A DNA stretch of 64,000 nucleotides from Pedobacter psychrodurus. GTDB lineage: Bacteria; Bacteroidota; Bacteroidia; Sphingobacteriales; Sphingobacteriaceae. The stretch's first letter is position 1, and each line of letters starts with the position of its first letter. Under the pieces are notes generated by a model. It saw only the letters and a list, made by a program, of their open reading frames with translations, made no database searches and was not told the origin of the DNA. Below, piece by piece: positions 1 to 64,000 of this stretch. A program made the position numbers and the translations under genes. The stretch is from contig NZ_SJSO01000005.1 in the NCBI RefSeq assembly GCF_004331735.1, positions 248,001 to 312,000 of the forward strand, read 5' to 3'.

Positions 1-1
1 C

Positions 2-1261
2 CCAAGTTTCGAAAACCTTTCTACCTTAACCGGAAAGTATGGCGATGAAGGCGATAAACTGATTTTTAAAATTTTAAATAGCGGCGAGTTTCTTAAAGAT
101 CCAAAAAAGAAGTCCTTCGATTTTGCGGAGGAAGATAATAGTAATAAACTGATTCCGTTAATCTCTGAAAAAGCATTACGTTACGATTTAACAGTGCCCT
201 TTGCGCGTTACGTAGTGATGCATCAGCACGAAATTACCTTGCCATTTAAACGTTTTCAGGTGCAGCCCGTTTGGCGTGCAGACCGTCCGCAGAAAGGCAG
301 ATACCGTGAGTTTTACCAGTGCGATGTGGATGTGGTGGGATCTGAAAGTTTATTGAATGAAGCTGAATTTATTTTAATCTACAATGAAGCTTTAAGCAAA
401 TTGGGCTTGAAAGATTTCAGTATAAAAATTAACAACAGAAAAATTTTATCGGGTATTGCCGAAATCATTGGTAAGCCAGATTTAATTATCGATATGACGG
501 TAGCCATCGATAAATTGGATAAAATCGGATTAGATGGAGTAAGTAAAGAACTTTTAGAACGAGGTTTTACCGAAGCGGATTTAGAAAAGCTTCGCCCGGT
601 GATTTTGCTTGAAGGTACCAATGAAGAAAAATTAACCAGCCTAAAGGATGTTCTGTCCCAATCAGAAACAGGTTTAAAAGGTGTTGCAGAAATTGAAGAG
701 GTTTTTGAATACGTGGAAAGTTTAAATTCTTATGGTTTGCCGTTAACGGCTAAATTAGAATTAGATATTACTTTAGCGCGAGGTTTAAACTACTATACCG
801 GCTGTATTTTCGAGGTTAAAACGAACGAAGTTGCCATGGGCAGTATTGGCGGCGGCGGTCGTTACGATGATTTAACAGGTATGTTCGGTTTGAAAGATTT
901 AACAGGCGTTGGTGTTTCTTTCGGTGCCGACCGTATTTACGATGTGTTGGAAGAATTAAATCTTTTTCCAGCGGCAGCAGAAGTTGGTACGAAAGTGTTA
1001 ATCAGTAATTTCGATGCAGAAGCTGAAAAATACGCTTTGCCGATTGTTCAGCAGTTTAGAAATGCAGGTATTTCAGCCGAACTGTACCCAAGTTCAGCCA
1101 AGCTGAAGAAACAAATGGCTTATGCTGATGCCAAGAAAATCCCCTATGTAATTTTAATTGGCGGTGATGAAATTGCAAGCGGCGAACTTACCCTAAAAGA
1201 TATGCAAAGCGGTGAACAGAAAAAACTTACTGTTTTAGGTATTCTGGAGTTGTTGAAATAA
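2..1261 (+). CDS. hisS: Histidyl-tRNA synthetase, 5'-truncated by the window edge
   Basis: Charges tRNA-His with histidine using ATP in the cytosol. The frame is open from base 2 with no start codon, so the N-terminus lies outside the window and about 419 codons remain. Visible hallmarks are LRYDLTVPFARYV and QVQPVWRADRPQKGRYREF (class II motif 2 region), then LARGLNYYTG (the HisA motif that binds histidine) and GGGGRYDDL (motif 3 region), followed by a C-terminal anticodon-binding domain with VLISNFD and YADAKKIPYVILIG. The GTG at 194 is internal and not a real start, because conserved HisRS sequence continues upstream of it. It converges with the methyltransferase gene across a long inverted repeat. 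Confidence 0.96.
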   Translation, partial: PSFENLSTLTGKYGDEGDKLIFKILNSGEFLKDPKKKSFDFAEEDNSNKLIPLISEKALRYDLTVPFARYVVMHQHEITLPFKRFQVQPVWRADRPQKGRYREFYQCDVDVVGSESLLNEAEFILIYNEALSKLGLKDFSIKINNRKILSGIAEIIGKPDLIIDMTVAIDKLDKIGLDGVSKELLERGFTEADLEKLRPVILLEGTNEEKLTSLKDVLSQSETGLKGVAEIEEVFEYVESLNSYGLPLTAKLELDITLARGLNYYTGCIFEVKTNEVAMGSIGGGGRYDDLTGMFGLKDLTGVGVSFGADRIYDVLEELNLFPAAAEVGTKVLISNFDAEAEKYALPIVQQFRNAGISAELYPSSAKLKKQMAYADAKKIPYVILIGGDEIASGELTLKDMQSGEQKKLTVLGILELLK

Positions 1262-1270
1262 CAATATTAA

Positions 1271-1372
1271 TTAACCACAGAGATCGCTGAGTTTTCACAG
1301 AGCGAGTAGAGACCAATTGCATATCGAACTCAGTGTCCTCTGTGCCTTATCTCTGTTCTCTCAGTGGTTAAA
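1271..1372. terminator. Long imperfect inverted repeat between convergent genes
   Basis: TTAACCACAGAGA at the left end pairs with TCTCAGTGGTTAA at the right end (one mismatch), with further CACAGAG / CTCTGTG matches inside. It fills the space between hisS (+) and the methyltransferase (-), so a two-way terminator is plausible. The CACAGAG-rich text resembles low-complexity intergenic repeats of this phylum. There is no clear T-run. Confidence 0.45.
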
Positions 1373-1373
1373 C

Positions 1374-2105
1374 CTACCGCCCAATTCGCAGTAAAACCGG
1401 GAAATGAACATCTTTCTCTGCATCATCCCCCCAGGCTTCTTTTAGCTCGGTAAACATATACTCCAGCGGATTGCGTTCATTTGCCTTTTTATAATGTTGC
1501 AAAGAAGACCAGGTATTTAAGTAGCCAATCAATTGGTTAAAATTCCATGTGGTTTTAATCTGAAAATGAGGGGCAATAATTTCTTCAAAAGGAAAGGGAA
1601 TGGTTTTATAACCTTCTTCAATGTAACGGCGTTCACTGTCCCAATATTTACCCAGAATATCTTCATAAAGTTTATGTACAGCCTTATCCACCTTTTTATC
1701 GATAAACATGATGCCATAACCAATCACCGCGAAAAGTCCATCAGGTTTTAGTGTTCTTTTTACCTCGGCATAAAATGCTTCGAAGTTAAACCAATGGATA
1801 GCCTGTGCTACGGTAATTAAATCGAAACTATCATTACCAACCGAGGTTTGTTCTGCAGGTTCAACTTTGTAGGTAATATTTGGTAATTGTAAAGCATTTT
1901 TTAATTGGTTTTCGCTGATATCTGTGGCATAAACAGCATTGAAATGCTGCGCCAATACACGCGCAACCTGACCATTCCCAGTAGCACAATCCCAGGCTGT
2001 TTCTTTGTTTTTTACTAGCGCAAACAGATAGTCGTATAATTCTTGTGGATAGGTTGGTCTGTATACGGCGTAATCGGCAGATTGGGTAGAAAAGTTATCT
2101 TTCAT
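1374..2105 (-). CDS. Class I SAM-dependent methyltransferase, substrate unknown
   Basis: A 243-residue soluble protein with a Rossmann methyltransferase core. The SAM-binding motif I is AWDCATGNGQVARVL near residues 37-51; an acidic strand end YATDIS and the post-motif DLITVAQAIHWF follow, and FALKPDG-like LKPDGLFAVIGYG marks motif III. The family includes proteins annotated as methyltransferase type 11, acting on small molecules, but nothing here fixes the substrate. It is monocistronic, with hisS converging on one side and a divergent transporter on the other. Start chosen at the ATG giving the usual N-terminal segment before motif I. Confidence 0.85.
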   Translation of the reverse strand: MKDNFSTQSADYAVYRPTYPQELYDYLFALVKNKETAWDCATGNGQVARVLAQHFNAVYATDISENQLKNALQLPNITYKVEPAEQTSVGNDSFDLITVAQAIHWFNFEAFYAEVKRTLKPDGLFAVIGYGIMFIDKKVDKAVHKLYEDILGKYWDSERRYIEEGYKTIPFPFEEIIAPHFQIKTTWNFNQLIGYLNTWSSLQHYKKANERNPLEYMFTELKEAWGDDAEKDVHFPVLLRIGR

Positions 2106-2224
2106 TTTAATTAATGATTGAAGGTTGAATGAGAGAAGGAGTGAATGGTATCAGGATGAAAACAGCTTCACTCTTTATTTATAAAATTATCATATTTTTG
2201 GGTAAGAACCGAATTGTTTAAGTT

Positions 2225-2305
2225 AAGTTTCGTTCAATAATTCACTCACTCAATAATTTAACAATTCAAACATTCAAAATTCTCTCATTCAATCAATAAT
2301 TTAGC
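2225..2305. repeat. Low-complexity ATTCA/CTCA-rich leader
   Basis: The 80 bases before the transporter gene are an irregular run of ATTCA, CACTCA, CAATAA and ATTCAA units. A similar run lies before the aminotransferase at about 52985-53050, and a weaker one near 22845-22890. The function is unknown. Confidence 0.5.
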
Positions 2306-2308
2306 AAC

Positions 2309-3616
2309 ATGGATAAAAGCGTTGATACTGTACGCCAGAAAGAAATTAAGGATGTAGAATACCGCTTGAAATCTATTTTTGGTGGTTCGGTTGGTAATCT
2401 TGTTGAGTGGTACGATTGGTATACTTACTCTGCTTTTGCGCTTTATTTTTCTCCTGCCTTTTTTCCAAATAGCAATCCAACTGCACAATTGTTAGATACA
2501 GCAGGAATTTTTGCTGTAGGGTTTTTAATGCGTCCTATTGGTGGCTGGCTGTTTGGTAGCATTGCCGATAAACTAGGGCGAAAACGTTCGATGACACTTT
2601 CTGTGCTCATTATGGCCATAGGGTCATTAATTATAGGATTAACGCCAGGTTATAAACAGATCGGAATTGCAGCCCCATTGTTGCTTATTTTTGCAAGATT
2701 GATCCAGGGCTTGAGTACTGGTGGCGAATACGGAACTTCTGCTACTTACCTCAGCGAAATGGCCACCAAAAAACACCGTGGATTTTATTCAAGCTTTCAG
2801 TATGTAACCTTAATCGGCGGACAGTTGTTGGCTTTGGGCATTCAATTAATCTTGCAAAACTGGTTGCTTACCCCTGCCGAACTGCACGAATGGGGCTGGC
2901 GGATTCCATTTTTTATCGGTGCTATACTTTCTTTCATTGCTTTGTATTTACGGAGACATATCGATGAAACCTCGGCGTTTAAAAGCAAAAACTCGGCAGA
3001 CAAAAAAGGCGGCATTGCGGTACTGATGAAATATCCAAAGGAAGTTTTTACTGTTGTAGGCTTAACTTTAGGAGGAACAATCGCCTTTTATACCTTTAGC
3101 ACTTATATGCAGAAGTTTCTCGTCAATACGGTACACCTCAGTAAAGAAACCTCTACAACTTTATCCTTCATCTCTTTATTGGTTTTTGCAACTATGCAGC
3201 CTTTGTTTGGATTATTATCTGATAAAATTGGGCGTAAACCTTTATTAATCGGGTTTGGTGTGCTGGGTACTTTATGTACCTATCCAATTTTAACTAGCTT
3301 GGCTGGCGAAACCAATACGACTATCATATTCTTGCTGATGATTGGCGCCCTGATCATTGTGAGCGGATATACAAGTATTAATGCCGTAGTTAAGGCAGAG
3401 CTGTTCCCCGCCGAAATCAGGGCTTTGGGCGTAGGCTTGCCTTATGCATTAACTGTTGCCATTTTTGGTGGAACTGCAGAATATTTTGCATTATGGTTTA
3501 AAAAAATCGGGCACGAAAATTATTTCTACTGGTATGTAACCGGATGCATTTTAATCTCATTGATTTTATATACTACTATGAAAGATACTAAACACCACTC
3601 GAAGATTGAGGATTAA
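2309..3616 (+). CDS. MHS-type MFS metabolite:H+ symporter
   Basis: A 435-residue inner-membrane transporter with the sequence pattern of 12 hydrophobic spans. GNLVEWYDWYTY (residues 30-41) is the signature of the metabolite:H+ symporter branch (KgtP, ShiA, ProP relatives). The MFS loop motif appears as FGSIADKLGRKRSM (82-95) and again as LFGLLSDKIGRKPLL in the second half. LIQGLSTGGEYG is also typical of the branch. A dicarboxylate such as 2-oxoglutarate is a reasonable guess for the substrate, but the sequence does not prove it. It stands alone, divergent from the methyltransferase, behind a low-complexity leader. Confidence 0.85.
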   Translation: MDKSVDTVRQKEIKDVEYRLKSIFGGSVGNLVEWYDWYTYSAFALYFSPAFFPNSNPTAQLLDTAGIFAVGFLMRPIGGWLFGSIADKLGRKRSMTLSVLIMAIGSLIIGLTPGYKQIGIAAPLLLIFARLIQGLSTGGEYGTSATYLSEMATKKHRGFYSSFQYVTLIGGQLLALGIQLILQNWLLTPAELHEWGWRIPFFIGAILSFIALYLRRHIDETSAFKSKNSADKKGGIAVLMKYPKEVFTVVGLTLGGTIAFYTFSTYMQKFLVNTVHLSKETSTTLSFISLLVFATMQPLFGLLSDKIGRKPLLIGFGVLGTLCTYPILTSLAGETNTTIIFLLMIGALIIVSGYTSINAVVKAELFPAEIRALGVGLPYALTVAIFGGTAEYFALWFKKIGHENYFYWYVTGCILISLILYTTMKDTKHHSKIED

Positions 3617-3643
3617 TTTTCTGGAGCTTGATACAATACGGAG

Positions 3644-3678
3644 CGTCATTCCCAACTTGATTGGGAATCTTAATGCAA
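3644..3678. repeat. CGTCATTCCCAACTTGATTGG-type palindromic repeat
   Basis: ATTCCCAA and TTGGGAAT form an 8-bp stem (3648-3668). The same unit with minor changes occurs inverted at about 18066-18100, including the trailing TAATGCAA. The rest of the 3617-3844 gap shows no gene. Confidence 0.7.
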
Positions 3679-3844
3679 TCAAAACAACCCTTTTTTGTAA
3701 TGAAATGTAGAGGTGTCAGTCTGCGCTTGTCGAAGACCTTTTTTAAAACACCACTAAATAGCCATCGTTGCAAAGGACGTCGATGAAAGAATTACAATCT
3801 CCGTGTTACTCAGTGCTTCCGTGGCAAAAGTCTTTGCAAAGACT

Positions 3845-4234
<390 letters not shown>

Positions 4235-4333
4235 TTAGAACTAAAGCATTCGTCCTTTTGTTTTAACAATTAGGAATTTATGCTTTCAATATTTGGTTAG
4301 TAAATTATCGACAAACAAAATACTCAATTTTTA

Positions 4334-4341
4334 TATATTTA
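4334..4341 (+). promoter_or_regulatory. -7 box TATATTTA close to the rarA start
   Basis: Matches the Bacteroidota -7 consensus TAnnTTTG at 7 of 8 positions and lies only 5 nt before the ATG at 4347, implying a very short or absent leader. No -33 TTG at the expected spacing was found. Confidence 0.4.
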
Positions 4342-4346
4342 CCATT

Positions 4347-5627
4347 ATGCAAAACCTGCCTCCTTTAGCCGAACGTATGCGCCCTCAAAATCTCGATGAA
4401 TATGTTGGTCAACAGCATTTAGTTGGAGAAGGAGCAGTGTTGCGCAAAGCGATCGAAAGCAGTCAGCTTCCCTCCATGATTTTTTGGGGACCTCCGGGCG
4501 TGGGCAAAACCACTTTGGCTTATATTATCTCACAGGCATTAGACCGTCCTTTTTTTAATTTGAGTGCCATTAACAGCGGAGTGAAAGATATCCGCGAGGT
4601 AATTGATCGGGCAGCACAGTTAAAAGATAGTTTTTTAGGGCTGCCCATTTTGTTTATTGATGAAATTCACCGTTTTAGCAAATCGCAGCAGGATAGTTTA
4701 TTAGGAGCTGTAGAGAGGGGCTTGGTTACCTTAATTGGTGCAACAACCGAAAATCCATCTTTCGAGGTTATTTCCGCTTTACTTTCACGCTGTCAGGTTT
4801 ACATTTTAAAATCGTTAACCGAAACAGAGCTGGCGGGTTTATTACAAACGGCCATTAAAAAAGATAGTATTCTTTCAGAGAAGAGCATTTCCATAAAAGA
4901 GCATGAGGCTTTAATCCGTTTATCTGGTGGTGATGCACGGAAATTGTTAAATGTGCTCGAAATTGCCATTAATGGTATCGGCGGAAATAAAATCATACTC
5001 ACCAACGAAAACGTATTGGCGCATGCACAACAAAACCTTGCCCTGTATGATAAAGCAGGTGAGCAGCATTACGATATTATTTCGGCTTTTATTAAATCAA
5101 TCCGTGGCAGCGACCCCAATGCAGCCGTTTATTGGTTAGCGCGGATGATAGAAGGGGGTGAAGACCCATTATTTATAGCCCGTAGGTTGCTGACCTTGTC
5201 TTCGGAAGATATTGGCAATGCCAATCCTAATGCCTTGCTTTTGGCTAATAACTGTTTTACTGCAGTAAATGTAATCGGTTATCCAGAGGCGAGGATTATC
5301 TTATCGCAGTGTGTAACCTATCTGGCCAGCTCGCCTAAAAGTAATGCATCCTACGAAGCGATTAATAAAGCGCAAGCCTTGGTTAAGCAAACAGGTAATT
5401 TACCCGTGCCATTGCACATTCGCAATGCACCAACCAAACTGATGAAAAATATCGGTTATGGAAAAGATTACCAATACTCGCACGGATATGAAGGAAATTT
5501 TTCGCCACAAGAATATTTTCCAGATGAATTGAGCGGCACTAAACTCTACGATCCAGGTAAAAACCAGGCCGAAGAGAAGTTGCGCGAAAAACTTAGGCAA
5601 AACTGGAAGGACAAATACAAATATTAA
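4347..5627 (+). CDS. rarA: Replication-associated recombination protein A (MgsA/RarA ATPase)
   Basis: A clamp-loader-like AAA+ ATPase acting at stalled replication forks. The 426-residue product has Walker [10 protein letters not shown] (48-56), Walker [11 protein letters not shown] (about 100-109), sensor-type [11 protein letters not shown], and the C-terminal RarA tetramerisation region with [16 protein letters not shown] and [19 protein letters not shown]. The ATG at 4347 is preferred over an upstream TTG at 4293 because it gives the family N-terminus [18 protein letters not shown] and has a -7 box just upstream. It is followed by an unrelated permease gene about 70 nt away. Confidence 0.96.
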
Positions 5628-5697
5628 TGTAACATTTTCTCTTAAACGTATACTAATAGATAAAACCATTAATGATTAACTAATACCTAAACTATAT

Positions 5698-7170
5698 ATG
5701 CTGAGTACTTTTTTAAGTCATCAAAGAAAATCTTTTTGGCGTTCGCGAAATAAGGGCGGAAGTATTGCTACACAAATCATCATTGGTTTTTTTATGCTTT
5801 ATTTTCTTGTTGTTGCAGTGGGGATTGGCTTTGGTATGACAATTTTCCTCCCAAAGATTTTTCCCAATCAAAATGTGATGACAAGCTTTAACGGAATAAT
5901 TTTATATTATTTCGCATTCGATTTCTTAATGCGGTTACAGCTTCAGGATATTCCAACGCTGAGTATCATACCCTACCTGCACCTTAAAATACCAAAGCGT
6001 AAAATCATTAATTTTTTAAATGCAAAGGCACTGTTTTCTGCATTTAATATATGGCCGTTTTTCTTGTTTTTCCCATTCATATTTATCGAAATATGGAGTG
6101 TAGATGGTGCACTGGTTGCGTTGATGTATATTATCGCTATCCTTTCGATTATGGTGTTTAACAACTATTTCGTTTTGTACCTTAAGCGGAAATCGATTAC
6201 CAATGTATTGTTTACATTAGTCGGTTTAGCTATCGTTGGTATATTTGCCGCCTTAGAATATTATAAGGTGATTTCTATAATGGTCGCATCTAACTATGTT
6301 TTTAGCGAGATGGCCGATAAGCCTTATTTAGGGCTTGTCTTTCCAGTTATAGCATCCGTAATTTTTATCCTCAATTCCAATTACCTGCGTAGAAACCTTT
6401 ATGTAGAAGAATTAGGTTCGAAACAGGAGAAGAAAGTAAGTACTGATTATGCATTCTTAAACAGGTTTGGAAAAGCCGGGGAGTTGGCCGCGCTAGAACT
6501 TAAATTAATTTTAAGGCACAAACGGCCGCGATACTCGGTATTTATGGGTCTATTCTTCTTATTATATGGATATCTCTTTTATAAAGCCCCATTTATTGCA
6601 GCAGATTCTTTTAGCAAGATGATTTTTGCTGCTATTTTTATGACGGGTTTTTCAGTGCTCAGTTATGGCCAGTTTATGTTTGCGTGGCAAAGCTCACATT
6701 TTGATGGTTTACTCATCAATAAAATCGATTTTAAAGACTACATCAAAGGCAAGTTTTTGCTCTTTACTATAATGTGTACCATAACAACTATCCTGGCCAG
6801 TTTTTATGGCTTTTTAAGTCCAAAACTTTTATTGTTACACTTAGCGGCTTACCTGTATAACATTGGCTTCTGTACAGTTCTGGTTTTGTATTTAGCCACT
6901 TTTAATTACAAACGGATTGACATTACAAGGAGTGCTAGTTTTAATTTTCAAGGGATGGGAGCCACCCAATGGATCTTAATGATTCCTTTTATACTAATAC
7001 CCTACCTTATTTATTTGCCTTTTGGGTATTTGAACAGGCCTTATTTGGGCTTAATGACAATTGCTTTCTTTGGCCTTATTATGTTATTCATGCGTGGCTA
7101 TTGGGTAAACTACATTGCAAAAAGATTAGAATTACAACGTTATAAAATAGCCGAAGGCTTTAGAGAATAA
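5698..7170 (+). CDS. DUF5687 family ABC permease-like membrane protein
   Basis: A 490-residue polytopic membrane protein with about ten or more hydrophobic spans, beginning MLSTFLSHQRKSFWRSRNKG. The first span follows at about residues 24-48. It matches the DUF5687 family of Bacteroidota, which is usually encoded beside an ABC ATPase. That arrangement is seen here: the ATPase gene starts 2 nt after this stop. I infer that the two form an exporter-like ABC transporter of unknown cargo. Confidence 0.85.
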   Translation: MLSTFLSHQRKSFWRSRNKGGSIATQIIIGFFMLYFLVVAVGIGFGMTIFLPKIFPNQNVMTSFNGIILYYFAFDFLMRLQLQDIPTLSIIPYLHLKIPKRKIINFLNAKALFSAFNIWPFFLFFPFIFIEIWSVDGALVALMYIIAILSIMVFNNYFVLYLKRKSITNVLFTLVGLAIVGIFAALEYYKVISIMVASNYVFSEMADKPYLGLVFPVIASVIFILNSNYLRRNLYVEELGSKQEKKVSTDYAFLNRFGKAGELAALELKLILRHKRPRYSVFMGLFFLLYGYLFYKAPFIAADSFSKMIFAAIFMTGFSVLSYGQFMFAWQSSHFDGLLINKIDFKDYIKGKFLLFTIMCTITTILASFYGFLSPKLLLLHLAAYLYNIGFCTVLVLYLATFNYKRIDITRSASFNFQGMGATQWILMIPFILIPYLIYLPFGYLNRPYLGLMTIAFFGLIMLFMRGYWVNYIAKRLELQRYKIAEGFRE

Positions 7171-7172
7171 TT

Positions 7173-7865
7173 ATGATTTTAGAAGTTAAGAATTTACAAA
7201 AAGTTTATGGCGATAAAACCGTTGTAAACATCGAAGATTTGCAAATTGCCGCAGGCGAAACCGTTGGATTGGTAGGAAATAACGGCGCTGGTAAAACCAC
7301 TTTTTTCCGAATGCTTTTAGATTTAATCCGGCCTACCAATGGTGAGGTTTTATCAAAAGGTGAAAACGTCATGCAAAACGATAACTGGAAGAATTACACC
7401 GCATCGTTTTTAGACGAAGGTTTTCTGATCGATTACCTAACTCCTGAGGAATATTTTATTTTCATTGGCAGCTTGCACGATTTAAGTGTGGCCGATGTTT
7501 CTGCCTACCTAAACCAATACGGTGAGTTTTTTAATGGAGAAATATTAAACAGTGGAAAATACATCCGCGATTTTAGTAAAGGAAATCAGAATAAAGTAGG
7601 AATTGCAGCTGCCCTGATGCAGAAGCCAGAAATTTTAATTTTGGATGAACCTTTTGCCAACCTCGATCCAACTACACAGATCCGTTTAAAAAAACTGTTA
7701 AAAGAGCAAACAGGCAACATGACTACCTTTATTTCCAGTCATGATTTAAATCATGTTACCGACGTTTGTAACCGGATTATTTTGGTTGAAAAAGGACAAG
7801 TAATTAAGGATTTTAAAACAGATGAAAATACATTAAAAGAATTAGAGAGTTATTTCTCTGCTTAG
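7173..7865 (+). CDS. ABC transporter ATP-binding protein, partner of the DUF5687 permease
   Basis: A 230-residue ABC ATPase with Walker A GNNGAGKTT (35-43), a signature in the variant form FSKGNQNKV (about 134-142) and Walker B ILILDEPFANLD (154-165), with the switch His in SSHDLNH. The serine of the usual LSGGQ signature is preserved, but the segment is SKGN rather than SGGQ, as in many transporters of this branch. It forms a two-gene operon with the preceding permease and ends at a strong terminator. The substrate is unknown. Confidence 0.93.
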   Translation: MILEVKNLQKVYGDKTVVNIEDLQIAAGETVGLVGNNGAGKTTFFRMLLDLIRPTNGEVLSKGENVMQNDNWKNYTASFLDEGFLIDYLTPEEYFIFIGSLHDLSVADVSAYLNQYGEFFNGEILNSGKYIRDFSKGNQNKVGIAAALMQKPEILILDEPFANLDPTTQIRLKKLLKEQTGNMTTFISSHDLNHVTDVCNRIILVEKGQVIKDFKTDENTLKELESYFSA

Positions 7866-7894
7866 TTCTTGTACTAAGAATGATACATTATCGA

Positions 7895-7925
7895 AGAGTC
7901 TCCATTAACCGGGACTCTTTTTTTG
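7895..7925 (+). terminator. Intrinsic terminator after the DUF5687/ABC operon
   Basis: AGAGTC and GACTCT form a 6-bp stem, followed directly by a run of about eight T. Confidence 0.8.
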
Positions 7926-8040
7926 TGTGTATAGTTCTTGTTTGTAGTGAAATTTGGTCAAAATAGACAGAAAGTGCAGTTAGGTTACTTTTTGGCATTG
8001 TGTTTGAATATAACGAGTAGAATTATAAATCTAGATTATT

Positions 8041-8718
8041 ATGAGTATTTCAAAAGTAAGAATAGCGACATTAAGTATAGGGTTAGCGGTTGGTTCAATG
8101 GCATTCCAAAGTTGTGATAGTTTAACTAAAACACAAAAAGGAGCTGGTATTGGTGCTGCAGCTGGTGGTGTTATTGGTGCATTGATCGGTAAAAAAGCCG
8201 GTAATACAGCAGTAGGCGCCTTAATTGGTGGTGCTATTGGCGGTACAGCAGGAGCTTTTATCGGCCGTAGAATGGACAGACAGGCAGCTGAAATCCAGAA
8301 AGCTATTCCTAATGCAGAAGTTATTCGTGAAGGTGAAGGGATTATTGTAAAATTCGACAGCGGTATTTTATTCGATTTCGATAAAACGGCTTTGAAAGAT
8401 GCGGCTAAAACGAACATCCAGAGTTTAGCTTCTTCATTGAATCAATATCCTGATACTGATATCAAAATTATCGGTCATACCGATAGCCGCGGTACCGAAC
8501 AATATAACATGGGCCTATCAGAAAGAAGAGCAGCAGCAGTTAAAGCTTATGCCGTTTCGCAAGGTGTGCCATCAACTAGGTTAGTTACTATTGGTAAAGG
8601 TTTTGCTGAGCCAATTGCAGATAATGAAACTGATGCAGGCCGTACAGCTAACCGTCGCGTAGAGATTGTAATCGTTGCTAACGATGCATTAAAAGCGAGC
8701 GCACAAAAACAAGGATAA
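8041..8718 (+). CDS. OmpA-family lipoprotein with glycine-zipper segment
   Basis: A 225-residue outer-membrane lipoprotein. It has an N-terminal signal peptide ending FQSC (acylated Cys at residue 25). A Gly-zipper stretch (about 35-80, repeats of GIGAAAGG, GALIGK, GGAIGG and GAFIG) comes next, then a C-terminal OmpA-like peptidoglycan-binding domain (about 105-220) with ILFDFDKTAL, IIGHTDSRG and GRTANRRVEI. The layout resembles YiaD/Pal relatives that tether the outer membrane to peptidoglycan. The gene stands alone with a strong terminator. Confidence 0.93.
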   Translation: MSISKVRIATLSIGLAVGSMAFQSCDSLTKTQKGAGIGAAAGGVIGALIGKKAGNTAVGALIGGAIGGTAGAFIGRRMDRQAAEIQKAIPNAEVIREGEGIIVKFDSGILFDFDKTALKDAAKTNIQSLASSLNQYPDTDIKIIGHTDSRGTEQYNMGLSERRAAAVKAYAVSQGVPSTRLVTIGKGFAEPIADNETDAGRTANRRVEIVIVANDALKASAQKQG

Positions 8719-8758
8719 TATCGCAATTTCCCTCTACCTATGAGGTCATTATAAATGC

Positions 8759-8790
8759 AACCCCGGTGTACATCCACTGGGGTTTTTTGT
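8759..8790 (+). terminator. Intrinsic terminator after the OmpA-family gene
   Basis: A 10-bp stem AACCCCGGTG / CACTGGGGTT with one G-T wobble, followed by TTTTTT. Confidence 0.85.
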
Positions 8791-8807
8791 TTTCATTTGG
8801 GAGTACA

Positions 8808-9163
8808 GTCAGATGTTACCATCTGACACGTGATAATAAATTAATATAGTTTTTGAAAAGCAGGTTCCTGCGCTTATCGGTTCCGAAAGCCCTGCTATCC
8901 ACTTCAAGCCTCCACTGCGTTACGGGCTTTCCGTTTCTATCAGGTTTATTTAACTTCGGTTTGGTGTTATTAATACCTGCAACCTCAAATAGCTGCACCG
9001 GCAGAATTACCTAAATGGGATCCGATAGCTATCGGATGAAGCGGTCCCGATGTAAAATCGGGATAAGCAAAAAGCCCGACTAACTTAAATAGAAGTAAAT
9101 GGCCTTGCTTTCCAAAGAAAGAATCTTATATTTTATGAAATCTGTCAGATGGTAACATCTGAC
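8808..9163. repeat. Non-coding island bounded by 20-bp inverted repeats
   Basis: The left edge GTCAGATGTTACCATCTGAC (8808-8827) and right edge GTCAGATGGTAACATCTGAC (9144-9163) are exact reverse complements, and each is itself an 8-bp-stem hairpin with a 4-nt loop. Between them lie a member of the dispersed structured repeat (8851-8950), the 18-bp palindrome ATCCGATAGCTATCGGAT (9020-9037) and a TCCCGAT/ATCGGGA hairpin. No credible gene is present. It is MITE-like in outline, with no transposase nearby. Confidence 0.6.
8851..8950. repeat. Dispersed structured repeat, copy 1
   Basis: Begins GAAAAGCAGGTTCCTG, continues ATCGGTTCCGAAAG, CCCTGCTATCCACTT, and ends TTTCTATCAGGTTTA. The order and text parallel the copy at 56758-56907 (GGAAAGCAGGTTTCTG, ATCGGTGACGAAAG, TCCTGCCATCCACTT). 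A 60-codon open frame across it (8816-8998, -) is a by-product of the repeat. Confidence 0.6.
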
Positions 9164-9176
9164 AGCACGATAGAAT

Positions 9177-9521
9177 TTACGAATAAATATCTTCAAAATA
9201 ACTCACCACGAGCGATTTCATCAGCATTTCCTGCTCGAGCATGGTATAAGGTGGAATGGCTTTGATTAATTTCCAATGTGGCCAGCCATCCTGATCTAAT
9301 CCCTCGAGTTCATAGAAGCCCATTTCGCTCAATAAACGGCAGGTAGCAATGTGCATCAGTTCCTCTTTTTGGCGTTTGCTGTATTTTTTTGGCCCTTTGC
9401 CCAGTTCCTGAACGCCGATTAAAAAAAGCATTACTTTTAAATCAGGAAAATCCGAATCAAATTCCTTTGAAATCTTTTCCTGTAAAACTTTCCACTTGGC
9501 ATTAATCTCCGACGGCTTCAT
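9177..9521 (-). CDS. Conserved hypothetical protein, 114 residues
   Basis: Not recognised as a characterised family. The product is soluble, mildly charged, and begins MKPSEINAKWKVLQ; it carries LKVMLFLIGVQELGKG, KYSKRQKEELMHIATCRLLSEMGFYE and a Trp-rich DQDGWPHWKLI segment. The pattern looks like a helical Bacteroidota protein of unknown role. The ATG at 9521 is preferred to a TTG at 9530 because a perfect -7 box (TATCTTTG) lies 6 nt upstream of it. It is monocistronic. Confidence 0.75.
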   Translation of the reverse strand: MKPSEINAKWKVLQEKISKEFDSDFPDLKVMLFLIGVQELGKGPKKYSKRQKEELMHIATCRLLSEMGFYELEGLDQDGWPHWKLIKAIPPYTMLEQEMLMKSLVVSYFEDIYS

Positions 9522-9527
9522 ATTTGG

Positions 9528-9535
9528 CAAAGATA
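9528..9535 (-). promoter_or_regulatory. Perfect -7 box TATCTTTG before the 114-residue gene
   Basis: Exact match to TAnnTTTG on the minus strand, 6 nt from the ATG at 9521. A -33 element is not evident. Confidence 0.5.
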
Positions 9536-9612
9536 AGGTAAAAAGGTGTAAGGCCTAAGTAAAAGCTTTGCAGTTTTAACATTAAAGCTTGAATCGTAAT
9601 TGTATTTTTAGC

Positions 9613-9620
9613 TACATTTA
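9613..9620 (+). promoter_or_regulatory. -7 box TACATTTA before the oxidoreductase gene
   Basis: Seven of eight positions of TAnnTTTG, 6 nt from the ATG at 9627; a near-leaderless arrangement. Confidence 0.35.
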
Positions 9621-9626
9621 TAACCT

Positions 9627-10652
9627 ATGGATACGAATATCAATAAAACAATTAATGCAGGTTTATTAGCTTATGGCATGTCAGGGCAAGTTTTCCATGC
9701 GCCCTTTTTACAAGCACATAGTGGGTTCAATTTAAAGGCTATAGTAGAACGCAGCCATAAAAAGGCAGTTAATGATTACCCAAATATTACCAGCTACAAT
9801 AGCGTTGATGAGCTTTTAAATGATGCGGAAATAGAATTGGTGGTTATTAATACACCTAATAATCTTCATTATGAGCATTCGAAAGCGGCATTAACCAAAC
9901 ATAAAAATATTCTGGTTGAAAAACCATTTACGGCAACGACTGCACAGGCAAAAGAACTTTTTGAACTTGCAGATAGTGTAGGGAAGCAAATCTTTTTTTA
10001 CCAGAACCGCCGTTGGGACAGTGACTTTACTGCGGTGAAAAAGGTGATTGAAAGTGGTAAACTGGGTAAGCTGGTTGAAGTTCATATGCGTTACGATCGC
10101 TATCGTAATGTAATTGGACCGAAGGCGTTTAAAGAAAACCCGGTAGAAGCCAGCGGACTTTTATATGATTTAGGTCCACACCTTTTAGATCAGGTAATCA
10201 GCCTGTTTGGCAAACCATTAAGTTTCCATAAAATTCTAGGTAAAAACAGGGTAGGTACATTGGTTGATGATTATTTTTCGATCCAGTTGAGCTACCCTGA
10301 TAGTCTGAATGTTTTTGTTACTTCGAGCATGTTGGTGGTAAATCCACAGGCAGGATTTATTTTACATGGCGTAAATGGAAGTTTTATCAAACAAAGAACC
10401 GATATTCAGGAAGAACAGTTGCTGGCGGGTATGAAATTAACCGATCCGGGCTACGGCGTTGAGTCAGCGAGTAAAGATGGGTTGTTAACAACCATTGATG
10501 CTGAAGGTCGTAAAACCGAGGAGACAGTCCCATCAGAAGTAGGAAGTTATTTGCCGCTCTTCGAAGCTGTTTATCAAGCGATAAGCAACAATAAACCATA
10601 TCCCGTTACACGCGAGAATGTTTTAACCCAATTAGAAATTATCGAAAGCTAA
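9627..10652 (+). CDS. Gfo/Idh/MocA family NAD(P)-dependent oxidoreductase
   Basis: A 341-residue dehydrogenase of the inositol/glucose-fructose oxidoreductase family. The N-terminal Rossmann half has GLLAYGMSGQVFHAPFL (the nucleotide-binding loop) and VVINTPNNLHYEHSKAAL, then the catalytic EKPFTAT segment. The C-terminal alpha/beta half carries YDLGPHLLDQVISLFG. It is closest in style to the YdgJ/YhhX subgroup. The sugar or polyol substrate is not determined. The gene precedes an MtfA-like peptidase by 76 nt of low-complexity sequence. Confidence 0.9.
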   Translation: MDTNINKTINAGLLAYGMSGQVFHAPFLQAHSGFNLKAIVERSHKKAVNDYPNITSYNSVDELLNDAEIELVVINTPNNLHYEHSKAALTKHKNILVEKPFTATTAQAKELFELADSVGKQIFFYQNRRWDSDFTAVKKVIESGKLGKLVEVHMRYDRYRNVIGPKAFKENPVEASGLLYDLGPHLLDQVISLFGKPLSFHKILGKNRVGTLVDDYFSIQLSYPDSLNVFVTSSMLVVNPQAGFILHGVNGSFIKQRTDIQEEQLLAGMKLTDPGYGVESASKDGLLTTIDAEGRKTEETVPSEVGSYLPLFEAVYQAISNNKPYPVTRENVLTQLEIIES

Positions 10653-10728
10653 CCGCATCTGTGCAATCTGTTAAATCGGTGTAATCACCTTAAATCCTTG
10701 TAATCACGTTAATCTGTGTAATCCTTAT
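10653..10728. repeat. Low-complexity TGTAATC-type intergenic sequence
   Basis: Four imperfect units built on ATCTGTGTAATC / CTTGTAATCACGTTA fill the space between the oxidoreductase and the peptidase gene. This is likely an intergenic repeat; no function is visible. Confidence 0.45.
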
Positions 10729-11502
10729 ATGAACGCGCTGCCATTTGCTTACTTAATTCCTATTTTTCTGATTGCCCTTTATCTTATCCTTAAAAAAAAG
10801 AAGGTGGCTATTGATCCTTTAACCGATGTAGACAAAAAGATACTGGATGATTATGTAGGGTATTACCATAATCTCGATTCGACTGATAAACTTAAGTTTG
10901 AGCAAAAAGTAGCCACATTTTTCAGTACGGTTAAAATTGAAGCGGTGGGTTTAGAAATGACTACTTTAGATGAATTACTGATTGCTTCGAGTGCAGTGAT
11001 CCCGATTTTTGGTTTCGACGATTGGCAATACAAAAACTTAACCAGCGTTTTATTGTATCCTGATACTTTTAACAAAGATTTTCAATTTGAAGGTGGCGAA
11101 AGAAATATTATGGGCATGGTGGGTACAGGTTATATGAACGGGCAGATGATTTTATCGCGTTCGGCACTGCGTCATGGTTTCTCTAAAAGTGCAGGGAAAG
11201 AAAATATGGCTATACACGAATTTGTACACCTTTTGGATAAATCTGATGGCGCAACGGATGGTATTCCGGAGAATTTAATGGCGCATGAGTATACTTTACC
11301 ATGGATTAAAATGATGCATGAGGAAATGGAAAAAATTGAGGATAATAAATCGGATATTAATCCTTACGCCATCACTAATCAGGCAGAATTTTTTGCTGTA
11401 GTTTCTGAATATTTCTTTGAAAAACCAGAGTTGTTAAAAGATAAACATCCCGAATTGTATTTTCAGTTAAGTCACATTTTTGCGCAACAGCCTGCAGGTT
11501 AG
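10729..11502 (+). CDS. mtfA: MtfA-type zinc-dependent peptidase (M90 family)
   Basis: A 257-residue protein with an N-terminal membrane span (about residues 5-22) and the M90 catalytic motif HEFVH (163-167) in IHEFVHLLDKSDG, plus the downstream conserved NQAEFFAVVSEYFFE that supplies the further Glu ligand. Upstream it has WQYKNLTSVLLYPDTF and RSALRHGF, typical of the family. In Escherichia coli MtfA is linked to Mlc control of sugar uptake; no Mlc partner is visible here, so only the peptidase fold is claimed. Its 3' end lies just before the next gene. Confidence 0.88.
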   Translation: MNALPFAYLIPIFLIALYLILKKKKVAIDPLTDVDKKILDDYVGYYHNLDSTDKLKFEQKVATFFSTVKIEAVGLEMTTLDELLIASSAVIPIFGFDDWQYKNLTSVLLYPDTFNKDFQFEGGERNIMGMVGTGYMNGQMILSRSALRHGFSKSAGKENMAIHEFVHLLDKSDGATDGIPENLMAHEYTLPWIKMMHEEMEKIEDNKSDINPYAITNQAEFFAVVSEYFFEKPELLKDKHPELYFQLSHIFAQQPAG

Positions 11503-11518
11503 AATGATAAATTACCAA

Positions 11519-12409
11519 ATGAAAATATTTGCAACAATCATCTATAGCCTGATCTCCATCGGTGCCTTTGCTCAGAAAAGCTATGTGCTCAGACAAAATT
11601 ATCCAACAGGCTATAAGTACAATTTCTCTATCACTTCCGATCAGATTATTAAGCAGAAAATTGCTGGTCGCGATGTACATTTAACTCAAAGCATTGGAAC
11701 GGATTATACTTTTGATATTACCGAAGGCCATAGTGGCGAAAAGGATGTGAAAGTAACTTACAACAGAATTTCTATGAAATCGGTTGCGATGGGTAATACC
11801 ATGACCCTTAATTCAGATGATCAGGATAGTACCAAAAAGAATCCTTTTAGCGGCCTAAAAGGAGCGTCTTTTTATATGACTGTAACCCCTAATGGTGGGA
11901 TTAAAACAGTTGCCGGTATAGATAAAATGCTCGATAATATGGCGGCAAGGATGACTAAAGATACCAGTCAGGTTAAACAGATTAAAAATGCTTTAAGTAA
12001 ACAGTTTAGCAACGAGGTGGTAAAACAAACAATGGAATCGTCATTTAAAATCTATCCAGACAAAGCCGTTAAAATAGGTGACAGTTGGACGGTTGATACC
12101 AAAATGCAGATGAACATGCCAATTGAAACGATTACACAATACACTTTGAAGGAAGTGAAAGATGGTATCGCCATACTGGGCGTAAAGGGTACATTAGTCT
12201 CAAAGGGGAATTTTGAAATCATCGGTAACAAAATGGAAACTGATTTACAAGGAACCAACTCCGGAGAAACCTCACTTGATATGAAAACCGGAATTGTGCT
12301 TAACAGCCATCTCCGCGTAGAACTGTATGGTAAAATGAAATCGATGGGGCAGGACATCGATTTCGAAATGCAAGGCATTAATAAGATTGTAGGGAAAGAG
12401 GTTAATTAA
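11519..12409 (+). CDS. Exported DUF6263-like protein of unknown function
   Basis: About 296 residues with a clean signal peptide, MKIFATIIYSLISIGAFAQ, pointing to the periplasm or outer membrane. The mature part is rich in beta-strand and has a DSWTVDTKMQMNMP segment and TSLDMKTGIVLNSHLRVE, a pattern of Bacteroidota DUF6263-type proteins. The start at 11519 is chosen because it opens the signal peptide; an ATG at 11504 and an upstream in-frame start overlapping mtfA would add non-signal residues. It is probably cotranscribed with mtfA. No catalytic motif was recognised. Confidence 0.75.
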   Translation: MKIFATIIYSLISIGAFAQKSYVLRQNYPTGYKYNFSITSDQIIKQKIAGRDVHLTQSIGTDYTFDITEGHSGEKDVKVTYNRISMKSVAMGNTMTLNSDDQDSTKKNPFSGLKGASFYMTVTPNGGIKTVAGIDKMLDNMAARMTKDTSQVKQIKNALSKQFSNEVVKQTMESSFKIYPDKAVKIGDSWTVDTKMQMNMPIETITQYTLKEVKDGIAILGVKGTLVSKGNFEIIGNKMETDLQGTNSGETSLDMKTGIVLNSHLRVELYGKMKSMGQDIDFEMQGINKIVGKEVN

Positions 12410-12416
12410 TTTATTT

Positions 12417-12449
12417 AGACCTTATAAGTTTTTAAAACCTATAAGGTCT
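12417..12449. terminator. Two-way terminator, perfect 10-bp stem
   Basis: AGACCTTATA and TATAAGGTCT flank an A/T-rich loop between convergent genes. The text is close to a widespread intergenic palindrome of this group; compare 58669-58700. Confidence 0.7.
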
Positions 12450-12457
12450 TGCATTAG

Positions 12458-13444
12458 CTAAAGGCTACCAGTTAACGCCACCAGAAACTCCGTAGGAATT
12501 TCGATATGCGGAATATGCCCGCAGGCATCAAACTCAATAATTTTCGCGCCGATAATTTTGGCTGCAGTCTGTTTTCCTAAAAGTTTATATTGCCCGTGTA
12601 ACGCCTGCTGATCAAGTGTAAGTAATCCTTTGCCTACAATGGTTTTGTCTTCCTTGCCGATAAATAAAACTGTAGGGACCTTTAGGTTCTGAAATTCGTA
12701 TACTACAGGTTGTTCATAAATCATGGTATAGGTTAGTGCAGCAACTTTAGCCCAACGCGGGTAATCAGAACTATTGGTTACACCTCCGGCAATACTGACC
12801 AGGTATTCATATTCCGGTTTCCAATAAGTAAAGTAAGAGCCTTGGTAATACTTTCGTACACTTTCAGCTGTTGTTTTGAGTTCCGTTTGGTACTGTTGGG
12901 TGGTGGTGATATAAGGGATGAAAGTTTTATAATCTTCCAGTCCGATTGGATTTTCGAGCAAGAGTTTTTCGGTAGTTTCTGGGTACATCAAAGCAAAACG
13001 TGTAGCCAGCATACCGCCCATACTATGACCTAAAACTACGGTTTTTTGAACGCCAAGTGTATCTAAAAGTCTTTTATTCCAGGTAGCCATTTGATGGAAG
13101 CTGTAATGGATAAATGCTTTAGATGATTTACCAAAACCAATTTGGTCAGGAACAATAACGCGGTAGCCAATGTTGGTTAAAGCTTTAATTACATTGCCCC
13201 AGTAATAACCACCAAAATTTTTCCCATGGAAAAGGATTGCTGTTTTTCCATTGGCTGCTGCGGTTGGGGCAATATCCATATAGGCCATTTTAATATCTTG
13301 CCCTTCGGTATTAATAGGGAAATATTTAACTAGATAGGGGTATTTAACGTTATCAAGGGTAATAGATAGGGTATCTATTTTTTGTGCATGTACATGGCTA
13401 AAAAGAAAAAGGGTAAAGGCAAATAAAAGAAAATATCTCTTCAT
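12458..13444 (-). CDS. Exported alpha/beta hydrolase
   Basis: A 328-residue hydrolase with signal peptide MKRYFLLFAFTLFLFSHVHA. The nucleophile elbow is GHSMGG with Ser at about 141; Asp266 in GKEDKT and His310 in CGHIPHIE complete the expected triad, and LFHGKNFGGYYWG gives the oxyanion-hole segment. It resembles periplasmic esterase/epoxide-hydrolase-like proteins; the substrate is unknown. It converges with the DUF6263-like gene, and its 5' flank (13445-13611) shows no gene. Confidence 0.9.
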   Translation of the reverse strand: MKRYFLLFAFTLFLFSHVHAQKIDTLSITLDNVKYPYLVKYFPINTEGQDIKMAYMDIAPTAAANGKTAILFHGKNFGGYYWGNVIKALTNIGYRVIVPDQIGFGKSSKAFIHYSFHQMATWNKRLLDTLGVQKTVVLGHSMGGMLATRFALMYPETTEKLLLENPIGLEDYKTFIPYITTTQQYQTELKTTAESVRKYYQGSYFTYWKPEYEYLVSIAGGVTNSSDYPRWAKVAALTYTMIYEQPVVYEFQNLKVPTVLFIGKEDKTIVGKGLLTLDQQALHGQYKLLGKQTAAKIIGAKIIEFDACGHIPHIEIPTEFLVALTGSL

Positions 13445-13611
13445 AATGGGTTATGATGTAAAAACTAAAAAACTAATTGGCCCAAGTAACTTTTGCCAAT
13501 TAGTTAGCTTAAAAATCATGCCCCTTTTTACATAGCCCGAATAAAAGGTGTTTATAAAAAACATTACAGCGTAAAAAGCTACGATAAGTTTAGGTTTATC
13601 GGGAATGGAAT

Positions 13612-14454
13612 TTATTTTTTAAATATTTGTTTAAGGTATTTTACAGGTATTCCAACAGTTGTTTCGTCTGATAGGCTACCGGCCATTTTGTTTACAATTA
13701 CATTTTCTATTTTAATATCAGATTTTTCGAAGGTATTAATTGTTAAATTTTCAATGCTATTATTGCTATTTTCATCGCCCCGAATATCAACTGATGAATT
13801 TTTGCTGGTGATAGTTAAGCTTTTATAAGAACTATTAGATGAATAAAAAGACGCGCTATCAAGTTTTACGTTCAATTGTTTGATATCTGTTTGATTAATT
13901 ACTCTCGTAATTTTGTCATTTACGCTAAATGTTATTGGCGAGCCAAAGCTTAGTGAACCAGATCGTTTCATATTAACGTTTAATGTATCAGTTTTTGCTG
14001 TTAAAACCAGGCTTGTAGAGTTATTTAAGCTAAGACCATTAATATTTGGACCATATATTAATATTGCTATGCCATATCTATGATAGCCCGATGTTTTTAG
14101 TTTATCACCGACGTTTATCTTTAGCACACCCATATTATCTACGCTGAAACTGATTTCATTTTTCATCTCTGTGGGTACTTTTACACCTGACATTGCGCTT
14201 TTAATAAAGTGAATTTGTAGCACGTTTCTTTTTGCATCAGGAATATTAACGCTACTAAAAGCAGTTTTGATTGGTATAGAAGTTCGGCCAGAAGATTCTT
14301 TATCAAAGGGCTCTTCGTTTAATTCCTGTTCCTCTACAAAGCTATCACCGATTGAGTGCTTATAATTTATCTTGACATTAATTGCCACAACTATTATTGG
14401 AATGATAATCAGCAATACGGCAAGGGCGGTTAGTAATTTATTACTTGTTTTCAT
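13612..14454 (-). CDS. Membrane-anchored beta-rich protein, GIN/DUF2807-like
   Basis: A 280-residue protein with one N-terminal membrane span (about residues 8-27) and an extracytoplasmic domain of repetitive Ser/Asn-rich strands (LSLNNSTSLVLTAKTDTLNV, SLTITSKNSSVDIRG, ENLTINTFEKSDIKIENV). The pattern recalls the beta-helical GIN/DUF2807 head domain found next to GntR/ABC modules in this phylum, but the assignment is by style only. It is the last gene of the operon, starting 4 nt after the regulator's stop. Confidence 0.7.
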   Translation of the reverse strand: MKTSNKLLTALAVLLIIIPIIVVAINVKINYKHSIGDSFVEEQELNEEPFDKESSGRTSIPIKTAFSSVNIPDAKRNVLQIHFIKSAMSGVKVPTEMKNEISFSVDNMGVLKINVGDKLKTSGYHRYGIAILIYGPNINGLSLNNSTSLVLTAKTDTLNVNMKRSGSLSFGSPITFSVNDKITRVINQTDIKQLNVKLDSASFYSSNSSYKSLTITSKNSSVDIRGDENSNNSIENLTINTFEKSDIKIENVIVNKMAGSLSDETTVGIPVKYLKQIFKK

Positions 14455-14458
14455 TTTA

Positions 14459-14833
14459 TTAAGCGTTAAAATTTTCTTTTACAAATGTTTTGTATTGATT
14501 TTCCAATTCGTCAAAACTAATATCAAGCAGGTAAATGTTTCTGAAAACTACAGGTAGCTCATCTATTATAAACTGCTGTTTGCGGTAGTTTTTTACATTA
14601 TCTATTGCCCCCTCTTCCACAAAAAAACCAATCCCCCTTTTATTGTTGATAATGTTCTTGTTTTGTAACAGCTCGTAGGTGCGCATTACTGTATTGGGGT
14701 TTACTTCCATTTCTACAGCCAGTTCCCGCACCGAAGGAACTTTTTCATCGGCTTTCCATTTTCCTAACAGGATATGTTCGCAAACATATTCTGCTATTTG
14801 AAGGTATATCGCCTTGTTATCTCTAAATTCCAT
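14459..14833 (-). CDS. GntR family regulator, short YtrA type
   Basis: A 124-residue regulator consisting of little more than the winged helix: MEFRDNKAIYLQIAEYVCEH, VPSVRELAVEMEVNPNTVMRTY and a wing ending KRGIGFFVEE, then a short helical tail. There is no large effector-binding domain, as expected for the YtrA subgroup that controls adjacent ABC transporter operons. It lies downstream of the ATPase and permease genes and probably represses the whole operon through the site near 16492-16521. Confidence 0.9.
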   Translation of the reverse strand: MEFRDNKAIYLQIAEYVCEHILLGKWKADEKVPSVRELAVEMEVNPNTVMRTYELLQNKNIINNKRGIGFFVEEGAIDNVKNYRKQQFIIDELPVVFRNIYLLDISFDELENQYKTFVKENFNA

Positions 14834-14851
14834 ATCTATACCTTTTTAAAA

Positions 14852-15655
14852 TTAAACCTCTTTTTCTTTCAAACGGATGTGCGTAATCGCCCAGATAATA
14901 AAGGTGACTATGACACTAGCCACAAAAAGTATTACGAATACAAAGTCTTTTTCTTGTGCGCCTGCGTTGTACTTCCCTTCCATTAGCCATTTCGCTGCTT
15001 TAAAAGCTAAAAAGATAACAAATGCGAAAAAGGCTGTTGCCGTTAATGCTGTTTTAATGTAGTGAAAGCGGTTAAAATAAACAGAACCTAGTAGAAAAAT
15101 ACTGGAGAAAAAGAATGGAAAGGCAAACAAAAATTTATTCCTTCTGTCCTCCGTTAAATCATCAAACAAAGTGCTGAAAGAAACCACGCTAAGTTTATTG
15201 GTATTGTAGTTCATAGCTTTTTGATTTTCCCATAACTCATTAATATAGTTTAGAAAAAGAGCGTCGATTATATAAAAAATAAACAGATAACTTATTAAAC
15301 TGATGATTGTGGTGAAAAGAATTGCACAGAGGAACTTCTCGGTGGTAGATGCTGGGGTCATTAACTCCATAATCGCCTTCGGTTTTTGACCAAGAGCGCT
15401 AAAATAGGTACTTGCTTCTATCGTTAAAAACAGAAATCCAACCATAAGAAAAGTCGGAAGGCGGAAACCGAGCTGCGCATGTTCATTATCATTCCATCTT
15501 AAATTTGATTGTTTTACAATAGGGATATTGAAGAGGTAGAAACTAACAATAACTACAGTTAGTACCACTAAACTCATGAGGTAAATTTTTCCAAAATCTA
15601 ACCATTTTCTTTTAAGCAATAAGCCAAATCGATTAATATTAAATGTGTTGTTCAT
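14852..15655 (-). CDS. ABC-2-like permease subunit, membrane protein
   Basis: A 267-residue membrane protein with about six hydrophobic spans, starting MNNTFNINRFGLLLKRKWLDF. The spans include YLMSLVVLTVVIVSFYLF and FVFVILFVASVIVTFIIWAI near the C-terminus. No catalytic motif. Its gene begins 3 nt after the ATPase stop and is followed by the GntR gene, so it is inferred to be the membrane partner of that ATPase. Confidence 0.8.
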   Translation of the reverse strand: MNNTFNINRFGLLLKRKWLDFGKIYLMSLVVLTVVIVSFYLFNIPIVKQSNLRWNDNEHAQLGFRLPTFLMVGFLFLTIEASTYFSALGQKPKAIMELMTPASTTEKFLCAILFTTIISLISYLFIFYIIDALFLNYINELWENQKAMNYNTNKLSVVSFSTLFDDLTEDRRNKFLFAFPFFFSSIFLLGSVYFNRFHYIKTALTATAFFAFVIFLAFKAAKWLMEGKYNAGAQEKDFVFVILFVASVIVTFIIWAITHIRLKEKEV

Positions 15656-15658
15656 CGC

Positions 15659-16486
15659 TTAACTGAATAAAGGTTTAAATTTGATTTTTTCTGCAAGTAT
15701 AGCATTGAAAAGAAGTTCCATATCTAATTTGCTTTCTTCGTGGTGATAGTTGGGCATTACCGCATTATAGCCCGATAATGATGGCTCTGCATAAAAAATG
15801 CTGTCGTCTACTTCTTTAACTTTTTTGAAAGTTAACTTTGCTGTAATTTCTTCTACCGATGCTTTTAGGGCAACATCGTTTTCATCGAGCATAATCACGG
15901 TATCAATTAAATTATCCAAATCCCTAACCTGGTGGGTAGAAATGATGATGCAACGTTCATCTGTCATTGCTGAAGCCATAATTTTCCTGAACTGCGCTTT
16001 TGATGGAATGTCTAAGCCGTTTGTAGGCTCATCCATAATTACGAGTTTGGCTTGAGTAGCCAGTCCAAAGGCAATAATGAATTTTTTCTTTTGTCCGTAG
16101 CTCATTTCAATCAGTTTATTGCTGGCTGGAATATCAAATTCCTTTAAAAGCGTGGCAAAATACTGGTGATCGAAGTTTTTGTAAAATGGAGCATTGGCCT
16201 TTAAGTAAGCATCTATTTTTACCGAAGGCAAATAGAATTCTTCTGGTATAAAACAGATCTGTTCTAATAGTGCGGGTTGTCTTTTGGCAGGATTAAAACC
16301 CATCACATCCAGAGTGCCGCTTTGAGCATACACTAAACCGGCCAGGTTTTTTAATAAGCTCGATTTACCGGCTCCATTTTTTCCAAGCAAACCGTAAATA
16401 TGACCATTGCTTAACCGCATGCTCATATTTTTAAATAATGGCTTATGCTTGCTGTAGCCAAAATTAAGATTGTTAATGTTTATCAT
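15659..16486 (-). CDS. ABC transporter ATP-binding protein
   Basis: A 275-residue ABC ATPase, first gene of a four-gene operon (ATPase, permease, GntR, GIN-like protein). Walker A is GKNGAGKSS (35-43), the signature region is EMSYGQKKKF, and Walker B is LVIMDEPTNGLD, followed by the switch region STHQVRDL. The extra C-terminal ~60 residues are usual for YtrB-like ATPases. The ATG at 16486 is chosen because it opens the fold MININNLNFGYSK; an in-frame extension to 16543 would run through the candidate operator. Confidence 0.92.
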   Translation of the reverse strand: MININNLNFGYSKHKPLFKNMSMRLSNGHIYGLLGKNGAGKSSLLKNLAGLVYAQSGTLDVMGFNPAKRQPALLEQICFIPEEFYLPSVKIDAYLKANAPFYKNFDHQYFATLLKEFDIPASNKLIEMSYGQKKKFIIAFGLATQAKLVIMDEPTNGLDIPSKAQFRKIMASAMTDERCIIISTHQVRDLDNLIDTVIMLDENDVALKASVEEITAKLTFKKVKEVDDSIFYAEPSLSGYNAVMPNYHHEESKLDMELLFNAILAEKIKFKPLFS

Positions 16487-16491
16487 ACCTA

Positions 16492-16521
16492 CTGTATTAG
16501 TTAAATAGTGCACTAATGTAT
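16492..16521. promoter_or_regulatory. Candidate GntR/YtrA operator
   Basis: Just upstream of the ABC/GntR operon are TGTATTAG and CTAATGTA arms (ATTAG/CTAAT exact) around the 10-bp palindrome TAGTGCACTA (16506-16515). Position and symmetry suit an autoregulatory GntR site; the assignment is inference. Confidence 0.45.
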
Positions 16522-16817
16522 GATGTTGTTTGGTAATCTCCAAATTTTTGTGGAAAAAAGTTTAGCGCTAAGCGTGCAGCGGCTGGCGTTTTCCCTGCGA
16601 TATGCCTTAACGCTCAGCCCTCAACGTTTGGCACTCCGTGCTCTCCGCCCTGCGCTCAGCCATGGGAAGGTAAAATATCCGTTTAATAACTGTTGCATTA
16701 AAACTTCCTTAATATGGAGATTGTATGTTTGTGTAATATGCGAAGAGCGCTCGGGGCAAACGACTTTATTTTCCTTTGCGGAAAAACTTTGTGTTCTTTG
16801 CGGTAAAATAACCCAAC
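16522..16817. other. Gene-free, locally GC-rich spacer
   Basis: Contains an unusually GC-rich stretch (about 16560-16670, with AGCGCTAAGCG and GCGCTCAGCC) and CTTTGCGG units before the ene-reductase gene. An open frame across it (16520-16873) has a low-complexity, Leu/Arg/Ala-rich product and overlaps a real gene, so it is not called. Confidence 0.4.
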
Positions 16818-17900
16818 ATGATGTCAAAATTATTTTCTCCTTTAACCATAAAGGATGTAACCTTAAAAAATAGAATTGTTATTTCGCCAATGTGCCAGTA
16901 TTCTGCCGTTGATGGTTTTGCCAACGATTGGCATTTGGTGCACTTAGGCAGCCGTGCAGTTGGTGGAGCAGGGTTGATTATCCAGGAAGCTTCTGCGGTT
17001 ACTGCGGATGGAAGAATTACTTATGCCGATTTGGGCATCTGGAAAGATGAGCATGTAGATAAATTGAAACAGATTGTTTCTTTTATTCATAATAACGGTG
17101 CTATTGCGGGCATCCAATTGGCGCATGCGGGTAGAAAAGCCAGCTGTGAGGTGCCTTGGAATGGTGGTGAGCAGATTACTGCAGGAGAAAATAGCTGGAA
17201 ACCCCTTGCACCATCTTCAACTCCTTTTAAGCCAGGGCAAGTTGAACCTCATGAATTAACGATTTCAGAAATTCAGGATATTGTTTTTGCTTTCCGCGCA
17301 GCTGCTAAACGTGCATTGGATGCAGGCTATAAAGTAGTAGAAATACATGCTGCACACGGTTATTTGCTGCATCAGTTTTTTAGTCCGCTGAGCAACAAAC
17401 GAACTGATGTTTATGGCGGAAGTTTCGAAAACCGGATCCGTTTGGTAATTGATGTAGTTGAAGCTGTACAATCGGTATGGCCAGAAAACTTGCCTTTATT
17501 TGTTCGTATCTCAGCAACAGACTGGACAGAGGGCGGCTGGAATGAGCATGATTCGTTACAATTAGTAGCCGTGTTAAAAGATCGCGGGGTCGATTTAATA
17601 GATGCCTCATCAGGAGGAAATGTACCTGATGCTTTTATTCCTGCGGGACCAAACTACCAAGTTCCTTTTGCTGATAAAATCAGAAATGAAATTGGTATTT
17701 ACACAGGAGCAGTAGGTGTAATTGTGGAGGCGCAGCAAGCAGAAGAAATTTTAGAACAAGGCAAAGCCGATTTAATTTTTATTGCCCGCGAATCGCTACG
17801 TGATGCTTATTTCCCTACACATGCGGCGCAAGTGCTTGGCGATAATACCGAATGGCCAAATCAGTATGTTAGGGCCAAAAGGGAAACGTTTAAGAAATAA
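16818..17900 (+). CDS. namA: NADPH-dependent ene-reductase, YqjM/NamA type (old yellow enzyme)
   Basis: A 360-residue flavoprotein that reduces activated C=C bonds. It has the YqjM-class features: SPMCQYS with Cys26, the LAHAGRKA loop, the FMN/substrate-binding pair His177/His180 in IHAAHGYLLHQFFSP, and LSNKRTDVYGGSFENR. The C-terminal phosphate-binding loop is GLIxxAR-like, LIFIARESLRD. It is a TIM-barrel, cytosolic and monocistronic, and ends at a strong hairpin. The physiological substrate is unknown, as for most of the family. Confidence 0.93.
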   Translation: MMSKLFSPLTIKDVTLKNRIVISPMCQYSAVDGFANDWHLVHLGSRAVGGAGLIIQEASAVTADGRITYADLGIWKDEHVDKLKQIVSFIHNNGAIAGIQLAHAGRKASCEVPWNGGEQITAGENSWKPLAPSSTPFKPGQVEPHELTISEIQDIVFAFRAAAKRALDAGYKVVEIHAAHGYLLHQFFSPLSNKRTDVYGGSFENRIRLVIDVVEAVQSVWPENLPLFVRISATDWTEGGWNEHDSLQLVAVLKDRGVDLIDASSGGNVPDAFIPAGPNYQVPFADKIRNEIGIYTGAVGVIVEAQQAEEILEQGKADLIFIARESLRDAYFPTHAAQVLGDNTEWPNQYVRAKRETFKK

Positions 17901-17921
17901 TTTAAGTTCAAAGCAACTTAA

Positions 17922-17960
17922 AAACAAGAAAGCCAGCATTCCGCTAGCTTTCTTGTTTTT
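17922..17960 (+). terminator. Strong intrinsic terminator after namA
   Basis: A perfect 12-bp stem AAACAAGAAAGC / GCTTTCTTGTTT followed by T residues. Confidence 0.85.
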
Positions 17961-18026
17961 GGACTTATACTCTGCAAGTAATATTACTTCGTCAATTCTC
18001 TTGCCCTCTGCAGGATTAAAAATGAT

Positions 18027-18100
18027 CGTCATTCCCGCGCAGGCGGGAATCCTAAAGCCCTTTCTTTGCATTACGATTTCCAATCAAGTTGGAAATGACG
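18027..18100. repeat. Pair of CGTCATT palindromic repeats
   Basis: ATTCCCGC-GCAG-GCGGGAAT (18031-18050) is followed by ATTTCCAA...TTGGAAAT (18076-18096), which is the inverted relative of the unit at 3644-3678. The outer ends GATCGTCATT and GGAAATGACG are themselves inverted. Confidence 0.7.
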
Positions 18101-18154
18101 AATCGATTTATAAAAATCATTAAAATCTAATCTCCTACAATGAGGATTATAGAG

Positions 18155-20473
18155 TTATTTTACCAAGGTAAAAGGAACATACAATCCAAAAGTGATGTTT
18201 CTACCAGTATTGTAAACACCCAAATTAGGATTCTCCTGATCAAAACGTCCTGGTTTAAATCTACTTAAAGCATCATAATATTTCTGATCTAACAAGTTGT
18301 TGGCCGAAACAGATAGTTTAACCGGCTGCTTCCCTAAGTTAAAGGTAGCGCCGATACCTGCATTTAATAAGGTATAACCGCTTGTTGGCGTTTCGAAGAC
18401 ATCGTCCACTCGCGCTTGTTTAAATGCAGAGTTAATACCTACCGATAAGTATGCGTCATTTGTACCTTTAAGTTTAGGCTCGAAACGCAATTCATTACGT
18501 AATGTACCCGCTGGTATAAAGGCCAAAGGCTTGTTTAACGTATTATTTTGCGCATGTACATACCCAAATGTATTTTCGAAGTGGATAAAAGGAACCGGGT
18601 GTATGGTTAAGCTTGCTTCTGCACCATACAGGTTCGCATTTACCTGACCATAACGATAAACCGGGTAATCATCTCCTTCAGCCATTATTCTTTCTCCGTT
18701 GGTTGAGGCGTAAATAAAGTTATGGATGTAATTATTATAAATACTGGCACTTGCACTGATTAACTTACCTTCGTATTCTAGTGCGGCATCTACCTGGTAA
18801 CTACGCTCAGGGCTTAAATTGGAATTACCAATTTCGTAGCGGAAAGTTCCTTCGTGTACACCATTTGAAGCTAATTCTGCCGGGTTGGGAGCGCGGAAGG
18901 CAGAGCCTGCATTGGCTTTAAAGTTTAGCTCCTCGTTAAATTGATGGGTAAAACCTAATGCACCACTTACATTTGAGAATTTATTTTGGAAAGGAGCAAA
19001 TTGTTCTTCACCATCTACAAATAATTGTTTTCCATTGTTTTTTCGATAATCGTAACGGGCGCCAATACTAAATGTATTATTTTCCCAATTCTTTTTCGCG
19101 TAGGCAAAAACACCGATTCCATAGGTGTTATAATTCGGGATTAAAAATTCATCATTAGCCTTGTTTTCGCTATGACCTGCATCGGCACTTATTCCAAATA
19201 CGGGCTGCCATCCATTTGTTTCGTGGATGTAGTATTTTAAATCGGCATTATACGTCTTGAGATCGAAAAATAAAGAAGGGTCTGGCCCTTCTTCCAGCTC
19301 ACGGCGTTGGTTTTGCTGGTACCCAAAATCGGCTTTCAAATTACCATTACCGATAATGAAATTGTTATTTAACGCAATTTTAAAGTGGCGAATATCCTGA
19401 CGAGGGTAATCCAAATCACGGTTTTTAAAGTCTGAGGTAATAAAAGATTCACCATCCTCTTTAACGAAATTGCCGTTTCCATCCAATGTTGGCTCATAAA
19501 AACCGATATTATTACGGAAACTAGAAACGTTTAAATGAGAATATCCCCAGCTTTTGTTTAAGCCCACCATACCACTTAAATCGGTTTCATTAAAACCAGA
19601 ATTAGGGAAATATCCGGTAGGTGTTTTAAAAGAGTAAGCATTTTTATAGGTTCCACGGGCCCTCCAAACAAAACCGTTTTGGTTACCGGTTAACATTAAC
19701 GAATTAGCGGTAAGTCCGTTGTTGGTAGCGTAATTGGTAATAAATTCACCTTTAATTTGTCCTTCTGGTGCTGTGCTTGGCTCTAATAAATTAATTACGC
19801 CACCAAGTGCATCAGAACCATACATTAAGGATGCTGCACCGCGTAGTACTTCTATACGGTCTGCTTTAAACTGATCGATTTCAATGCCGTGTTCATCGCC
19901 CCATTGCTGGCCTTGTTGTTTAATCCCATCATCTAAAGTTACAATTCTGTTGTAGCCCAAGCCCCTAATTACAGGTTTAGAAATTGATGGGCCAGTGGTG
20001 ATCTGCGATACACCAGGGATTTTAGTCAGTGCATCGATTAAATTGGTAGAAGGCTGCAAAAGCTGATCTTTGCCCACCACTGCCGATGAAGCACTGTTCC
20101 TCTTACTGGTACTGCTGATCAAACTTCCGGTAATAACAATTTCCTTTGTTTCTATTGCTGTGGGTTGTAAAGAAAATTCCAATCCAGCTGATGTAGCCAG
20201 GTTTACTACTTGTGTAGCTGTTTTATAACCTATATAATGTACTTCAACCAGATAACTTCCCTTTGAAGGGAGGTTGTTAATCATAAATTCACCATCATTG
20301 TTTGTTACTGCAGTAACTTTTAAATCAGGGATAAAAATGGTAGCGCCTGGTAGTGTTTGTTTAGTACTGGCATCTGTAACCGTACCTTTTATATCTTTTA
20401 GTAGGGCAGCGAAAGCGGTATTACTTAATAATGTATATAGAATTACCAAGCCAATAAGCTGTAATTTTTTCAT
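18155..20473 (-). CDS. TonB-dependent receptor with carboxypeptidase-like regulatory domain
   Basis: A 772-residue outer-membrane receptor. Signal peptide to about residue 23, then a CarboxypepD_reg-like domain (about 28-110, GTVTDASTKQTLPGATIFIP), a plug (about 125-230, IPGVSQITTGPSISKPVIRG and IEVLRGAASLMYGSDALGG), and a beta-barrel ending in FGLYVPFTLVK with a terminal aromatic region. The QQWGDEHGIEIDQF stretch in the plug recalls receptors for metals, but the ligand is not proven. It lies directly downstream of a small His/Cys-rich exported protein gene on the same strand, suggesting joint function in metal handling. Confidence 0.92.
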   Translation of the reverse strand: MKKLQLIGLVILYTLLSNTAFAALLKDIKGTVTDASTKQTLPGATIFIPDLKVTAVTNNDGEFMINNLPSKGSYLVEVHYIGYKTATQVVNLATSAGLEFSLQPTAIETKEIVITGSLISSTSKRNSASSAVVGKDQLLQPSTNLIDALTKIPGVSQITTGPSISKPVIRGLGYNRIVTLDDGIKQQGQQWGDEHGIEIDQFKADRIEVLRGAASLMYGSDALGGVINLLEPSTAPEGQIKGEFITNYATNNGLTANSLMLTGNQNGFVWRARGTYKNAYSFKTPTGYFPNSGFNETDLSGMVGLNKSWGYSHLNVSSFRNNIGFYEPTLDGNGNFVKEDGESFITSDFKNRDLDYPRQDIRHFKIALNNNFIIGNGNLKADFGYQQNQRRELEEGPDPSLFFDLKTYNADLKYYIHETNGWQPVFGISADAGHSENKANDEFLIPNYNTYGIGVFAYAKKNWENNTFSIGARYDYRKNNGKQLFVDGEEQFAPFQNKFSNVSGALGFTHQFNEELNFKANAGSAFRAPNPAELASNGVHEGTFRYEIGNSNLSPERSYQVDAALEYEGKLISASASIYNNYIHNFIYASTNGERIMAEGDDYPVYRYGQVNANLYGAEASLTIHPVPFIHFENTFGYVHAQNNTLNKPLAFIPAGTLRNELRFEPKLKGTNDAYLSVGINSAFKQARVDDVFETPTSGYTLLNAGIGATFNLGKQPVKLSVSANNLLDQKYYDALSRFKPGRFDQENPNLGVYNTGRNITFGLYVPFTLVK

Positions 20474-20586
20474 GTATTGTATGTAAATAAAAATGAACGA
20501 AAAGCTAAAACAATAGCTTAAATGAAGCTGGTTTTAATTTCTCAGATAAATAATTTGATTCGGCGCGGATGCGCCACAAGAAAAAA

Positions 20587-20919
20587 TTAAGCTAAAGGGG
20601 GACCACGTAAACACGTGCGCTTTATTTCTGTAAAGGCATTCTTTAACGTAGGTTCGGTTCGGTTGAAAATTTTGGCTGATAAGAAGATTCTGTAAATGTG
20701 GTGCGTTTGTACATAATTTTTTTCAAAACTTGCATTACAGATCAAACAGGTATCGCCATGTGCCTGTACATGACTTACGTGTTTACAGTGCAATTCTTTT
20801 TGTACAACCTGAACGGGGTTGTGATGGTGAAGAACACTCCATGGAGTTAAAGCAATAGCAAACACCATCAGCATAATTGCTGATAAATATTTTTTAATGT
20901 TTTGTCTATGCTTTTTCAA
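20587..20919 (-). CDS. Small exported His/Cys-rich protein, receptor partner
   Basis: A 110-residue protein: basic start, hydrophobic segment (YLSAIMLMVFAIALTPWSVL), then metal-ligand-like HHHNP, HCKHVSHVQAHGDTCLIC and VQTHH, ending RTCLRGPPLA. I know of no assigned function; similar small proteins with a C-terminal RGPP tail occur beside TonB receptors in this phylum. The TTG at 20919 gives the basic n-region; an ATG at 20874 would remove it. A perfect -7 box sits just upstream of the TTG. It is likely cotranscribed with the receptor about 110 nt downstream. Confidence 0.7.
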   Translation of the reverse strand: MKKHRQNIKKYLSAIMLMVFAIALTPWSVLHHHNPVQVVQKELHCKHVSHVQAHGDTCLICNASFEKNYVQTHHIYRIFLSAKIFNRTEPTLKNAFTEIKRTCLRGPPLA

Positions 20920-20924
20920 CAGGG

Positions 20925-20932
20925 CAAAAATA
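20925..20932 (-). promoter_or_regulatory. -7 box TATTTTTG for the receptor operon
   Basis: Exact match to TAnnTTTG, 5 nt from the TTG start at 20919. The -33 element is unclear. Confidence 0.45.
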
Positions 20933-21085
20933 GTAATTCCTAAGCAATTATATATATTTACAAAGTAACATTGTATTTGCTGTGTTATGACTGGCTATTT
21001 AATCAATGGTTTAACGTTAAATTATCGCTATACCAATTGTAAACCTATTTTCGTTATCATTTGTGATCAGAAGAATCTATAGCTA

Positions 21086-21658
21086 ATGACGTTTATCAAG
21101 AAAAATATATTCAGTGCGTTATTTATCATTATTTTTTTGGTAATTATTTTTGTACCGGATGCAAAAGCATTTTTGATTAGGGGGTTAATGGAAATTGGTT
21201 TTTATAAACCAAAGATCGAAACGGCCAATAACGCCTCTACTAACCTTAATGGTATCCAGTTTAAAGATGTTAAAGGAAAACTGGTAGATCTGGGTGATTT
21301 AAAAGGCAAGGTTATTTTTCTTAATTTCTGGGCAACCTGGTGCCCACCATGTAGGGCCGAAATGCCTTCGATCAACAAATTGTATACTCAGTTTAAAGAT
21401 GATAAACATGTTGTTTTTATTTTTGCTGATGCGGATGGCGATCTTGCAAAATCGAGTAAGTTTATGGTCAGTCGTAAATATCAAATGCCTGTTTATAAAG
21501 TAGAAAGCAACATCCCCGAGCAGATATTTACAGGCGCTTTGCCTACAACAGTTATTTTCGATAAGCAGGGCCGATTGTCTTTCAAACATGAAGGTGTAGC
21601 GAATTATGCCGATAAAAAGATTGTTGATTTCATTAATAGATTAAAAAACAGCAATTAA
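21086..21658 (+). CDS. TlpA-like membrane-anchored thioredoxin
   Basis: A 190-residue protein with an N-terminal membrane segment (about residues 8-26) and a periplasmic thioredoxin domain. The active site is WCPPC (Cys86, Cys89) in FLNFWATWCPPCRAEMPS, and the cis-Pro loop is GALPTT (Pro153). It fits the TlpA/ResA branch of thiol-disulfide reductases used in cytochrome c or outer-membrane protein maturation. It is divergent from the His/Cys-rich gene and monocistronic. Confidence 0.92.
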   Translation: MTFIKKNIFSALFIIIFLVIIFVPDAKAFLIRGLMEIGFYKPKIETANNASTNLNGIQFKDVKGKLVDLGDLKGKVIFLNFWATWCPPCRAEMPSINKLYTQFKDDKHVVFIFADADGDLAKSSKFMVSRKYQMPVYKVESNIPEQIFTGALPTTVIFDKQGRLSFKHEGVANYADKKIVDFINRLKNSN

Positions 21659-21671
21659 GCTGAATGTCTAG

Positions 21672-21730
21672 CACGATCGTCACCCTGATCCGATAGCTAT
21701 CGGATTTATTTCAGGGTCTGAGTAGTGGAA
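21672..21730. repeat. Palindromic intergenic repeat with ATCCGATAGCTATCGGAT core
   Basis: The 18-bp palindrome (21688-21705) is identical to the one at 9020-9037 and sits inside outer arms ACCCTGA (21682-21688) / TCAGGGT (21711-21717). Confidence 0.65.
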
Positions 21731-21806
21731 GGTGCTGATCACTAATATTTTGGACTGCATGACGATTGACTCACTATCAAATTTGATGCTGAAATGATAT
21801 TTCGAT

Positions 21807-21839
21807 TTGCAATATATGTAGTTAACTACATATATTTGT
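21807..21839 (+). promoter_or_regulatory. Promoter with a perfect 26-bp palindromic operator (MarR site)
   Basis: TTTG (21807-21810), a 21-nt spacer and TATATTTG (21832-21839) fit the Bacteroidota promoter. A perfect 26-bp palindrome (21812-21837, core TATGTAGTTAACTACATA) fills the spacer and overlaps the -7 box. It lies 18 nt before the GNAT/MarR operon, so autoregulation by the MarR product is the simplest reading. Confidence 0.75.
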
Positions 21840-21855
21840 AGAATAATTATTAACG

Positions 21856-22359
21856 ATGCAAGACGAATTTAAAATTGAACGGTTAAATAATCAATTCTGC
21901 GAAGAGATTATTGGGTTGATTCTACCCATCCAACAAATAGAATTTAATGTCGATATCGACTTGGCTGCGCAACCAGATCTGTTAGATATCGAAAAAAATT
22001 ACGATGGCTCCGGCGGCGCCTTCTGGGGTGCCAAATTAAATGGTGAATTGATTGGTACTATTGCTTTAATCGCTGTACCTGGGCATCAATCGGGGGCGAT
22101 AAGAAAAATGTTTGTTAAAAAGGACTTTCGTGGGAAAGATTTGGGTGTTGCGCAGGCTTTATTGAAAACGCTTTTAGGCTACTGCGCGGATAATAACCTG
22201 AATGAGGTATATTTGGGTACCAAAGATATATTGCAGGCTGCGTGTCGCTTTTACGAACGTAACGGATTTAAGCAAGTTGAAATGAAAGATTTGCCAAGTT
22301 ATTTTCCTCGTATGGCTGTTGATAATGTATTTTATGGTTTGGATTTAAAATCTGTTTGA
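21856..22359 (+). CDS. GNAT family N-acetyltransferase
   Basis: A 167-residue acetyltransferase. The acetyl-CoA-binding loop is IRKMFVKKDFRGKDLGVAQALL (motif A, split as RGKDLG), and motif B is YLGTKDILQAACRFYERNGF. The N-terminal half is specific and gives no substrate hint. It is the first gene of an operon: its TGA overlaps the ATG of the MarR gene by one base, so translation is probably coupled. Substrate unknown; a small amine or antibiotic is possible given the MarR partner. Confidence 0.9.
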   Translation: MQDEFKIERLNNQFCEEIIGLILPIQQIEFNVDIDLAAQPDLLDIEKNYDGSGGAFWGAKLNGELIGTIALIAVPGHQSGAIRKMFVKKDFRGKDLGVAQALLKTLLGYCADNNLNEVYLGTKDILQAACRFYERNGFKQVEMKDLPSYFPRMAVDNVFYGLDLKSV

Positions 22360-22841
22360 TGGAACAAAATGTAATTGATGCTTCTGGTTTATTGGCCATT
22401 TCTACGCGTTTGCAAAGGCTGAGCGATCAGATCCGTAAAGATGGCCTGCTGATTTATAAAGCATTCGGAATCGACTTTCAACCCAAATGGTTTCCTGTAC
22501 TCTATACGTTGTATAAAAAATCGACCATGAGTGTGGTTTCACTTTCAGATGAAATTGGTTATGCACACCCATCTACCATCAGTTTGTTAAAGGAACTGGA
22601 GAAAGAGAAACTGATCCGTTCTAAAAAGGACAAGGTTGATACCCGTAAGCGTTTGGTTGAGCTCACCGAAAAGGGTACAGCACTTCTGGCTACCATGGAG
22701 CCGGTTTGGGAAGTAATTATTAAAGCTACAGCTGATATTACAAATACACAGAATAACTTAATGAAAGCCATAAACGAGGTTGAAGCAACACTAAAAGAAA
22801 AAAGCTTTCTGCAAAGGGCCGAGGTTTATTTTAGAAAATGA
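22359..22841 (+). CDS. MarR family transcriptional regulator
   Basis: A 160-residue regulator. The winged helix spans roughly residues 45-110: STMSVVSLSDEIGYAHPSTISLLKELEKEKL is helix-turn-helix, and SKKDKVDTRKRLVELTEKG is the wing. Flanking helices make the dimer interface. MarR proteins bind short palindromes, and a perfect palindrome overlaps this operon's promoter (21812-21837). The ATG at 22359, inside the GNAT stop, is chosen over an adjacent TTG. Confidence 0.92.
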   Translation: MEQNVIDASGLLAISTRLQRLSDQIRKDGLLIYKAFGIDFQPKWFPVLYTLYKKSTMSVVSLSDEIGYAHPSTISLLKELEKEKLIRSKKDKVDTRKRLVELTEKGTALLATMEPVWEVIIKATADITNTQNNLMKAINEVEATLKEKSFLQRAEVYFRK

Positions 22842-22913
22842 TAGATTATTGAATGATAAAATAATTGACTGATTGAATTTTGAATGGCAAGAAAGGTTAA
22901 CCAATGATTTTGC

Positions 22914-22921
22914 TATTTTTG
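22914..22921 (+). promoter_or_regulatory. Perfect -7 box TATTTTTG that decides the next start
   Basis: Exact TAnnTTTG match followed by CCCCC and the ATG at 22927, so the upstream in-frame start at 22873 would not be on the transcript. Confidence 0.5.
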
Positions 22922-22926
22922 CCCCC

Positions 22927-23985
22927 ATGATTTCATTTTTCGAGGCTTCACTTAAGCAACTTTCTATCCACCATACAGGCAATAAATTGCTTGAAGAGTA
23001 TTACAAATTATCTGATGCTCCTTTAAAAATTGATGATGAAGTGTTGGGAAATCTGTTGATGCAGTATTTCTTAAAACCTTTCGAAAAGGTAAATGAAGTC
23101 TACCGTTTTTATCATCCCAATGATAATTTAGAACTCAACGAAGTATTCCATTTCGTTCATGAAATTTTCGAAAACAACGAACTTTTTCACGAAGATTCGC
23201 AGCAACTTGCCAAACATTTATACGATGTAGCCAATCACCCAAAAATTAAATCGGGAGAACTCTATGTGGCTTATTTCGAAAAAGTGCAGATAGAAGGCGA
23301 ACAGTTGGATGTGGTTGGGGTTTTCAAATCTGAAACAAAAGATACTTATTTAAAAGTTTACCCTGAGCAAGATGGCTTTAATGTAAGTTACGAGCAAGAA
23401 GCTATCAGTATTAATAAATTAGATAAAGGCTGCCTGATTTTTAACGTTGATAAAGAAGAAGGTTACAAAGTTGTGGTGTTGGATCAATCGAAAAGTAGCA
23501 ACGATTCTGCTGTTTACTGGAAAGATGAATTCTTGAAACTGAAAATCAGGAACGACAGTTATAACCAAACCAATAATGTTTTAGGGGTTTATAAAAATTT
23601 TGTTACGCAGAAACTGGATGATGATTATGAAATCAGCAAAGCGGATAAAATCGATCTCTTAAATCGCTCGATGAAGTATTTCAAAGAAAAAGAAACCTTT
23701 GATATTGAGGAATTCGGTAATGAAGTAATTGGTAATGCCGAAGGGATTGAATCATTTAAAAACTATAAGAAGAATTACGAGCAAGAGTACGAAAGTCCGA
23801 TTGCCGATAATTTTGAAATCGCCGAATCTGCTGTTAAAAAACAAGCCCGTGCCTATAAAAGCGTATTAAAGCTGGATAAAAACTTTCATATTTATATCCA
23901 CGGCAATAAAGATATGATCGAGAAAGGTTACGATGATGATAAATCGATGAACTTTTACAAGGTGTATTTTAGGGAAGAAGAATAG
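22927..23985 (+). CDS. Nucleoid-associated protein, YejK/NdpA family
   Basis: About 352 residues. The family's N-terminal region is seen as LSIHHTGNKLLEEYYKLSDAPL and LGNLLMQYFLKPFEKVNEVYRF, and the middle as SGELYVAYFEKVQIEGEQLDVVGVFKSE. The YejK/NdpA family binds nucleoids in gammaproteobacteria; its role in Bacteroidota is little studied. The ATG at 22927 is chosen because of the adjacent -7 box and because it starts at the conserved domain. It converges with the DUF58 gene across a large hairpin. Confidence 0.85.
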   Translation: MISFFEASLKQLSIHHTGNKLLEEYYKLSDAPLKIDDEVLGNLLMQYFLKPFEKVNEVYRFYHPNDNLELNEVFHFVHEIFENNELFHEDSQQLAKHLYDVANHPKIKSGELYVAYFEKVQIEGEQLDVVGVFKSETKDTYLKVYPEQDGFNVSYEQEAISINKLDKGCLIFNVDKEEGYKVVVLDQSKSSNDSAVYWKDEFLKLKIRNDSYNQTNNVLGVYKNFVTQKLDDDYEISKADKIDLLNRSMKYFKEKETFDIEEFGNEVIGNAEGIESFKNYKKNYEQEYESPIADNFEIAESAVKKQARAYKSVLKLDKNFHIYIHGNKDMIEKGYDDDKSMNFYKVYFREEE

Positions 23986-23987
23986 GT

Positions 23988-24058
23988 TTTAGTCTTAAGT
24001 CCTTAGTCTTCAGTCATGAGTCCGACTTTGGACTACAGACTAAGGACTCATGACTAAA
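23988..24058. terminator. Large two-way hairpin between convergent genes
   Basis: TTTAGTCTTAAGTCCTTAGT and, inverted, a near-identical arm (two mismatches over 22 bp) enclose an inner AGTCC/GGACT stem. It overlaps the stop codon of the DUF58 gene. The text belongs to the TCCGACTT/GGACTAAGG repeat type also seen at 25430-25470. Confidence 0.6.
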
Positions 24059-25400
24059 TTCGCTGTTGTGCTTTTAACGCCAAATATTGATTAATTACAT
24101 TTACAGTAAGCTTTTGGGGTGGGGTAAGGATGGCTAATATGCCGTGTTTATTAAGCTCTTTAACCATTAGTTTTTTCTCGTAGATAAATTTCTCGGCGAT
24201 AGTTTTGTGGTAAATTCCTTCTACGTCCTTTGCAGGTGCTGTACTTAATTCTTTTAGTTCGGTATTTTCGAAAAATACAACCACCAGTAAGTGATATTTT
24301 GCAATTCTTTTTAAATAAGGTAATTGCCTTTGCAGGGCAGATAAACTTTCGAAATTGGTAAAGAAAACCAAAAGACCACGTTGTTTTACTACTGAACGTA
24401 CTGCCGAATATAATGCCTCCAGATTACTCTCCAGGTATCTTGTTTTTTCTTTGTAAAGCACATTCATAATGCTGCCAAGCTGCGAAGCTTTACGATCTGC
24501 AGGCACAATAGATCCTATATTTTCGGATATGGTAATTAAACCGGCTTTATCTTCTTTAAGCATGGCCACCTTTGAAAGTGCAACCGTAGCATTTATGGCA
24601 TAATCGAGCAGGCTCAGGCCTTCAAATGGCATGCGCATTACACGCGATTTATCAATAACGCAATAAATGTTCTGCGACTTCTCGTCTGTGTAGGTATTCA
24701 CCATTAAACCGCCTTTTCTTGCAGTAGCTTTCCAGTTAATGGTACGTATATCGTCGCCACCAACATAATTTTTAATCTGGTCAAATTCACTACTTTGCCC
24801 AATTTTCCTGATTTTTTTGATCCCAAATTCTGTTAAATAGCGTGAAGCGGCCATCAATTCGTATTGACCAAGATTAATAAAAGAAGGATAAACAGGTAGG
24901 ATATTAGCTCCATCAAAATTATAACGGCGGTTAATCAATCCCAAGGGTGAACTGACGTATGCTCTAATAAAACCAAAATCATATTCGCCACGTTTTGTTG
25001 GTCGCAGGTTGTAGTGGATCGATTTTACTTCAGCAGGTTTTAGGTGAAGTTTAAAATCTTTATCCCGAAGTTGAAACTGAAAAGGTACCTCATCAATCAC
25101 CCTGGCATTTACCCCAAAACCATAACTATTCTTGATTTCGATTTGTATCGGATTTTCATCGCCATTACTCAAACGTTTCGAGGTAATTCTTTTGGCTTCA
25201 ATTCCCTTGGTATTTCGGTATAGAATAAAAATATCGATAAAAAATAGAACAAAAACGACCCCAGTGGCAATTTCAGGGATATCGCCCAGCCATGCAAAAA
25301 AGAACTTTAACAAGAAGAGCACAATACAGAAGCCTAAAACCGCAAATAAGCGATCGCTTAGGAATAGATTGTTATAATATTGCTGAAAGAATTTTTTCAA
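24054..25400 (-). CDS. DUF58 domain-containing protein
   Basis: A 448-residue protein with two hydrophobic spans near the N-terminus (about 15-60) and a C-terminal DUF58/von Willebrand-like domain. The DUF58 hallmark is FDQIKNYVGGDDIRTINWKATA, followed by MVNTYTDEKSQNIYCVIDKSR with the MIDAS-like DxSR pattern. DUF58 proteins act with MoxR ATPases. It is the last gene of the envelope cluster, 69 nt after moxR. Confidence 0.92.
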   Translation of the reverse strand: MKKFFQQYYNNLFLSDRLFAVLGFCIVLFLLKFFFAWLGDIPEIATGVVFVLFFIDIFILYRNTKGIEAKRITSKRLSNGDENPIQIEIKNSYGFGVNARVIDEVPFQFQLRDKDFKLHLKPAEVKSIHYNLRPTKRGEYDFGFIRAYVSSPLGLINRRYNFDGANILPVYPSFINLGQYELMAASRYLTEFGIKKIRKIGQSSEFDQIKNYVGGDDIRTINWKATARKGGLMVNTYTDEKSQNIYCVIDKSRVMRMPFEGLSLLDYAINATVALSKVAMLKEDKAGLITISENIGSIVPADRKASQLGSIMNVLYKEKTRYLESNLEALYSAVRSVVKQRGLLVFFTNFESLSALQRQLPYLKRIAKYHLLVVVFFENTELKELSTAPAKDVEGIYHKTIAEKFIYEKKLMVKELNKHGILAILTPPQKLTVNVINQYLALKAQQRI

Positions 25401-25429
25401 TGTATGGGTAATTGTTTAAAGTAGTTAAC

Positions 25430-25469
25430 ACTAAATACGACTTCGGACTCCTGACTCAAGACTTCGGAC
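25430..25469. repeat. GACTTCGGACT direct repeat
   Basis: Two copies of GACTTCGGACT separated by 10 nt lie between the MoxR and DUF58 genes; same text family as the hairpin at 23988-24058. Confidence 0.5.
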
Positions 25470-26447
25470 TTATCTAGGTACTTCGATTTTTTTAATAATC
25501 TGGTTAACAATGTCGCTTGTGGTTAATCCTTCCATTTCTTTTTCAGGTGATAATAATATCCTGTGAGCCAATACTGGGCCTGCAACTGCAATAATATCTT
25601 CAGGTGTAACAAAATCGCGGTTTTGAATAGCAGCGAAAGCTTTTGCACTGTGTACAATTGATAAAGATGCCCTTGGCGAAGCGCCCAAGTAAAGTGACGA
25701 ATTGTTACGGGTTTCGTTTACGATTTTAGCGATAAACTCCAATAATTTTGGCTCTACAAACAAATTGCGGATGATTGCTCTAGCCTCTTGTATCTGTTGA
25801 ACAGACAATACTGGTTTTACTTCGTTTAATAATGTTTTATTAACTAAGGTGTGCTGAGCCATTAAAATTGCGGTTTCCTCCTCAAGTGAAGGGTATTTAA
25901 CCTCTATTTTGAATAAAAATCTATCCAATTGTGCTTCAGGCAGGCGGTATGTTCCTTCCTGCTCAATCGGGTTCTGTGTGGCCAATACCATAAAAGGCTC
26001 ATCCATGATATAGGTGTGTCCATCAATGGTTACCTGGCGCTCTTCCATCACCTCGAACAAAGCCGATTGGGTTTTTGCCGGCGCACGGTTAATCTCATCA
26101 ACCAGAATAATATTACCAAAAATAGGACCTTTTCTAAATTCGAAATCTCCTGTTTTGGTGTTAAATATTGGGGTTCCTAAAACATCAGATGGCATTAAAT
26201 CGGGGGTAAACTGAACCCTCGAAAATTGTGCATCAATAGATTTTGCCAGCAATTTAGCGCTCAGCGTTTTGGCTACACCAGGTACTCCTTCAATTAAGAT
26301 GTGCCCGTCGGCAAGCAAACCAACAATTAAGAAATCAATAACCTGTTTTTGGCCGATAATGATATTTCCAAGTACATTTCTGATCTGATTTACAGCTTCA
26401 TTTAAGGCGCTTAAATCGGTACGTGGGTTAAACTGTTCTTGTTCCAT
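25470..26447 (-). CDS. MoxR-family AAA+ ATPase
   Basis: A 325-residue ATPase with Walker A GVPGVAKT (54-61), Walker B IILVDEINRAPAKTQSAL, sensor-1 VLATQNPIEQEGTYRLPEAQ and arginine-finger FDRFLFKI-type LDRFLFKIEV. MoxR proteins work as chaperones for partner enzymes or for von Willebrand-type proteins; the DUF58 gene follows. Its ATG overlaps the end of the DUF4350 gene by 20 nt, consistent with a single operon. Confidence 0.95.
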   Translation of the reverse strand: MEQEQFNPRTDLSALNEAVNQIRNVLGNIIIGQKQVIDFLIVGLLADGHILIEGVPGVAKTLSAKLLAKSIDAQFSRVQFTPDLMPSDVLGTPIFNTKTGDFEFRKGPIFGNIILVDEINRAPAKTQSALFEVMEERQVTIDGHTYIMDEPFMVLATQNPIEQEGTYRLPEAQLDRFLFKIEVKYPSLEEETAILMAQHTLVNKTLLNEVKPVLSVQQIQEARAIIRNLFVEPKLLEFIAKIVNETRNNSSLYLGASPRASLSIVHSAKAFAAIQNRDFVTPEDIIAVAGPVLAHRILLSPEKEMEGLTTSDIVNQIIKKIEVPR

Positions 26448-27618
26448 TGCTTTGCGTATTTTTATAAAACTGTTCTATACTTTCGTTTAAATTGATCAAC
26501 TGTGTATCGCTTAAATCGCCCATTGTTGGCGTTTGGATAAAATGTTTGGTCAGGGTTTTGGCCAGGGCTTCGTTAATGCCTGTTTTCTCCATTAGTACCT
26601 GAGCAAATTTGCTGTCGATATCGTTGGTCTTTAGGTAATACCTGGCCCTTAAGTACTCCATAAAGTAATTGATCTTTTTTAAGGCTATATCGAGATTGTT
26701 GCGTTCGTGGTAATAAACGCTACCAACTACATTAACAAAAGCCAATGAAGAATTGGTAAGCGGATCGGCGATTGGGATAATTCTTTGCCTGCGCTTAATG
26801 TCGTATAAGACAAAAATTATCAAACTAAATATGGCCAGATAGTATGCAAACTCCAGTTCAGGATGTTTAAAGAATACCCTGAGCATGTCGGTAGTGGTGT
26901 TCTTTTGCGCAGAAAAATATTCATCAAAAATGAGTTGCTTATTTCCGTGCAAATAACTCAAGGTTTTAGCGGCATATTCTGCGCCATATTTATCCAGCAG
27001 ATTAAAATTAGTGTAAAAGCCTGGCTCGGCAATCAGGTAAAGATTACCCTTGCCATAGTTATAACGGATAAAATTTGGCCTATTATTACCATTTACCCCA
27101 AGTATTGTGGTTTTACTGGTGTCAACTTTACTGAAATACTGGCTGCCAATGCCTCTTTCAAAACCATAGTTCGCATCAGTTTTTAATTCTGGATTGGTGA
27201 AATTTAAGATACTTCCTTCAGGAGCCATTGCGGTAGAAGTTTGCACTTTAAGTTCCTTCCTTATTTTTCCTAAATCGTAAGTGGCTATAAATACATCGTT
27301 ACCCGCTTGCATATATTTTATCAACTGTTCAAGATCAGTTTTGCTAATATCTGTTTTTTGCGCAACGATTATATAAGCGGTTTTATTGAATTTTTTAGAT
27401 TTTAAAGTGGTGTAAACGGCAGTTTTGGACTGTTGAATACTTGCCAATGGTAAAATATCTTTGATTCTATTGTATAAGATATATGTTCCGTAAGGGATTT
27501 TATCCTTAGTGGCATAGGTTGGTGCCCAGTTTGTAGGCGTTGGCTTGTTATACTGCGCAATTAAATAACCCAAGATTAGAATGGAACCGATAATCAGATA
27601 TAATTTGTAGCCTTTCAT
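26428..27618 (-). CDS. DUF4350 domain-containing membrane protein
   Basis: A 396-residue protein. N-terminal membrane span (about 4-22), a periplasmic domain with the DUF4350 layout (KIPYGTYILYNRIKDILP, IKYMQAGNDVFIATYDLG, NYGKGNLYLIAEPGFYTNF), a second span (FAYYLAIFSLIIFVLYDI) and a helical cytosolic tail. The function of DUF4350 is not known; the family is found with MoxR/DUF58 genes. It overlaps the DUF4129 stop by four bases (ATGA). Confidence 0.85.
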   Translation of the reverse strand: MKGYKLYLIIGSILILGYLIAQYNKPTPTNWAPTYATKDKIPYGTYILYNRIKDILPLASIQQSKTAVYTTLKSKKFNKTAYIIVAQKTDISKTDLEQLIKYMQAGNDVFIATYDLGKIRKELKVQTSTAMAPEGSILNFTNPELKTDANYGFERGIGSQYFSKVDTSKTTILGVNGNNRPNFIRYNYGKGNLYLIAEPGFYTNFNLLDKYGAEYAAKTLSYLHGNKQLIFDEYFSAQKNTTTDMLRVFFKHPELEFAYYLAIFSLIIFVLYDIKRRQRIIPIADPLTNSSLAFVNVVGSVYYHERNNLDIALKKINYFMEYLRARYYLKTNDIDSKFAQVLMEKTGINEALAKTLTKHFIQTPTMGDLSDTQLINLNESIEQFYKNTQSNGTRTV

Positions 27619-28343
27619 TTAATCTGATTGTTAAACTGGTTAAACGATTGGTTAATGGGGTCGAATTTCACTTCATCGATAGGGAAATCGCCATACCAGA
27701 TATAATCGAACTGTAGGGTAAGTTGGCTAAAATCGTTTCTAAGCTCTGGCTTACTGATTTCCATTAAATAATTATAATTGGTTTTATCGGGTTGCCATTG
27801 GATAATTTCGGCATCACTCAATTTTTTTAATGCCCTCAAGTACAAAAGCCTAACTGCTAAACGGAATTTTCTTTCGGCAACTAATCTTTGTAATTCCTGT
27901 TCATAGTCTATCTCGTGGATGTTTTCGGTAATTACATCGTATGAAAGGATTGTTTCTTTTGATTTTTTAGTGAAGATTTTTTCAGCACCAATAACTTTGA
28001 TTATAATGAATAGGATTAGCGCAACACCAAGTCCGATAAAAATATACCTGGAAAAAATGTTAGATGCCGCTCCCTGAAACAGCTCGCCAATTATATCCCA
28101 AAACCATAACCAAAATTTATCCCAAAGCGATAACTGTTGTTGACCTATTTCGTCGTACTGAAACTCTTTTTGCTCTCTGTAATTGCTTATGGCCTCTTTA
28201 TCAAATTTTGATGCCACAACCTTGCTGCTATCTGTTTTAATTATAGTAGTTACAGGTTTAGGCTTAACAGTCTGTGCTTTGCTGATTACCGGAATAAAAA
28301 ACAAAAGAGAAACAAGAAGATATCGGAATAGTGCAGGCTGCAT
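27615..28343 (-). CDS. DUF4129 domain-containing protein
   Basis: A 242-residue exported or membrane protein: signal-like MQPALFRYLLVSLLFFIPVI, then a linker, a membrane span (YIFIGLGVALILFIIIKVIG) and the C-terminal DUF4129 domain (RKFRLAVRLLYLRALKKLSD to LQFDYIWYGDFPID). The start at 28343 is chosen because it opens the signal peptide one base after the preceding stop; the longer frame to 28391 overlaps that gene. DUF4129 accompanies MoxR systems in many phyla. Confidence 0.87.
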   Translation of the reverse strand: MQPALFRYLLVSLLFFIPVISKAQTVKPKPVTTIIKTDSSKVVASKFDKEAISNYREQKEFQYDEIGQQQLSLWDKFWLWFWDIIGELFQGAASNIFSRYIFIGLGVALILFIIIKVIGAEKIFTKKSKETILSYDVITENIHEIDYEQELQRLVAERKFRLAVRLLYLRALKKLSDAEIIQWQPDKTNYNYLMEISKPELRNDFSQLTLQFDYIWYGDFPIDEVKFDPINQSFNQFNNQIK

Positions 28344-28344
28344 T

Positions 28345-29229
28345 TTAATATTCTTCAGGTCTGGTGTCTGTAGGTTTTTCGGTATTGCCAAAGTTAGAAA
28401 TCCTTTCCATTAAGCCGGTGCTTTCTTTTTGTTCAACCAAACTAAAATAGGCCAATGAAATGGTAATGATGGGGATGATGGTAAACACCTGGCACAATGA
28501 CTGCAAAACAGTTGTAATCATGGTAAGAGTTACTGACATGTGTGGGGTTTTATGCGTAAACATACCAATCATATTAAATAAAGTTGTAGGTAAAATGATC
28601 ATGCTCATACAGGCATAAACAATAATCCATACCACGATCAGTGTGCCAAATGTAATCCAGAAATTATCTTTGATAATTTTGAAGCTCCTGTTAAATGAAT
28701 AACCTAATGAACCATTTTCGATTACCATTATTGGGAACATCATGGCAATAAAGGGGAATAGCCAGAAGCCAGGTACAAGGCAAAACATAAAGGCAATACA
28801 TAACAGGATAATTAATAGAATAGAGCTGCCAAATAGCCTGAAGAAGTAATACTTAAAGTATCCCCAAACCTCATCTATGGTTGGTGTTTGGTTACCTTTC
28901 TGCACGTAAATGGCGATATAAGAAAGTATGGCAACACTCATACTGGCATAGGTTGCCAAAGAGAATAAAATGGATAAGAAATATTCTAATCCATATATGT
29001 TTGAAAACCCGAGCCCAGAAGTGTTTTTTCCATTACCAATGGTATTGATAATGTTAACCATTTTGTATTGTTGCAATAACATGGTTAACATACTCGCCAG
29101 CACAAATAAACCACAAAACGTAAAATAAATTTTAATGAGGGGCTTAAAATTTTGACGCATGAAAGTAAAGGTATCGTTGATCACCTGTCCGAAATCTCTT
29201 CTTTTCTTAAATTCAATTTTCCCTAGCAT
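28345..29229 (-). CDS. Polytopic membrane protein of the MoxR/DUF58 cluster
   Basis: 294 residues with about six hydrophobic spans, starting MLGKIEFKKRRDFGQVINDT, followed by YFTFCGLFVLASMLTMLL, LLCIAFMFCLVPGFWLFPF and ITFGTLIVVWIIVYACMSM. It is a conserved Bacteroidota type without an assigned function. One-base gaps to both neighbours show tight operon structure. Confidence 0.8.
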   Translation of the reverse strand: MLGKIEFKKRRDFGQVINDTFTFMRQNFKPLIKIYFTFCGLFVLASMLTMLLQQYKMVNIINTIGNGKNTSGLGFSNIYGLEYFLSILFSLATYASMSVAILSYIAIYVQKGNQTPTIDEVWGYFKYYFFRLFGSSILLIILLCIAFMFCLVPGFWLFPFIAMMFPIMVIENGSLGYSFNRSFKIIKDNFWITFGTLIVVWIIVYACMSMIILPTTLFNMIGMFTHKTPHMSVTLTMITTVLQSLCQVFTIIPIITISLAYFSLVEQKESTGLMERISNFGNTEKPTDTRPEEY

Positions 29230-29230
29230 G

Positions 29231-30184
29231 TTAATTTAGTGTTGCTTGTTTATTGTAGATTTTTATGGGGTAAATAAATACATACCAAATAATGAATGCT
29301 GCAGAAGATAATAAAATGAGCATACTTAACCATAAAGGCATTTCAGTATGTCGCGTAACAAAACTTTCAAAAAATGCTGCAACGATAAAAATTGGTATCA
29401 GGCCAATTACAATTTTTAATCCATCTTTGGTCCCTTTTACTACAGAAGCCATACGGGTATAGGTTTTGGGAAATAAAAGGCTATTGCCTAAGATTAAACC
29501 AGCCGCGCCTGCCAAAACAATTGCCGATATTTCTAATGTTCCGTGAATCCAAATAACCAGAACCGATTGAAAGCCCAAGCCTTTACTAAAAAAGAAATAT
29601 TGGAACGAGCCGAGCATCACTCCATTTCTGAATAATGAAACGATAGAGCCAAATGAAAATATAATGCCCAAAACAAAGGTGTATAGCGCAACATAAATAT
29701 TATTAGCTCCAATTTGCATAAACATCATCAACTCATTAGGCTGTTTATAAACCCCAAACGGATCACCTTTGGCAATGTTTTCGTTTGTCATATTCACATA
29801 ACCATCGCCCATAATCAATCGCACAAAGGTATCATCGTATTTGGCTGATAAAGCGCCAATGGCACAAGAAACCAAGAAAAATGCCAGTGCATAAAATACC
29901 TGTTTTCTGTGTTGTAGAAAAATTAAGGGGAGTTCTGTTTTCCAGAAATGGATAAACCGGTTCGATTTTTCCTTTTTGTTTTTGTAAACGGATTGATGTA
30001 ATTTAGAGGCTAAGCCATTGAGATAGGCTGTGGTTTTCGAATTTGGATAAAACGTTTTTGAGTAAGCCAAATCGTTAGTGATTTCGATAAACTGATTGGC
30101 CACTTCATCAGGATTTGCCTGTTGCATGGAATCATAATGTTGCCACTTCTTCGAATTCTGTTTAACAAATAATGCTTCTCTCAT
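29231..30184 (-). CDS. SpoIIM/DUF95 family membrane protein (stage II sporulation protein M-like)
   Basis: A 317-residue protein with a helical N-terminal region of about 110 residues and five or so membrane spans: VFYALAFFLVSCAIGALSA, IYVALYTFVLGIIFSFGSI, IWIHGTLEISAIVLAGAAG (the signature HGxxE of this family) and a C-terminal pair. SpoIIM-like proteins occur outside sporulators as part of MoxR/RDD clusters. It is the first gene of the six-gene operon. Confidence 0.88.
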   Translation of the reverse strand: MREALFVKQNSKKWQHYDSMQQANPDEVANQFIEITNDLAYSKTFYPNSKTTAYLNGLASKLHQSVYKNKKEKSNRFIHFWKTELPLIFLQHRKQVFYALAFFLVSCAIGALSAKYDDTFVRLIMGDGYVNMTNENIAKGDPFGVYKQPNELMMFMQIGANNIYVALYTFVLGIIFSFGSIVSLFRNGVMLGSFQYFFFSKGLGFQSVLVIWIHGTLEISAIVLAGAAGLILGNSLLFPKTYTRMASVVKGTKDGLKIVIGLIPIFIVAAFFESFVTRHTEMPLWLSMLILLSSAAFIIWYVFIYPIKIYNKQATLN

Positions 30185-30372
30185 TTAAAGGCCTTACCAA
30201 ATCTCGGGTTAAAATAGCTAATTTTTTATAGAAATGAAACCAACATTATTTTCAAATCGTTTAACCAATCTGAACAAAGATACATAGATGAACAAACTAA
30301 ATATGAAAATATAAGAAAACTTTAGTTTAAAAAAATAAAGATCGGCCTACAGCTATTATCTTTAAAAAAAAT

Positions 30373-30380
30373 TATGTTTG
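30373..30380 (+). promoter_or_regulatory. -7 box TATGTTTG abutting the RDD gene start
   Basis: Exact TAnnTTTG match only 3 nt before the ATG at 30384, so transcription would begin at or near the first codon. A -33 TTG is not seen. Confidence 0.45.
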
Positions 30381-30383
30381 AAT

Positions 30384-31127
30384 ATGGATAGCATCAGAAT
30401 TAGCACTGCTCAAAATATTGATATTGATTACGAAATTGCTGGCCTTGGCGAGCGTATAGCCGCAAGGTGTATCGATTTGGCTGGATTTGTAATCCTCGCT
30501 GTAATTACCTTAGTGGTAATGGGTGCCGCACAAATGGCAATGTCGGGAAGTGCAGCCATGGTTGTTTTTTTTATTTTCTTGGCAATTTTTGCTTTCTACG
30601 ACCTGGTTTGTGAAATCACTATGGATGGCCAAACTTTGGGAAAGAAAGTATTAAAGATAAAGGTAATAAGCATCGATGGCACACAACCCACTATTGGGCA
30701 GTATATTTCTAGGTGGTTATTTCGGATAATTGATTTCGGTTTCCCCTTTGGCTGGGGCGTTGTTGCGCTGGTTTCTGTAGCGATAACTAAAAACCATCAA
30801 CGATTGGGCGATATACTGGCTAAAACAACGCTGATTAAAACTAAACCAAGAACTGAATTTTCTAATGTGGCCTTCAGTTTTAATTTGCCTGAAGAATATG
30901 AACCGCAGTTTAAAGAGGTTTTGCATTTAAATGATAGAGATATAGAACTGATACACGAAGTGTTAACTGGATATTACCAAACGGGAAATGCCGACCTGAT
31001 TTATGCCATGGCAGGCAAGACCAAAGAACATATTTTTGTAACTATCCCTAGCGGGATGAACGAGTTACAGTTTTTAGAGGCAGTATTAAAGGATTATAAT
31101 CACCTTACAGCCAATATGAGTGTTTAG
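30384..31127 (+). CDS. RDD family membrane protein
   Basis: A 247-residue membrane protein with the RDD domain at residues 20-150: GLGERIAARCIDLAGFVILA, YDLVCEITMDGQTLGKKVLKIKV and NHQRLGDILAKTTLI, covering three or more spans. A C-terminal cytosolic part of about 90 residues follows (LHLNDRDIELIHEVLTGYY). It is divergent from the SpoIIM operon, a common arrangement. The TTG at 30378 is set aside in favour of the ATG at 30384. It converges with DUF2752, with a four-base overlap of the stops. Confidence 0.9.
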   Translation: MDSIRISTAQNIDIDYEIAGLGERIAARCIDLAGFVILAVITLVVMGAAQMAMSGSAAMVVFFIFLAIFAFYDLVCEITMDGQTLGKKVLKIKVISIDGTQPTIGQYISRWLFRIIDFGFPFGWGVVALVSVAITKNHQRLGDILAKTTLIKTKPRTEFSNVAFSFNLPEEYEPQFKEVLHLNDRDIELIHEVLTGYYQTGNADLIYAMAGKTKEHIFVTIPSGMNELQFLEAVLKDYNHLTANMSV

Positions 31128-31450
31128 CTAAAGAACATTTTATGAAAATAGCTGATCAGTGTAAAATTACCGATTACGATAACCAATATTCTAAAAATAA
31201 AGGAACGTTGCTTGATCTGGAACTTATACAATAAGCCAGCTGAGATAAATAAAAACAATAGCGGGATAGTAGGTGGATAAAGCGACCAGCTTTTTGATAA
31301 ATCGCCTTGAAGAAGGGCGATAAAAGATCTTTGAAAGCCACAACCTGGACAGTCGATTCCTGTTAAGGCTTTAAATGGGCAGGTGATTAAATGATTTTGC
31401 AGCCAATCAACAAAGTTGATTAAGCTGCAAAATATAAATATGATAAACAT
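31124..31450 (-). CDS. DUF2752 domain-containing membrane protein
   Basis: A 108-residue membrane protein. The DUF2752 signature is TGIDCPGCGFQRSFIALLQG (about 30-49), with the paired Cys and Gly-Cys-Gly, between an N-terminal and two C-terminal spans. The function is unknown. It follows the DUF5684 gene by 8 nt and is probably cotranscribed. Confidence 0.88.
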   Translation of the reverse strand: MFIIFIFCSLINFVDWLQNHLITCPFKALTGIDCPGCGFQRSFIALLQGDLSKSWSLYPPTIPLLFLFISAGLLYKFQIKQRSFIFRILVIVIGNFTLISYFHKMFFS

Positions 31451-31458
31451 TCCTTGAA

Positions 31459-31947
31459 TTATACTACTGGTGGAGGAGTATCGTTTGGAGTGTCTTGATT
31501 ACCGAATGGTTTGTTAAATGGATTATTTGGGTTATTGAAAGGGTTGTTACCAAAACCGCCATTTTGTGCTTCTGCTGCCGATGGACCTAAATATTTAGCA
31601 TCGCCAAAACCTAAAATTGGCCAAAAAATAAATGGAAGTATAACTAAACCAACAGTAAAGCCTTCTGATTTCCCAAAGCTTTTACTTACTAAATTGTAAA
31701 GCCAAATTGCAAATACAATGTTTACACAAGGGATAATTAGCCATAGAATCCAGATCATTGGTTTGCCAACGATTTCTAGTAAAATGATCAAATTGTAGAT
31801 CGGAATAATTGCTGCCCAACCTGGTTTACCAGCCTTTTCGAAGGCTTTCCACATCCCAGCAATCGCAACAACAATTATTGCCAGGTAAATAATTCCGCCT
31901 ACCAGCCCAATACCTGCGGCTAATCCGCCTCCTTCATACTCATTCAT
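31459..31947 (-). CDS. DUF5684-like multi-span membrane protein
   Basis: A 162-residue protein with about four hydrophobic spans and a Pro/Asn-rich C-terminal tail. The conserved segment is GMWKAFEKAGKPGWAAIIP followed by YNLIILLEIVGKPMIWILW and AIWLYNLVSKSFGKSEGFT, as in DUF5684 proteins and in N-terminal segments of some signal peptidases. No catalytic residues of a peptidase were seen. Function unknown. Confidence 0.8.
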   Translation of the reverse strand: MNEYEGGGLAAGIGLVGGIIYLAIIVVAIAGMWKAFEKAGKPGWAAIIPIYNLIILLEIVGKPMIWILWLIIPCVNIVFAIWLYNLVSKSFGKSEGFTVGLVILPFIFWPILGFGDAKYLGPSAAEAQNGGFGNNPFNNPNNPFNKPFGNQDTPNDTPPPVV

Positions 31948-32037
31948 AATTTTTTCTGTTTTTAAAAGGTGATTAATTTAAATAGTTGATCTAAAGTAAT
32001 TTTTTTAATTTAAAAACAGAATAAATAAGAGGTTAAA

Positions 32038-32763
32038 TTATTCCAACACATTGGCCACTTTTGCTGATAAAGCTTCGGCCCATTCGGCATACATTTTACC
32101 GCTGGGATGCAGTCCATCGTCGGCAACGAGCGCAATATCGGTTGTTGCCTTTCTCGACGCAGGCGTTATATTCGTATAGTTTACACCCGCTGCAAGGGTG
32201 ATTTCTTGATTTGCCGCATTAAAACTGTCAATTTCGGCGGCAATGGTTTGAGGATCTCTGCCTGAGTTTCTACCAAAAGGAGTAGCACCCCAATCGGGAA
32301 TAGAAACCACAAAAACTTTACTTTTATCGCCACCGGCAAAAGTAATTGCCGTTTGTAACAATTCTGCGAACTCTTTTTTATAGGTATTTATTGGGTAGCC
32401 GCGGTATTGATTGTTTACACCGATCAAAAGTGTAACAAAGCTATAGGTTCCGGTTAAATTCTCTTTTTTTATGGCAGATTGAAGTTCATCGGTAGTCCAG
32501 CCGGTAACCGCAATAATTTTTGGGTTTGTTACACTTTTACTTTTGGCTTTTAACAGGCTTTGAAGCTGATAAGGGAAAGATTCTGCCTGTTTAACCGATT
32601 GGCCAATGGTATAAGAATCGCCGAGAGCTAGGTAAGTAAAATTACCTTCGCCATTTGGTGAAGCTGTTGTTCGATCAATAACTGGTTCAATGGGCATGGG
32701 CTGTTGTTTTGTACAGCCCGAAGTTAAGAAAGAAAATAAAATGGCGCTTAATAAAATCTTCAT
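32038..32763 (-). CDS. SGNH/GDSL-family lipoprotein hydrolase
   Basis: A 241-residue esterase-type lipoprotein. Signal peptide with lipobox LTSGC (acyl-Cys 17). The block I nucleophile is ALGDSYT (Ser50), the block III GxN is IGVNNQY (Asn117), and the block V catalytic Asp-His is DDGLHPSG (Asp216, His219). Substrates may be acetylated sugars or lipids; nothing here decides. It is downstream of lipB on the same strand, 45 nt away. Confidence 0.9.
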   Translation of the reverse strand: MKILLSAILFSFLTSGCTKQQPMPIEPVIDRTTASPNGEGNFTYLALGDSYTIGQSVKQAESFPYQLQSLLKAKSKSVTNPKIIAVTGWTTDELQSAIKKENLTGTYSFVTLLIGVNNQYRGYPINTYKKEFAELLQTAITFAGGDKSKVFVVSIPDWGATPFGRNSGRDPQTIAAEIDSFNAANQEITLAAGVNYTNITPASRKATTDIALVADDGLHPSGKMYAEWAEALSAKVANVLE

Positions 32764-32808
32764 AGTTTACTTTACGAAGTAATATTCGACTTAGTTTTAT
32801 TCTGCCTG

Positions 32809-33543
32809 TTAAATAAGCTTCATTTTAAAAAGTTTGGCAATGTGGTTTTTTAACTTTGCTTTTACTTCTTCCATGTCTAAGTTATAACCCAGTTCTTTTG
32901 CTAAAGAAGTTACAGCCTTATCATCTATCCCGCAGGGCACAATATTTTTAAAGTAATCTAAATCTACATTTACATTAAATGCAAAACCATGCATGGTAAC
33001 CCAGCGGCTGCAACGAACACCCATGGCGCATACCTTGCGTGCCTTTTCGTTATCGGCATCTAACCAAACACCTGTAAAACCAGGATAACGGCCTGCTTCT
33101 ATCCCATAATCTTTTAAGGTAAGGATAACGGCTTCCTCCAGTGTGCGTAAATATAAATGGATATCAGTAAAGAAATTGTCAAGATCAAGAATAGGGTAAC
33201 CCACAATCTGTCCGGGACCATGATAGGTAATATCGCCACCCCGGTTTATCTTATAATAGGTTGCATGTTTATCCTTTAATCCCTGCTCATCTAATAATAA
33301 ATTTTCAGGATGCCCGCTTTTACCTAAAGTGTACACGTGTGGGTGTTCGCAAAATATAAGATGGTTTGGGGTAGGCTTATTGGTGTTGTTTACTCGGTTT
33401 TCTGTTTTAATGGCCACCGTTTTATTTAGTAAATCTTCCTGTTTATCCCAGGCTTCCTGGTAGTCTGTTAAGCCCCAGTCTGTAAAAGTAGTTGGCACTA
33501 AACCTATTGCAATTGCTTTTTCCGCTGTCTCGTTCATCTCCAT
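32809..33543 (-). CDS. lipB: Octanoyl-[acyl-carrier-protein]:protein N-octanoyltransferase
   Basis: Transfers the octanoyl group from ACP to lipoyl domains, the first step of lipoate synthesis. 244 residues; RGGDITYHGPGQIVGYPILD is the family signature, and the catalytic pair is Lys170 (RKVCAMGVR) and Cys204 (IVPCGI). Start at the ATG that begins MEMNETA; MNETA two codons later is possible. It lies 5 nt downstream of a phosphopantetheinyl transferase gene, which makes holo-ACP, the carrier LipB uses. Confidence 0.96.
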   Translation of the reverse strand: MEMNETAEKAIAIGLVPTTFTDWGLTDYQEAWDKQEDLLNKTVAIKTENRVNNTNKPTPNHLIFCEHPHVYTLGKSGHPENLLLDEQGLKDKHATYYKINRGGDITYHGPGQIVGYPILDLDNFFTDIHLYLRTLEEAVILTLKDYGIEAGRYPGFTGVWLDADNEKARKVCAMGVRCSRWVTMHGFAFNVNVDLDYFKNIVPCGIDDKAVTSLAKELGYNLDMEEVKAKLKNHIAKLFKMKLI

Positions 33544-33548
33544 TTATT

Positions 33549-34196
33549 TTAAGAATTGCTGGCTACATAGCCTAACATGTAACTATCTTTAGTTTTAAAG
33601 TAATTAACGGTCAGCTCTCGTGTACCTGTTGGCAGTTCTACCAATGCATTTAATGAGCCTTCGTTTTTTAGCTTAAAAGGTTTAATATGGATATGCTGTT
33701 TAAATTCTAAACCTTTTTTCCCATGCCACTTATAAATGGCCTCTTTAGCACACCATGCTACATATAAGCCATCAGTATTATCTCCAATCTGTTTTTGGGC
33801 AAGCTCTACGTCGTTTAAAAACTTGTGTTTAATGCTTTTTATTTTGTGCTTAATTAGTTCAATATCAACACCAACAGGATGATCTTTGCTAATCATTACA
33901 GCAGCATAATCATAAGAATGGCTTAACGAAATATGATAGTCTGAATTAACCAGATAGGGCTTTCCATGTTCATCAAACTGACAATCGATATACTCAGTTG
34001 TATTCAGCATTGTTCTTAATAGCAATCTGGTACTTAACCAATGCAACAACCGCTTGCCACTATTTAACGACGAAATAATATCACGTTCATGCTGCTTAAG
34101 CTGCAGTCCGGCCAACAACTCTTCTTCCGTTTCCTCAATTTTCCAAATTGCTAAAACAGAATGCTGATCAATATTTTTATTGTAAATTATTGGCAT
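33549..34196 (-). CDS. 4'-phosphopantetheinyl transferase superfamily protein
   Basis: Attaches phosphopantetheine from CoA to carrier proteins. 215 residues, with the Sfp-type split motifs: HISLSHSYDYAAV, GVDIE (Asp111, Glu113 for metal) and WCAKEAIYK (148-156). It could serve ACP of fatty acid synthesis or a secondary carrier protein; no biosynthetic cluster is next to it. First gene of the operon PPTase-lipB-GDSL. Confidence 0.92.
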   Translation of the reverse strand: MPIIYNKNIDQHSVLAIWKIEETEEELLAGLQLKQHERDIISSLNSGKRLLHWLSTRLLLRTMLNTTEYIDCQFDEHGKPYLVNSDYHISLSHSYDYAAVMISKDHPVGVDIELIKHKIKSIKHKFLNDVELAQKQIGDNTDGLYVAWCAKEAIYKWHGKKGLEFKQHIHIKPFKLKNEGSLNALVELPTGTRELTVNYFKTKDSYMLGYVASNS

Positions 34197-34267
34197 TGAT
34201 TAAATTGGAGATTACATGCAAAATTATCTTAAATAAATGATAATTTAGGCCAAAAATACGTATAAAA

Positions 34268-34804
34268 ATGATATTATCTGATAGCAGGATATTAGAAGAA
34301 ATTGAGAAGGGAACAATCATCATTGAGCCTTTTAAACGCGAATGTTTAGGGACCAACTCTTATGATGTTCATTTAGGGAAATACCTGGCTACATATAAAA
34401 GCCGTGTGCTTGATGCTAAGGCGCACAACGAAATCGAACATTTTGAAATTCCTAAAGATGGATATATCCTTCATCCAGGCACGCTATATCTTGGTGTTAC
34501 TGTAGAATATACTGAAACGCACGGGCATGTGCCTTTTTTAGAGGGGAAAAGCAGCACTGGCCGCCTAGGTATCGATATCCATGCAACAGCAGGTAAGGGT
34601 GATGTTGGTTTTTGTAATACCTGGACATTAGAAATATCGGTAGCGCAACCTGTGAAAATTTATGCAGGAATGCCTATTGGCCAATTGATTTATTTTGTGG
34701 TTGAAGGTAAGATTGAAACGATGTACAATTCAAAAGGTAACGCTAAGTACAACAATAAAACCACCAGGCCCGTAGAAAGCATGATGTGGAAAAATAAGTT
34801 CTAG
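34268..34804 (+). CDS. dcd: dCTP deaminase
   Basis: Deaminates dCTP to dUTP for thymidylate synthesis. A 178-residue trimeric dUTPase-fold enzyme with LGTNSYDVHLG (dCTP binding), EGKSSTGRLGI (active-site loop with the catalytic Glu near 99), TAGKGDVGFCNTWTLEI and IGQLIYF. It is monocistronic and divergent from the PPTase operon. Followed by a 560-nt gap with dispersed repeats. Confidence 0.95.
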   Translation: MILSDSRILEEIEKGTIIIEPFKRECLGTNSYDVHLGKYLATYKSRVLDAKAHNEIEHFEIPKDGYILHPGTLYLGVTVEYTETHGHVPFLEGKSSTGRLGIDIHATAGKGDVGFCNTWTLEISVAQPVKIYAGMPIGQLIYFVVEGKIETMYNSKGNAKYNNKTTRPVESMMWKNKF

Positions 34805-34880
34805 TGATAAGTGCCTTCTTTGCATTAAAATTAAGTTATACAGACTATCCGAATCGCTTAGAATAAAAGAGTTTATTTGG

Positions 34881-35040
34881 TTTTTGGAAATGAAAGCTAG
34901 TGTGCTGTGGCTGCTGTAGTCCCGCCATTCGCTGTGGTCCCGATAGAAACCTGTGAAACAAGCAAGCACACCAAAATGTAACATAAACCGGTGCTTAAAT
35001 CGGGAGCCGTCGCCGCTGTCGGGTTTATTAACAAGGGGGT
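34881..35040. repeat. Dispersed structured repeat, copy 2
   Basis: Contains an outer stem CCCGAT / ATCGGG and an inner stem AAGCAC / GTGCTT, with CCGATAGAAACCTGTGAAAC before the inner stem. The same order occurs at 56758-56907. An open frame on the minus strand (34730-34984) is a by-product. Confidence 0.65.
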
Positions 35041-35186
35041 GTTTTCTGGGGCACTAAACATTGTTTCTAAACCCGATTGTCGTGAATGCCGATTTTTTCG
35101 ATCGGCAGAAACAAAAGCGGGGCTGGTGAGGCCAAGTAGATCAGAACCCCTCATTTCCAAATCAGTAGGGTGAAAGAATTTTTTTG

Positions 35187-35295
35187 TTTTTGGAAATGAA
35201 AGCTAGTGTGCTGTGGCTGCTGTAGTCCCGCCATTCGCTGTGGTCCTGATAGAAAATCGGGAGCCGCCGCTGCTGTCGGGTTTATTGAACAGCGG
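35187..35295. repeat. Dispersed structured repeat, copy 2', internally deleted
   Basis: About 67 nt from TTTTTGGAAATGAAAGC to TGATAGAAA match copy 2 at one change, then the sequence jumps to ATCGGGAGCCG. A 49-nt interior holding the AAGCAC/GTGCTT hairpin is missing. Confidence 0.65.
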
Positions 35296-35478
35296 TTCTT
35301 TTCTCAAAAATATAAATAGATCTCCCTAAATTTAAAGAGGCTTTAAAACTACATTTACAGTTATTGCATGAGGGTTCTTAAATATGGATGGCTCAGCCTT
35401 GTCAATTTTCATGGTAACTTCATAAAAGTATGCCTTAGGTTTTGTACCTTGACACGTATTTATTTGTTACCTAACCAC

Positions 35479-38169
35479 ATGAAACTCAAAATTACTCTCG
35501 CAATCAGTTTTCTATCTCTACTTATTGTTTTTGCTGCGTTTAAAATGGATGATGATCCATTTAGTCAGCTCTTACAAAAACTCGACGATTACACCAGTAA
35601 ATATCCACAAGAAAAAGTTCACCTTCACTTAGATAAGCCTTATTATGCCATTGGCGACGATATTTGGTTCAAAGCCTATGTGGTAAATACCAAGAATTCG
35701 GCTCCTTCAGGCATCAGCAAGATCCTGTATGTGGAGCTGATCAATGAAAAAGATTCGCTAAAAAAACTGATTAAATTGCCCATTATGGGCGGAATTACCT
35801 GGGGCGATTTTAAGTTAACAGATTCACTTGGAGAGGGCAATTATAGAATTAGGGCCTATACCAATTACATGAGGAATTTTGGCACCGAATTCTTTTATGA
35901 TAAGACAATTAAGATCGGAAATAGCTGGGCTAACAAAGTTTTTACAAAAACTTCTTACAGTTTTACCAAGGAGAACAATGCTGATAAAGTAACCGCAACA
36001 GTTCATTTTGAAGATAAAAATGGTATAGCCTACAGTGAAAATGAAGTAAGTTATGAAGTTCAGTTAGATTATCGTAGCGTTGCAAAAGGTAAAGTTAAAA
36101 CAAGTTTAACAGGTGATGCCCTAATTAGCTTTACAAACAATCAATCTTTCCAGAATAAATCGGGGAAGATTATTGCTACTATCGCGTTAGATAACAAACA
36201 AAAAGTAATCAAATCTATCCCAATCACCTCGACATCTAACAATGTTGATGTACAGTTTATCCCAGAAGGGGGAACGCTTGTTGAAGAATTGCCGCAAAAA
36301 GTTGCCATTAAAGCTGTTAATGCCGATGGCCGCGGTGAGGATGTAGAAGGAACTATAGTAGATGACGGGGGTAATGAAGTGACCAACTTTGCCACCAATT
36401 ATTTAGGTATGGGTAACTTTGTGTTTAACAATCAGGCCGGGAAATCATATTCGGCAAAAGTTAAATTTAAGGATGGATCAGAAAAAACGGTGAAGTTACC
36501 TGTAGCCGTTAAAAGTGGTTATGCACTTTCTGTTAATGCTTTAGATACAGGTAAAGTGGTGGTTAAAATTATGGCCAGTGCCGATCTTGTGAATAGCGAT
36601 GAGCTAAAAGTTGTTGCTCAGCATGGTGGCAATGTATACTATGGTTCGAAAGCTAAAATGGATAAACAGGTACTAGTGGCCAATATTCCAAAAAAGAACC
36701 TACCAACTGGCATTGTTCAGTTTACTTTATTTTCGAGCAGCAACCAACCTATTGCAGAACGTTTAGTTTTTATTAATAACAAGGCCGACTTAATCGATGT
36801 ATCGCTAAATGCATCGGGAGTTTCTGGCTCAAAAAGAGGAAAATCAGCTTTTACTTTCAATGCGACTAATGATAATAAGCCCGTTTTAGGTAGTTTTTCG
36901 GTTGCTGTTACCAATGCTGCAAAAGTAACGCCTGATGAAAATAACGAGTCGAATATCCTCAGTTCGTTGTTACTTACCTCTGATTTGACCGGGTATGTAG
37001 AAAAACCCAATCATTATTTTTTAAAGGATGACCTTCAAACACAAAAAGAACTCGATAACTTAATGCTTACCCAGGGCTGGAGGAGGTTTCTTTGGAAAAA
37101 TATCATCAATAATATCGGTCCGAATATTACCTATAAGCCCGAGCAATCTATTACCATTAGCGGAACAGTAACAAAAGGTAATAAGCCTGTACCTGGCGGC
37201 AAAGTAATGCTCATGGCTACAAAAGGAACAGTATATATTTTAGATACGGTAACCAATGCGGAAGGAAAATTTGTTTTCGATAATTTAAGTTTTGGTGATA
37301 GTACAAAATTTGTGGTTCAGGCTAGAACTAAAACAGAACGGAAGTTTGTAGATATTAATCTCGATATCGTTCCTGGGCAGATTGTAACCAAGAATAAAAA
37401 TGGAGCCGATATAGATATCAATGTGAATAATACTTTGATGAAGTATATTAAAGAAAGTGATAACTATTTTAATGAGATGACCCGCTTAGGCTTGCTGGAG
37501 CGGACCATTAAACTCGAAGAAGTAACCATTACAGAGAAGAAAAATCCAGCGAAAAATTCATCCAACCTCAACGGTGCAGGAAGAGCCGATTTTGTGATGA
37601 CAGCTGATCAGTTATCCACTTGTGTTACCTTATCGCAATGTTTACAAGGTAGGCTGCCTGGGGTAATATTTAGAGGTAACGTGCCATACTTAATGCGTAG
37701 TCAAAATCAACCTATTAATATTATTGTTGATGGCATGCAAATGGAAGCCGATTTCCTGGATAATGTTAATCCTAACGATGTAGAATCTATTGAGCTTTTA
37801 AAAAGCATCGGCAATACGGCAATTTATGGTTCGCAAGGTGGTGGAGGTGTAATTATCATTACGACTAAACGTGGTGATGGGGGTAGAAGTACCGCTCGTT
37901 ATGCCCCAGGTATTGTAACCTTTAATCCACAAGGATTTACGATTTCAAGAGAGTTTTATTCGCCAAAATATGATGCGGAAAGTTCAAGCAGCAGGACTGA
38001 TTTAAGAACAACTATTTATTGGAACCCTCAGGTTGTTGCAGATAAAGATGGAAAAGCCCAATTCGAATTTTATAATGCAGACGAGCCGGGAACCTATCGC
38101 ATAGTAATAGAAGGAATAGACGCAGTAGGGCATTTGGCAAGAAAAGTTTACACTTATGATGTTAAATAG
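35479..38169 (+). CDS. Macroglobulin-like protein with TonB plug domain, no barrel
   Basis: 896 residues. Signal-like MKLKITLAISFLSLLIVFAA; then MG2-type domain (HLHLDKPYYAIGDDIWFKAYV, about 40-140), further beta domains, the phylum-typical LTQGWRRFLWKN, a CarboxypepD_reg-like segment (ISGTVTKGNKPVPGGKVML), a TonB receptor plug (about 690-790: LSQCLQGRLPGVIFRG, GSQGGGGVIIITTKRGDGG), and a C-terminal sandwich (TTIYWNPQVVADKDGKAQFE, DEPGTYRIVIEGI). It lacks the beta-barrel of a receptor. An envelope location is likely; the role is unknown. Confidence 0.8.
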   Translation: MKLKITLAISFLSLLIVFAAFKMDDDPFSQLLQKLDDYTSKYPQEKVHLHLDKPYYAIGDDIWFKAYVVNTKNSAPSGISKILYVELINEKDSLKKLIKLPIMGGITWGDFKLTDSLGEGNYRIRAYTNYMRNFGTEFFYDKTIKIGNSWANKVFTKTSYSFTKENNADKVTATVHFEDKNGIAYSENEVSYEVQLDYRSVAKGKVKTSLTGDALISFTNNQSFQNKSGKIIATIALDNKQKVIKSIPITSTSNNVDVQFIPEGGTLVEELPQKVAIKAVNADGRGEDVEGTIVDDGGNEVTNFATNYLGMGNFVFNNQAGKSYSAKVKFKDGSEKTVKLPVAVKSGYALSVNALDTGKVVVKIMASADLVNSDELKVVAQHGGNVYYGSKAKMDKQVLVANIPKKNLPTGIVQFTLFSSSNQPIAERLVFINNKADLIDVSLNASGVSGSKRGKSAFTFNATNDNKPVLGSFSVAVTNAAKVTPDENNESNILSSLLLTSDLTGYVEKPNHYFLKDDLQTQKELDNLMLTQGWRRFLWKNIINNIGPNITYKPEQSITISGTVTKGNKPVPGGKVMLMATKGTVYILDTVTNAEGKFVFDNLSFGDSTKFVVQARTKTERKFVDINLDIVPGQIVTKNKNGADIDINVNNTLMKYIKESDNYFNEMTRLGLLERTIKLEEVTITEKKNPAKNSSNLNGAGRADFVMTADQLSTCVTLSQCLQGRLPGVIFRGNVPYLMRSQNQPINIIVDGMQMEADFLDNVNPNDVESIELLKSIGNTAIYGSQGGGGVIIITTKRGDGGRSTARYAPGIVTFNPQGFTISREFYSPKYDAESSSSRTDLRTTIYWNPQVVADKDGKAQFEFYNADEPGTYRIVIEGIDAVGHLARKVYTYDVK

Positions 38170-38290
38170 AGAAAAATAGATAAATTTGAATTAGTATGCA
38201 TGCATAGCTTATGCTGCGGTTTTATTTATCTTAATAACCGATACTTTAAACCTTGATACTAAATATTCAAATCTTGATACTATTTAAAAT

Positions 38291-39052
38291 ATGAATACAA
38301 TAAAAGTAAGTGTTAAAGATCGCCTGGCAACCATCACCTTAGATAGAGGGAAATCGAATGCCCTAAACCGTGAGTTGATTACCGAGCTTGACGATATGCT
38401 TAAAAATATTACTGCCGATGATAACATTGGCGGTGTAATTTTAACCGGAACAGCACCTTTCTTTTCTGCGGGACTGGATTTAGTAGAACTTTATAACTAT
38501 AACGAAGAAGAGGCCAAATCTTTCTGGCAATTGTTTTTGGGTTTCACCGCCAATATGGTTTCGTTTAAAAAACCGATGGTAGCCGCAATTAGTGGCCATA
38601 GCCCAGCCGGTGGATGCGTAATGGCTTTAGCATGCGATTACCGTGTTATGGCAGAAGGACAATACATTATTGGCCTCAATGAGGTTCCGGTAGGTATTAT
38701 TGTGCCGAATAGTATTTTTCAATTGTATGCGTTTTGGCTAGGAAAGGCCGAAGCCAGTCGTAGTTTGCTTTCCGGTAAACTTTATAGCCCAGAGGAAGCT
38801 TTGAAGGTTGGTTTGGTTGATGAACTGGTAAGAAATGAAAGTTTGTTAACTGCTGCCGAGCGTAAGATTAAGAAATACATGGAGCTCGAAAGCAATACCT
38901 GGTCGCAAAGCAAATTAAATATCCGCGAGGAATTAATAGATGCTGTAACTGCAGATCAATCTGCTACTTTAGAAAAAATGTTAGCACAATGGTGGTCGCC
39001 GGCAACGCGCCATATTTTAAAAACAATTTTAGCTAACCTGCAGAGAAAATAA
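38291..39052 (+). CDS. Enoyl-CoA isomerase/hydratase family, delta3,delta2-enoyl-CoA isomerase type
   Basis: 253 residues, crotonase fold. The oxyanion-hole pieces are PFFSAGLDLVELYN and ISGHSPAGGCVMALACDYR. The segment IIGLNEVPVGIIVPN parallels mitochondrial ECI1 (GLNETQLGIIAP), whose Glu is the single catalytic acid/base; here it is Glu131. Hydratases need a second Glu in GxxPExG, which is absent, so isomerase is favoured. It moves 3-enoyl-CoA to 2-enoyl-CoA in beta-oxidation of unsaturated fatty acids. It is followed by a 2,4-dienoyl-CoA reductase-like gene, in line with this. Confidence 0.8.
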   Translation: MNTIKVSVKDRLATITLDRGKSNALNRELITELDDMLKNITADDNIGGVILTGTAPFFSAGLDLVELYNYNEEEAKSFWQLFLGFTANMVSFKKPMVAAISGHSPAGGCVMALACDYRVMAEGQYIIGLNEVPVGIIVPNSIFQLYAFWLGKAEASRSLLSGKLYSPEEALKVGLVDELVRNESLLTAAERKIKKYMELESNTWSQSKLNIREELIDAVTADQSATLEKMLAQWWSPATRHILKTILANLQRK

Positions 39053-39185
39053 GTTTGGGGTTCGGAGCTGAGCGTTTGGAGTCGATTATTCGGTTCAAAC
39101 AACTTGGCGATTACCCAGGCTAAACAGTTAGCAATTCCCAATAATTTAACCATTCCAACAATTAACCTAATAACCAATCACCGCT

Positions 39186-40061
39186 ATGTTCAGTTATAAC
39201 GCACCAATGCTCAGAGAAGACGCTTTAAAAGGAAAAACCATTGTTATTACAGGCGGTGGAACAGGATTGGGAAAAGCGATGGGCGTATATTTCTTAAAGT
39301 TAGGTGCCAACATCGTAATTACGAGCAGAAAACAGGATGTACTGCAAAAAACTGCCGATGAAATGGAAGAAAAAACAGGCGGCAAAGTATTGGCAGTTGC
39401 GTGTGATGTTAGAGAAGTAGCGCAGGTAGAAAACGTACTGGCCAAAACTTTAGAAAGATTTGGTTCGGTTCATGTATTACTGAATAATGCTGCAGGTAAT
39501 TTTATATCTCCAACCGAACGGCTATCGGCTAATGCGTTTTCATCAATTATCGATATTGTTTTAAAAGGAACGGTTAACTGTACACTTACCTTTGGTAAAC
39601 ATTGGATTAAAGAAAAACAAGCTGCAACAGTTTTAAATATAATTACCACTTACGCTTTTACAGGCTCAGCCTATGTTGTACCTTCGGCCTGTGCAAAAGG
39701 TGGTGTTTTAGCACTAACAAGATCTTTAGCCGTAGAATGGGGTAAATATGGTATCCGTACCAATGCGATTGCTCCGGGTCCGTTTCCAACCAAAGGTGCC
39801 TGGGAGCGTTTATTGCCCGGCGATTTAGCAAAAAAATTCGATTTTAAAAATCGCGTACCACTAAAAAGAGTCGGCGATCATCAGGAACTTGCCAATTTAG
39901 CAGCATTTCTGGTGAGCGATTTCTCAGGATATATTAATGGCGAAGTAATTACCATTGATGGCGGTGAATGGTTGCAGGGAGCAGGCCAGATGAATGGCTT
40001 AGAGGCAATCCCGAACGAAATGTGGGATATGCTTGAGCAAATGACAAGAAGCGCCAAATAA
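39186..40061 (+). CDS. 2,4-dienoyl-CoA reductase-type SDR (mitochondrial DECR1-like)
   Basis: A 291-residue short-chain dehydrogenase. NADPH loop TGGGTGLG (22-29), NNAAGNFISPTERLS (identical to the human DECR1 stretch as I recall it), Tyr156 and Lys171 with the DECR1 spacing of 15 in TTYAFTGSAYVVPSACAKGG, and WGKYGIRTNAIAPGP. In DECR1 the Tyr and Lys are catalytic. It reduces 2,4-dienoyl-CoA from polyunsaturated fatty acids. It follows the isomerase gene by 133 nt and is 6 nt before the DoxX-like gene. Confidence 0.85.
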   Translation: MFSYNAPMLREDALKGKTIVITGGGTGLGKAMGVYFLKLGANIVITSRKQDVLQKTADEMEEKTGGKVLAVACDVREVAQVENVLAKTLERFGSVHVLLNNAAGNFISPTERLSANAFSSIIDIVLKGTVNCTLTFGKHWIKEKQAATVLNIITTYAFTGSAYVVPSACAKGGVLALTRSLAVEWGKYGIRTNAIAPGPFPTKGAWERLLPGDLAKKFDFKNRVPLKRVGDHQELANLAAFLVSDFSGYINGEVITIDGGEWLQGAGQMNGLEAIPNEMWDMLEQMTRSAK

Positions 40062-40067
40062 TGCAAT

Positions 40068-40463
40068 ATGGTAAATTTAACCAATCGCAATAATCAATTA
40101 TTACCACAAAGAATACTTACTTGGTTTATTGCATTGGTTTGGCTTGCAAACGGATTGTTTTGCAAGGTATTAGGCCTTGTGCCTCGCCATGAACAGATCG
40201 TTGCAAGAATTTTAAACGCTAACCATAGTCATAGCTTTACAGTTCTTATAGGCATATCAGAGATTGTTATGGCAATCTGGATTTTGAGTAATTTCAAAAC
40301 CAAGCTTAATGCTATTGTTCAGATTGTAATAGTTGCTACAATGAATGTCATCGAATTTATGTTGGCGCCAGATTTATTGCTTTGGGGAAAATTCAATTCA
40401 CTTTTTGCATTTATATTTATTCTGGTTGTGTTTATCAATGGGTTTTATTTAAACAAAAAATAA
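40068..40463 (+). CDS. DoxX-like small membrane protein
   Basis: 131 residues, four hydrophobic spans: ILTWFIALVWLANGLFCKVL, SHSFTVLIGISEIVMAIWIL, AIVQIVIVATMNVIEFML and LFAFIFILVVFINGFYL. It fits the DoxX-like family (Pfam DoxX_3 type), often seen with DUF2071 genes. Function unknown. It is the second gene after the reductase in a run with tiny gaps. Confidence 0.82.
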   Translation: MVNLTNRNNQLLPQRILTWFIALVWLANGLFCKVLGLVPRHEQIVARILNANHSHSFTVLIGISEIVMAIWILSNFKTKLNAIVQIVIVATMNVIEFMLAPDLLLWGKFNSLFAFIFILVVFINGFYLNKK

Positions 40464-40476
40464 CGCAGCAAGCATC

Positions 40477-41214
40477 ATGTTCTCATTTCTAAAAAACCAC
40501 CCATTTGCAGTCGACGCATTTTTTGAGAATTCTCTTGTATTAACGTTTGCTGTCCCAAAAGCAGAGTTAGAGAATCTTATTCCTGAATGCTTAACGTTGG
40601 ATACCTTTAACGATAAATGGGCTTTCATTGCCATTGCCATGGTTCAAACTAAAAATTTGCGACCCAAAGGCTTCCCCCAATTTATGGGGAACGACTTTTT
40701 TCTTATCGGTTATCGCGTATTTGTCCGTTATACGAACAAAGCCGGAAAAAGCTTACGTGGTCTGTATATTTTAAAATCAGAAACTAATAAAAAGAAAATG
40801 GAGTTTATGGGAAATATTTTTACTCATTATAATTATAGCACAACTGATATTGCGCTATTTGAGAAGGAAAATACTAAAGAAATTACTTCAGCCAAATCTA
40901 ATTTTAAAATCATAATAGATAAAACAGATCATGAAGTTGCTTTGCCTGAAAATTCGCCATTTGCCGATTGGAAAGAAGCCAGAAGATTTGCCGGACCTTT
41001 ACCCTTTACATTTACCTACAACAAAAAAAACAAAGAAGTTTTAATTATAGAGGGTGTTAGGCAAAACTGGCAACCAGCCCCGATTAAAATTGCCAATTAT
41101 AACTTTGGATTTTTAAATTCCTTGAATCTAAAAGACCCGATTTTAGCAAATGCCTTTGACATTCAAAACATCCCTTATTATTGGAAAAGCGGAAAAATTG
41201 AAAAATGGAAATAA
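40477..41214 (+). CDS. DUF2071 domain-containing protein
   Basis: A 245-residue soluble protein of the DUF2071/YqjF family, thought to share the acetoacetate decarboxylase-like fold. Typical pieces are PHECLTLDTF-like LIPECLTLDTF, RPKGFPQFMGNDFFLIGYRVF, SLRGLYILKSETN, and the ending PYYWKSGKIEKWK. No proven activity. It lies in the operon 13 nt after the DoxX-like gene and overlaps the methyltransferase gene by 10 nt. Confidence 0.85.
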   Translation: MFSFLKNHPFAVDAFFENSLVLTFAVPKAELENLIPECLTLDTFNDKWAFIAIAMVQTKNLRPKGFPQFMGNDFFLIGYRVFVRYTNKAGKSLRGLYILKSETNKKKMEFMGNIFTHYNYSTTDIALFEKENTKEITSAKSNFKIIIDKTDHEVALPENSPFADWKEARRFAGPLPFTFTYNKKNKEVLIIEGVRQNWQPAPIKIANYNFGFLNSLNLKDPILANAFDIQNIPYYWKSGKIEKWK

Positions 41215-41957
41215 AAAGAAGAAAATTTCAGGGTGTGTTAAACATTTTAAGTTTTAACAGGCATTTTTACATATTTGGTGTTATCGCTTTATTGTTAGTG
41301 GTAATTAGTCAAGTATTAATGCCATGGTCTGCTACCTTATTTTGGATAATCATTTTGGCTTTTCTTTATGGTCTTTTAATGCCATTAATAGTGTCTGCAT
41401 ATGTTTATGATTTTTCTGGATATTATAATTTCGACTGGCTAAAGAAAACTGGTATTTCCAATTCTAGTCCAGATTTAATCTTAAATATTAATGCAGGGTT
41501 TGATGAAACAAGCTTCATTCTTAAAGACCATTTTCCGCAAGCAACTTTAAAAGTTTTCGATTTTTACAATCCTGAACAACATACAGAACATGCAATAATC
41601 AGAGCAAGAAAAGTAAGCTTACTATTTCCTGATACAAGGCAGATCACAACGGATTTGATTCCTTTGCCCGATAAATCCGTCGATATCATATTTCTGTTGT
41701 CGGCTGCGCATGAAATAAGATCACAGCAGGAAAAGATCGTTTTTTTAAAAGAATGTTATAGGTTATGTAAACCAACTGGTAAGGTAATTATGGTAGAACA
41801 TTTACGAGATTTACCTAATTTTATGGCCTTCTCTATTGGTTTTACTCATTTTTTCTCAAGAGGAGTTTGGCAAAAAGCATTTGAAGCCGCAGGTTTTTCT
41901 TCCTTTTCTGAAACGAAATTCACACCATTTATGTCTATTTTTAATTGTTGCCCTTAA
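41205..41957 (+). CDS. Membrane-anchored SAM methyltransferase-like protein
   Basis: 250 residues. Two N-terminal spans (about 17-65: FYIFGVIALLLVVISQVLM, LFWIIILAFLYGLLMPLIV) precede a class I methyltransferase domain: motif I degenerate as LILNINAGFDETS, IPLPDKSVDIIFLLSAAHEIR and CKPTGKVIMVEHLRDLP. The usual motif I Gly-x-Gly is weakened. Substrate unknown; membrane anchoring suggests a lipid or quinone-like molecule. Its start is within the DUF2071 gene. Confidence 0.82.
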   Translation: MEIKRRKFQGVLNILSFNRHFYIFGVIALLLVVISQVLMPWSATLFWIIILAFLYGLLMPLIVSAYVYDFSGYYNFDWLKKTGISNSSPDLILNINAGFDETSFILKDHFPQATLKVFDFYNPEQHTEHAIIRARKVSLLFPDTRQITTDLIPLPDKSVDIIFLLSAAHEIRSQQEKIVFLKECYRLCKPTGKVIMVEHLRDLPNFMAFSIGFTHFFSRGVWQKAFEAAGFSSFSETKFTPFMSIFNCCP

Positions 41958-41961
41958 TTTA

Positions 41962-42360
41962 ATGCAGATACACTTATTAATAGTTGGTGCACTTCTAATC
42001 GCATTGGCATTTATTCACGTCATTTTCCCCAAATATTTTAATTGGCAAACTGAACTTAAATTACTGAGTTTAATAAACAGGCAGATGATGCTGGTACATA
42101 CATTTTTTGTTGCGCTTACCGTATTTTTAATGGGGTTACTCTGTTTAACCTCATCAAATGAATTAATACAGACTGATCTTGGAAGAAAAATATCGCTCGG
42201 TTTGGGTTTATTTTGGATTACGAGATTCTTTATCCAATTTTTTGTTTACTCCAAGGATCTATGGAAAGGTAAGCTATTCGAAACCACCGTCCATGCCATG
42301 TTTTCTATTCTTTGGGCATATTTTAGTTTCGTATTCCTCTTTATTTTTTTTAAATACTGA
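41962..42360 (+). CDS. Small four-span membrane protein of the DUF2071 operon
   Basis: 132 residues and about four spans (LLIVGALLIALAFIHVIFP, MLVHTFFVALTVFLMGLLCL, LGLGLFWITRFFIQFFVYS, MFSILWAYFSFVFLFIFF). The ATG at 41962, 4 nt after the methyltransferase stop, is preferred over an in-frame start at 41836 that overlaps that gene. Not recognised as a named family; His residues in HVIFP and LVHTF lie inside the membrane. Confidence 0.78.
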   Translation: MQIHLLIVGALLIALAFIHVIFPKYFNWQTELKLLSLINRQMMLVHTFFVALTVFLMGLLCLTSSNELIQTDLGRKISLGLGLFWITRFFIQFFVYSKDLWKGKLFETTVHAMFSILWAYFSFVFLFIFFKY

Positions 42361-42431
42361 ACAGTTTAAAGCAAAGGCGCTTTATCGTAAAGTCTTACCA
42401 CTTCATACTGGGCTACTTGATGGTAAAATAT

Positions 42432-42439
42432 TATCTTTG
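42432..42439 (+). promoter_or_regulatory. Perfect -7 box TATCTTTG before purD
   Basis: Exact TAnnTTTG match followed by CCGAT and the ATG at 42445; leader of a few bases at most. Confidence 0.5.
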
Positions 42440-42444
42440 CCGAT

Positions 42445-43716
42445 ATGAATATCTTACTTTTAGGTTCAGGCGGCAGAGAAAGCGCATTCGCTTGGAAAAT
42501 GAGCCAGTCTTCGCACTGCGATAAACTAATTATTGCTCCAGGTAACGGTGGTACAGGAGCTTATGGTACAAACATCAACATCAATGTAAACGATTTTGAT
42601 GCCATTAAAAAAGTAGTGCTTACCGAAAACATCGAACTCGTTGTAGTAGGTCCTGAAGAACCTTTGGTAAACGGTATTCACGATTTCTTCCTTGCTGATA
42701 AAGCCATTGCGCACATCCCGGTTGTCGGACCAAAAAAAGAAGGTGCTATTTTAGAAGGAAGTAAAGATTTCTCTAAACAGTTTATGGAGCGTCATGGTAT
42801 TCCAACTGCGGCTTCAAAATCTTTCACGCCCGAAACTTTAGAAGATGGCTTGGCTTATCTGCAAAACCATGCATTGCCAGTTGTTTTAAAGGCTGATGGT
42901 TTGGCTGCGGGTAAAGGTGTATTAATCTGTACCGAAACCATCGAAGCTCAGGAAGAATTAAAACTGATGCTTGGCGGTAAATTTGGTGCGGCCGGTGCAA
43001 CGGTTGTAATCGAAGAATTTTTAAGCGGAATAGAACTTTCGGTATTTATTTTAACTGATGGTGAAAATTATATCACACTTCCTTCAGCTAAAGATTATAA
43101 ACGGATTGGCTTGAACGATACCGGTTTAAATACTGGTGGCATGGGCTCGGTTTCTCCGGTTCCTTTTGCCACACCAGAATTTTTGGCTAAAGTAGAAGAG
43201 CGGATTATTAAGCCTACAGTTGAGGGCCTGAAGAAAGATAATATCGATTATACAGGTTTCATCTTTTTCGGACTAATTAAAGTAGGAGAAGAGCCATTTG
43301 TAATCGAGTACAATGCACGTATGGGCGATCCTGAAACAGAGAGTGTGATCCCCAGAGTTGAAAACGACTTGGTAGAGCTGTTTTTAGCTACGGCCAACAA
43401 ACAGTTAAATCAGGTAAGTTTGGTTATTTCCGAGCAAACAGCAGCTACCGTAATGATTGTGGCAGGTGGTTACCCAGGCGATTACCTGAAAGGCAAAGCC
43501 ATTACTGGAATCGAAAACTTACGCCATTCGAATGCATTCCATGCCGGAACATTGTTAGAAAATGATGTAGTGAAAACAAATGGAGGAAGGGTAATTGCCA
43601 TTACCAGTTTGCAGAAAGATTTGTTTACTGCTTTACAATCGGCAACTGCTGATGCTGGCAGAATTTATTTCGACGGGAAATATTTTAGAGAAGATATCGG
43701 GTTTGACTTGGTTTAA
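42445..43716 (+). CDS. purD: Phosphoribosylamine-glycine ligase (GAR synthetase)
   Basis: Second step of purine synthesis. A 423-residue ATP-grasp enzyme starting MNILLLGSGGRESAFAWKM; most family members have GGREHA here, so the His is Ser in this protein. Other features: VVVGPEEPLVNGIHDFF, FMERHGIPTAASKSF, LKADGLAAGKGVLIC (ATP-grasp), MGSVSPVPF and EYNARMGDPETE (metal/ATP). Likely transcribed alone from the -7 box just upstream; a SUKH gene follows. Confidence 0.96.
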   Translation: MNILLLGSGGRESAFAWKMSQSSHCDKLIIAPGNGGTGAYGTNININVNDFDAIKKVVLTENIELVVVGPEEPLVNGIHDFFLADKAIAHIPVVGPKKEGAILEGSKDFSKQFMERHGIPTAASKSFTPETLEDGLAYLQNHALPVVLKADGLAAGKGVLICTETIEAQEELKLMLGGKFGAAGATVVIEEFLSGIELSVFILTDGENYITLPSAKDYKRIGLNDTGLNTGGMGSVSPVPFATPEFLAKVEERIIKPTVEGLKKDNIDYTGFIFFGLIKVGEEPFVIEYNARMGDPETESVIPRVENDLVELFLATANKQLNQVSLVISEQTAATVMIVAGGYPGDYLKGKAITGIENLRHSNAFHAGTLLENDVVKTNGGRVIAITSLQKDLFTALQSATADAGRIYFDGKYFREDIGFDLV

Positions 43717-43727
43717 AAAGATATAAG

Positions 43728-44234
43728 TTGAAAAAAGTACTTAAGAAGATTTCCGAAACGGCAATTAAACAAGGAGAGTTTAGTTTTACGACCGAGCAGA
43801 CCGAAGCAAAATGGCTAGGCAACCAACCTGCCACATTAGCCGAAATACAAGAGGCTGAAGCAAGATTGGGTGTAACGTTACCAAGTGATTATAAAGATTT
43901 TCTATTGATTACCAATGGGTTTACTACGCCAAATGAAAACGTCGATCCATCGTTTTCCAAAATAAGTGATGTAGCATTTCTAAAGGATGTTGATCCACAG
44001 TTGATCGAAGTCTGGATTGAAAACATCGAATTGCTTGAGGTAGCAATTAAACTGGCTAGAAGTATTGTAATCGGTGGCTTAACAGAAGAACAATATTTTC
44101 TTTTAATCCCACCGGTAATCGAAAATGCAGATTGGGAATATTGGAAATTCGCATCGTGGATTCCAGGAGAAGATCCTTACGAAGGACTTGAAAATTATTT
44201 TATTAACGTATTGGATTTCTTAAAATCTGCGTAA
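43728..44234 (+). CDS. SMI1/KNR4 (SUKH) family protein
   Basis: A 168-residue protein with the SUKH fold: the segment ATLAEIQEAEARLGVTLPSDY followed by KDFLLITNGF is the family core (about 33-65), and WEYWKFASWIPGEDP lies in the second half. SUKH proteins are often immunity proteins against polymorphic toxins but also occur as stand-alone genes. No toxin gene is adjacent. The start is a TTG, as no ATG precedes the domain. It is probably cotranscribed with purD, 11 nt upstream. Confidence 0.82.
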   Translation: MKKVLKKISETAIKQGEFSFTTEQTEAKWLGNQPATLAEIQEAEARLGVTLPSDYKDFLLITNGFTTPNENVDPSFSKISDVAFLKDVDPQLIEVWIENIELLEVAIKLARSIVIGGLTEEQYFLLIPPVIENADWEYWKFASWIPGEDPYEGLENYFINVLDFLKSA

Positions 44235-44255
44235 TACGTTTTCCTATAAAACAAA

Positions 44256-44288
44256 GAAAGTCCCGGTTTTAATCGGGACTTTCTCTTT
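44256..44288. terminator. Two-way terminator, 10-bp stem
   Basis: GAAAGTCCCG / CGGGACTTTC around an A/T loop, between convergent genes; T-rich after it on the plus strand. Confidence 0.75.
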
Positions 44289-44294
44289 TAATTC

Positions 44295-45449
44295 TTATTT
44301 CGATTTACTTCCCAATAATTCTTGAAGTTTATCTTGTAGAGCTTGTTCTCTTAATCCTTTAGCAATAATTTTACCTGTTGGATCAATTAAGAAATTGGCT
44401 GGAATTGATCGGATACCATACATTTGGGCTACTTCATTGTTCCATCCCTTTAAATCAGATACATGTGTCCAGGTTAATTTGTCTGCTTCAATGGCTTTTT
44501 GCCATGCAGCTTTATTTGTTCTGGTACTTCCTCCATCTAATGAAACACCTAGGATGGTAAAGCCTTTATCTTTAAATTTATTGTAAGCCACTACAACATT
44601 TGGGTTTTCGTTGCGGCACGGACCACACCATGATGCCCAAAAATCTACGAGCACATATTTACCTTTAAAATCGGATAATTTAACAGGTTTTCCTGCGGTA
44701 TCAACTTGGGTAAAGTCCATAGCCATCGCCCCCACTGCTGTTTTTCTTCCAGCATCAAATAATTGCGCGATTTTTTTACCGTTTGCTGTTGCTTTCAATT
44801 CTGGTGACAATCCAACAAATGCCTTTTCTGCAGCTGCCGCCTGATCTGGATCTGAAGCCAATTGACTAATTGCGCTTAGGCTGATAAATGATTTTGGGTT
44901 GCTGTTTGCGTACTGTAATAATAATGGAGACATTCCTGCAGCCTCTTTTTCATAACGAGCACCTAAAGCCCCCATAACGGCCTTATCTTGTTTTTGCTCT
45001 GGTGTATAAGCCGCATATTCTGCATTAATTGCCGCAAGCTTATCTGTTACCGGCTTCGTTAATGCTTTTAATTTCGCTGCATCATCATTAACAAGTGAAC
45101 CGGTAATTGTTGCTTTTTTTAATGAATCTGCTGCGGCTAGTTTTATATTTCCTGGCTCTAGATAAAGCGATAAAGCATCTAATTTTTCGCCTTCTGCCGG
45201 GCGGTTTACATAAGGGTTTTTGTTTAAGAAAAGACTTCCTTGTGCTGGGCTCAACAATGTTCCTTTAAATGCAAAAGCACCGTTTGTCACTGTTGTAGAA
45301 TCAGTAATGTTTTTGTCATCACCTTGATAGATCAGATAAACCTTATCTCCGGTTTTTAGTCCTTTTATATCGCCGTTAACTGTAAATGGCTTTTGTGCTA
45401 AAACTGCAAGCGGCAATAATGCCATTGCAGATAATAATATTTTTTTCAT
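44295..45449 (-). CDS. Exported TlpA-like thioredoxin with DUF4369 N-terminus
   Basis: 384 residues. Signal peptide MKKILLSAMALLPLAVLAQ, a DUF4369-type beta domain (about 20-115), a helical linker (about 120-240), and a C-terminal thioredoxin domain with active site WCGPC (Cys275, Cys278) in VDFWASWCGPCRNENPN and cis-Pro IRSIPANF. It is a periplasmic or lumen-facing thiol-disulfide protein common in Bacteroidota. Monocistronic, ending at the shared hairpin. Confidence 0.92.
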   Translation of the reverse strand: MKKILLSAMALLPLAVLAQKPFTVNGDIKGLKTGDKVYLIYQGDDKNITDSTTVTNGAFAFKGTLLSPAQGSLFLNKNPYVNRPAEGEKLDALSLYLEPGNIKLAAADSLKKATITGSLVNDDAAKLKALTKPVTDKLAAINAEYAAYTPEQKQDKAVMGALGARYEKEAAGMSPLLLQYANSNPKSFISLSAISQLASDPDQAAAAEKAFVGLSPELKATANGKKIAQLFDAGRKTAVGAMAMDFTQVDTAGKPVKLSDFKGKYVLVDFWASWCGPCRNENPNVVVAYNKFKDKGFTILGVSLDGGSTRTNKAAWQKAIEADKLTWTHVSDLKGWNNEVAQMYGIRSIPANFLIDPTGKIIAKGLREQALQDKLQELLGSKSK

Positions 45450-45547
45450 GAGGTTAGTTTAATCCTGTTCAAATATATAAATCTGTACCGCTAAAACGTA
45501 AATCGCTGTGTAAAATTATGATAGATTATTTATAATAGCGTAAACCT

Positions 45548-46708
45548 TTATTTTATAGACTTCCAGCTCAAAGCTTTATACAGGCTTCGTTTTTGGTTTT
45601 CTAATCCTCCATAAATTAATGTTTTCTCTACCTTTTTGGGGCTGGCATTTAACTCAAATTTATCCAGGTTTTTAAATAAATCAGAAGTAATGGTTTGCGT
45701 TGCTTTGATTTCAAATGCGGAAAAACCGTTGTCTGTTGGCAGGAGTAAGTCAACCTCGTTGGTATTGCTATCTTGCCAAAAGTAATATTCATTATTTAAA
45801 AAGTTATGATAGTTTTGCTTTTGAAACTCTGCAATTACCATATTCTCGAAGATATTTCCTTTTAATCTATTTCCTATTAATGTCTTACTGTTTTTAATTT
45901 TTAAAAGATGGCATAATAGACCAGAATCATAAAAGTAAAGTTTTGGTGTTTTTACCAAGCGCTTATTAAAGTTTTCGTAATATGGCTGCAAGAGATACAC
46001 AATATAACTGCTCTCTAAAACTGAAAGCCAGTTTTTTGCTGTTGGCTGCGATATATTACATGCATTAGCCAGTGCATTCAGGTTAAGCAACTGTCCCGCT
46101 TGATTAGCACATATTCCAATAAAAGTTCTGAATGTCTTTAAGTCTTTAATATTCAGAAGTTCAGTAACATCTTTTTCTACATAGGTTTGTATATAATTGG
46201 AAAAATAGACATTAGGTTCTATATCACGATCGTAAATGGCAGGATAAAAACCCTTAACGCAAGCTTCAGCAAATGAATCGTCAAGTAGATCATTGGCTTT
46301 AAGCTCAGATAAATCGAATGGTAAAAGTTTAAATAATGCTACTCTTCCTGCAAGACTTTGTGTGATGCCCTGCATTAAGTGAAAATTTTGTGAACCTGAT
46401 AAAATATACTGGCCCATTATTTTAGATTCATCAACAATGTTTTGTAGATAAGAAAAAAGCAATGGAACTCTTTGTGCCTCATCAAAAATCACCTTGTGAT
46501 TATACTCATTTAAGAAACCATTAGGATCTTCAGTTGCAAAGGCTCTAGCATCGGGGTTTTCAAGCGATATATATCTGTAATCACTAAATATATTTTTTAA
46601 TAATGTAGTCTTTCCCGATTGCCGTGGGCCAGTAACAGCAATTATGGGGAATTTGCTTTTCTGAGCCTGGATGTATTTGGTTATATGTCTTTTAACTAAT
46701 TGTTGCAT
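45548..46708 (-). CDS. AAA+ ATPase with DUF4143 C-terminus
   Basis: 386 residues. P-loop TGPRQSGKTT (26-35), Walker B KVIFDEAQRVP, sensor-like YILSGSQNFHLMQG, then the DUF4143 domain (about 190-340) with PKLYFYDSGLLCHLL and a nuclease-fold-like end, WQDSNTNEVDLLLP plus FSAFEIKATQTI. The E-x-K arrangement hints at a PD-(D/E)xK-like segment. Function unknown; not linked to a known partner. ATG at 46708 is preferred over TTG at 46726. Tandem repeats precede it. Confidence 0.88.
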   Translation of the reverse strand: MQQLVKRHITKYIQAQKSKFPIIAVTGPRQSGKTTLLKNIFSDYRYISLENPDARAFATEDPNGFLNEYNHKVIFDEAQRVPLLFSYLQNIVDESKIMGQYILSGSQNFHLMQGITQSLAGRVALFKLLPFDLSELKANDLLDDSFAEACVKGFYPAIYDRDIEPNVYFSNYIQTYVEKDVTELLNIKDLKTFRTFIGICANQAGQLLNLNALANACNISQPTAKNWLSVLESSYIVYLLQPYYENFNKRLVKTPKLYFYDSGLLCHLLKIKNSKTLIGNRLKGNIFENMVIAEFQKQNYHNFLNNEYYFWQDSNTNEVDLLLPTDNGFSAFEIKATQTITSDLFKNLDKFELNASPKKVEKTLIYGGLENQKRSLYKALSWKSIK

Positions 46709-46757
46709 AGTTAGTTGTTTTAACAAAAATACAGCAAAAAGAATTGGTATACAACAC

Positions 46758-46823
46758 CAACTTTGAAATTACATAGCTTCAACTTTGGAATTACATAGCT
46801 TCAACTTTGGAATTACATAAGTT
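46758..46823. repeat. Three tandem 22-bp repeats upstream of the ATPase gene
   Basis: Units CAACTTTGGAATTACATAGCTT (with one-base change in the first, and a diverged end in the third) run 46758-46779, 46780-46801, 46802-46823. The last unit touches the stop codon of the arginase-fold gene. Confidence 0.85.
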
Positions 46824-48004
46824 TAATTTAGCTTTTGATAGGTTCTCCACCACAAATCGGGCATTTCGCCGTTAACGGCAGTTTGGTAATCATCATACCT
46901 GCATGGTACAAGGTGATATCGTTCATTTTTAGATTGTCCCGAAGGATAAGGAACCTGCATCCACCAACGGTCTGATTTTTTGCTTTTTACAAACATCATT
47001 TCTCCCGAACCATCTTTTAAACTGGTTCGATAGATCATAAACTGTGATTTAGGTGTAAGCGGGAAATCCTTTTTGCGGGCATAATATCCATCCACAAAAT
47101 ACCATACCATTTGAGCAAGTAAGAAGGCTGTTTGTCCGTTATTGTCGTAGGCAGGATTAAACTCGTAAAAACCAATTGAGGTCAATTTATCATTCATACC
47201 TGCATAACGGGCAATGCGACAGGCTTCTTCGCCATCAAAACCGTTTGGCGTGGTGTTCGCATTGGCAGCAGCATCGGCAGAGCGGATTGCGCCCATATCA
47301 AAGCTAATCATGTTTGCATTGCGGATTATGGGCTCTGTTAAAGTAATATCTTGAGCAAACTCGCCTAAACGGTGCACATCAAAATATAATTTGTCCATTA
47401 CGCTCAAACTTTCTTGATTTACAAAATAAGTTTGATAACCAACATTGCTAAAATTGAAAAGGTAATTGGGTTGGTGTAAGAAAATCTTGTTCAGGTAACA
47501 ATCCGATCGGGTAGCAATTCCCTCATTGTCGTCATCACCAATATCAAATTGGTTATCAATAATAACCAGATCTACTTTTTGCTCTAAATCTTCATAACCC
47601 AGATATTGGCCGTAGGTTAAATCTTGCCCGCCACCAATAATGATCGGAATAATGTCTTTTTTGATCAGCTCAGAAACCACCATCTTGATGGCGATGTAAG
47701 TATCGGCAATGGTTGCACCGTGTTTAATATTACCTAAATCGACAATCCTGCTGTTAAAAGCACCTTCGTTAAGTTTGTAGAATTTCTCTCTAAAATAATC
47801 AGGCGCTAAAGCAGAGCCTTCATTATTAACAGCACCTCTTCCATCAAGTACCCCAAAAATTGCCAAATCGTAAGTATGCTCCTCAAAATCGGGAAACGAT
47901 TCGGTGTAAATCTGCGTTTTTAACCCCAGCTGACTTGTGAAAAATCCTTGCTTGGGTGTAAAACTATCGGGGTTTATTGGGGAAAAGAAATCCGTTAATG
48001 ACAT
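46823..48004 (-). CDS. Arginase/formimidoylglutamase-fold protein with replaced metal ligands
   Basis: 393 residues, ureohydrolase fold. The three metal-binding motifs are present but altered: GGGQD (124-128, canonical GGDHS or GGGHD, His to Gln127), DNQFD (150-154, canonical DAHxD, His to Gln152) and SFDMG (234-238, canonical SxDxD, second Asp to Gly238). About half of the ligands are lost, so hydrolase activity is doubtful. Annotated as formimidoylglutamase in this phylum by homology only. The N-terminal ~45 residues are extra. Divergent from the epimerase gene. Confidence 0.85.
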   Translation of the reverse strand: MSLTDFFSPINPDSFTPKQGFFTSQLGLKTQIYTESFPDFEEHTYDLAIFGVLDGRGAVNNEGSALAPDYFREKFYKLNEGAFNSRIVDLGNIKHGATIADTYIAIKMVVSELIKKDIIPIIIGGGQDLTYGQYLGYEDLEQKVDLVIIDNQFDIGDDDNEGIATRSDCYLNKIFLHQPNYLFNFSNVGYQTYFVNQESLSVMDKLYFDVHRLGEFAQDITLTEPIIRNANMISFDMGAIRSADAAANANTTPNGFDGEEACRIARYAGMNDKLTSIGFYEFNPAYDNNGQTAFLLAQMVWYFVDGYYARKKDFPLTPKSQFMIYRTSLKDGSGEMMFVKSKKSDRWWMQVPYPSGQSKNERYHLVPCRYDDYQTAVNGEMPDLWWRTYQKLN

Positions 48005-48031
48005 ATATTTAAAACTCTCGGCTCAAATATC

Positions 48032-48039
48032 TATTTTTG
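48032..48039 (+). promoter_or_regulatory. -7 box TATTTTTG before the epimerase operon
   Basis: Exact TAnnTTTG match, 36 nt before the ATG at 48076; this one leaves a normal leader. No -33 found. Confidence 0.4.
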
Positions 48040-48075
48040 AATGCGTATTTCCACATATAGCTCGAAAAAAATAAA

Positions 48076-49038
48076 ATGATACTGGTAACCGGAGGAACTG
48101 GATTTTTAGGATCTGAATTAATTAAGCAGTTAACCGATAGCGGCTTAGCTATTCGGGCCTTAAGGCGGGAGAAATCTAAAATTCCTTCACTAATCCAAAA
48201 TATCCCACTTATAGAATGGTTTGAGGCTGATATTAATGAGCCATCGGCTCTGGAAGAGGCCTTTATAGGAGTTACCAAAGTTTACCATTGCGCTGCATTT
48301 GTATCCTTAAACCCAAAAGATAAAAAACAACTTTTTCACGTAAACATAGATGGAACCTCGAACATTGTAAACCTTTGTGCCGAAAATAATTGCCGTCTAT
48401 TGCACGTAAGCTCGGTTGCGGCCTTGGGCATTGCTAAAAAGGGCAATAAAATTACCGAGAAAGACTTTTGGGAATATGACGCTAAAGCACATGCCTATGG
48501 TTTATCCAAATACGAGGGCGAGATGGAGGTTTGGAGGGGTATTACCGAAGGTTTAGATGCTGTTATTGTTAATCCATCGATCATTATTGGTAAAAATGCG
48601 GGCTTTGAGGGAAGTGGAGCCATTTTTAAACTGGTAAAAGGTGGTTTTCCATTTTATACCGATGGTGCTTCTGGTTTTGTTGATGTTGAAGATGTAGCCA
48701 AATCGATGATCCTGTTAATGGGTGCCGAAGTTTCGGGAGAACGGTATATCATTTCTGCCGATGATTATCATTATAAAGATCTGTTCAGTGAAATTGCGCA
48801 GGGTTTTGGTGTTAAAGCACCAACAAAAGAAGCAAAATCATGGATGCTCGGTATAGCCTGGAGGTCGCTAAAATTTGCATCCATATTTACTGGTAAACAA
48901 CCTTCCATAACTAAAGATGCTGCAAAGAGCAGTTTAACCTTAAGTTATTACAATAACAATAAAGTAAAAACGGAAACAGGCATTACCTTTAAGCCAGTTG
49001 CCGAAAGCATAAAAGAAATTACCCAACATTTAAGATAA
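48076..49038 (+). CDS. NAD-dependent epimerase/dehydratase family protein
   Basis: A 320-residue extended short-chain dehydrogenase: TGGTGFLGSEL (5-15) binds NAD, and the YxxxK motif appears as YGLSKYEGE. It resembles dihydroflavonol reductase-like and sugar-nucleotide enzymes; substrate unknown. Its stop overlaps the next ATG by one base (TAATG), so it is coupled to the phosphatase fusion gene. Confidence 0.9.
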   Translation: MILVTGGTGFLGSELIKQLTDSGLAIRALRREKSKIPSLIQNIPLIEWFEADINEPSALEEAFIGVTKVYHCAAFVSLNPKDKKQLFHVNIDGTSNIVNLCAENNCRLLHVSSVAALGIAKKGNKITEKDFWEYDAKAHAYGLSKYEGEMEVWRGITEGLDAVIVNPSIIIGKNAGFEGSGAIFKLVKGGFPFYTDGASGFVDVEDVAKSMILLMGAEVSGERYIISADDYHYKDLFSEIAQGFGVKAPTKEAKSWMLGIAWRSLKFASIFTGKQPSITKDAAKSSLTLSYYNNNKVKTETGITFKPVAESIKEITQHLR

Positions 49039-50339
49039 TGCCCAAACAGAAAGCCTATTACATCATCGATTTTGATAGTACCTTTACACAGGTAGAAGCA
49101 CTTGATGAACTTGCCCGAATTTCGCTAAAGAACCACCCAGATAAAGAAGCGATTTTCCAAAAAATTGAAGATTATACCAATTTTGCCATGGAAGGAAAAC
49201 TTTCCTTCTCCGAAAGTTTAGCACAACGCGTTAAACTTCTTGAAGCAAATGAAGATCATTTAAAACAACTCATCAAACATTTAAAAAAGAAAGTATCTAC
49301 TTCTTTTTCGCGTAATGCCGAATTTTTTAAGCAACATGCGGATGAGGTGCTGATTGTTTCTGGCGGATTTAAGGAATTTATAACCCCTGTAGTAAGCCAG
49401 TACCACATTAAAAAGGAAAATATTTATGCCAATACCTTTGTAACCACTGGCGATGGTAAAATTATAGATTACGATCATGCCAATCCTTTAAGTGAAGAAG
49501 GTGGTAAAGTAAAATTACTTCAGCATTTAAAACTCGAAGGCGAGTTATTCGGTATAGGCGATGGTTATTCTGATTTCCAGCTGCGCGAAAGTGGTATCAT
49601 CAATAAGTTTTTTGCATTTACGGAGAATATTGCCCGTGAAAGCATTGTTTCAAAAGCAGACCATGTAACACCAAGCTTCGACGAGTTTTTGTATGTAAAC
49701 GATCTGCCCCGTGCAATTTCTTATCCTAAAAATAGAATCCTTTGCCTGGTAATTGGTGAGGTTGACCCCTTAACAATTTCTATCCTTAAAAATGATGGTT
49801 TGTCGATTAGGCATAAAACTTCTTTTGAAGATAAATATGTAAAGGATGTGGGAATTATCCTTTTAGCTGATGGTGAAAAAATAAATAAGGAACAGTTAAA
49901 AGATGCTGCTAAACTAAAAACGATCGGTTATTTAGGTAATGCGAAAAATAAAATAGACCTCGATTTATGTACCAAACAAGGTATTGTAGTTTTCGATGAT
50001 CCCAAAAATAACCCACGTAATATCGATTTTATCCCGAAACGGGTTGCCGATTTTATGAATACCGGAGCAACGTATCTGAGCAGCAATTTTCCGAACTTAC
50101 AATTGCCGAAAATTGAGAAATCGCACCGCTTAATTCACATTCACAAAAATGTTCCAGGTATTATGGCGAAAATCAATACTGTTTTTGCTAAACATGATAT
50201 CAATATTGTGAGCCAGTTTTTAATGACCAATTCTGAAATTGGCTATGCCATTACCGATATCAATGCAGAGTACGATAAACAATTGTTTAAATCGCTTAAA
50301 AAGATCGAACATACGATAAAGTTTAGGGTGCTTTACTAA
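49038..50339 (+). CDS. Phosphoserine phosphatase-type HAD fused to truncated SerA and ACT domain
   Basis: 433 residues. HAD-IB phosphatase (1-220): DFDST nucleophile (Asp11, Asp13), SGG (108-110), GDGYSD (174-179). Residues ~233-328 match the N-terminal part of 3-phosphoglycerate dehydrogenase (LKTIGYLGNAKNKIDLDL, GIVVFDDPKNNPR). The Rossmann domain, including GxGxxG and the catalytic Arg/Glu/His, is missing. SerA linker and ACT domain follow (SSNFPNLQLP, LIHIHKNVPG). The serine ligands of Escherichia coli SerA (His344, Asn346, Asn364) align with His369, Asn371 and Asn389 at identical spacing. Likely a serine-regulated phosphoserine phosphatase. Confidence 0.85.
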   Translation: MPKQKAYYIIDFDSTFTQVEALDELARISLKNHPDKEAIFQKIEDYTNFAMEGKLSFSESLAQRVKLLEANEDHLKQLIKHLKKKVSTSFSRNAEFFKQHADEVLIVSGGFKEFITPVVSQYHIKKENIYANTFVTTGDGKIIDYDHANPLSEEGGKVKLLQHLKLEGELFGIGDGYSDFQLRESGIINKFFAFTENIARESIVSKADHVTPSFDEFLYVNDLPRAISYPKNRILCLVIGEVDPLTISILKNDGLSIRHKTSFEDKYVKDVGIILLADGEKINKEQLKDAAKLKTIGYLGNAKNKIDLDLCTKQGIVVFDDPKNNPRNIDFIPKRVADFMNTGATYLSSNFPNLQLPKIEKSHRLIHIHKNVPGIMAKINTVFAKHDINIVSQFLMTNSEIGYAITDINAEYDKQLFKSLKKIEHTIKFRVLY

Positions 50340-50393
50340 TGTAAAATGTAAGATGGATGATGGATGATGGAATTGATTCCGCGTCGATCTATG

Positions 50394-50432
50394 AATCAGT
50401 GGGAGGCTTTTAGTTATGGTTTCCCGCTGATT
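50394..50432. repeat. Imperfect inverted repeat in convergent gap
   Basis: AATCAGTGGGA pairs with TCCCGCTGATT with one wobble. No T-run; it may be a repeat or a terminator for the phosphatase fusion. Confidence 0.4.
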
Positions 50433-50506
50433 TAAGAAAATGTTGCAGATTACATTTCCTACCCAGACCTTGCTAACGCTCTTCGCCCAGCGCCCCACGG
50501 GCTTGA

Positions 50507-51796
50507 CTACCTCAAAAACTGATGCCTCTTCAACAACAAATGCTTAGGTGCACCTATCGTTTGTGACCGATAAATTCCCGTATGGCCTGAAAATAGATAA
50601 GCAGTAACACAGGCTAAGGCGATATAAATTCCAGATGAGGTGCCAAATAACTCTACGCCCATAAAAATACAAGCCAAAGGGGTGTTCGCTGCCCCTGCAA
50701 AAACAGCCACAAAGCCCATTCCTGCCAGTAACCCAAAAGGTAAGGGGATAAAGAAACTCAAAAAACTACCGAGTGTGGCCCCAATAAAGAAAAGTGGAGT
50801 AACCTCGCCGCCCTTAAACCCTGCACTCAAGGTAAATGCAGTCAAAAATAATTTGATCGCAAATGTATAATATGCTTCTTGTTGTATAAAGGATTCTGAA
50901 ATAACTGGAATGCCTAAGCCGATGTATCGTGTATTCCCGATTAGGTAAATAATGCCTATTAAAACTATTCCGCCAATCAATGGCCGTAATGGTGGGTATT
51001 TAATTTTGCTGAAAAGGTTTGATAAACCGTGGTTCAAGGCCGAGAAAGATCTTGCCACGAGTCCAAATAATATTCCTGCACCTAAGGATAACAATAAATT
51101 GATCGAATTCATTTCCGGTACCAGAGATATGGAATAATGGGTATGACCAACACCCCAGGCCTTGCATGCATAATCGGCAATAATTGCGGTAATAAATGAG
51201 GGTAGAATTGAGCTGTATGTTAAACTTCCAATAACAAAAACCTCTAATCCGAATACGGCGCCTGCCAAAGGTGTCCCGAAAACCGAGGCAAAGCCAGCGC
51301 TAATGCCACAAATGAGGATCACTTTTCTATCTCTGGCTTTAAGTTTAAATAGTTTGGTAAACTGGTCGGCAAAGGCTCCTCCAATTTGCACAGCAGTGCC
51401 TTCTCTTCCGGCCGATCCACCAAATAAATGGGTAATAATAGTGCCCGCAAAAATGAGTGGCGCCATGACCAATGGAATCATATTTTTGGGTGATTGCAAT
51501 TCCTCAATCAGGAGGTTGTTGCCCTTTACAACGGCTGCACCCCAGTAATGGTAAGCCAGGCCAATGAGTATACCTGCAATTGGTAAAAAGGCGATAATCC
51601 AGAGGTGTTGCTCACGGTAATTGGTTGCCCAGTTTAAAGTTTCTAAAAATAGAGCGGAGGCAGAACCAATAATCCCACCCAATATTGCAGAGATCAACAG
51701 CCATTTTAAAGTGCTGATTAGGAGTAATCCGAAGTCGAGTTTAATAAAGTGTTTGATAGACAGAAGAAATCCTTCTGTTAGTTTTTTAACAGGCAT
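50507..51796 (-). CDS. CLC-F type fluoride/proton antiporter
   Basis: A 429-residue CLC-family membrane protein. The anion-pathway motif that is GSGIP in chloride CLCs is GNNLL (92-96), the Asn-type signature of CLC-F. The second motif is GREGT (130-134, gating Glu132), and the third is GGEVTP in place of GxFxP. It should export fluoride in exchange for protons across the inner membrane. A fluoride riboswitch in its leader supports the reading. An upstream dioxygenase gene diverges from it. Confidence 0.9.
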   Translation of the reverse strand: MPVKKLTEGFLLSIKHFIKLDFGLLLISTLKWLLISAILGGIIGSASALFLETLNWATNYREQHLWIIAFLPIAGILIGLAYHYWGAAVVKGNNLLIEELQSPKNMIPLVMAPLIFAGTIITHLFGGSAGREGTAVQIGGAFADQFTKLFKLKARDRKVILICGISAGFASVFGTPLAGAVFGLEVFVIGSLTYSSILPSFITAIIADYACKAWGVGHTHYSISLVPEMNSINLLLSLGAGILFGLVARSFSALNHGLSNLFSKIKYPPLRPLIGGIVLIGIIYLIGNTRYIGLGIPVISESFIQQEAYYTFAIKLFLTAFTLSAGFKGGEVTPLFFIGATLGSFLSFFIPLPFGLLAGMGFVAVFAGAANTPLACIFMGVELFGTSSGIYIALACVTAYLFSGHTGIYRSQTIGAPKHLLLKRHQFLR

Positions 51797-51820
51797 TTGA
51801 ATTCAATTTTAAATAAAAAT

Positions 51821-51870
51821 CGTAGGAGTCATCAGCCTGTTTGGGCGGTTTTGGCGGTACTCCATCGCCA
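51821..51870 (-). promoter_or_regulatory. Fluoride riboswitch (crcB motif)
   Basis: The RNA reads GGCGATGGAGTACCGCC, then AAAACC and GCC-loop-GGC, then TGATGACTCCTACG. It has the crcB-motif parts: GGCG/CGCC, GGAGT/ACTCC pseudoknot-type pairing, the middle GCC/GGC helix and the GATGACTCCTAC ending. It lies 24 nt before the start of the CLC-F gene on the same strand. The expression platform is not obvious from sequence. Confidence 0.92.
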
Positions 51871-51876
51871 TTATGC

Positions 51877-51909
51877 CAAATGTATAAAATTTAGTTATTT
51901 GTTGCAAAA
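51877..51909 (-). promoter_or_regulatory. Promoter of the fluoride-riboswitch transcript
   Basis: TTTTG (51909-51905), a 20-nt spacer, and TACATTTG (51884-51877) match the Bacteroidota -33/-7 promoter. Transcription would begin just before the riboswitch. Confidence 0.7.
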
Positions 51910-51930
51910 TCTTTATCACCTTTGTGCAGC

Positions 51931-51938
51931 TAACTTTA
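51931..51938 (+). promoter_or_regulatory. -7-like box TAACTTTA before the dioxygenase start
   Basis: Seven of eight positions of TAnnTTTG, 4 nt from the ATG at 51943. Confidence 0.3.
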
Positions 51939-51942
51939 AACC

Positions 51943-52908
51943 ATGGATTTCACACCCGAAATAAAAGACAAACTACACCAACTACAAGAAAAATATACGG
52001 CAATGGGGCAAGATATGGCATCGTACCTCGACGGACTTTTATATGCCGATTTCTTAACCTATTGGGACTACATCCATTTGGATACTTTGCTGAGCTTGCA
52101 GAATCCTAAAACACCAATTCCTGATGAAGAGATTTTCATCATGTACCATCAAATCACCGAGCTTTATTTTAAGCTTGCACTGCACGAATGCAGGCAGATT
52201 GCGGAGCATGAAAATTTAACCGTCGAATTTTTTACTGCACGTGTAAAACGGATCAACGCTTATTTCAATGCCTTAACTACTTCTTTTGAGGTGATGGTTG
52301 ATGGTATGGAGAAAGAACAGTTCTTAAAATTCCGTATGTCGTTATTGCCTGCCAGTGGATTTCAATCGGGCCAGTACCGAATGATCGAGATCTGTGCTAC
52401 GGATTTTATCCAGTTAGTAGACAAAACCAAACGTACAGAACTAAGCACTGCAACAATAGAAGAACAATTCGAAAACATTTACTGGAAATTCGGTGCAACC
52501 GAACTGGCTTCGGGTAAGCAAACTTTAACCTTAAAGCAATTTATTAAGAAGTATGCGGCTCAGTTTCTACAACTGGCAAATGACCGTATTTTAACCAATT
52601 TTTCTGCTTTATATCATCAATTACAAGCCAATGGAGCCGATGTTTCTGCGCTTGCAGAAGAGTTGCGTAAGCTGGATTTGTATGTAAATGTAGAATGGCC
52701 ATTATCACACTACAAATCGGCTGTACGTTATTTGGAGAAAGATCCGGTAGATATTGCTGCAACAGGCGGAACCAACTGGCAAAAGTATCTGCCTCCGCGT
52801 TTTCAGAAGAGAATCTTTTATCCGTTCTTATGGACTGATGAGCAAATGGAAGAGTGGGGTAAAGGATGGGTGCTTAGTGTACTTAAAACACTCAAAAACA
52901 AAGATTAA
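51943..52908 (+). CDS. kynA: Tryptophan 2,3-dioxygenase family protein
   Basis: A 321-residue heme enzyme opening the indole ring of tryptophan, first step of the kynurenine pathway. Family motifs: MYHQITELYFKLALHE (His69, the distal-pocket His equivalent of human His76), FRMSLLPASGFQSGQYR (Arg131 and the substrate loop), and SHYKSAV with the proximal heme His. Shorter than animal enzymes but similar to bacterial ones. Monocistronic; other kynurenine genes are not in the window. Confidence 0.93.
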   Translation: MDFTPEIKDKLHQLQEKYTAMGQDMASYLDGLLYADFLTYWDYIHLDTLLSLQNPKTPIPDEEIFIMYHQITELYFKLALHECRQIAEHENLTVEFFTARVKRINAYFNALTTSFEVMVDGMEKEQFLKFRMSLLPASGFQSGQYRMIEICATDFIQLVDKTKRTELSTATIEEQFENIYWKFGATELASGKQTLTLKQFIKKYAAQFLQLANDRILTNFSALYHQLQANGADVSALAEELRKLDLYVNVEWPLSHYKSAVRYLEKDPVDIAATGGTNWQKYLPPRFQKRIFYPFLWTDEQMEEWGKGWVLSVLKTLKNKD

Positions 52909-53053
52909 TATTGCAAAAAGCTATTAAAAAAGGCTGTTTTTTCTTAATTTGCGCGAAATAATTAATGACAGAATGAGCGAATTATTTAATTAGAGAATAT
53001 GGGAGTAAAACACTCAATCATTTCAATCAATCACTCATTCAAAATTCAATAAT

Positions 53054-54118
53054 ATGACCGAGACATTAGATATAAAAATCACCAAAGCAGACCAAACACG
53101 TTTGACTGTTACTGATTTTTCGCAATTACCGTTCGGTAAGGTTTTTACTGATCACATGTTTACTGCCGACTACGAAGAAGGCGAATGGAAAAATTTACAG
53201 ATTCTTCCTTATGGCCCAATTCCGATGAGCCCAGCAATTTCTGCGCTTCATTATGGGCAGGCAATTTTCGAAGGATTAAAGGCTTATCGCCAACCAGATG
53301 GAAGGATTAGTGTGTTCCGTGCTGATAAAAACTTCGAACGCTTTAACAAATCTGCGGCAAGAATGTCGATGCCAGGTATTCCTGAAGAAATTTTTATGCA
53401 AGGTTTGGCCACATTGATCAACGTTGATGAGAAGTGGGTGCCTAATCAAGAAGATTATGCTTTATATATCCGCCCTGTAATGTTTGCAATGGATCCTTAC
53501 TTAGGCGTTAAGGCATCTGATACCTATAAATTTGCTTTGTTAACTACCCCAACGGGTCCATATTACAGCAGTGCATTAAAGGTTAAAATCGAAACTGAAT
53601 TTACGCGTGCAGATGAAGGTGGTGTGGGCTTTGCCAAAACTGCTGGAAATTATGCACGTTCGTTATATCCTTTCGAGCAAGCTAAAAAAGAAGGATACGA
53701 TCAATTGATCTGGACTGATTCGGTAACACATGAGTTTATTGAAGAAGCTGGAACAGCTAACTTGCTTTTTGTAATTAATGGTAAACTGGTTACCCCATCA
53801 GTGCGCAGTACCGTTTTAGATGGTGTAACACGTGATACAATTATTAAACTGGCTAAAGATGCCGGAGTAGAAGTTGAAGAACGTAGGGTTTCTGTTAAAG
53901 AAGTAATTGAAGGAATTGAAAACGGAAGTTTAACCGAGGCTTTTGCCGCAGGTACTGCAGCTACAGTAACGCATGTAGGCGAAATGGGCTATAATGGTCA
54001 GATCTATAAATTGACCGACCCATCAACCAGACATATTTCTAATGGCATTGCTAAAAAATTAAACGATATCCGTTACGGTTTAGCACCTGATGAATTTGGT
54101 TGGAACTGGGTGATATAA
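53054..54118 (+). CDS. ilvE: Branched-chain amino acid aminotransferase
   Basis: A 354-residue class IV PLP enzyme of the BCAT group II type. Pyridoxal Lys195 in GGVGFAKTAGNYARS; HYGQAIFEGLKAYR; EEAGTANLLFVI; FAAGTAATVTHVG. Interconverts Leu, Ile, Val and their 2-oxo acids. The ~70 nt ATTCA-rich leader resembles that of the MHS transporter. It ends at a 13-bp terminator. Confidence 0.95.
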   Translation: MTETLDIKITKADQTRLTVTDFSQLPFGKVFTDHMFTADYEEGEWKNLQILPYGPIPMSPAISALHYGQAIFEGLKAYRQPDGRISVFRADKNFERFNKSAARMSMPGIPEEIFMQGLATLINVDEKWVPNQEDYALYIRPVMFAMDPYLGVKASDTYKFALLTTPTGPYYSSALKVKIETEFTRADEGGVGFAKTAGNYARSLYPFEQAKKEGYDQLIWTDSVTHEFIEEAGTANLLFVINGKLVTPSVRSTVLDGVTRDTIIKLAKDAGVEVEERRVSVKEVIEGIENGSLTEAFAAGTAATVTHVGEMGYNGQIYKLTDPSTRHISNGIAKKLNDIRYGLAPDEFGWNWVI

Positions 54119-54135
54119 AGATCACCGTCAATAAA

Positions 54136-54176
54136 ATAAGAAACCCCGATACAGAATATGCATCGGGGTTTCTTAT
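54136..54176 (+). terminator. Intrinsic terminator after ilvE
   Basis: A perfect 13-bp stem AAGAAACCCCGAT / ATCGGGGTTTCTT plus two further pairs, followed by T-rich sequence. Confidence 0.85.
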
Positions 54177-54185
54177 TTATAATAT

Positions 54186-54226
54186 CGTCATTTCGAGCGG
54201 AGTGCAACGCAGTCTAGATGACGACT
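54186..54226. repeat. CGTCATTTCGAGCGGAGTG-type intergenic repeat
   Basis: Runs from CGTCATTTCGAGC to AGATGACG, with outer CGTCAT/ATGACG ends, like the other CGTCA elements in the window. Confidence 0.6.
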
Positions 54227-54326
54227 TTCTTATAGAGATATTATTATTGGTAATTTATTTTAGCAAAATTTAGCTCTCTAGCCTTCCAACCGCTAACTTC
54301 GGTCTCCGAACTTTCTGGACTTTCTT

Positions 54327-54791
54327 TTATTTATCTAATATCACCACACCTTTAGCTTCGAAGGCCAGTTCTTTTTTAGGATCGGTAATTTTGGCCACTT
54401 CTTCGGGAGATTTTTTAGCGTCTTCTGCATAATGGCGTAAAGTTTCTACTGAGATGGTTTGTTTCTTCGCTAAGCCATCCAAAACTACTTTTTTGCCAAC
54501 AATATCCATTGGCATAAAGAAAGCATAATCTTTAAAAGTTACCCGCATTGCATCGCCATTAGGCATTTCTAAAGTCATCCAGCAGCCCTTTTTCTTACAC
54601 ACATCTACCACCTTGCCTTCAATTTTCATATCGACAGTTTTTTTATCCCCCATCGCAGCTTCCATCTTTGCAGCTGGCTTTACATCGCCTGGTTTAACTT
54701 CTTCTCCAAATTTTTGACCAGTATATGCGATTTGAGCAAATGAAAATGCCGTAAATAGACAAAAACTTAAGCTTAGAATGATTTTTTTCAT
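54327..54791 (-). CDS. DUF4920 domain-containing exported protein
   Basis: 154 residues with signal peptide MKKIILSLSFCLFTAFSFAQ. The DUF4920 core GKVVDVCKKKGCWMTLEMPNG carries a conserved Cys pair, followed by VTFKDYAFFMPMDIVGKKV. Likely periplasmic; the OB-fold-like strands and Cys pair suggest metal or redox binding, but no function is established. The rest of the gap to radA holds the terminator and no gene. Confidence 0.85.
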   Translation of the reverse strand: MKKIILSLSFCLFTAFSFAQIAYTGQKFGEEVKPGDVKPAAKMEAAMGDKKTVDMKIEGKVVDVCKKKGCWMTLEMPNGDAMRVTFKDYAFFMPMDIVGKKVVLDGLAKKQTISVETLRHYAEDAKKSPEEVAKITDPKKELAFEAKGVVILDK

Positions 54792-54855
54792 GATTTTATA
54801 ATTATCTGGTTGTTATCTAATCAAAGTTATTTAAAATTTTTCTAAATAATGAAAA

Positions 54856-54890
54856 GAAAAAAAATCCTCGTCAACATCCGTTAACGAGGA
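54856..54890 (-). terminator. Minus-strand terminator downstream of radA
   Basis: TCCTCGT / ACGAGGA stem followed on the minus strand by eight T. It lies about 230 nt past the radA stop. The 54891-55120 gap otherwise is AT-rich with no recognised gene. Confidence 0.75.
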
Positions 54891-55120
54891 AAATCATCCC
54901 TAATAAATCGTGTAATCACATTCTATGATATACATCTCAATTTTTATAGGCAAACCAGAATCCAAAAGTTTAATTCTTGTTTTGATTATGGTTAATATTC
55001 TTGTATTCAGATAGTTGTTGTTCTTTTCGCTAGGTTTATTAATATTTGATGATGTTGTAGAAGTGTAGAATATTATCTTCTTTGTGTGGAATGTTGTTGA
55101 GTTGTTTCCCCACCTTTTAT

Positions 55121-56497
55121 TTATCCAAAAACAAGACTGAACACTTCTTCTATTTTACTTACTGCTTTTATCTCAAGGTTGTATTTTTCTGTAGCAATTC
55201 CTTTCAAATTGTATTTAGAGATGTAAATGGTTTCGAAACCCAATTTGTCTGCTTCGGCAATGCGTTGTTCGATTCTGTTTACTGCTCTTATTTCTCCTGA
55301 TAAACCTACCTCTGCAGCGAAACAATTTTTTGAAGACACAGCGATATCCTGATGCGATGAAATAATGGCAATTAATACAGCCAGGTCAATTGCAGGATCT
55401 TCTACTCTAATTCCGCCGGCGATATTTAAGAAAACATCTTGTGTGCTTAGCCTAAAACCACAGCGTTTTTCTAAAACAGCTAAAAGCATATTCATCCTTT
55501 TGGTATCAAAGCCTGTTGCAGAACGTTGAGGGGTTCCATATGCTGCCGAACTCACTAAGGCCTGGGTTTCAATCAACATCGGCCTGGCGCCTTCTAAGGT
55601 TGCGGCTATGGCGATTCCGCTCAGCTCTTCGTCGCGTTGTGATAACAAAATCTCTGAAGGATTGGAAACTTCTCTTAAACCACTGCCCTGCATTTCGTAG
55701 ATACCTAATTCTGCTGCCGCACCAAAACGGTTTTTGATAGATCTTAGAATGCGATAAACGTGGTGCCTGTCGCCTTCAAACTGCAAAACCGTATCAACCA
55801 TGTGTTCGAGTATTTTAGGCCCTGCAATGGCGCCATCTTTAGTGATATGGCCAATAAGAAAAACAGGTACGCCAGTTTCTTTTGCAAAACGTAATAGTTC
55901 GGCAGTACATTCCCTTACCTGCGATACACTGCCTGGTGTTGAATCGATATGAGCTGAATGCAAAGTCTGAATGGAATCTACAACCAAAATTTCAGGTTCC
56001 AGAATTTCGATCTGTTTAAATATATTCTGTGTAGAAGTTTCTGTTAAAATGTAACAGTTGGATGATGGGCTTTCCTGAATCCTTTCTGCCCGCATTTTAA
56101 TCTGCTGTTCGCTTTCTTCGCCAGAAATATACAGTAGTTTCTTTCCTTTTAGGTTTAAAGCAAGCTGAAGCATTAAGGTTGATTTTCCTATGCCGGGTTC
56201 GCCACCAATTAATACCAGCGATCCTTCTACCAATCCACCACCTAAAACGCGGTCCAATTCTTTATCGCCAGTTAATATTCTGCGTTCTGTTGATGATTGT
56301 ATTTCATCAACCTTGCTCGGTTTGCTTAATTTACGGCCAGTGGCATCGCTTTTCCAGGTTGGAACAGAAGCTGAGCTCTTTTCTACAACTTCTTCTACAA
56401 AGGTATTCCATTGGTTACATGATGGACATTTACCCAGCCATTTTGCCGATTCGTAGCCACAGCTCTGACAGAAAAATGCACTTTTTGATTTTGCCAA
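55121..56497 (-). CDS. radA: DNA repair protein RadA
   Basis: A 458-residue recombination ATPase that extends strand exchange. N-terminal C4 zinc finger (FFCQSCGYESAKWLGKCPSC), RecA-like core with Walker A GGEPGIGKST, the RadA-specific KNRFG (SIKNRFGAAAELG), and a C-terminal Lon-like domain (DVFLNIAGGIRVEDPAIDLA, AEVGLSGEIRAVNRIEQR). Full length for the family. Monocistronic in appearance. Confidence 0.97.
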   Translation of the reverse strand: MAKSKSAFFCQSCGYESAKWLGKCPSCNQWNTFVEEVVEKSSASVPTWKSDATGRKLSKPSKVDEIQSSTERRILTGDKELDRVLGGGLVEGSLVLIGGEPGIGKSTLMLQLALNLKGKKLLYISGEESEQQIKMRAERIQESPSSNCYILTETSTQNIFKQIEILEPEILVVDSIQTLHSAHIDSTPGSVSQVRECTAELLRFAKETGVPVFLIGHITKDGAIAGPKILEHMVDTVLQFEGDRHHVYRILRSIKNRFGAAAELGIYEMQGSGLREVSNPSEILLSQRDEELSGIAIAATLEGARPMLIETQALVSSAAYGTPQRSATGFDTKRMNMLLAVLEKRCGFRLSTQDVFLNIAGGIRVEDPAIDLAVLIAIISSHQDIAVSSKNCFAAEVGLSGEIRAVNRIEQRIAEADKLGFETIYISKYNLKGIATEKYNLEIKAVSKIEEVFSLVFG

Positions 56498-56615
56498 TTG
56501 ATTAAAATTTTAGATTACGAATTTAACTTTTCAAGCTCGAAAGTATTTTTATTTTTTTGAACAATTTAGTGGTAGACGAATGCACTTGAAATAACTTAGA
56601 TAGACTTTTCAGTTT

Positions 56616-56907
56616 TAAATCCGACAGAAGTGGCAGCCCCCGATTCTTTATCGGGGCTATAACAAATGGCGGGACCGCTGTAACCCAATGGCTTCTGTAT
56701 CTGCTTTTCTAATAAATGAGATAATGTTTCAGATAAACAATGATTAAATTGCTGTTCTTTTTTGGAAAGCAGGTTTCTGTGTATATCGGTGACGAAAGTC
56801 CTGCCATCCACTTTATTCCGATAGAAACCTGTGAAACAAGCAAGCACACAATAAAAAAACAAAAGAACAGTGCTTAAATCGGGATGCCCGTTCCTGTCAG
56901 GTTTAAA
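56616..56907. repeat. Dispersed structured repeat, copy 3, with imperfect inverted ends
   Basis: The right part (56758-56907) repeats the order GGAAAGCAGGTTTCTG, ATCGGTGACGAAAG, CCGATAGAAACCTGTGAAAC, AAGCAC/GTGCTT, ATCGGGA, CTGTCAGGTTTA. The left end, TAAATCCGACAGAAG...CCCCCGAT, is an imperfect reverse complement of the right end. An open frame at 56596-56862 (-) is a by-product. No other gene is seen in 56498-57017. Confidence 0.65.
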
Positions 56908-56967
56908 GTACTTAGTTAACCTTCCTGTTTTTTTGGCTGTTAGTGGGGATTTGTAATTCGCGTAAAC

Positions 56968-56998
56968 AAAAAAGCCTGAATTTAAAAATCCAGGCTTT
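56968..56998 (-). terminator. Minus-strand terminator after rng
   Basis: AAAGCCTG / CAGGCTTT stem followed on the minus strand by six T; 20 nt past the rng stop. Confidence 0.8.
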
Positions 56999-57017
56999 CA
57001 GTTAAATGTGTTTTGAG

Positions 57018-58568
57018 TTATAATTTAATCTCTTCATCTTTTGCTGAGATGAAGTGAAACTCGGTTAAGTGATACGATGATTGTGCCTTAACTTTGATCC
57101 ATTGGCCGTATTTAAAGAACCAGCGGCGTTGAAGGTTGAAAATGCCTTTTGTAATATAAGCTTCGATGTATGGGTGTACACAAAGTGTTACACCTTTTTC
57201 ATTCTGCTCTCTTAAAATATAATTAAGGTTGTTCTCAATATCATCCATTAAAATGATACTTGCTTTAATTTCTCCAGTCCCATCGCAGGCCGGACATTTT
57301 TCTACCGTAACAATATTCATTTCCGGACGCACACGTTGTCTGGTAATTTGTACCAAACCAAATTTGCTTGGAGGCAAAATAGTGTGTTTGGCTCTATCCA
57401 ATAACATCAGCTCACGCAAATAATCGAATAGCATTTTACGGTTTGTTGGTTTGTGCATATCGATAAAATCGATTACCACAATACCACCCATATCGCGCAA
57501 GCGCAGTTGACGGGCAATTTCTTTAGCCGCCTCTTTGTTTACCTGTAAAGCATTCTCTTCTTGATTTTCTTTACTGGCAGTACGGTTTCCACTATTCACG
57601 TCTATAACGTGAAGTGCTTCAGTGTGCTCTACAACTAGGTAAGCTCCACCTGGTAAGTTTACCGTTTTTCCGAAAGCATTTTTAATCTGCTTTTCTACAC
57701 CGAAATGATCGAAGATAGGTTCTTTCTGTTTGTACAGTTTAACGATTTTTTCCATTTCAGGAGAAATATCGTGAACATAAGAACGGATATCATCGTACAA
57801 CTCTGGTGTACTTACGTAAACGTTTGTAAAATCAGGGTTCAGAATATCACGGATTAACGTAGATGATCTGTCCATTTCTCCCCAAACTCTTTTTGCAGGT
57901 TCGGTAGATGGCATTTTTTTAATGAAGTTTTCCCATTTAGCAATTAAATCTAAAAGATCTTTTTGCATTTCGGCAACCCCTCTGCCTTCAGAAACGGTTC
58001 TGATAATGACCCCAAAATTTTGAGGTTTAATACTTTCAATAATCTTTTTTAAACGATTACGTTCGGTATTACTTTTAATTTTTTTTGATACAGATATGGT
58101 ATTGGAGAATGGCACCAGTACCACATACCTGCCGGCAATCGAAATGTCGGAACTTAAACGTGGCCCCTTTGTAGAAATTGGTTCTTTAGCAATTTGTACA
58201 GGTAGGAGCATGTTTTTACTGAGCACATCAGAAATTTTGCCTGCCTTGTTAATATCGGCTTCTAGCTTTAAATTATCTAATAATGTGCCTGTAACCGAGC
58301 CATTACGCTTGATCTTCGTTAGCTTAATTAAAGATTGTACCTGAGGGCCCAAATCAAAGTAATGCAAAAAAGCATCTTTTTCATAACCAACATCCACGAA
58401 AGCAGCATTCAGACCGGGCATAATTTTTTTAATGCGGCCTAAATAAATATCGCCTACAGCGTAGTTAATATTGATTTGTTCTTTGTGAAGCTCAACAAGG
58501 TGTTTGTCTTCAATCAACGCTATGGTAACTCCGGCAGGAGTCGAATTGATAATTAATTCTTTTACCAA
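57018..58568 (-). CDS. rng: Ribonuclease E/G family endoribonuclease
   Basis: A 516-residue RNase G-type enzyme in rRNA and mRNA processing. S1 domain (YLGRIKKIMPGLNAAFVDVG), catalytic Asp pair in HVIDVNSGNRT and GGIVVIDFIDMH, and zinc-link CPACDGTG. No long C-terminal scaffold. The adjacent 29-residue ribosomal-type gene lies upstream on the same strand (150 nt). Confidence 0.95.
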   Translation of the reverse strand: MVKELIINSTPAGVTIALIEDKHLVELHKEQININYAVGDIYLGRIKKIMPGLNAAFVDVGYEKDAFLHYFDLGPQVQSLIKLTKIKRNGSVTGTLLDNLKLEADINKAGKISDVLSKNMLLPVQIAKEPISTKGPRLSSDISIAGRYVVLVPFSNTISVSKKIKSNTERNRLKKIIESIKPQNFGVIIRTVSEGRGVAEMQKDLLDLIAKWENFIKKMPSTEPAKRVWGEMDRSSTLIRDILNPDFTNVYVSTPELYDDIRSYVHDISPEMEKIVKLYKQKEPIFDHFGVEKQIKNAFGKTVNLPGGAYLVVEHTEALHVIDVNSGNRTASKENQEENALQVNKEAAKEIARQLRLRDMGGIVVIDFIDMHKPTNRKMLFDYLRELMLLDRAKHTILPPSKFGLVQITRQRVRPEMNIVTVEKCPACDGTGEIKASIILMDDIENNLNYILREQNEKGVTLCVHPYIEAYITKGIFNLQRRWFFKYGQWIKVKAQSSYHLTEFHFISAKDEEIKL

Positions 58569-58668
58569 CAGCTACAGATTTAAGGCTTTCGCCTATTAAC
58601 AAATGGATAGTAAATAAAAACAGTGATGTAGCCAAAAAGATATACAATAAAAAAATCATATAAATTGT

Positions 58669-58700
58669 TTAAACCTCATAGTGTTTACTATGAGGTTTAA
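58669..58700 (-). terminator. 13-bp hairpin after the 29-residue gene
   Basis: TTAAACCTCATAG / CTATGAGGTTTAA perfect stem with a 6-nt loop, 20 nt past the stop at 58720; T-rich sequence follows farther on. Text resembles the hairpin at 12417-12449. Confidence 0.55.
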
Positions 58701-58719
58701 CTGGCTTCAAAATAAGAAA

Positions 58720-58809
58720 CTATTTTTTCTTATGTCTGTTTTTTCTTAAACGTTTTTTACGTTTGTGGGTAGCCATTTTATGTCTCTTTCTTTTTTTACC
58801 GCTTGGCAT
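58720..58809 (-). CDS. Very small basic ribosomal-type protein (AURKAIP1/COX24-like)
   Basis: 29 codons, ATG to TAG: begins MPSGKKRKRHKMATHKRKKR and ends with NRHKKK. Almost entirely Lys, Arg and His. I recall close matches in Bacteroidota annotated as AURKAIP1/COX24 domain proteins, related to mitochondrial mS38 and actinobacterial bS22 of the small ribosomal subunit; the assignment needs a database search. Composition rules out chance coding of a random frame poorly, but the terminator and position support a real gene. Confidence 0.75.
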   Translation of the reverse strand: MPSGKKRKRHKMATHKRKKRLRKNRHKKK

Positions 58810-58845
58810 AGTTTTAAGTTTTAAATGTTTTTATTAATCTGTTAA

Positions 58846-59724
58846 TTAATTTTTATTCTTTAGTTCAGCCACCTTCTTATCAATGAATGAAGATAAGGTT
58901 GGGTTAGCCGCTAATTTTTTGCTTGATAGGTAAGCATTTACTGCTTCTTTATTTCTGCCTAAATTTTCTAAAGCTGTTCCTAAATAAAAATAGGCTTCAG
59001 GGGTTGGAGCAGCGGCAATTACGGTGTTAAAACGAGGAATTGCTTTATCAAACTGACCTGATTTTATCGAGAACAATCCTAAATTCATATTCGCCTTTAC
59101 ATTTTTAGGTTCTTTAGCAACAACTTCTAACAACATTGCAATACCTTGCATTGGTGCGCCCAAACCGTTTACTATAGTTACACCTAAGCCTGTTTTGGCT
59201 TCAATGTTTGTAGAGTCTTTCTCTAATGCATTTTTGTAAGATACATTGGCTTTCTGCAATAAAGCAGGCTGCGCTATACTATCTTGAGTGCTTTCAAAAG
59301 CTTTTATAAATTGATTACCGGCAGCTAACCATGATTTTGATGATGGTTCGCCTTCGGCTACAACTTCTAAATACAGTGCAGATGGAGTAATCTGTTCAAC
59401 ATCGTCCCATTTCTGAGCCAGTTGTTTAGCAAGTTCAATCTTTTCTGCACCATTTGCGCCCTTGTAGCTATTTTCTAAAGCTGTAATATCTGTAGCCAAA
59501 TTTTTATTGATCACATTCTTTGCAGCAGTAGATGAAGTTTCGAGGTTTAGTACCGATGTTGTTGATGGAGAAGCTGCTCCGGCCATTGGGCCACTGGAAG
59601 GCATTTTTCCATTTTCTTCCGTTGGTTTAACCAAACCCTTAATGTCTCTTGTAAATAAGAATGCAACAAGCAATACAATCGCTCCAATAACAATGGTTTG
59701 TTTTGATCTGATGTTGCTATTCAT
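58846..59724 (-). CDS. TPR protein with one N-terminal membrane span
   Basis: 292 residues; membrane span about 10-26 (TIVIGAIVLLVAFLFTRDI), low-complexity Ser/Thr linker, helical middle, and TPR units in the C-terminal half (about 165-285: ALEKDSTNIEAKTGLGVTIV, EPKNVKANMNLGLFSIKSGQ, APTPEAYFYLGTALENLGRN). Probably a periplasm-facing scaffold; partner unknown. It lies 9 nt after the HU gene and is likely cotranscribed. Confidence 0.88.
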   Translation of the reverse strand: MNSNIRSKQTIVIGAIVLLVAFLFTRDIKGLVKPTEENGKMPSSGPMAGAASPSTTSVLNLETSSTAAKNVINKNLATDITALENSYKGANGAEKIELAKQLAQKWDDVEQITPSALYLEVVAEGEPSSKSWLAAGNQFIKAFESTQDSIAQPALLQKANVSYKNALEKDSTNIEAKTGLGVTIVNGLGAPMQGIAMLLEVVAKEPKNVKANMNLGLFSIKSGQFDKAIPRFNTVIAAAPTPEAYFYLGTALENLGRNKEAVNAYLSSKKLAANPTLSSFIDKKVAELKNKN

Positions 59725-59733
59725 ATATAAGAC

Positions 59734-60036
59734 TTAGGCTTCTACGTTAATTTTTTTTGAATTACTTTTCACTTTATCAACAAATACTTTTGCTGGTTTA
59801 AAGCTTGGAACGAAGTGTTCTGGGATAATTATTGCAGTGTTTTTCGAGATATTTCTCGCAGTTTTTTGCGCTCTCTTTTTAACAACAAAGCTTCCGAAGC
59901 CTCTAACGTATACATTTTCCCCGCCAATCATGCTGGTTTTGATAACCTTGAAAAATGCCTCCACTGTTTCCTGTACATCAACCTTCTCAATTCCGGTTTT
60001 TGTTGATATTTCTGAAATAATATCTGCCTTAGTCAT
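59734..60036 (-). CDS. HU/IHF family DNA-binding protein
   Basis: A 100-residue nucleoid protein. MTKADIISEISTKTGIEKVDVQ is the helical dimerisation base; NVYVRGFGSFVVKKRAQKTARN is the beta-ribbon start, and the proline-bearing arm is RNISKNTAIIIPEHFVPSFK. Slightly longer C-terminal tail than classical HU. Starts at the only ATG before the conserved base. Confidence 0.93.
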   Translation of the reverse strand: MTKADIISEISTKTGIEKVDVQETVEAFFKVIKTSMIGGENVYVRGFGSFVVKKRAQKTARNISKNTAIIIPEHFVPSFKPAKVFVDKVKSNSKKINVEA

Positions 60037-60090
60037 ATTTTATTATTTATTATATTATTATGTTTTAATATTACTACTGTTTTGGGGTTG

Positions 60091-60098
60091 CAAAAGTA
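60091..60098 (-). promoter_or_regulatory. -7 box TACTTTTG for the HU/TPR operon
   Basis: Exact TAnnTTTG match, about 55 nt before the HU start; no matching -33 seen. Confidence 0.45.
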
Positions 60099-60206
60099 TT
60101 GCTTTTTAATGAGATAGGGAAATAAAAGATGATTTTTTTATTGCTGAACTTATCAGGCAATTGCAAGTTTTTTTTTAATCGGATAAATAGACCGTAATTT
60201 GCAGTA

Positions 60207-61268
60207 ATGACATTTCAAAATGAACTCATCAATTGGTACCTAATAAACAAGAGAGATTTGCCCTGGAGGCATACCAATGATGCCTATACCATCTGGTTAT
60301 CAGAGGTTATTTTACAACAAACACGAGTAGAGCAAGGGCTTCCGTACTTTAATAAGTTTTTGGAGAATTTTCCTACAGTTGCTGATTTTGCCAGTGCTAC
60401 TGAGGCCAAAGTTTTGAAGCTTTGGCAAGGCTTGGGTTATTACTCGAGGGGAAGGAATATGCATGCAACCGCTCAAATTGTGGTGAAAGATTACGATGGA
60501 ATCTTCCCAAATCTACATGATGAGCTCATAAAATTAAAAGGAATTGGTGAATATACAGCTGCTGCCATCTCTTCATTTTCGTCTGGAGAAGCACGGGCTG
60601 TAGTAGATGGAAACGTATTTCGGGTACTCTCCAGGTTCTATGGTTTAGCTACGCCAATAAATGGCCCAGCCGGCAAAAAAGAGTTTTATGCGCTAGCTAA
60701 TGATTTGCTCTATAAAGAAGACCCAGCCCTGTATAATCAGGCTATTATGGAGTTTGGAGCTATGCAGTGTAAGCCGAAATCGCCCAATTGTGGTATTTGT
60801 CCACTCAATCAAAGCTGTTATGCCTTTAACCATGGCCAGGTAAATGTGTTGCCGGTTAAAATCCGAAAAGCCGAACAAAAACATCGGTATATAAATTATT
60901 TTGTTTGTTTTGAAGATGAAAAAGTATTAATCAGAGAAAGACAAGCAGGGGATATATGGCAGCATTTATATGATTTCCCTAGCGTGGAAACTACAGAAGA
61001 ATACAAGTGGAGTGATTCATTATTCATCGATCGGGTGAAATCTGTATTCGGAAATGAGGCTGATTTTACATTTATAAGAGCCAAAAAGCACATATTAACT
61101 CACCAAATAATCCATATACAATTTTTTGTATTAAAAAATTATATATTTAACTTTAGTAAACAAAAGGAACTTAATTGGGTTTCTTTAAGTAAATTAGATG
61201 AGTTACCGCAACCAAAAGTAATCCATGATTTTGTTCTGGAATATTTTTATAAGGACAAAATGGAATAA
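60207..61268 (+). CDS. mutY: A/G-specific adenine glycosylase
   Basis: Removes adenine opposite 8-oxoguanine. 353 residues: catalytic Glu33 (LSEVILQQTRVEQ), HhH with GIGEYTAAA, Asp134 (VVDGNVFRV), and the [4Fe-4S] ligands Cys188-x6-Cys195-x2-Cys198-x5-Cys204. A C-terminal NUDIX-like domain recognises 8-oxoG (IWQHLYDFPSVE). Divergent from the HU gene. Confidence 0.96.
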   Translation: MTFQNELINWYLINKRDLPWRHTNDAYTIWLSEVILQQTRVEQGLPYFNKFLENFPTVADFASATEAKVLKLWQGLGYYSRGRNMHATAQIVVKDYDGIFPNLHDELIKLKGIGEYTAAAISSFSSGEARAVVDGNVFRVLSRFYGLATPINGPAGKKEFYALANDLLYKEDPALYNQAIMEFGAMQCKPKSPNCGICPLNQSCYAFNHGQVNVLPVKIRKAEQKHRYINYFVCFEDEKVLIRERQAGDIWQHLYDFPSVETTEEYKWSDSLFIDRVKSVFGNEADFTFIRAKKHILTHQIIHIQFFVLKNYIFNFSKQKELNWVSLSKLDELPQPKVIHDFVLEYFYKDKME

Positions 61269-61324
61269 CTAACCAGCTTATTCGGTGCGCATTTACACAA
61301 CGAAACAACTAACCAAAAATATTT

Positions 61325-61762
61325 ATGTCTGGGATTAACAAAGTTATTTTAGTAGGCCACTTAGGCAAAGACCCTGAAGTGCGACATTTAGACGGTGGCG
61401 TAACAGTAGCCAGTTTTCCATTAGCTACATCGGAAACATACAACAAAGACGGTAAAAGAGTAGAACAAACGGAGTGGCACAATATTGTATTATGGCGTGG
61501 CTTAGCAGAAGTAGCTTCAAAATACCTGCAAAAAGGCAAACTGGTTTATATAGAGGGTAAGTTAAGAACAAGATCCTTTGAAGATAAAGAAAAGGTTAAA
61601 AAATATGTAACAGAAATTGTGGCCGAAAACTTTACCATGTTAGGTAGAAAAAGTGATTTCGAGCAAAGTCCAACTACACCAACGCATCAAAGCGCTGAAG
61701 CTAAAATTGAAGATGAATTTACAATTGGCCCATCAGATGAAAATGGAGATCTTCCTTTTTAA
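61325..61762 (+). CDS. ssb: Single-stranded DNA-binding protein
   Basis: A 145-residue OB-fold protein: VILVGHLGKDPEVRHLDGG, TEWHNIVLWRGLAEVASKYL, KLVYIEGKLRTRSFEDKE, then a short linker and the acidic tip ending DLPF used for protein contacts. Replication and repair. Follows mutY by 56 nt and is likely cotranscribed. Confidence 0.96.
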   Translation: MSGINKVILVGHLGKDPEVRHLDGGVTVASFPLATSETYNKDGKRVEQTEWHNIVLWRGLAEVASKYLQKGKLVYIEGKLRTRSFEDKEKVKKYVTEIVAENFTMLGRKSDFEQSPTTPTHQSAEAKIEDEFTIGPSDENGDLPF

Positions 61763-61782
61763 TTAAGGGGTTTTGTGAATAC

Positions 61783-61815
61783 AAAAAAGCTGCCTGATGA
61801 GAGGTAGCTTTTTTT
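61783..61815 (+). terminator. Terminator after ssb
   Basis: Stem AAAAAAGCTGCCT / AGGTAGCTTTTTT with one G-T wobble, followed by T-run. Confidence 0.85.
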
Positions 61816-61849
61816 ATGCGCTTATTTCATTGGTTCTAGATAATTCTAC

Positions 61850-61886
61850 AAAAAAAAACTCCTGCCAGTCTTGCTAGCAGGAGTTT
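61850..61886 (-). terminator. Minus-strand terminator after the DUF4270 gene
   Basis: AAACTCCTGC / GCAGGAGTTT 10-bp stem, with a long T-run on the minus strand. Confidence 0.85.
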
Positions 61887-61907
61887 CTTATAATAACACT
61901 AAAATCG

Positions 61908-63347
61908 TTAATTAATTTTAGTATAGTAAATATTTAACTTTAGCTTATTTGCAGTAGTATTACTAGCGCCTATAATCGATCTTTCAGCAGATGTGGCACT
62001 AGATGTTCTCTGGAAATCGGTATAGGATGTAGGGGCTAGGAATGTGCCATAATCTTCGACGTTTTTATCAATTAAGCCTTGAACATAATTGGTTATAATA
62101 AAGATGTAACGTTTCTTTAACGAATCAAAATAACCACCAAAAAGTGCTGCACCGCCAGAAGCGCTACTTGAGAATGTTGTATAATCAGGTATGTCGGCGG
62201 CTTGTTGTGCAATATCCCAACGATATAAAGAAAGTCGTTGAGCCGCATTAAAAGGGTATGCTGGGGCAGTACCACCAATCTCTACAACTAACTCTGCCTT
62301 ATTAATAATTGCTTTTCCGTAAGTACTGGTAAAACTTGCCAATTGTGGGAAAGTTAGCTTAGTTTTTACGCCAGCTAAACCCTGCAAATAGGTTACATTA
62401 TATTGTTGAGTTGGATCTGTTGGAGCAGGAACATCAATTTGTGTTTGCACTTGCGTACCTGTGTAATCGTGTTTAATATTCGCTGCTACTCCCGAAATTA
62501 ACGTTGCGCTTCCACTAGCGTTTGAAACTAACTTTCCGACAGGGAAATTTACACTTGTAGTGTCTACGCCGCTTGATGAGTTTGTTTTTTTCCAAACCAG
62601 TTGCAGGTAAGAGTCTGTTCCCGAAAAGTTAAAGAATGCAATCCCTCCAACTCCTGTAGAAGATGTTTTGTTGATCTGTGCATACAAACCTTTAAATGAC
62701 TCTAAAAACTTAGCATCTGTTGCTGTTCCGGCGGTACCTAAGTTTAATATGGCGTTTTGTATAAATGCCTTGTTTAAAGGAATTCTGATTTGAGCTGGAA
62801 CTGTTCTTAGTGTATCAGGTTTGCCTGTAATGATATTAAATACCTTTGGTTTGGTATTAGGGGCAATCTTACCTGTAAAGTTTCCGAGTAATGTGCTATT
62901 GTGCGCCTGCTCATCAGAGCTTTTATAATTGGCAACTTTGTTGGTTAGTTGGAAAACATCAATACTATATTTAGAGTTGACGGTATCTCCGTAAAATTTG
63001 GTCAAGGTAGAAGTGGTATCTATTTTTAATACCAAAACTGCAGAATCTAATACTGGAGCAGTACCGAAATCGTAACTCATACTCACTGGGTAAACCGTTA
63101 ATGCTAGGGCAGCCTCCGTTTTTCCAAAATCAGGATCAATCATATATCCTAACGGGTAACGGTTTAATCCGTAGGTATTGGCAGCGTCTTCTTTTACAAG
63201 TTGAGACTTAACTGGAGATACCACCAGCGTTCCGGTAATGGCTGTAGCTGGATCAACATCTAAACCCACGCCGTCAGGGTTTTTGCATGATGCAAAAAGA
63301 AAAAGACCTATCAACAGGGTTAATAAGTCTTGTTTTGTAAATTTCAT
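61908..63347 (-). CDS. DUF4270 domain-containing lipoprotein
   Basis: 479 residues; lipoprotein signal ending FASC (Cys21). The rest is a beta-rich exported domain typical of DUF4270, with AALALTVYPVSM, DSAVLVLKID, VVEIGGTAPAYPF and RSIIGASNTTANKLKLNIYY near the end. Function unknown; in Bacteroidota it is often next to the short glycogen synthase, as here. Confidence 0.87.
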   Translation of the reverse strand: MKFTKQDLLTLLIGLFLFASCKNPDGVGLDVDPATAITGTLVVSPVKSQLVKEDAANTYGLNRYPLGYMIDPDFGKTEAALALTVYPVSMSYDFGTAPVLDSAVLVLKIDTTSTLTKFYGDTVNSKYSIDVFQLTNKVANYKSSDEQAHNSTLLGNFTGKIAPNTKPKVFNIITGKPDTLRTVPAQIRIPLNKAFIQNAILNLGTAGTATDAKFLESFKGLYAQINKTSSTGVGGIAFFNFSGTDSYLQLVWKKTNSSSGVDTTSVNFPVGKLVSNASGSATLISGVAANIKHDYTGTQVQTQIDVPAPTDPTQQYNVTYLQGLAGVKTKLTFPQLASFTSTYGKAIINKAELVVEIGGTAPAYPFNAAQRLSLYRWDIAQQAADIPDYTTFSSSASGGAALFGGYFDSLKKRYIFIITNYVQGLIDKNVEDYGTFLAPTSYTDFQRTSSATSAERSIIGASNTTANKLKLNIYYTKIN

Positions 63348-63368
63348 ATTTAAAATAATAATACCTAA

Positions 63369-64000
63369 TTAAGCAAGTGAAACCAATTCGTCATTCGAAA
63401 TTTCTTCATAAAAAGTATAGAAGTTTTCAAAATTCTCGGTTAAGTTAAAAGCTAATGTTGGCTTATTGGAATCTTTAACAAATTTTAACATAGCTGCATT
63501 TAGGTTTTCATCTGCTAAAACTACTGCATCTGAGTATGTTATGGCACCAATGTGCATGCTGTCGCAATCAGATGGCAAGAATGCTTTCGTATCATCTTCA
63601 GTCATATTAGCCATCACCGCTTTCTTAGAAAAATCAGCATTTAATTTCTCAGTAAAGCCATCCTCATAAATAGAATATACTACTTTAGAATTTTTAAAAG
63701 TAGGGTCGTTTTTATAAGTCGTTTTAATATAAGCAGGAACCAATGCACTCATCCAGCCATGACAGTGAACGATATCTGGTGCCCAGCCTAATTTTTTAAC
63801 AGTTTCCAATGCACCTTTACAGAAGAAAACTGTACGCTCGTCATTGTCGTCGAAGAATTTTCCGCTTGCATCTCTAAATACTTGTTTGCGTTGGAAATAT
63901 TCTTCATTGTCTAAGAAATAAACTTGCATGCGTGCAGCTGGGATGGAGGCTACTTTAATGATTAAAGGATTATCGTTGTCATCTATAATGATGTTCATTC
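63369..64000 (-). CDS. Glycogen/starch synthase, short Bacteroidota type, cut by the window end
   Basis: Uses an ADP- or UDP-glucose donor to extend glucans if active. The 209 residues seen include the GT5 features MQVYFLDNEEYFQRKQVF, DERTVFFCKGALETVKKLGW and PDIVHCHGWMSALVPAYIK, then ends after about 100 residues; no second Rossmann domain follows. The phylum's proteins of this type are short (about 270 residues by my recollection), so this may be the whole end. The 5' end is outside the window, and ATG at 63998 may be internal. Confidence 0.85.
   Translation of the reverse strand, partial: MNIIIDDNDNPLIIKVASIPAARMQVYFLDNEEYFQRKQVFRDASGKFFDDNDERTVFFCKGALETVKKLGWAPDIVHCHGWMSALVPAYIKTTYKNDPTFKNSKVVYSIYEDGFTEKLNADFSKKAVMANMTEDDTKAFLPSDCDSMHIGAITYSDAVVLADENLNAAMLKFVKDSNKPTLAFNLTENFENFYTFYEEISNDELVSLA

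Follow-up and report, generated by a model that had tools for sequence, protein, structure and literature searches.

We propose that a 433-residue protein encoded by Pedobacter psychrodurus is the phosphoserine phosphatase of the cell and that it is inhibited by its own product, L-serine, through a sensor borrowed from SerA, a reading to which we give a probability of roughly 0.64. The gene lies in the window analysed here, a stretch of 64,000 nucleotides. With the serine sensor on the last-step enzyme, control over serine supply in these soil bacteria probably sits at the final step of the pathway and not at the first, and we predict the same shift, from first enzyme to last, across a whole bacterial family.

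Domain organisation

The open reading frame is where the sequence-only reading had placed it, from the ATG at 49038 to a stop codon ending at 50339 (Table 1). On the 433-residue product, Pfam recognises a HAD domain (10-182), the so-called catalytic, in fact substrate-binding, domain (SBD) of 2-hydroxyacid dehydrogenases (237-327) and an ACT domain (365-428), but it matches no NAD-binding domain.

Table 1. Features of the phosphatase gene and its upstream neighbour (window coordinates).
Feature	Position	Strand	Basis
Epimerase-like gene directly upstream; 1 base in common with the start codon	48076..49038	+	named by sequence reading
Whole gene, 433 aa: HAD-IB phosphatase, PGDH substrate-binding domain, ACT domain	49038..50339	+	ORF, profile matches
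HAD-IB (SerB-like) phosphatase domain, residues 5-222	49050..49703	+	profile and fold matches
Linker with SYPKNR, common to complete SerB-SerA fusions, residues 223-233	49704..49736	+	alignment
First part of the SBD, residues 234-328; E. coli Arg60 replaced by A277	49737..50021	+	PF00389, residue counts, model
Junction; nested NAD-binding domain (E. coli SerA 112-304, 193 residues) missing	50021..50022	+	alignment
Closing helix of the SBD and bridge to ACT, residues 329-350	50022..50087	+	alignment, model
ACT domain, residues 351-433	50088..50336	+	PF22629 at 365-428, model
H369 = E. coli His344, serine carboxylate ligand	50142..50144	+	alignment; role from available text of PMC6300728
N371 = E. 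coli Asn346, serine amino-group ligand	50148..50150	+	alignment; role from available text of PMC6300728
N389 = E. coli Asn364', partner-subunit serine ligand	50202..50204	+	alignment; role from available text of PMC6300728

Residues 228-433 correspond to the SBD and ACT domain of E. coli SerA, a type II PGDH, with the same three serine ligands. Aligned to SerA of E. coli MG1655, the protein shows a gap after residue 328, at which E. coli residues 112-304 are absent; these 193 residues agree with the earlier estimate that a NAD-binding domain of about 200 residues had been lost. Unlike the E. coli enzyme, it therefore lacks Arg240, Glu269 and His292, which disappeared along with that domain. 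Since Arg60 of the SBD is lost as well, the protein should not be a dehydrogenase. Its score against the type II PGDH profile PRK11790 is 156.8 bits, for a cut-off of 404. Annotation by similarity to SerA could mislabel it as a dehydrogenase.

The remaining SerA segments had been read as a hinge, and this part of the reading has to be given up. A model of residues 228-433 (pLDDT 84.6, pTM 0.80) superposes on E. coli SerA (1psd) with a Z score of 25.1 and an rmsd of 2.0 A over 203 residues, the NAD domain being skipped, and it places the SBD and ACT domain as in type II PGDH. Residues 228-354 are modelled as a complete PGDH SBD from which the nested NAD domain is cleanly gone, so that what is left of SerA would be a folded, complete SBD plus ACT. 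It thus seems that the domain around it still folds after the nested domain is cut out. The short form does not preserve the Gly-Gly pair at 336-337 that is the hinge of E. coli SerA, which counts against regulation of the proposed kind. In the full-length model (pTM 0.49) the placement of the HAD domain against the SBD-ACT unit is not fixed.

The phosphatase domain

Residues D11, D13, E20, R64, S108, K157, D175 and D179, which we take to be the HAD catalytic positions by assignment from the M. jannaschii phosphoserine phosphatase, provide the full set: the Asp pair, the Glu and Arg of the cap, the Ser, the Lys and the GDG motif. All eight are identical in the 127 distinct short forms (142 rows minus 15 duplicates) and in 18/18 complete SerB-SerA fusions, those with loci from the scan of 25 fusions described below. 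The domain is very likely to be an active phosphatase, and O-phospho-L-serine is its predicted substrate. Its best matches are phosphoserine phosphatases, both by sequence and by fold (model against human PSP 1nnl: Z 15.8, rmsd 3.1 over 172).

The HAD-IB phosphatase model TIGR01488 is matched with 60.7 bits, above its curated cut-off of 45. The SerB equivalog TIGR00338 gives 64.9 bits, below its cut-off of 144.15, and for this reason we call the protein SerB-like rather than SerB; the same cut-off is missed by a stand-alone gene next to serA and by two of the complete fusions (71.7-77.8 bits). In the Pedobacter genome, PF12710 finds above its cut-off only the gene derived from SerB-SerA and a 221-residue HAD phosphatase, presumably a beta-phosphoglucomutase-like protein. 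A second SerB, looked for within the HAD superfamily by means of PF12710, was not found in this genome. The fusion-derived gene thus appears, from the PF12710 search, to be the sole SerB candidate in a genome that has serC and serA.

This bears on the possibility that serine or a different small amino acid (glycine, for instance) acts as an activator through the ACT domain, or that the HAD domain uses another phosphomonoester or is a phosphotransferase. HAD-IB substrates do vary, and besides the missed TIGR00338 cut-off there are weak matches of the HAD part to the MtnX-like and ThrH models. However, the nature of the best matches, the lack of another SerB candidate beside serC and serA, and the origin of the protein within a SerB-SerA fusion make such a function very unlikely. 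We therefore keep to a phosphoserine phosphatase, with inhibition by serine presumed rather than activation.

The ACT domain and its putative serine ligands

PF22629 is matched at residues 365-428 with 47.4 bits (cut-off 27). According to the accessible part of PMC6300728, the serine ligands of E. coli SerA are H344, N346 and N364. His369, Asn371 and Asn389 align with these three and keep the E. coli spacing, as had been claimed. The triad is identical in 127/127 distinct short sequences. Given that 20 of the 83 ACT columns are invariant, the probability that all three ligand columns are so by chance is 0.012, which taken alone is modest evidence. A point against the proposal is that the short form has Ala in place of E. 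coli Thr352, but Thr352 contributes by its main chain (same source, as accessible). The ACT domain is likely to bind serine.

Origin by excision

Among 395 Bacteroidota genomes, 25 full-length SerB-SerA fusions (frames of 627-687 residues) were found. They share with the short form the order of domains, the linker and both ends, and we regard them as its source form; in contrast to it, they keep the PGDH active-site residues that were checked. They align to the 433-residue protein in two blocks, one running up to residue 329-330 and the other starting from residue 326-331, and linker residues S228-R233 are identical in 127/127 distinct short forms.

In the HAD tree the short form is a single clade (100/96) beside the fusions of f47 (93/86), and the ACT tree gives the same picture (100/99, and 94/73 for the grouping with f47). 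Both trees nest the short form among complete fusions, which argues that the core was excised. With matching ends, a common linker and concordant trees, the idea of a SerB-SerA fusion minus its dehydrogenase core holds, and we consider descent by excision nearly certain. A HAD gene might instead have joined an already truncated SerA independently, with no excision; the linker common to complete fusions and the agreement of the HAD and ACT trees rule this out for practical purposes, and we give it hardly any credence. With f65 added, the HAD tree places the short form, f47 and f65 in one open fork (81/88), so that f47 is a candidate for the nearest relative of the short form. The first trees held 25 of the 142 short rows, and the tree adding f65, f68 and f91 held five, picked for spread; L235 and L236, which run into contig ends, were excluded, as were G635 and G666 from the trees, their genes being split by frame or contig.

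Distribution and selection

Of 201 genomes sampled within the order, which all belong to one family, 200 had the short form, and among the matches listed for those 200 each is full length and in a single frame. Every part of the protein is under purifying selection: dN/dS is 0.006 for the HAD domain, 0.033 and 0.041 for the SBD and 0.020 for the ACT domain (38 sequences, of whose pairs the 42 with dS of 0.1-0.9 were used). Such an occurrence, full-length listed rows and dN/dS values all below 0.05 exclude a frameshift, an assembly error or a pseudogene. The mean identity of the ACT domain is 57.7% between short (n=9) and complete (n=18) forms, against 64.5% among complete ones; for the first part of the SBD the corresponding values are 28.1% and 67.7%.

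In the single genome without the gene (G099), the surrounding 6.2 kb was matched at the DNA level by just three short stretches of 27-155 bases. This genome retains serC-serA; none of its four PF12710 matches, assessed solely from the length of the frame and the extent of the match, was recognised as a SerB-like gene. The missing gene is either an assembly gap or unexplained, and with merely these three short matches we dropped the case as proof that the gene is dispensable.

A separate SerA, and losses in other lineages

The search for a separate serA in the Pedobacter genome was successful: serC adjoins the gene for a 316-residue SerA of type III that has no ACT domain. Another excision of the dehydrogenase is seen in f68, and its active site is lost in f65 (5/5) and f91 (1/1) and partly lost in f76 (1/1), three groups that we class as decayed fusions. 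A branch supported at 99/98 separates f68 from f1, the short form, with intact fusions on either side, which suggests that the f68 excision was independent of that in Sphingobacteriaceae; f68 sits on a long branch, however, f65 falls in the open HAD fork with f1 and f47, and the grouping of f91 with f68 in the ACT tree carries a long-branch warning. An evolutionary series can be traced from adjacent serB and serA through the complete fusion and decayed fusions to the clean excision of a nested domain.

Throughout these losses the serine ligand triad was retained (8/8 sequences checked in f68, f65, f91 and f76). Where the fused dehydrogenase dies and the phosphatase keeps the sensor, serine feedback would be shifted to the last step. 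We hold with moderate confidence that the sensor moved from the first to the last enzyme at least twice, and perhaps at least four times (Sphingobacteriaceae and f68, with decay in f65 and f91), so that feedback by serine was relocated and the pathway is now supplied by a SerA without regulation. An allosteric module can, on this evidence, pass between enzymes of one pathway.

The SBD-ACT unit could also be an assembly module that dimerises and stabilises the phosphatase, perhaps holding serine, and exerts no control of activity. E. coli SerA dimerises through two interfaces, one of them an ACT-ACT contact, the SBD-ACT fold is preserved in our model, and mammalian PGDH shows that an ACT domain may cease to regulate (available text of PMC6300728). 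In the mammalian case, however, the same text describes altered ligand residues, whereas here they are identical in 127/127 short forms and in the eight sequences from the other lineages; we find this alternative unlikely. A serine-sensing ACT domain on the last step is supported indirectly, because the triad is invariant, the ACT domain is under selection, the cell's own SerA has no ACT domain, and the ligands are kept where the dehydrogenase was lost or decayed elsewhere.

A close separate SerA (at least 44% identity to that of Pedobacter) was present in 19/21 genomes with an excised or decayed fusion, against 12/30 with a full-length fusion (Fisher p 0.0004, for chosen genomes and uncorrected for relatedness). 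In the 18/30 genomes with a complete fusion where none was found at this threshold, the fusion is probably the PGDH; active-site residues are kept in 25/25 complete fusions checked, out of the 30 full-length ones (all but those of G228, G377, G361, G497 and G271). The 12 genomes having both show that a spare SerA is insufficient for loss, which rules out that it always leads to decay. Beside one decayed fusion (G895) no close separate SerA was found at 44% identity or more. The gene next to serC in G462 encodes a SerA-like protein of 389 residues with a weak ACT match, so that the rule of an ACT domain only on the phosphatase fails there.

The association also fits an action in trans, in which binding of serine to the SBD-ACT unit would govern whether the phosphatase docks with the separate SerA (and SerC) and would lend this SerA, which carries no ACT domain, a sensor. 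A close relative of that SerA accompanies nearly all excised or decayed fusions, and purifying selection on the SBD persists despite the loss of its NAD-domain partner. But the phosphatase gene is not adjacent to serC-serA in its own genome, and the SBD changes fast (15/101 columns invariant, of which seven are S228-I234), unlike a conserved docking face. This makes action in trans quite unlikely.

Proposed mechanism

We favour inhibition within the phosphatase itself. An ancestor would have had a complete SerB-SerA fusion; a separate ACT-less SerA beside serC would have taken over the first step, presumably before excision, and the NAD-binding domain nested in the fused SerA would then have been cut out, giving a phosphatase followed by SBD and ACT. 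Two chains are expected to dimerise through their ACT domains, with L-serine held at the interface by H369 and N371 from one subunit together with N389' from its partner. The SBD-ACT body, being attached to the HAD phosphatase, would pass movement on to it, and plentiful serine would lower phosphatase activity. The precedent for this movement is E. coli SerA, whose SBD-ACT body is rotated by serine relative to the NAD domain.

The epimerase-like gene is directly upstream on the same strand in 78/80 named loci and is likely to belong to the same operon. It has no clear role in serine metabolism, and the support of genome context for a serine role is weak.

Relation to known systems

Mycobacterial SerB2 (M. 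tuberculosis, M. avium) likewise carries a HAD phosphoserine phosphatase and ACT domains on one chain, and M. avium entries are among our fold matches. There, however, a tandem ACT1-ACT2 stands ahead of the HAD domain and no PGDH SBD is present, whereas the Pedobacter protein has a single SerA-derived SBD-ACT unit after it: one ACT region was matched, C-terminal to the HAD domain, which is not the SerB2 architecture. L-serine inhibits M. tuberculosis SerB2 with a Ki of 22 uM (PMC10564941, as accessible). A serine-inhibited SerB bearing ACT domains is therefore already known from mycobacteria, in a different architecture.

No description of a SerB-SerA fusion or of its core-deleted form was found in searches of the open-licence PMC literature. 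Table 1 of GapMind (accessible part of PMC7311316) lists Pedobacter sp. GW460-11-11-14-LB5 without a SerB gap and does not name the 433-residue gene; the portion of PMC5764234 available makes no mention of Pedobacter, and that of PMC9026213 reports operons containing serA and serB as well as alternative types of SerB, with no fusion noticed.

In Dunaliella GPDH (6iuy), residues 72-251 of 624 match the HAD domain, so that a SerB-like part is again joined to a dehydrogenase, but to another one, the enzyme being named a glycerol-3-phosphate dehydrogenase. Fusion of serine-pathway enzymes is also found in the PGDH-SerC proteins of oomycetes and brown algae (available parts of PMC2705460 and PMC5715807), in which steps 1 and 2 are joined, whereas here they are steps 1 and 3.

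Domain composition and serine ligands

The product of the HAD-SBD-ACT gene contains a HAD phosphatase domain, then the initial portion of the substrate-binding domain (SBD) of PGDH, then an ACT domain, and the domain search matched no NAD-binding domain in its 433 residues. Its N-terminus matches the NCBIfam SerB model and two stretches match the E. coli-type SerA model, in both cases below the cut-off. Among solved structures, its top match by sequence is a Francisella phosphoserine phosphatase-like protein, and the C-terminus is best matched by SerA enzymes. An epimerase-like gene lies upstream, sharing one base with the start codon; such a gene directly precedes the short-form gene in 78 of 80 named loci. 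The nearest of the named loci belong to Pedobacter, P. borealis being one of the species.

As the sequence-only reading had proposed, the NAD-binding domain is gone from the SerA part: in an alignment with SerA of E. coli MG1655, residues 112-304 have no counterpart. E. coli SerA binds serine through His344, Asn346 and Asn364' (PMC6300728); these align with H369, N371 and N389, and their retention in the ACT domain extends to all 127 distinct short forms (from 142 rows). Eight phosphatase positions checked are likewise unchanged in 127/127. Arg60, a PGDH substrate ligand, is absent from all 127 short forms and present in 18/18 complete fusions, which also all have Arg240, Glu269 and His292.

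Coordinates of the gene and of the loci compared
Locus	Source	Position	Strand	Feature
HAD-SBD-ACT gene	window	49038-50339	+	433 residues
L206	G556	1848-3724		separate serB and serA
L207	f24	2523-3188		stand-alone HAD phosphatase
L208	f24	2020-2685		stand-alone HAD phosphatase
L209	G462 (f2)	4839-6134		short form
L213	G381	2338-3414		SerC-like aminotransferase
L226, L227, L228, L229	f68 (G597, G635, G666)			short form
L230-L234	f65			full-length fusion, decayed dehydrogenase active site
L237	f91			full-length fusion, decayed dehydrogenase active site
L238	f76			full-length fusion, active site partly decayed

Origin by fusion and excision

Of 395 Bacteroidota genomes scanned, 96 gave matches at E <= 1e-8. 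Twelve carry the short form, namely G462, which is from another family, and 11 members of the window's family, counting the own genome. Fusions with full SerA, which we looked for in relatives, were present in 25 (frames of 627-687 aa), and the remaining 59 had a partial match, many being stand-alone ACT-bearing SerA or HAD proteins. The 25 full-length fusions match the 433-aa protein in two blocks, the first ending at 329-330 and the second beginning at 326-331, and the phosphatase-SerA linker is common to both forms. In trees built separately from the HAD and ACT parts, the short form is one clade (100/96 and 100/99, respectively) nested among complete fusions. Fusions of family f47 adjoin this clade (93/86 in the HAD tree, 94/73 in the ACT tree); with f65 added, f47 remains beside it in the ACT tree (85/82), while short form, f47 and f65 make one open fork in the HAD tree (81/88). 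The finding is real, and the central idea of the earlier reading, a SerB-SerA fusion that lost its dehydrogenase core, is right about the origin.

In genome G556, serB and an ACT-bearing serA are separate genes sharing 22 bases, on the assumption that translation begins at the first ATG. The pair plausibly resembles the pre-fusion state, although the G556 HAD sequence has a long branch. In the HAD tree, the stand-alone HAD phosphatases of f24 branch from within the fusions, which would fit a loss of the entire SerA part there. The G462 short form (65% identity) was probably acquired by horizontal transfer, since the HAD tree places it among members of the window's family (99/95 with Pedobacter); the ACT tree leaves its position open.

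The SerA remainder modelled as a folded domain

The NAD domain of 2-hydroxyacid dehydrogenases lies nested within the SBD, so a closed SBD can remain once the NAD domain is removed; the PF00389 match is split accordingly in complete enzymes. A structure model of residues 228-433 (56 sequences, pLDDT 84.6, pTM 0.80) superposes on E. coli SerA 1psd over 203 residues within 7-410 (rmsd 2.0, Z 25.1), and on Brucella SerA 3k5p with Z 25.6; the fit indicates compatibility and not proof, PGDH structures having been part of the predictor's training data. The middle part is modelled as SerA-like, and the remainder as a whole domain rather than the hinge first suggested. For the full-length protein the model is weaker (pLDDT 75.4, pTM 0.49; versus 1psd, Z 18.0, rmsd 4.4) and does not fix the domain arrangement; the HAD part of this model superposes on human phosphoserine phosphatase with Z 15.8 and rmsd 3.1 over 172 residues.

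From 42 pairs of 38 sequences with overall dS 0.1-0.9, dN/dS was 0.006 for HAD, 0.033 and 0.041 for the SBD parts and 0.020 for ACT. Divergence has been fastest in the SBD: nine short forms compared with 18 complete ones share on average 28.1% identity in its first part, 52.4% in HAD and 57.7% in ACT.

Loss of the dehydrogenase in other families

The story reaches beyond one genus. In a class-wide scan of 395 genomes (matches at E <= 1e-40 in 76), three genomes of family f68 also have a short form, with a wider gap than in the window's family, as a single frame in G597, split by frame in G635 and split over contigs in G666. The f68 excision is apparently independent, because the f68 HAD domain is separated from that of the window's family by a branch (99/98) that has intact fusions to either side, although the length of the f68 branch could be misleading. 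In G635 the separate serA is also split by frame, and both splits may be sequencing errors.

Elsewhere the dehydrogenase persists with a decayed active site, partly so in f76: Arg60, Arg240 and His292 are lost in 5/5 full-length fusions of f65 and in the one f91 sequence, and the one f76 sequence has lost Arg60 and Arg240 and kept His292 and Glu269. These fusions are possible pseudo-dehydrogenase intermediates. The serine triad is kept in all eight f68, f65, f91 and f76 sequences checked.

Where the fusion has been excised or has decayed, 19/21 genomes carry a separate SerA with at least 44% identity to that of Pedobacter (window's family 10/10, own genome counted; f68 3/3, G635 split by frame; f65 4/5; f91 1/1; f76 1/1; G462 0/1); where it is full-length, 12/30 carry one (f4 9/9; f64, f95 and f96 3/3; f8, f9, f10, f47 and f56 0/18), active-site residues having been checked in 25 of these 30. 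Fisher's test gives p 0.0004, for genomes of our own choice, of which related ones are not independent. Two of the 21 genomes are exceptions: in G895 no close relative of the Pedobacter separate SerA was found, and in G462 the gene beside serC encodes a SerA-like protein of 389 aa that matches ACT weakly.

Serine pathway and proposed control of the phosphatase

The search for an intact serA elsewhere in the own genome led to another contig, where serC (357 aa, above the PRK05355 cut-off) adjoins a 316-aa SerA that consists of an SBD and an NAD domain alone. PGDH is the best NCBIfam match of this SerA, scoring 304 bits against 454, a cut-off meant for longer enzymes. By the classification in PMC6300728 it is a type III PGDH, a type stated there to be free of feedback regulation by serine. 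The serC-serA pair is adjacent in 10/10 other genomes of the window's family tested (G099 included) and in 7/7 of f4. Since this SerA has no ACT domain, and no second SerB-like gene was found among the own genome's HAD genes above the PF12710 cut-off, the only SerA-type serine sensor of the pathway, among the families searched, appears to sit on the phosphatase.

At least two lineages keep the ligand site although their dehydrogenase is dead, which suggests that the site now serves the phosphatase. Alternatively, the SBD-ACT part may be a mere assembly module, or may control the separate SerA in trans. For phosphatase control, E. coli SerA offers a model, in which the SBD-ACT body rotates relative to the NAD domain when serine binds (PMC6300728). 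With that domain gone, the body is attached to the phosphatase; serine would bind between two ACT domains, and the resulting movement would lower phosphatase activity. This is the simplest reading, direction, dimer and binding all being inferred, and a serine-controlled phosphatase is a strong prediction.

The kind of regulation is already known, because M. tuberculosis SerB2, an ACT-bearing SerB, is inhibited by serine (Ki 22 uM; PMC10564941); for the 433-aa protein such inhibition is predicted. Mycobacterial SerB2, however, has tandem ACT domains, whereas the sensor here is a SerA-derived SBD-ACT. The differences lie in where the sensor came from, in the route (fusion, then excision) and in the recurrence; we found no description of the fusion or its excised form in the open-licence PMC literature.

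G099 is the sole genome of 201 in the order sample without the HAD-SBD-ACT gene and has hardly any DNA match to the 6.2 kb around it; no SerB was recognised there, though serC-serA is present, which reflects either an assembly gap or an unknown phosphoserine phosphatase. Genomes of f8, f9, f10 and f47 may use a different SerC type, as no close SerC was found in the six tested. Close to the complete fusion of G381 lies a gene for a SerC-like aminotransferase, 23% identical to Pedobacter SerC.
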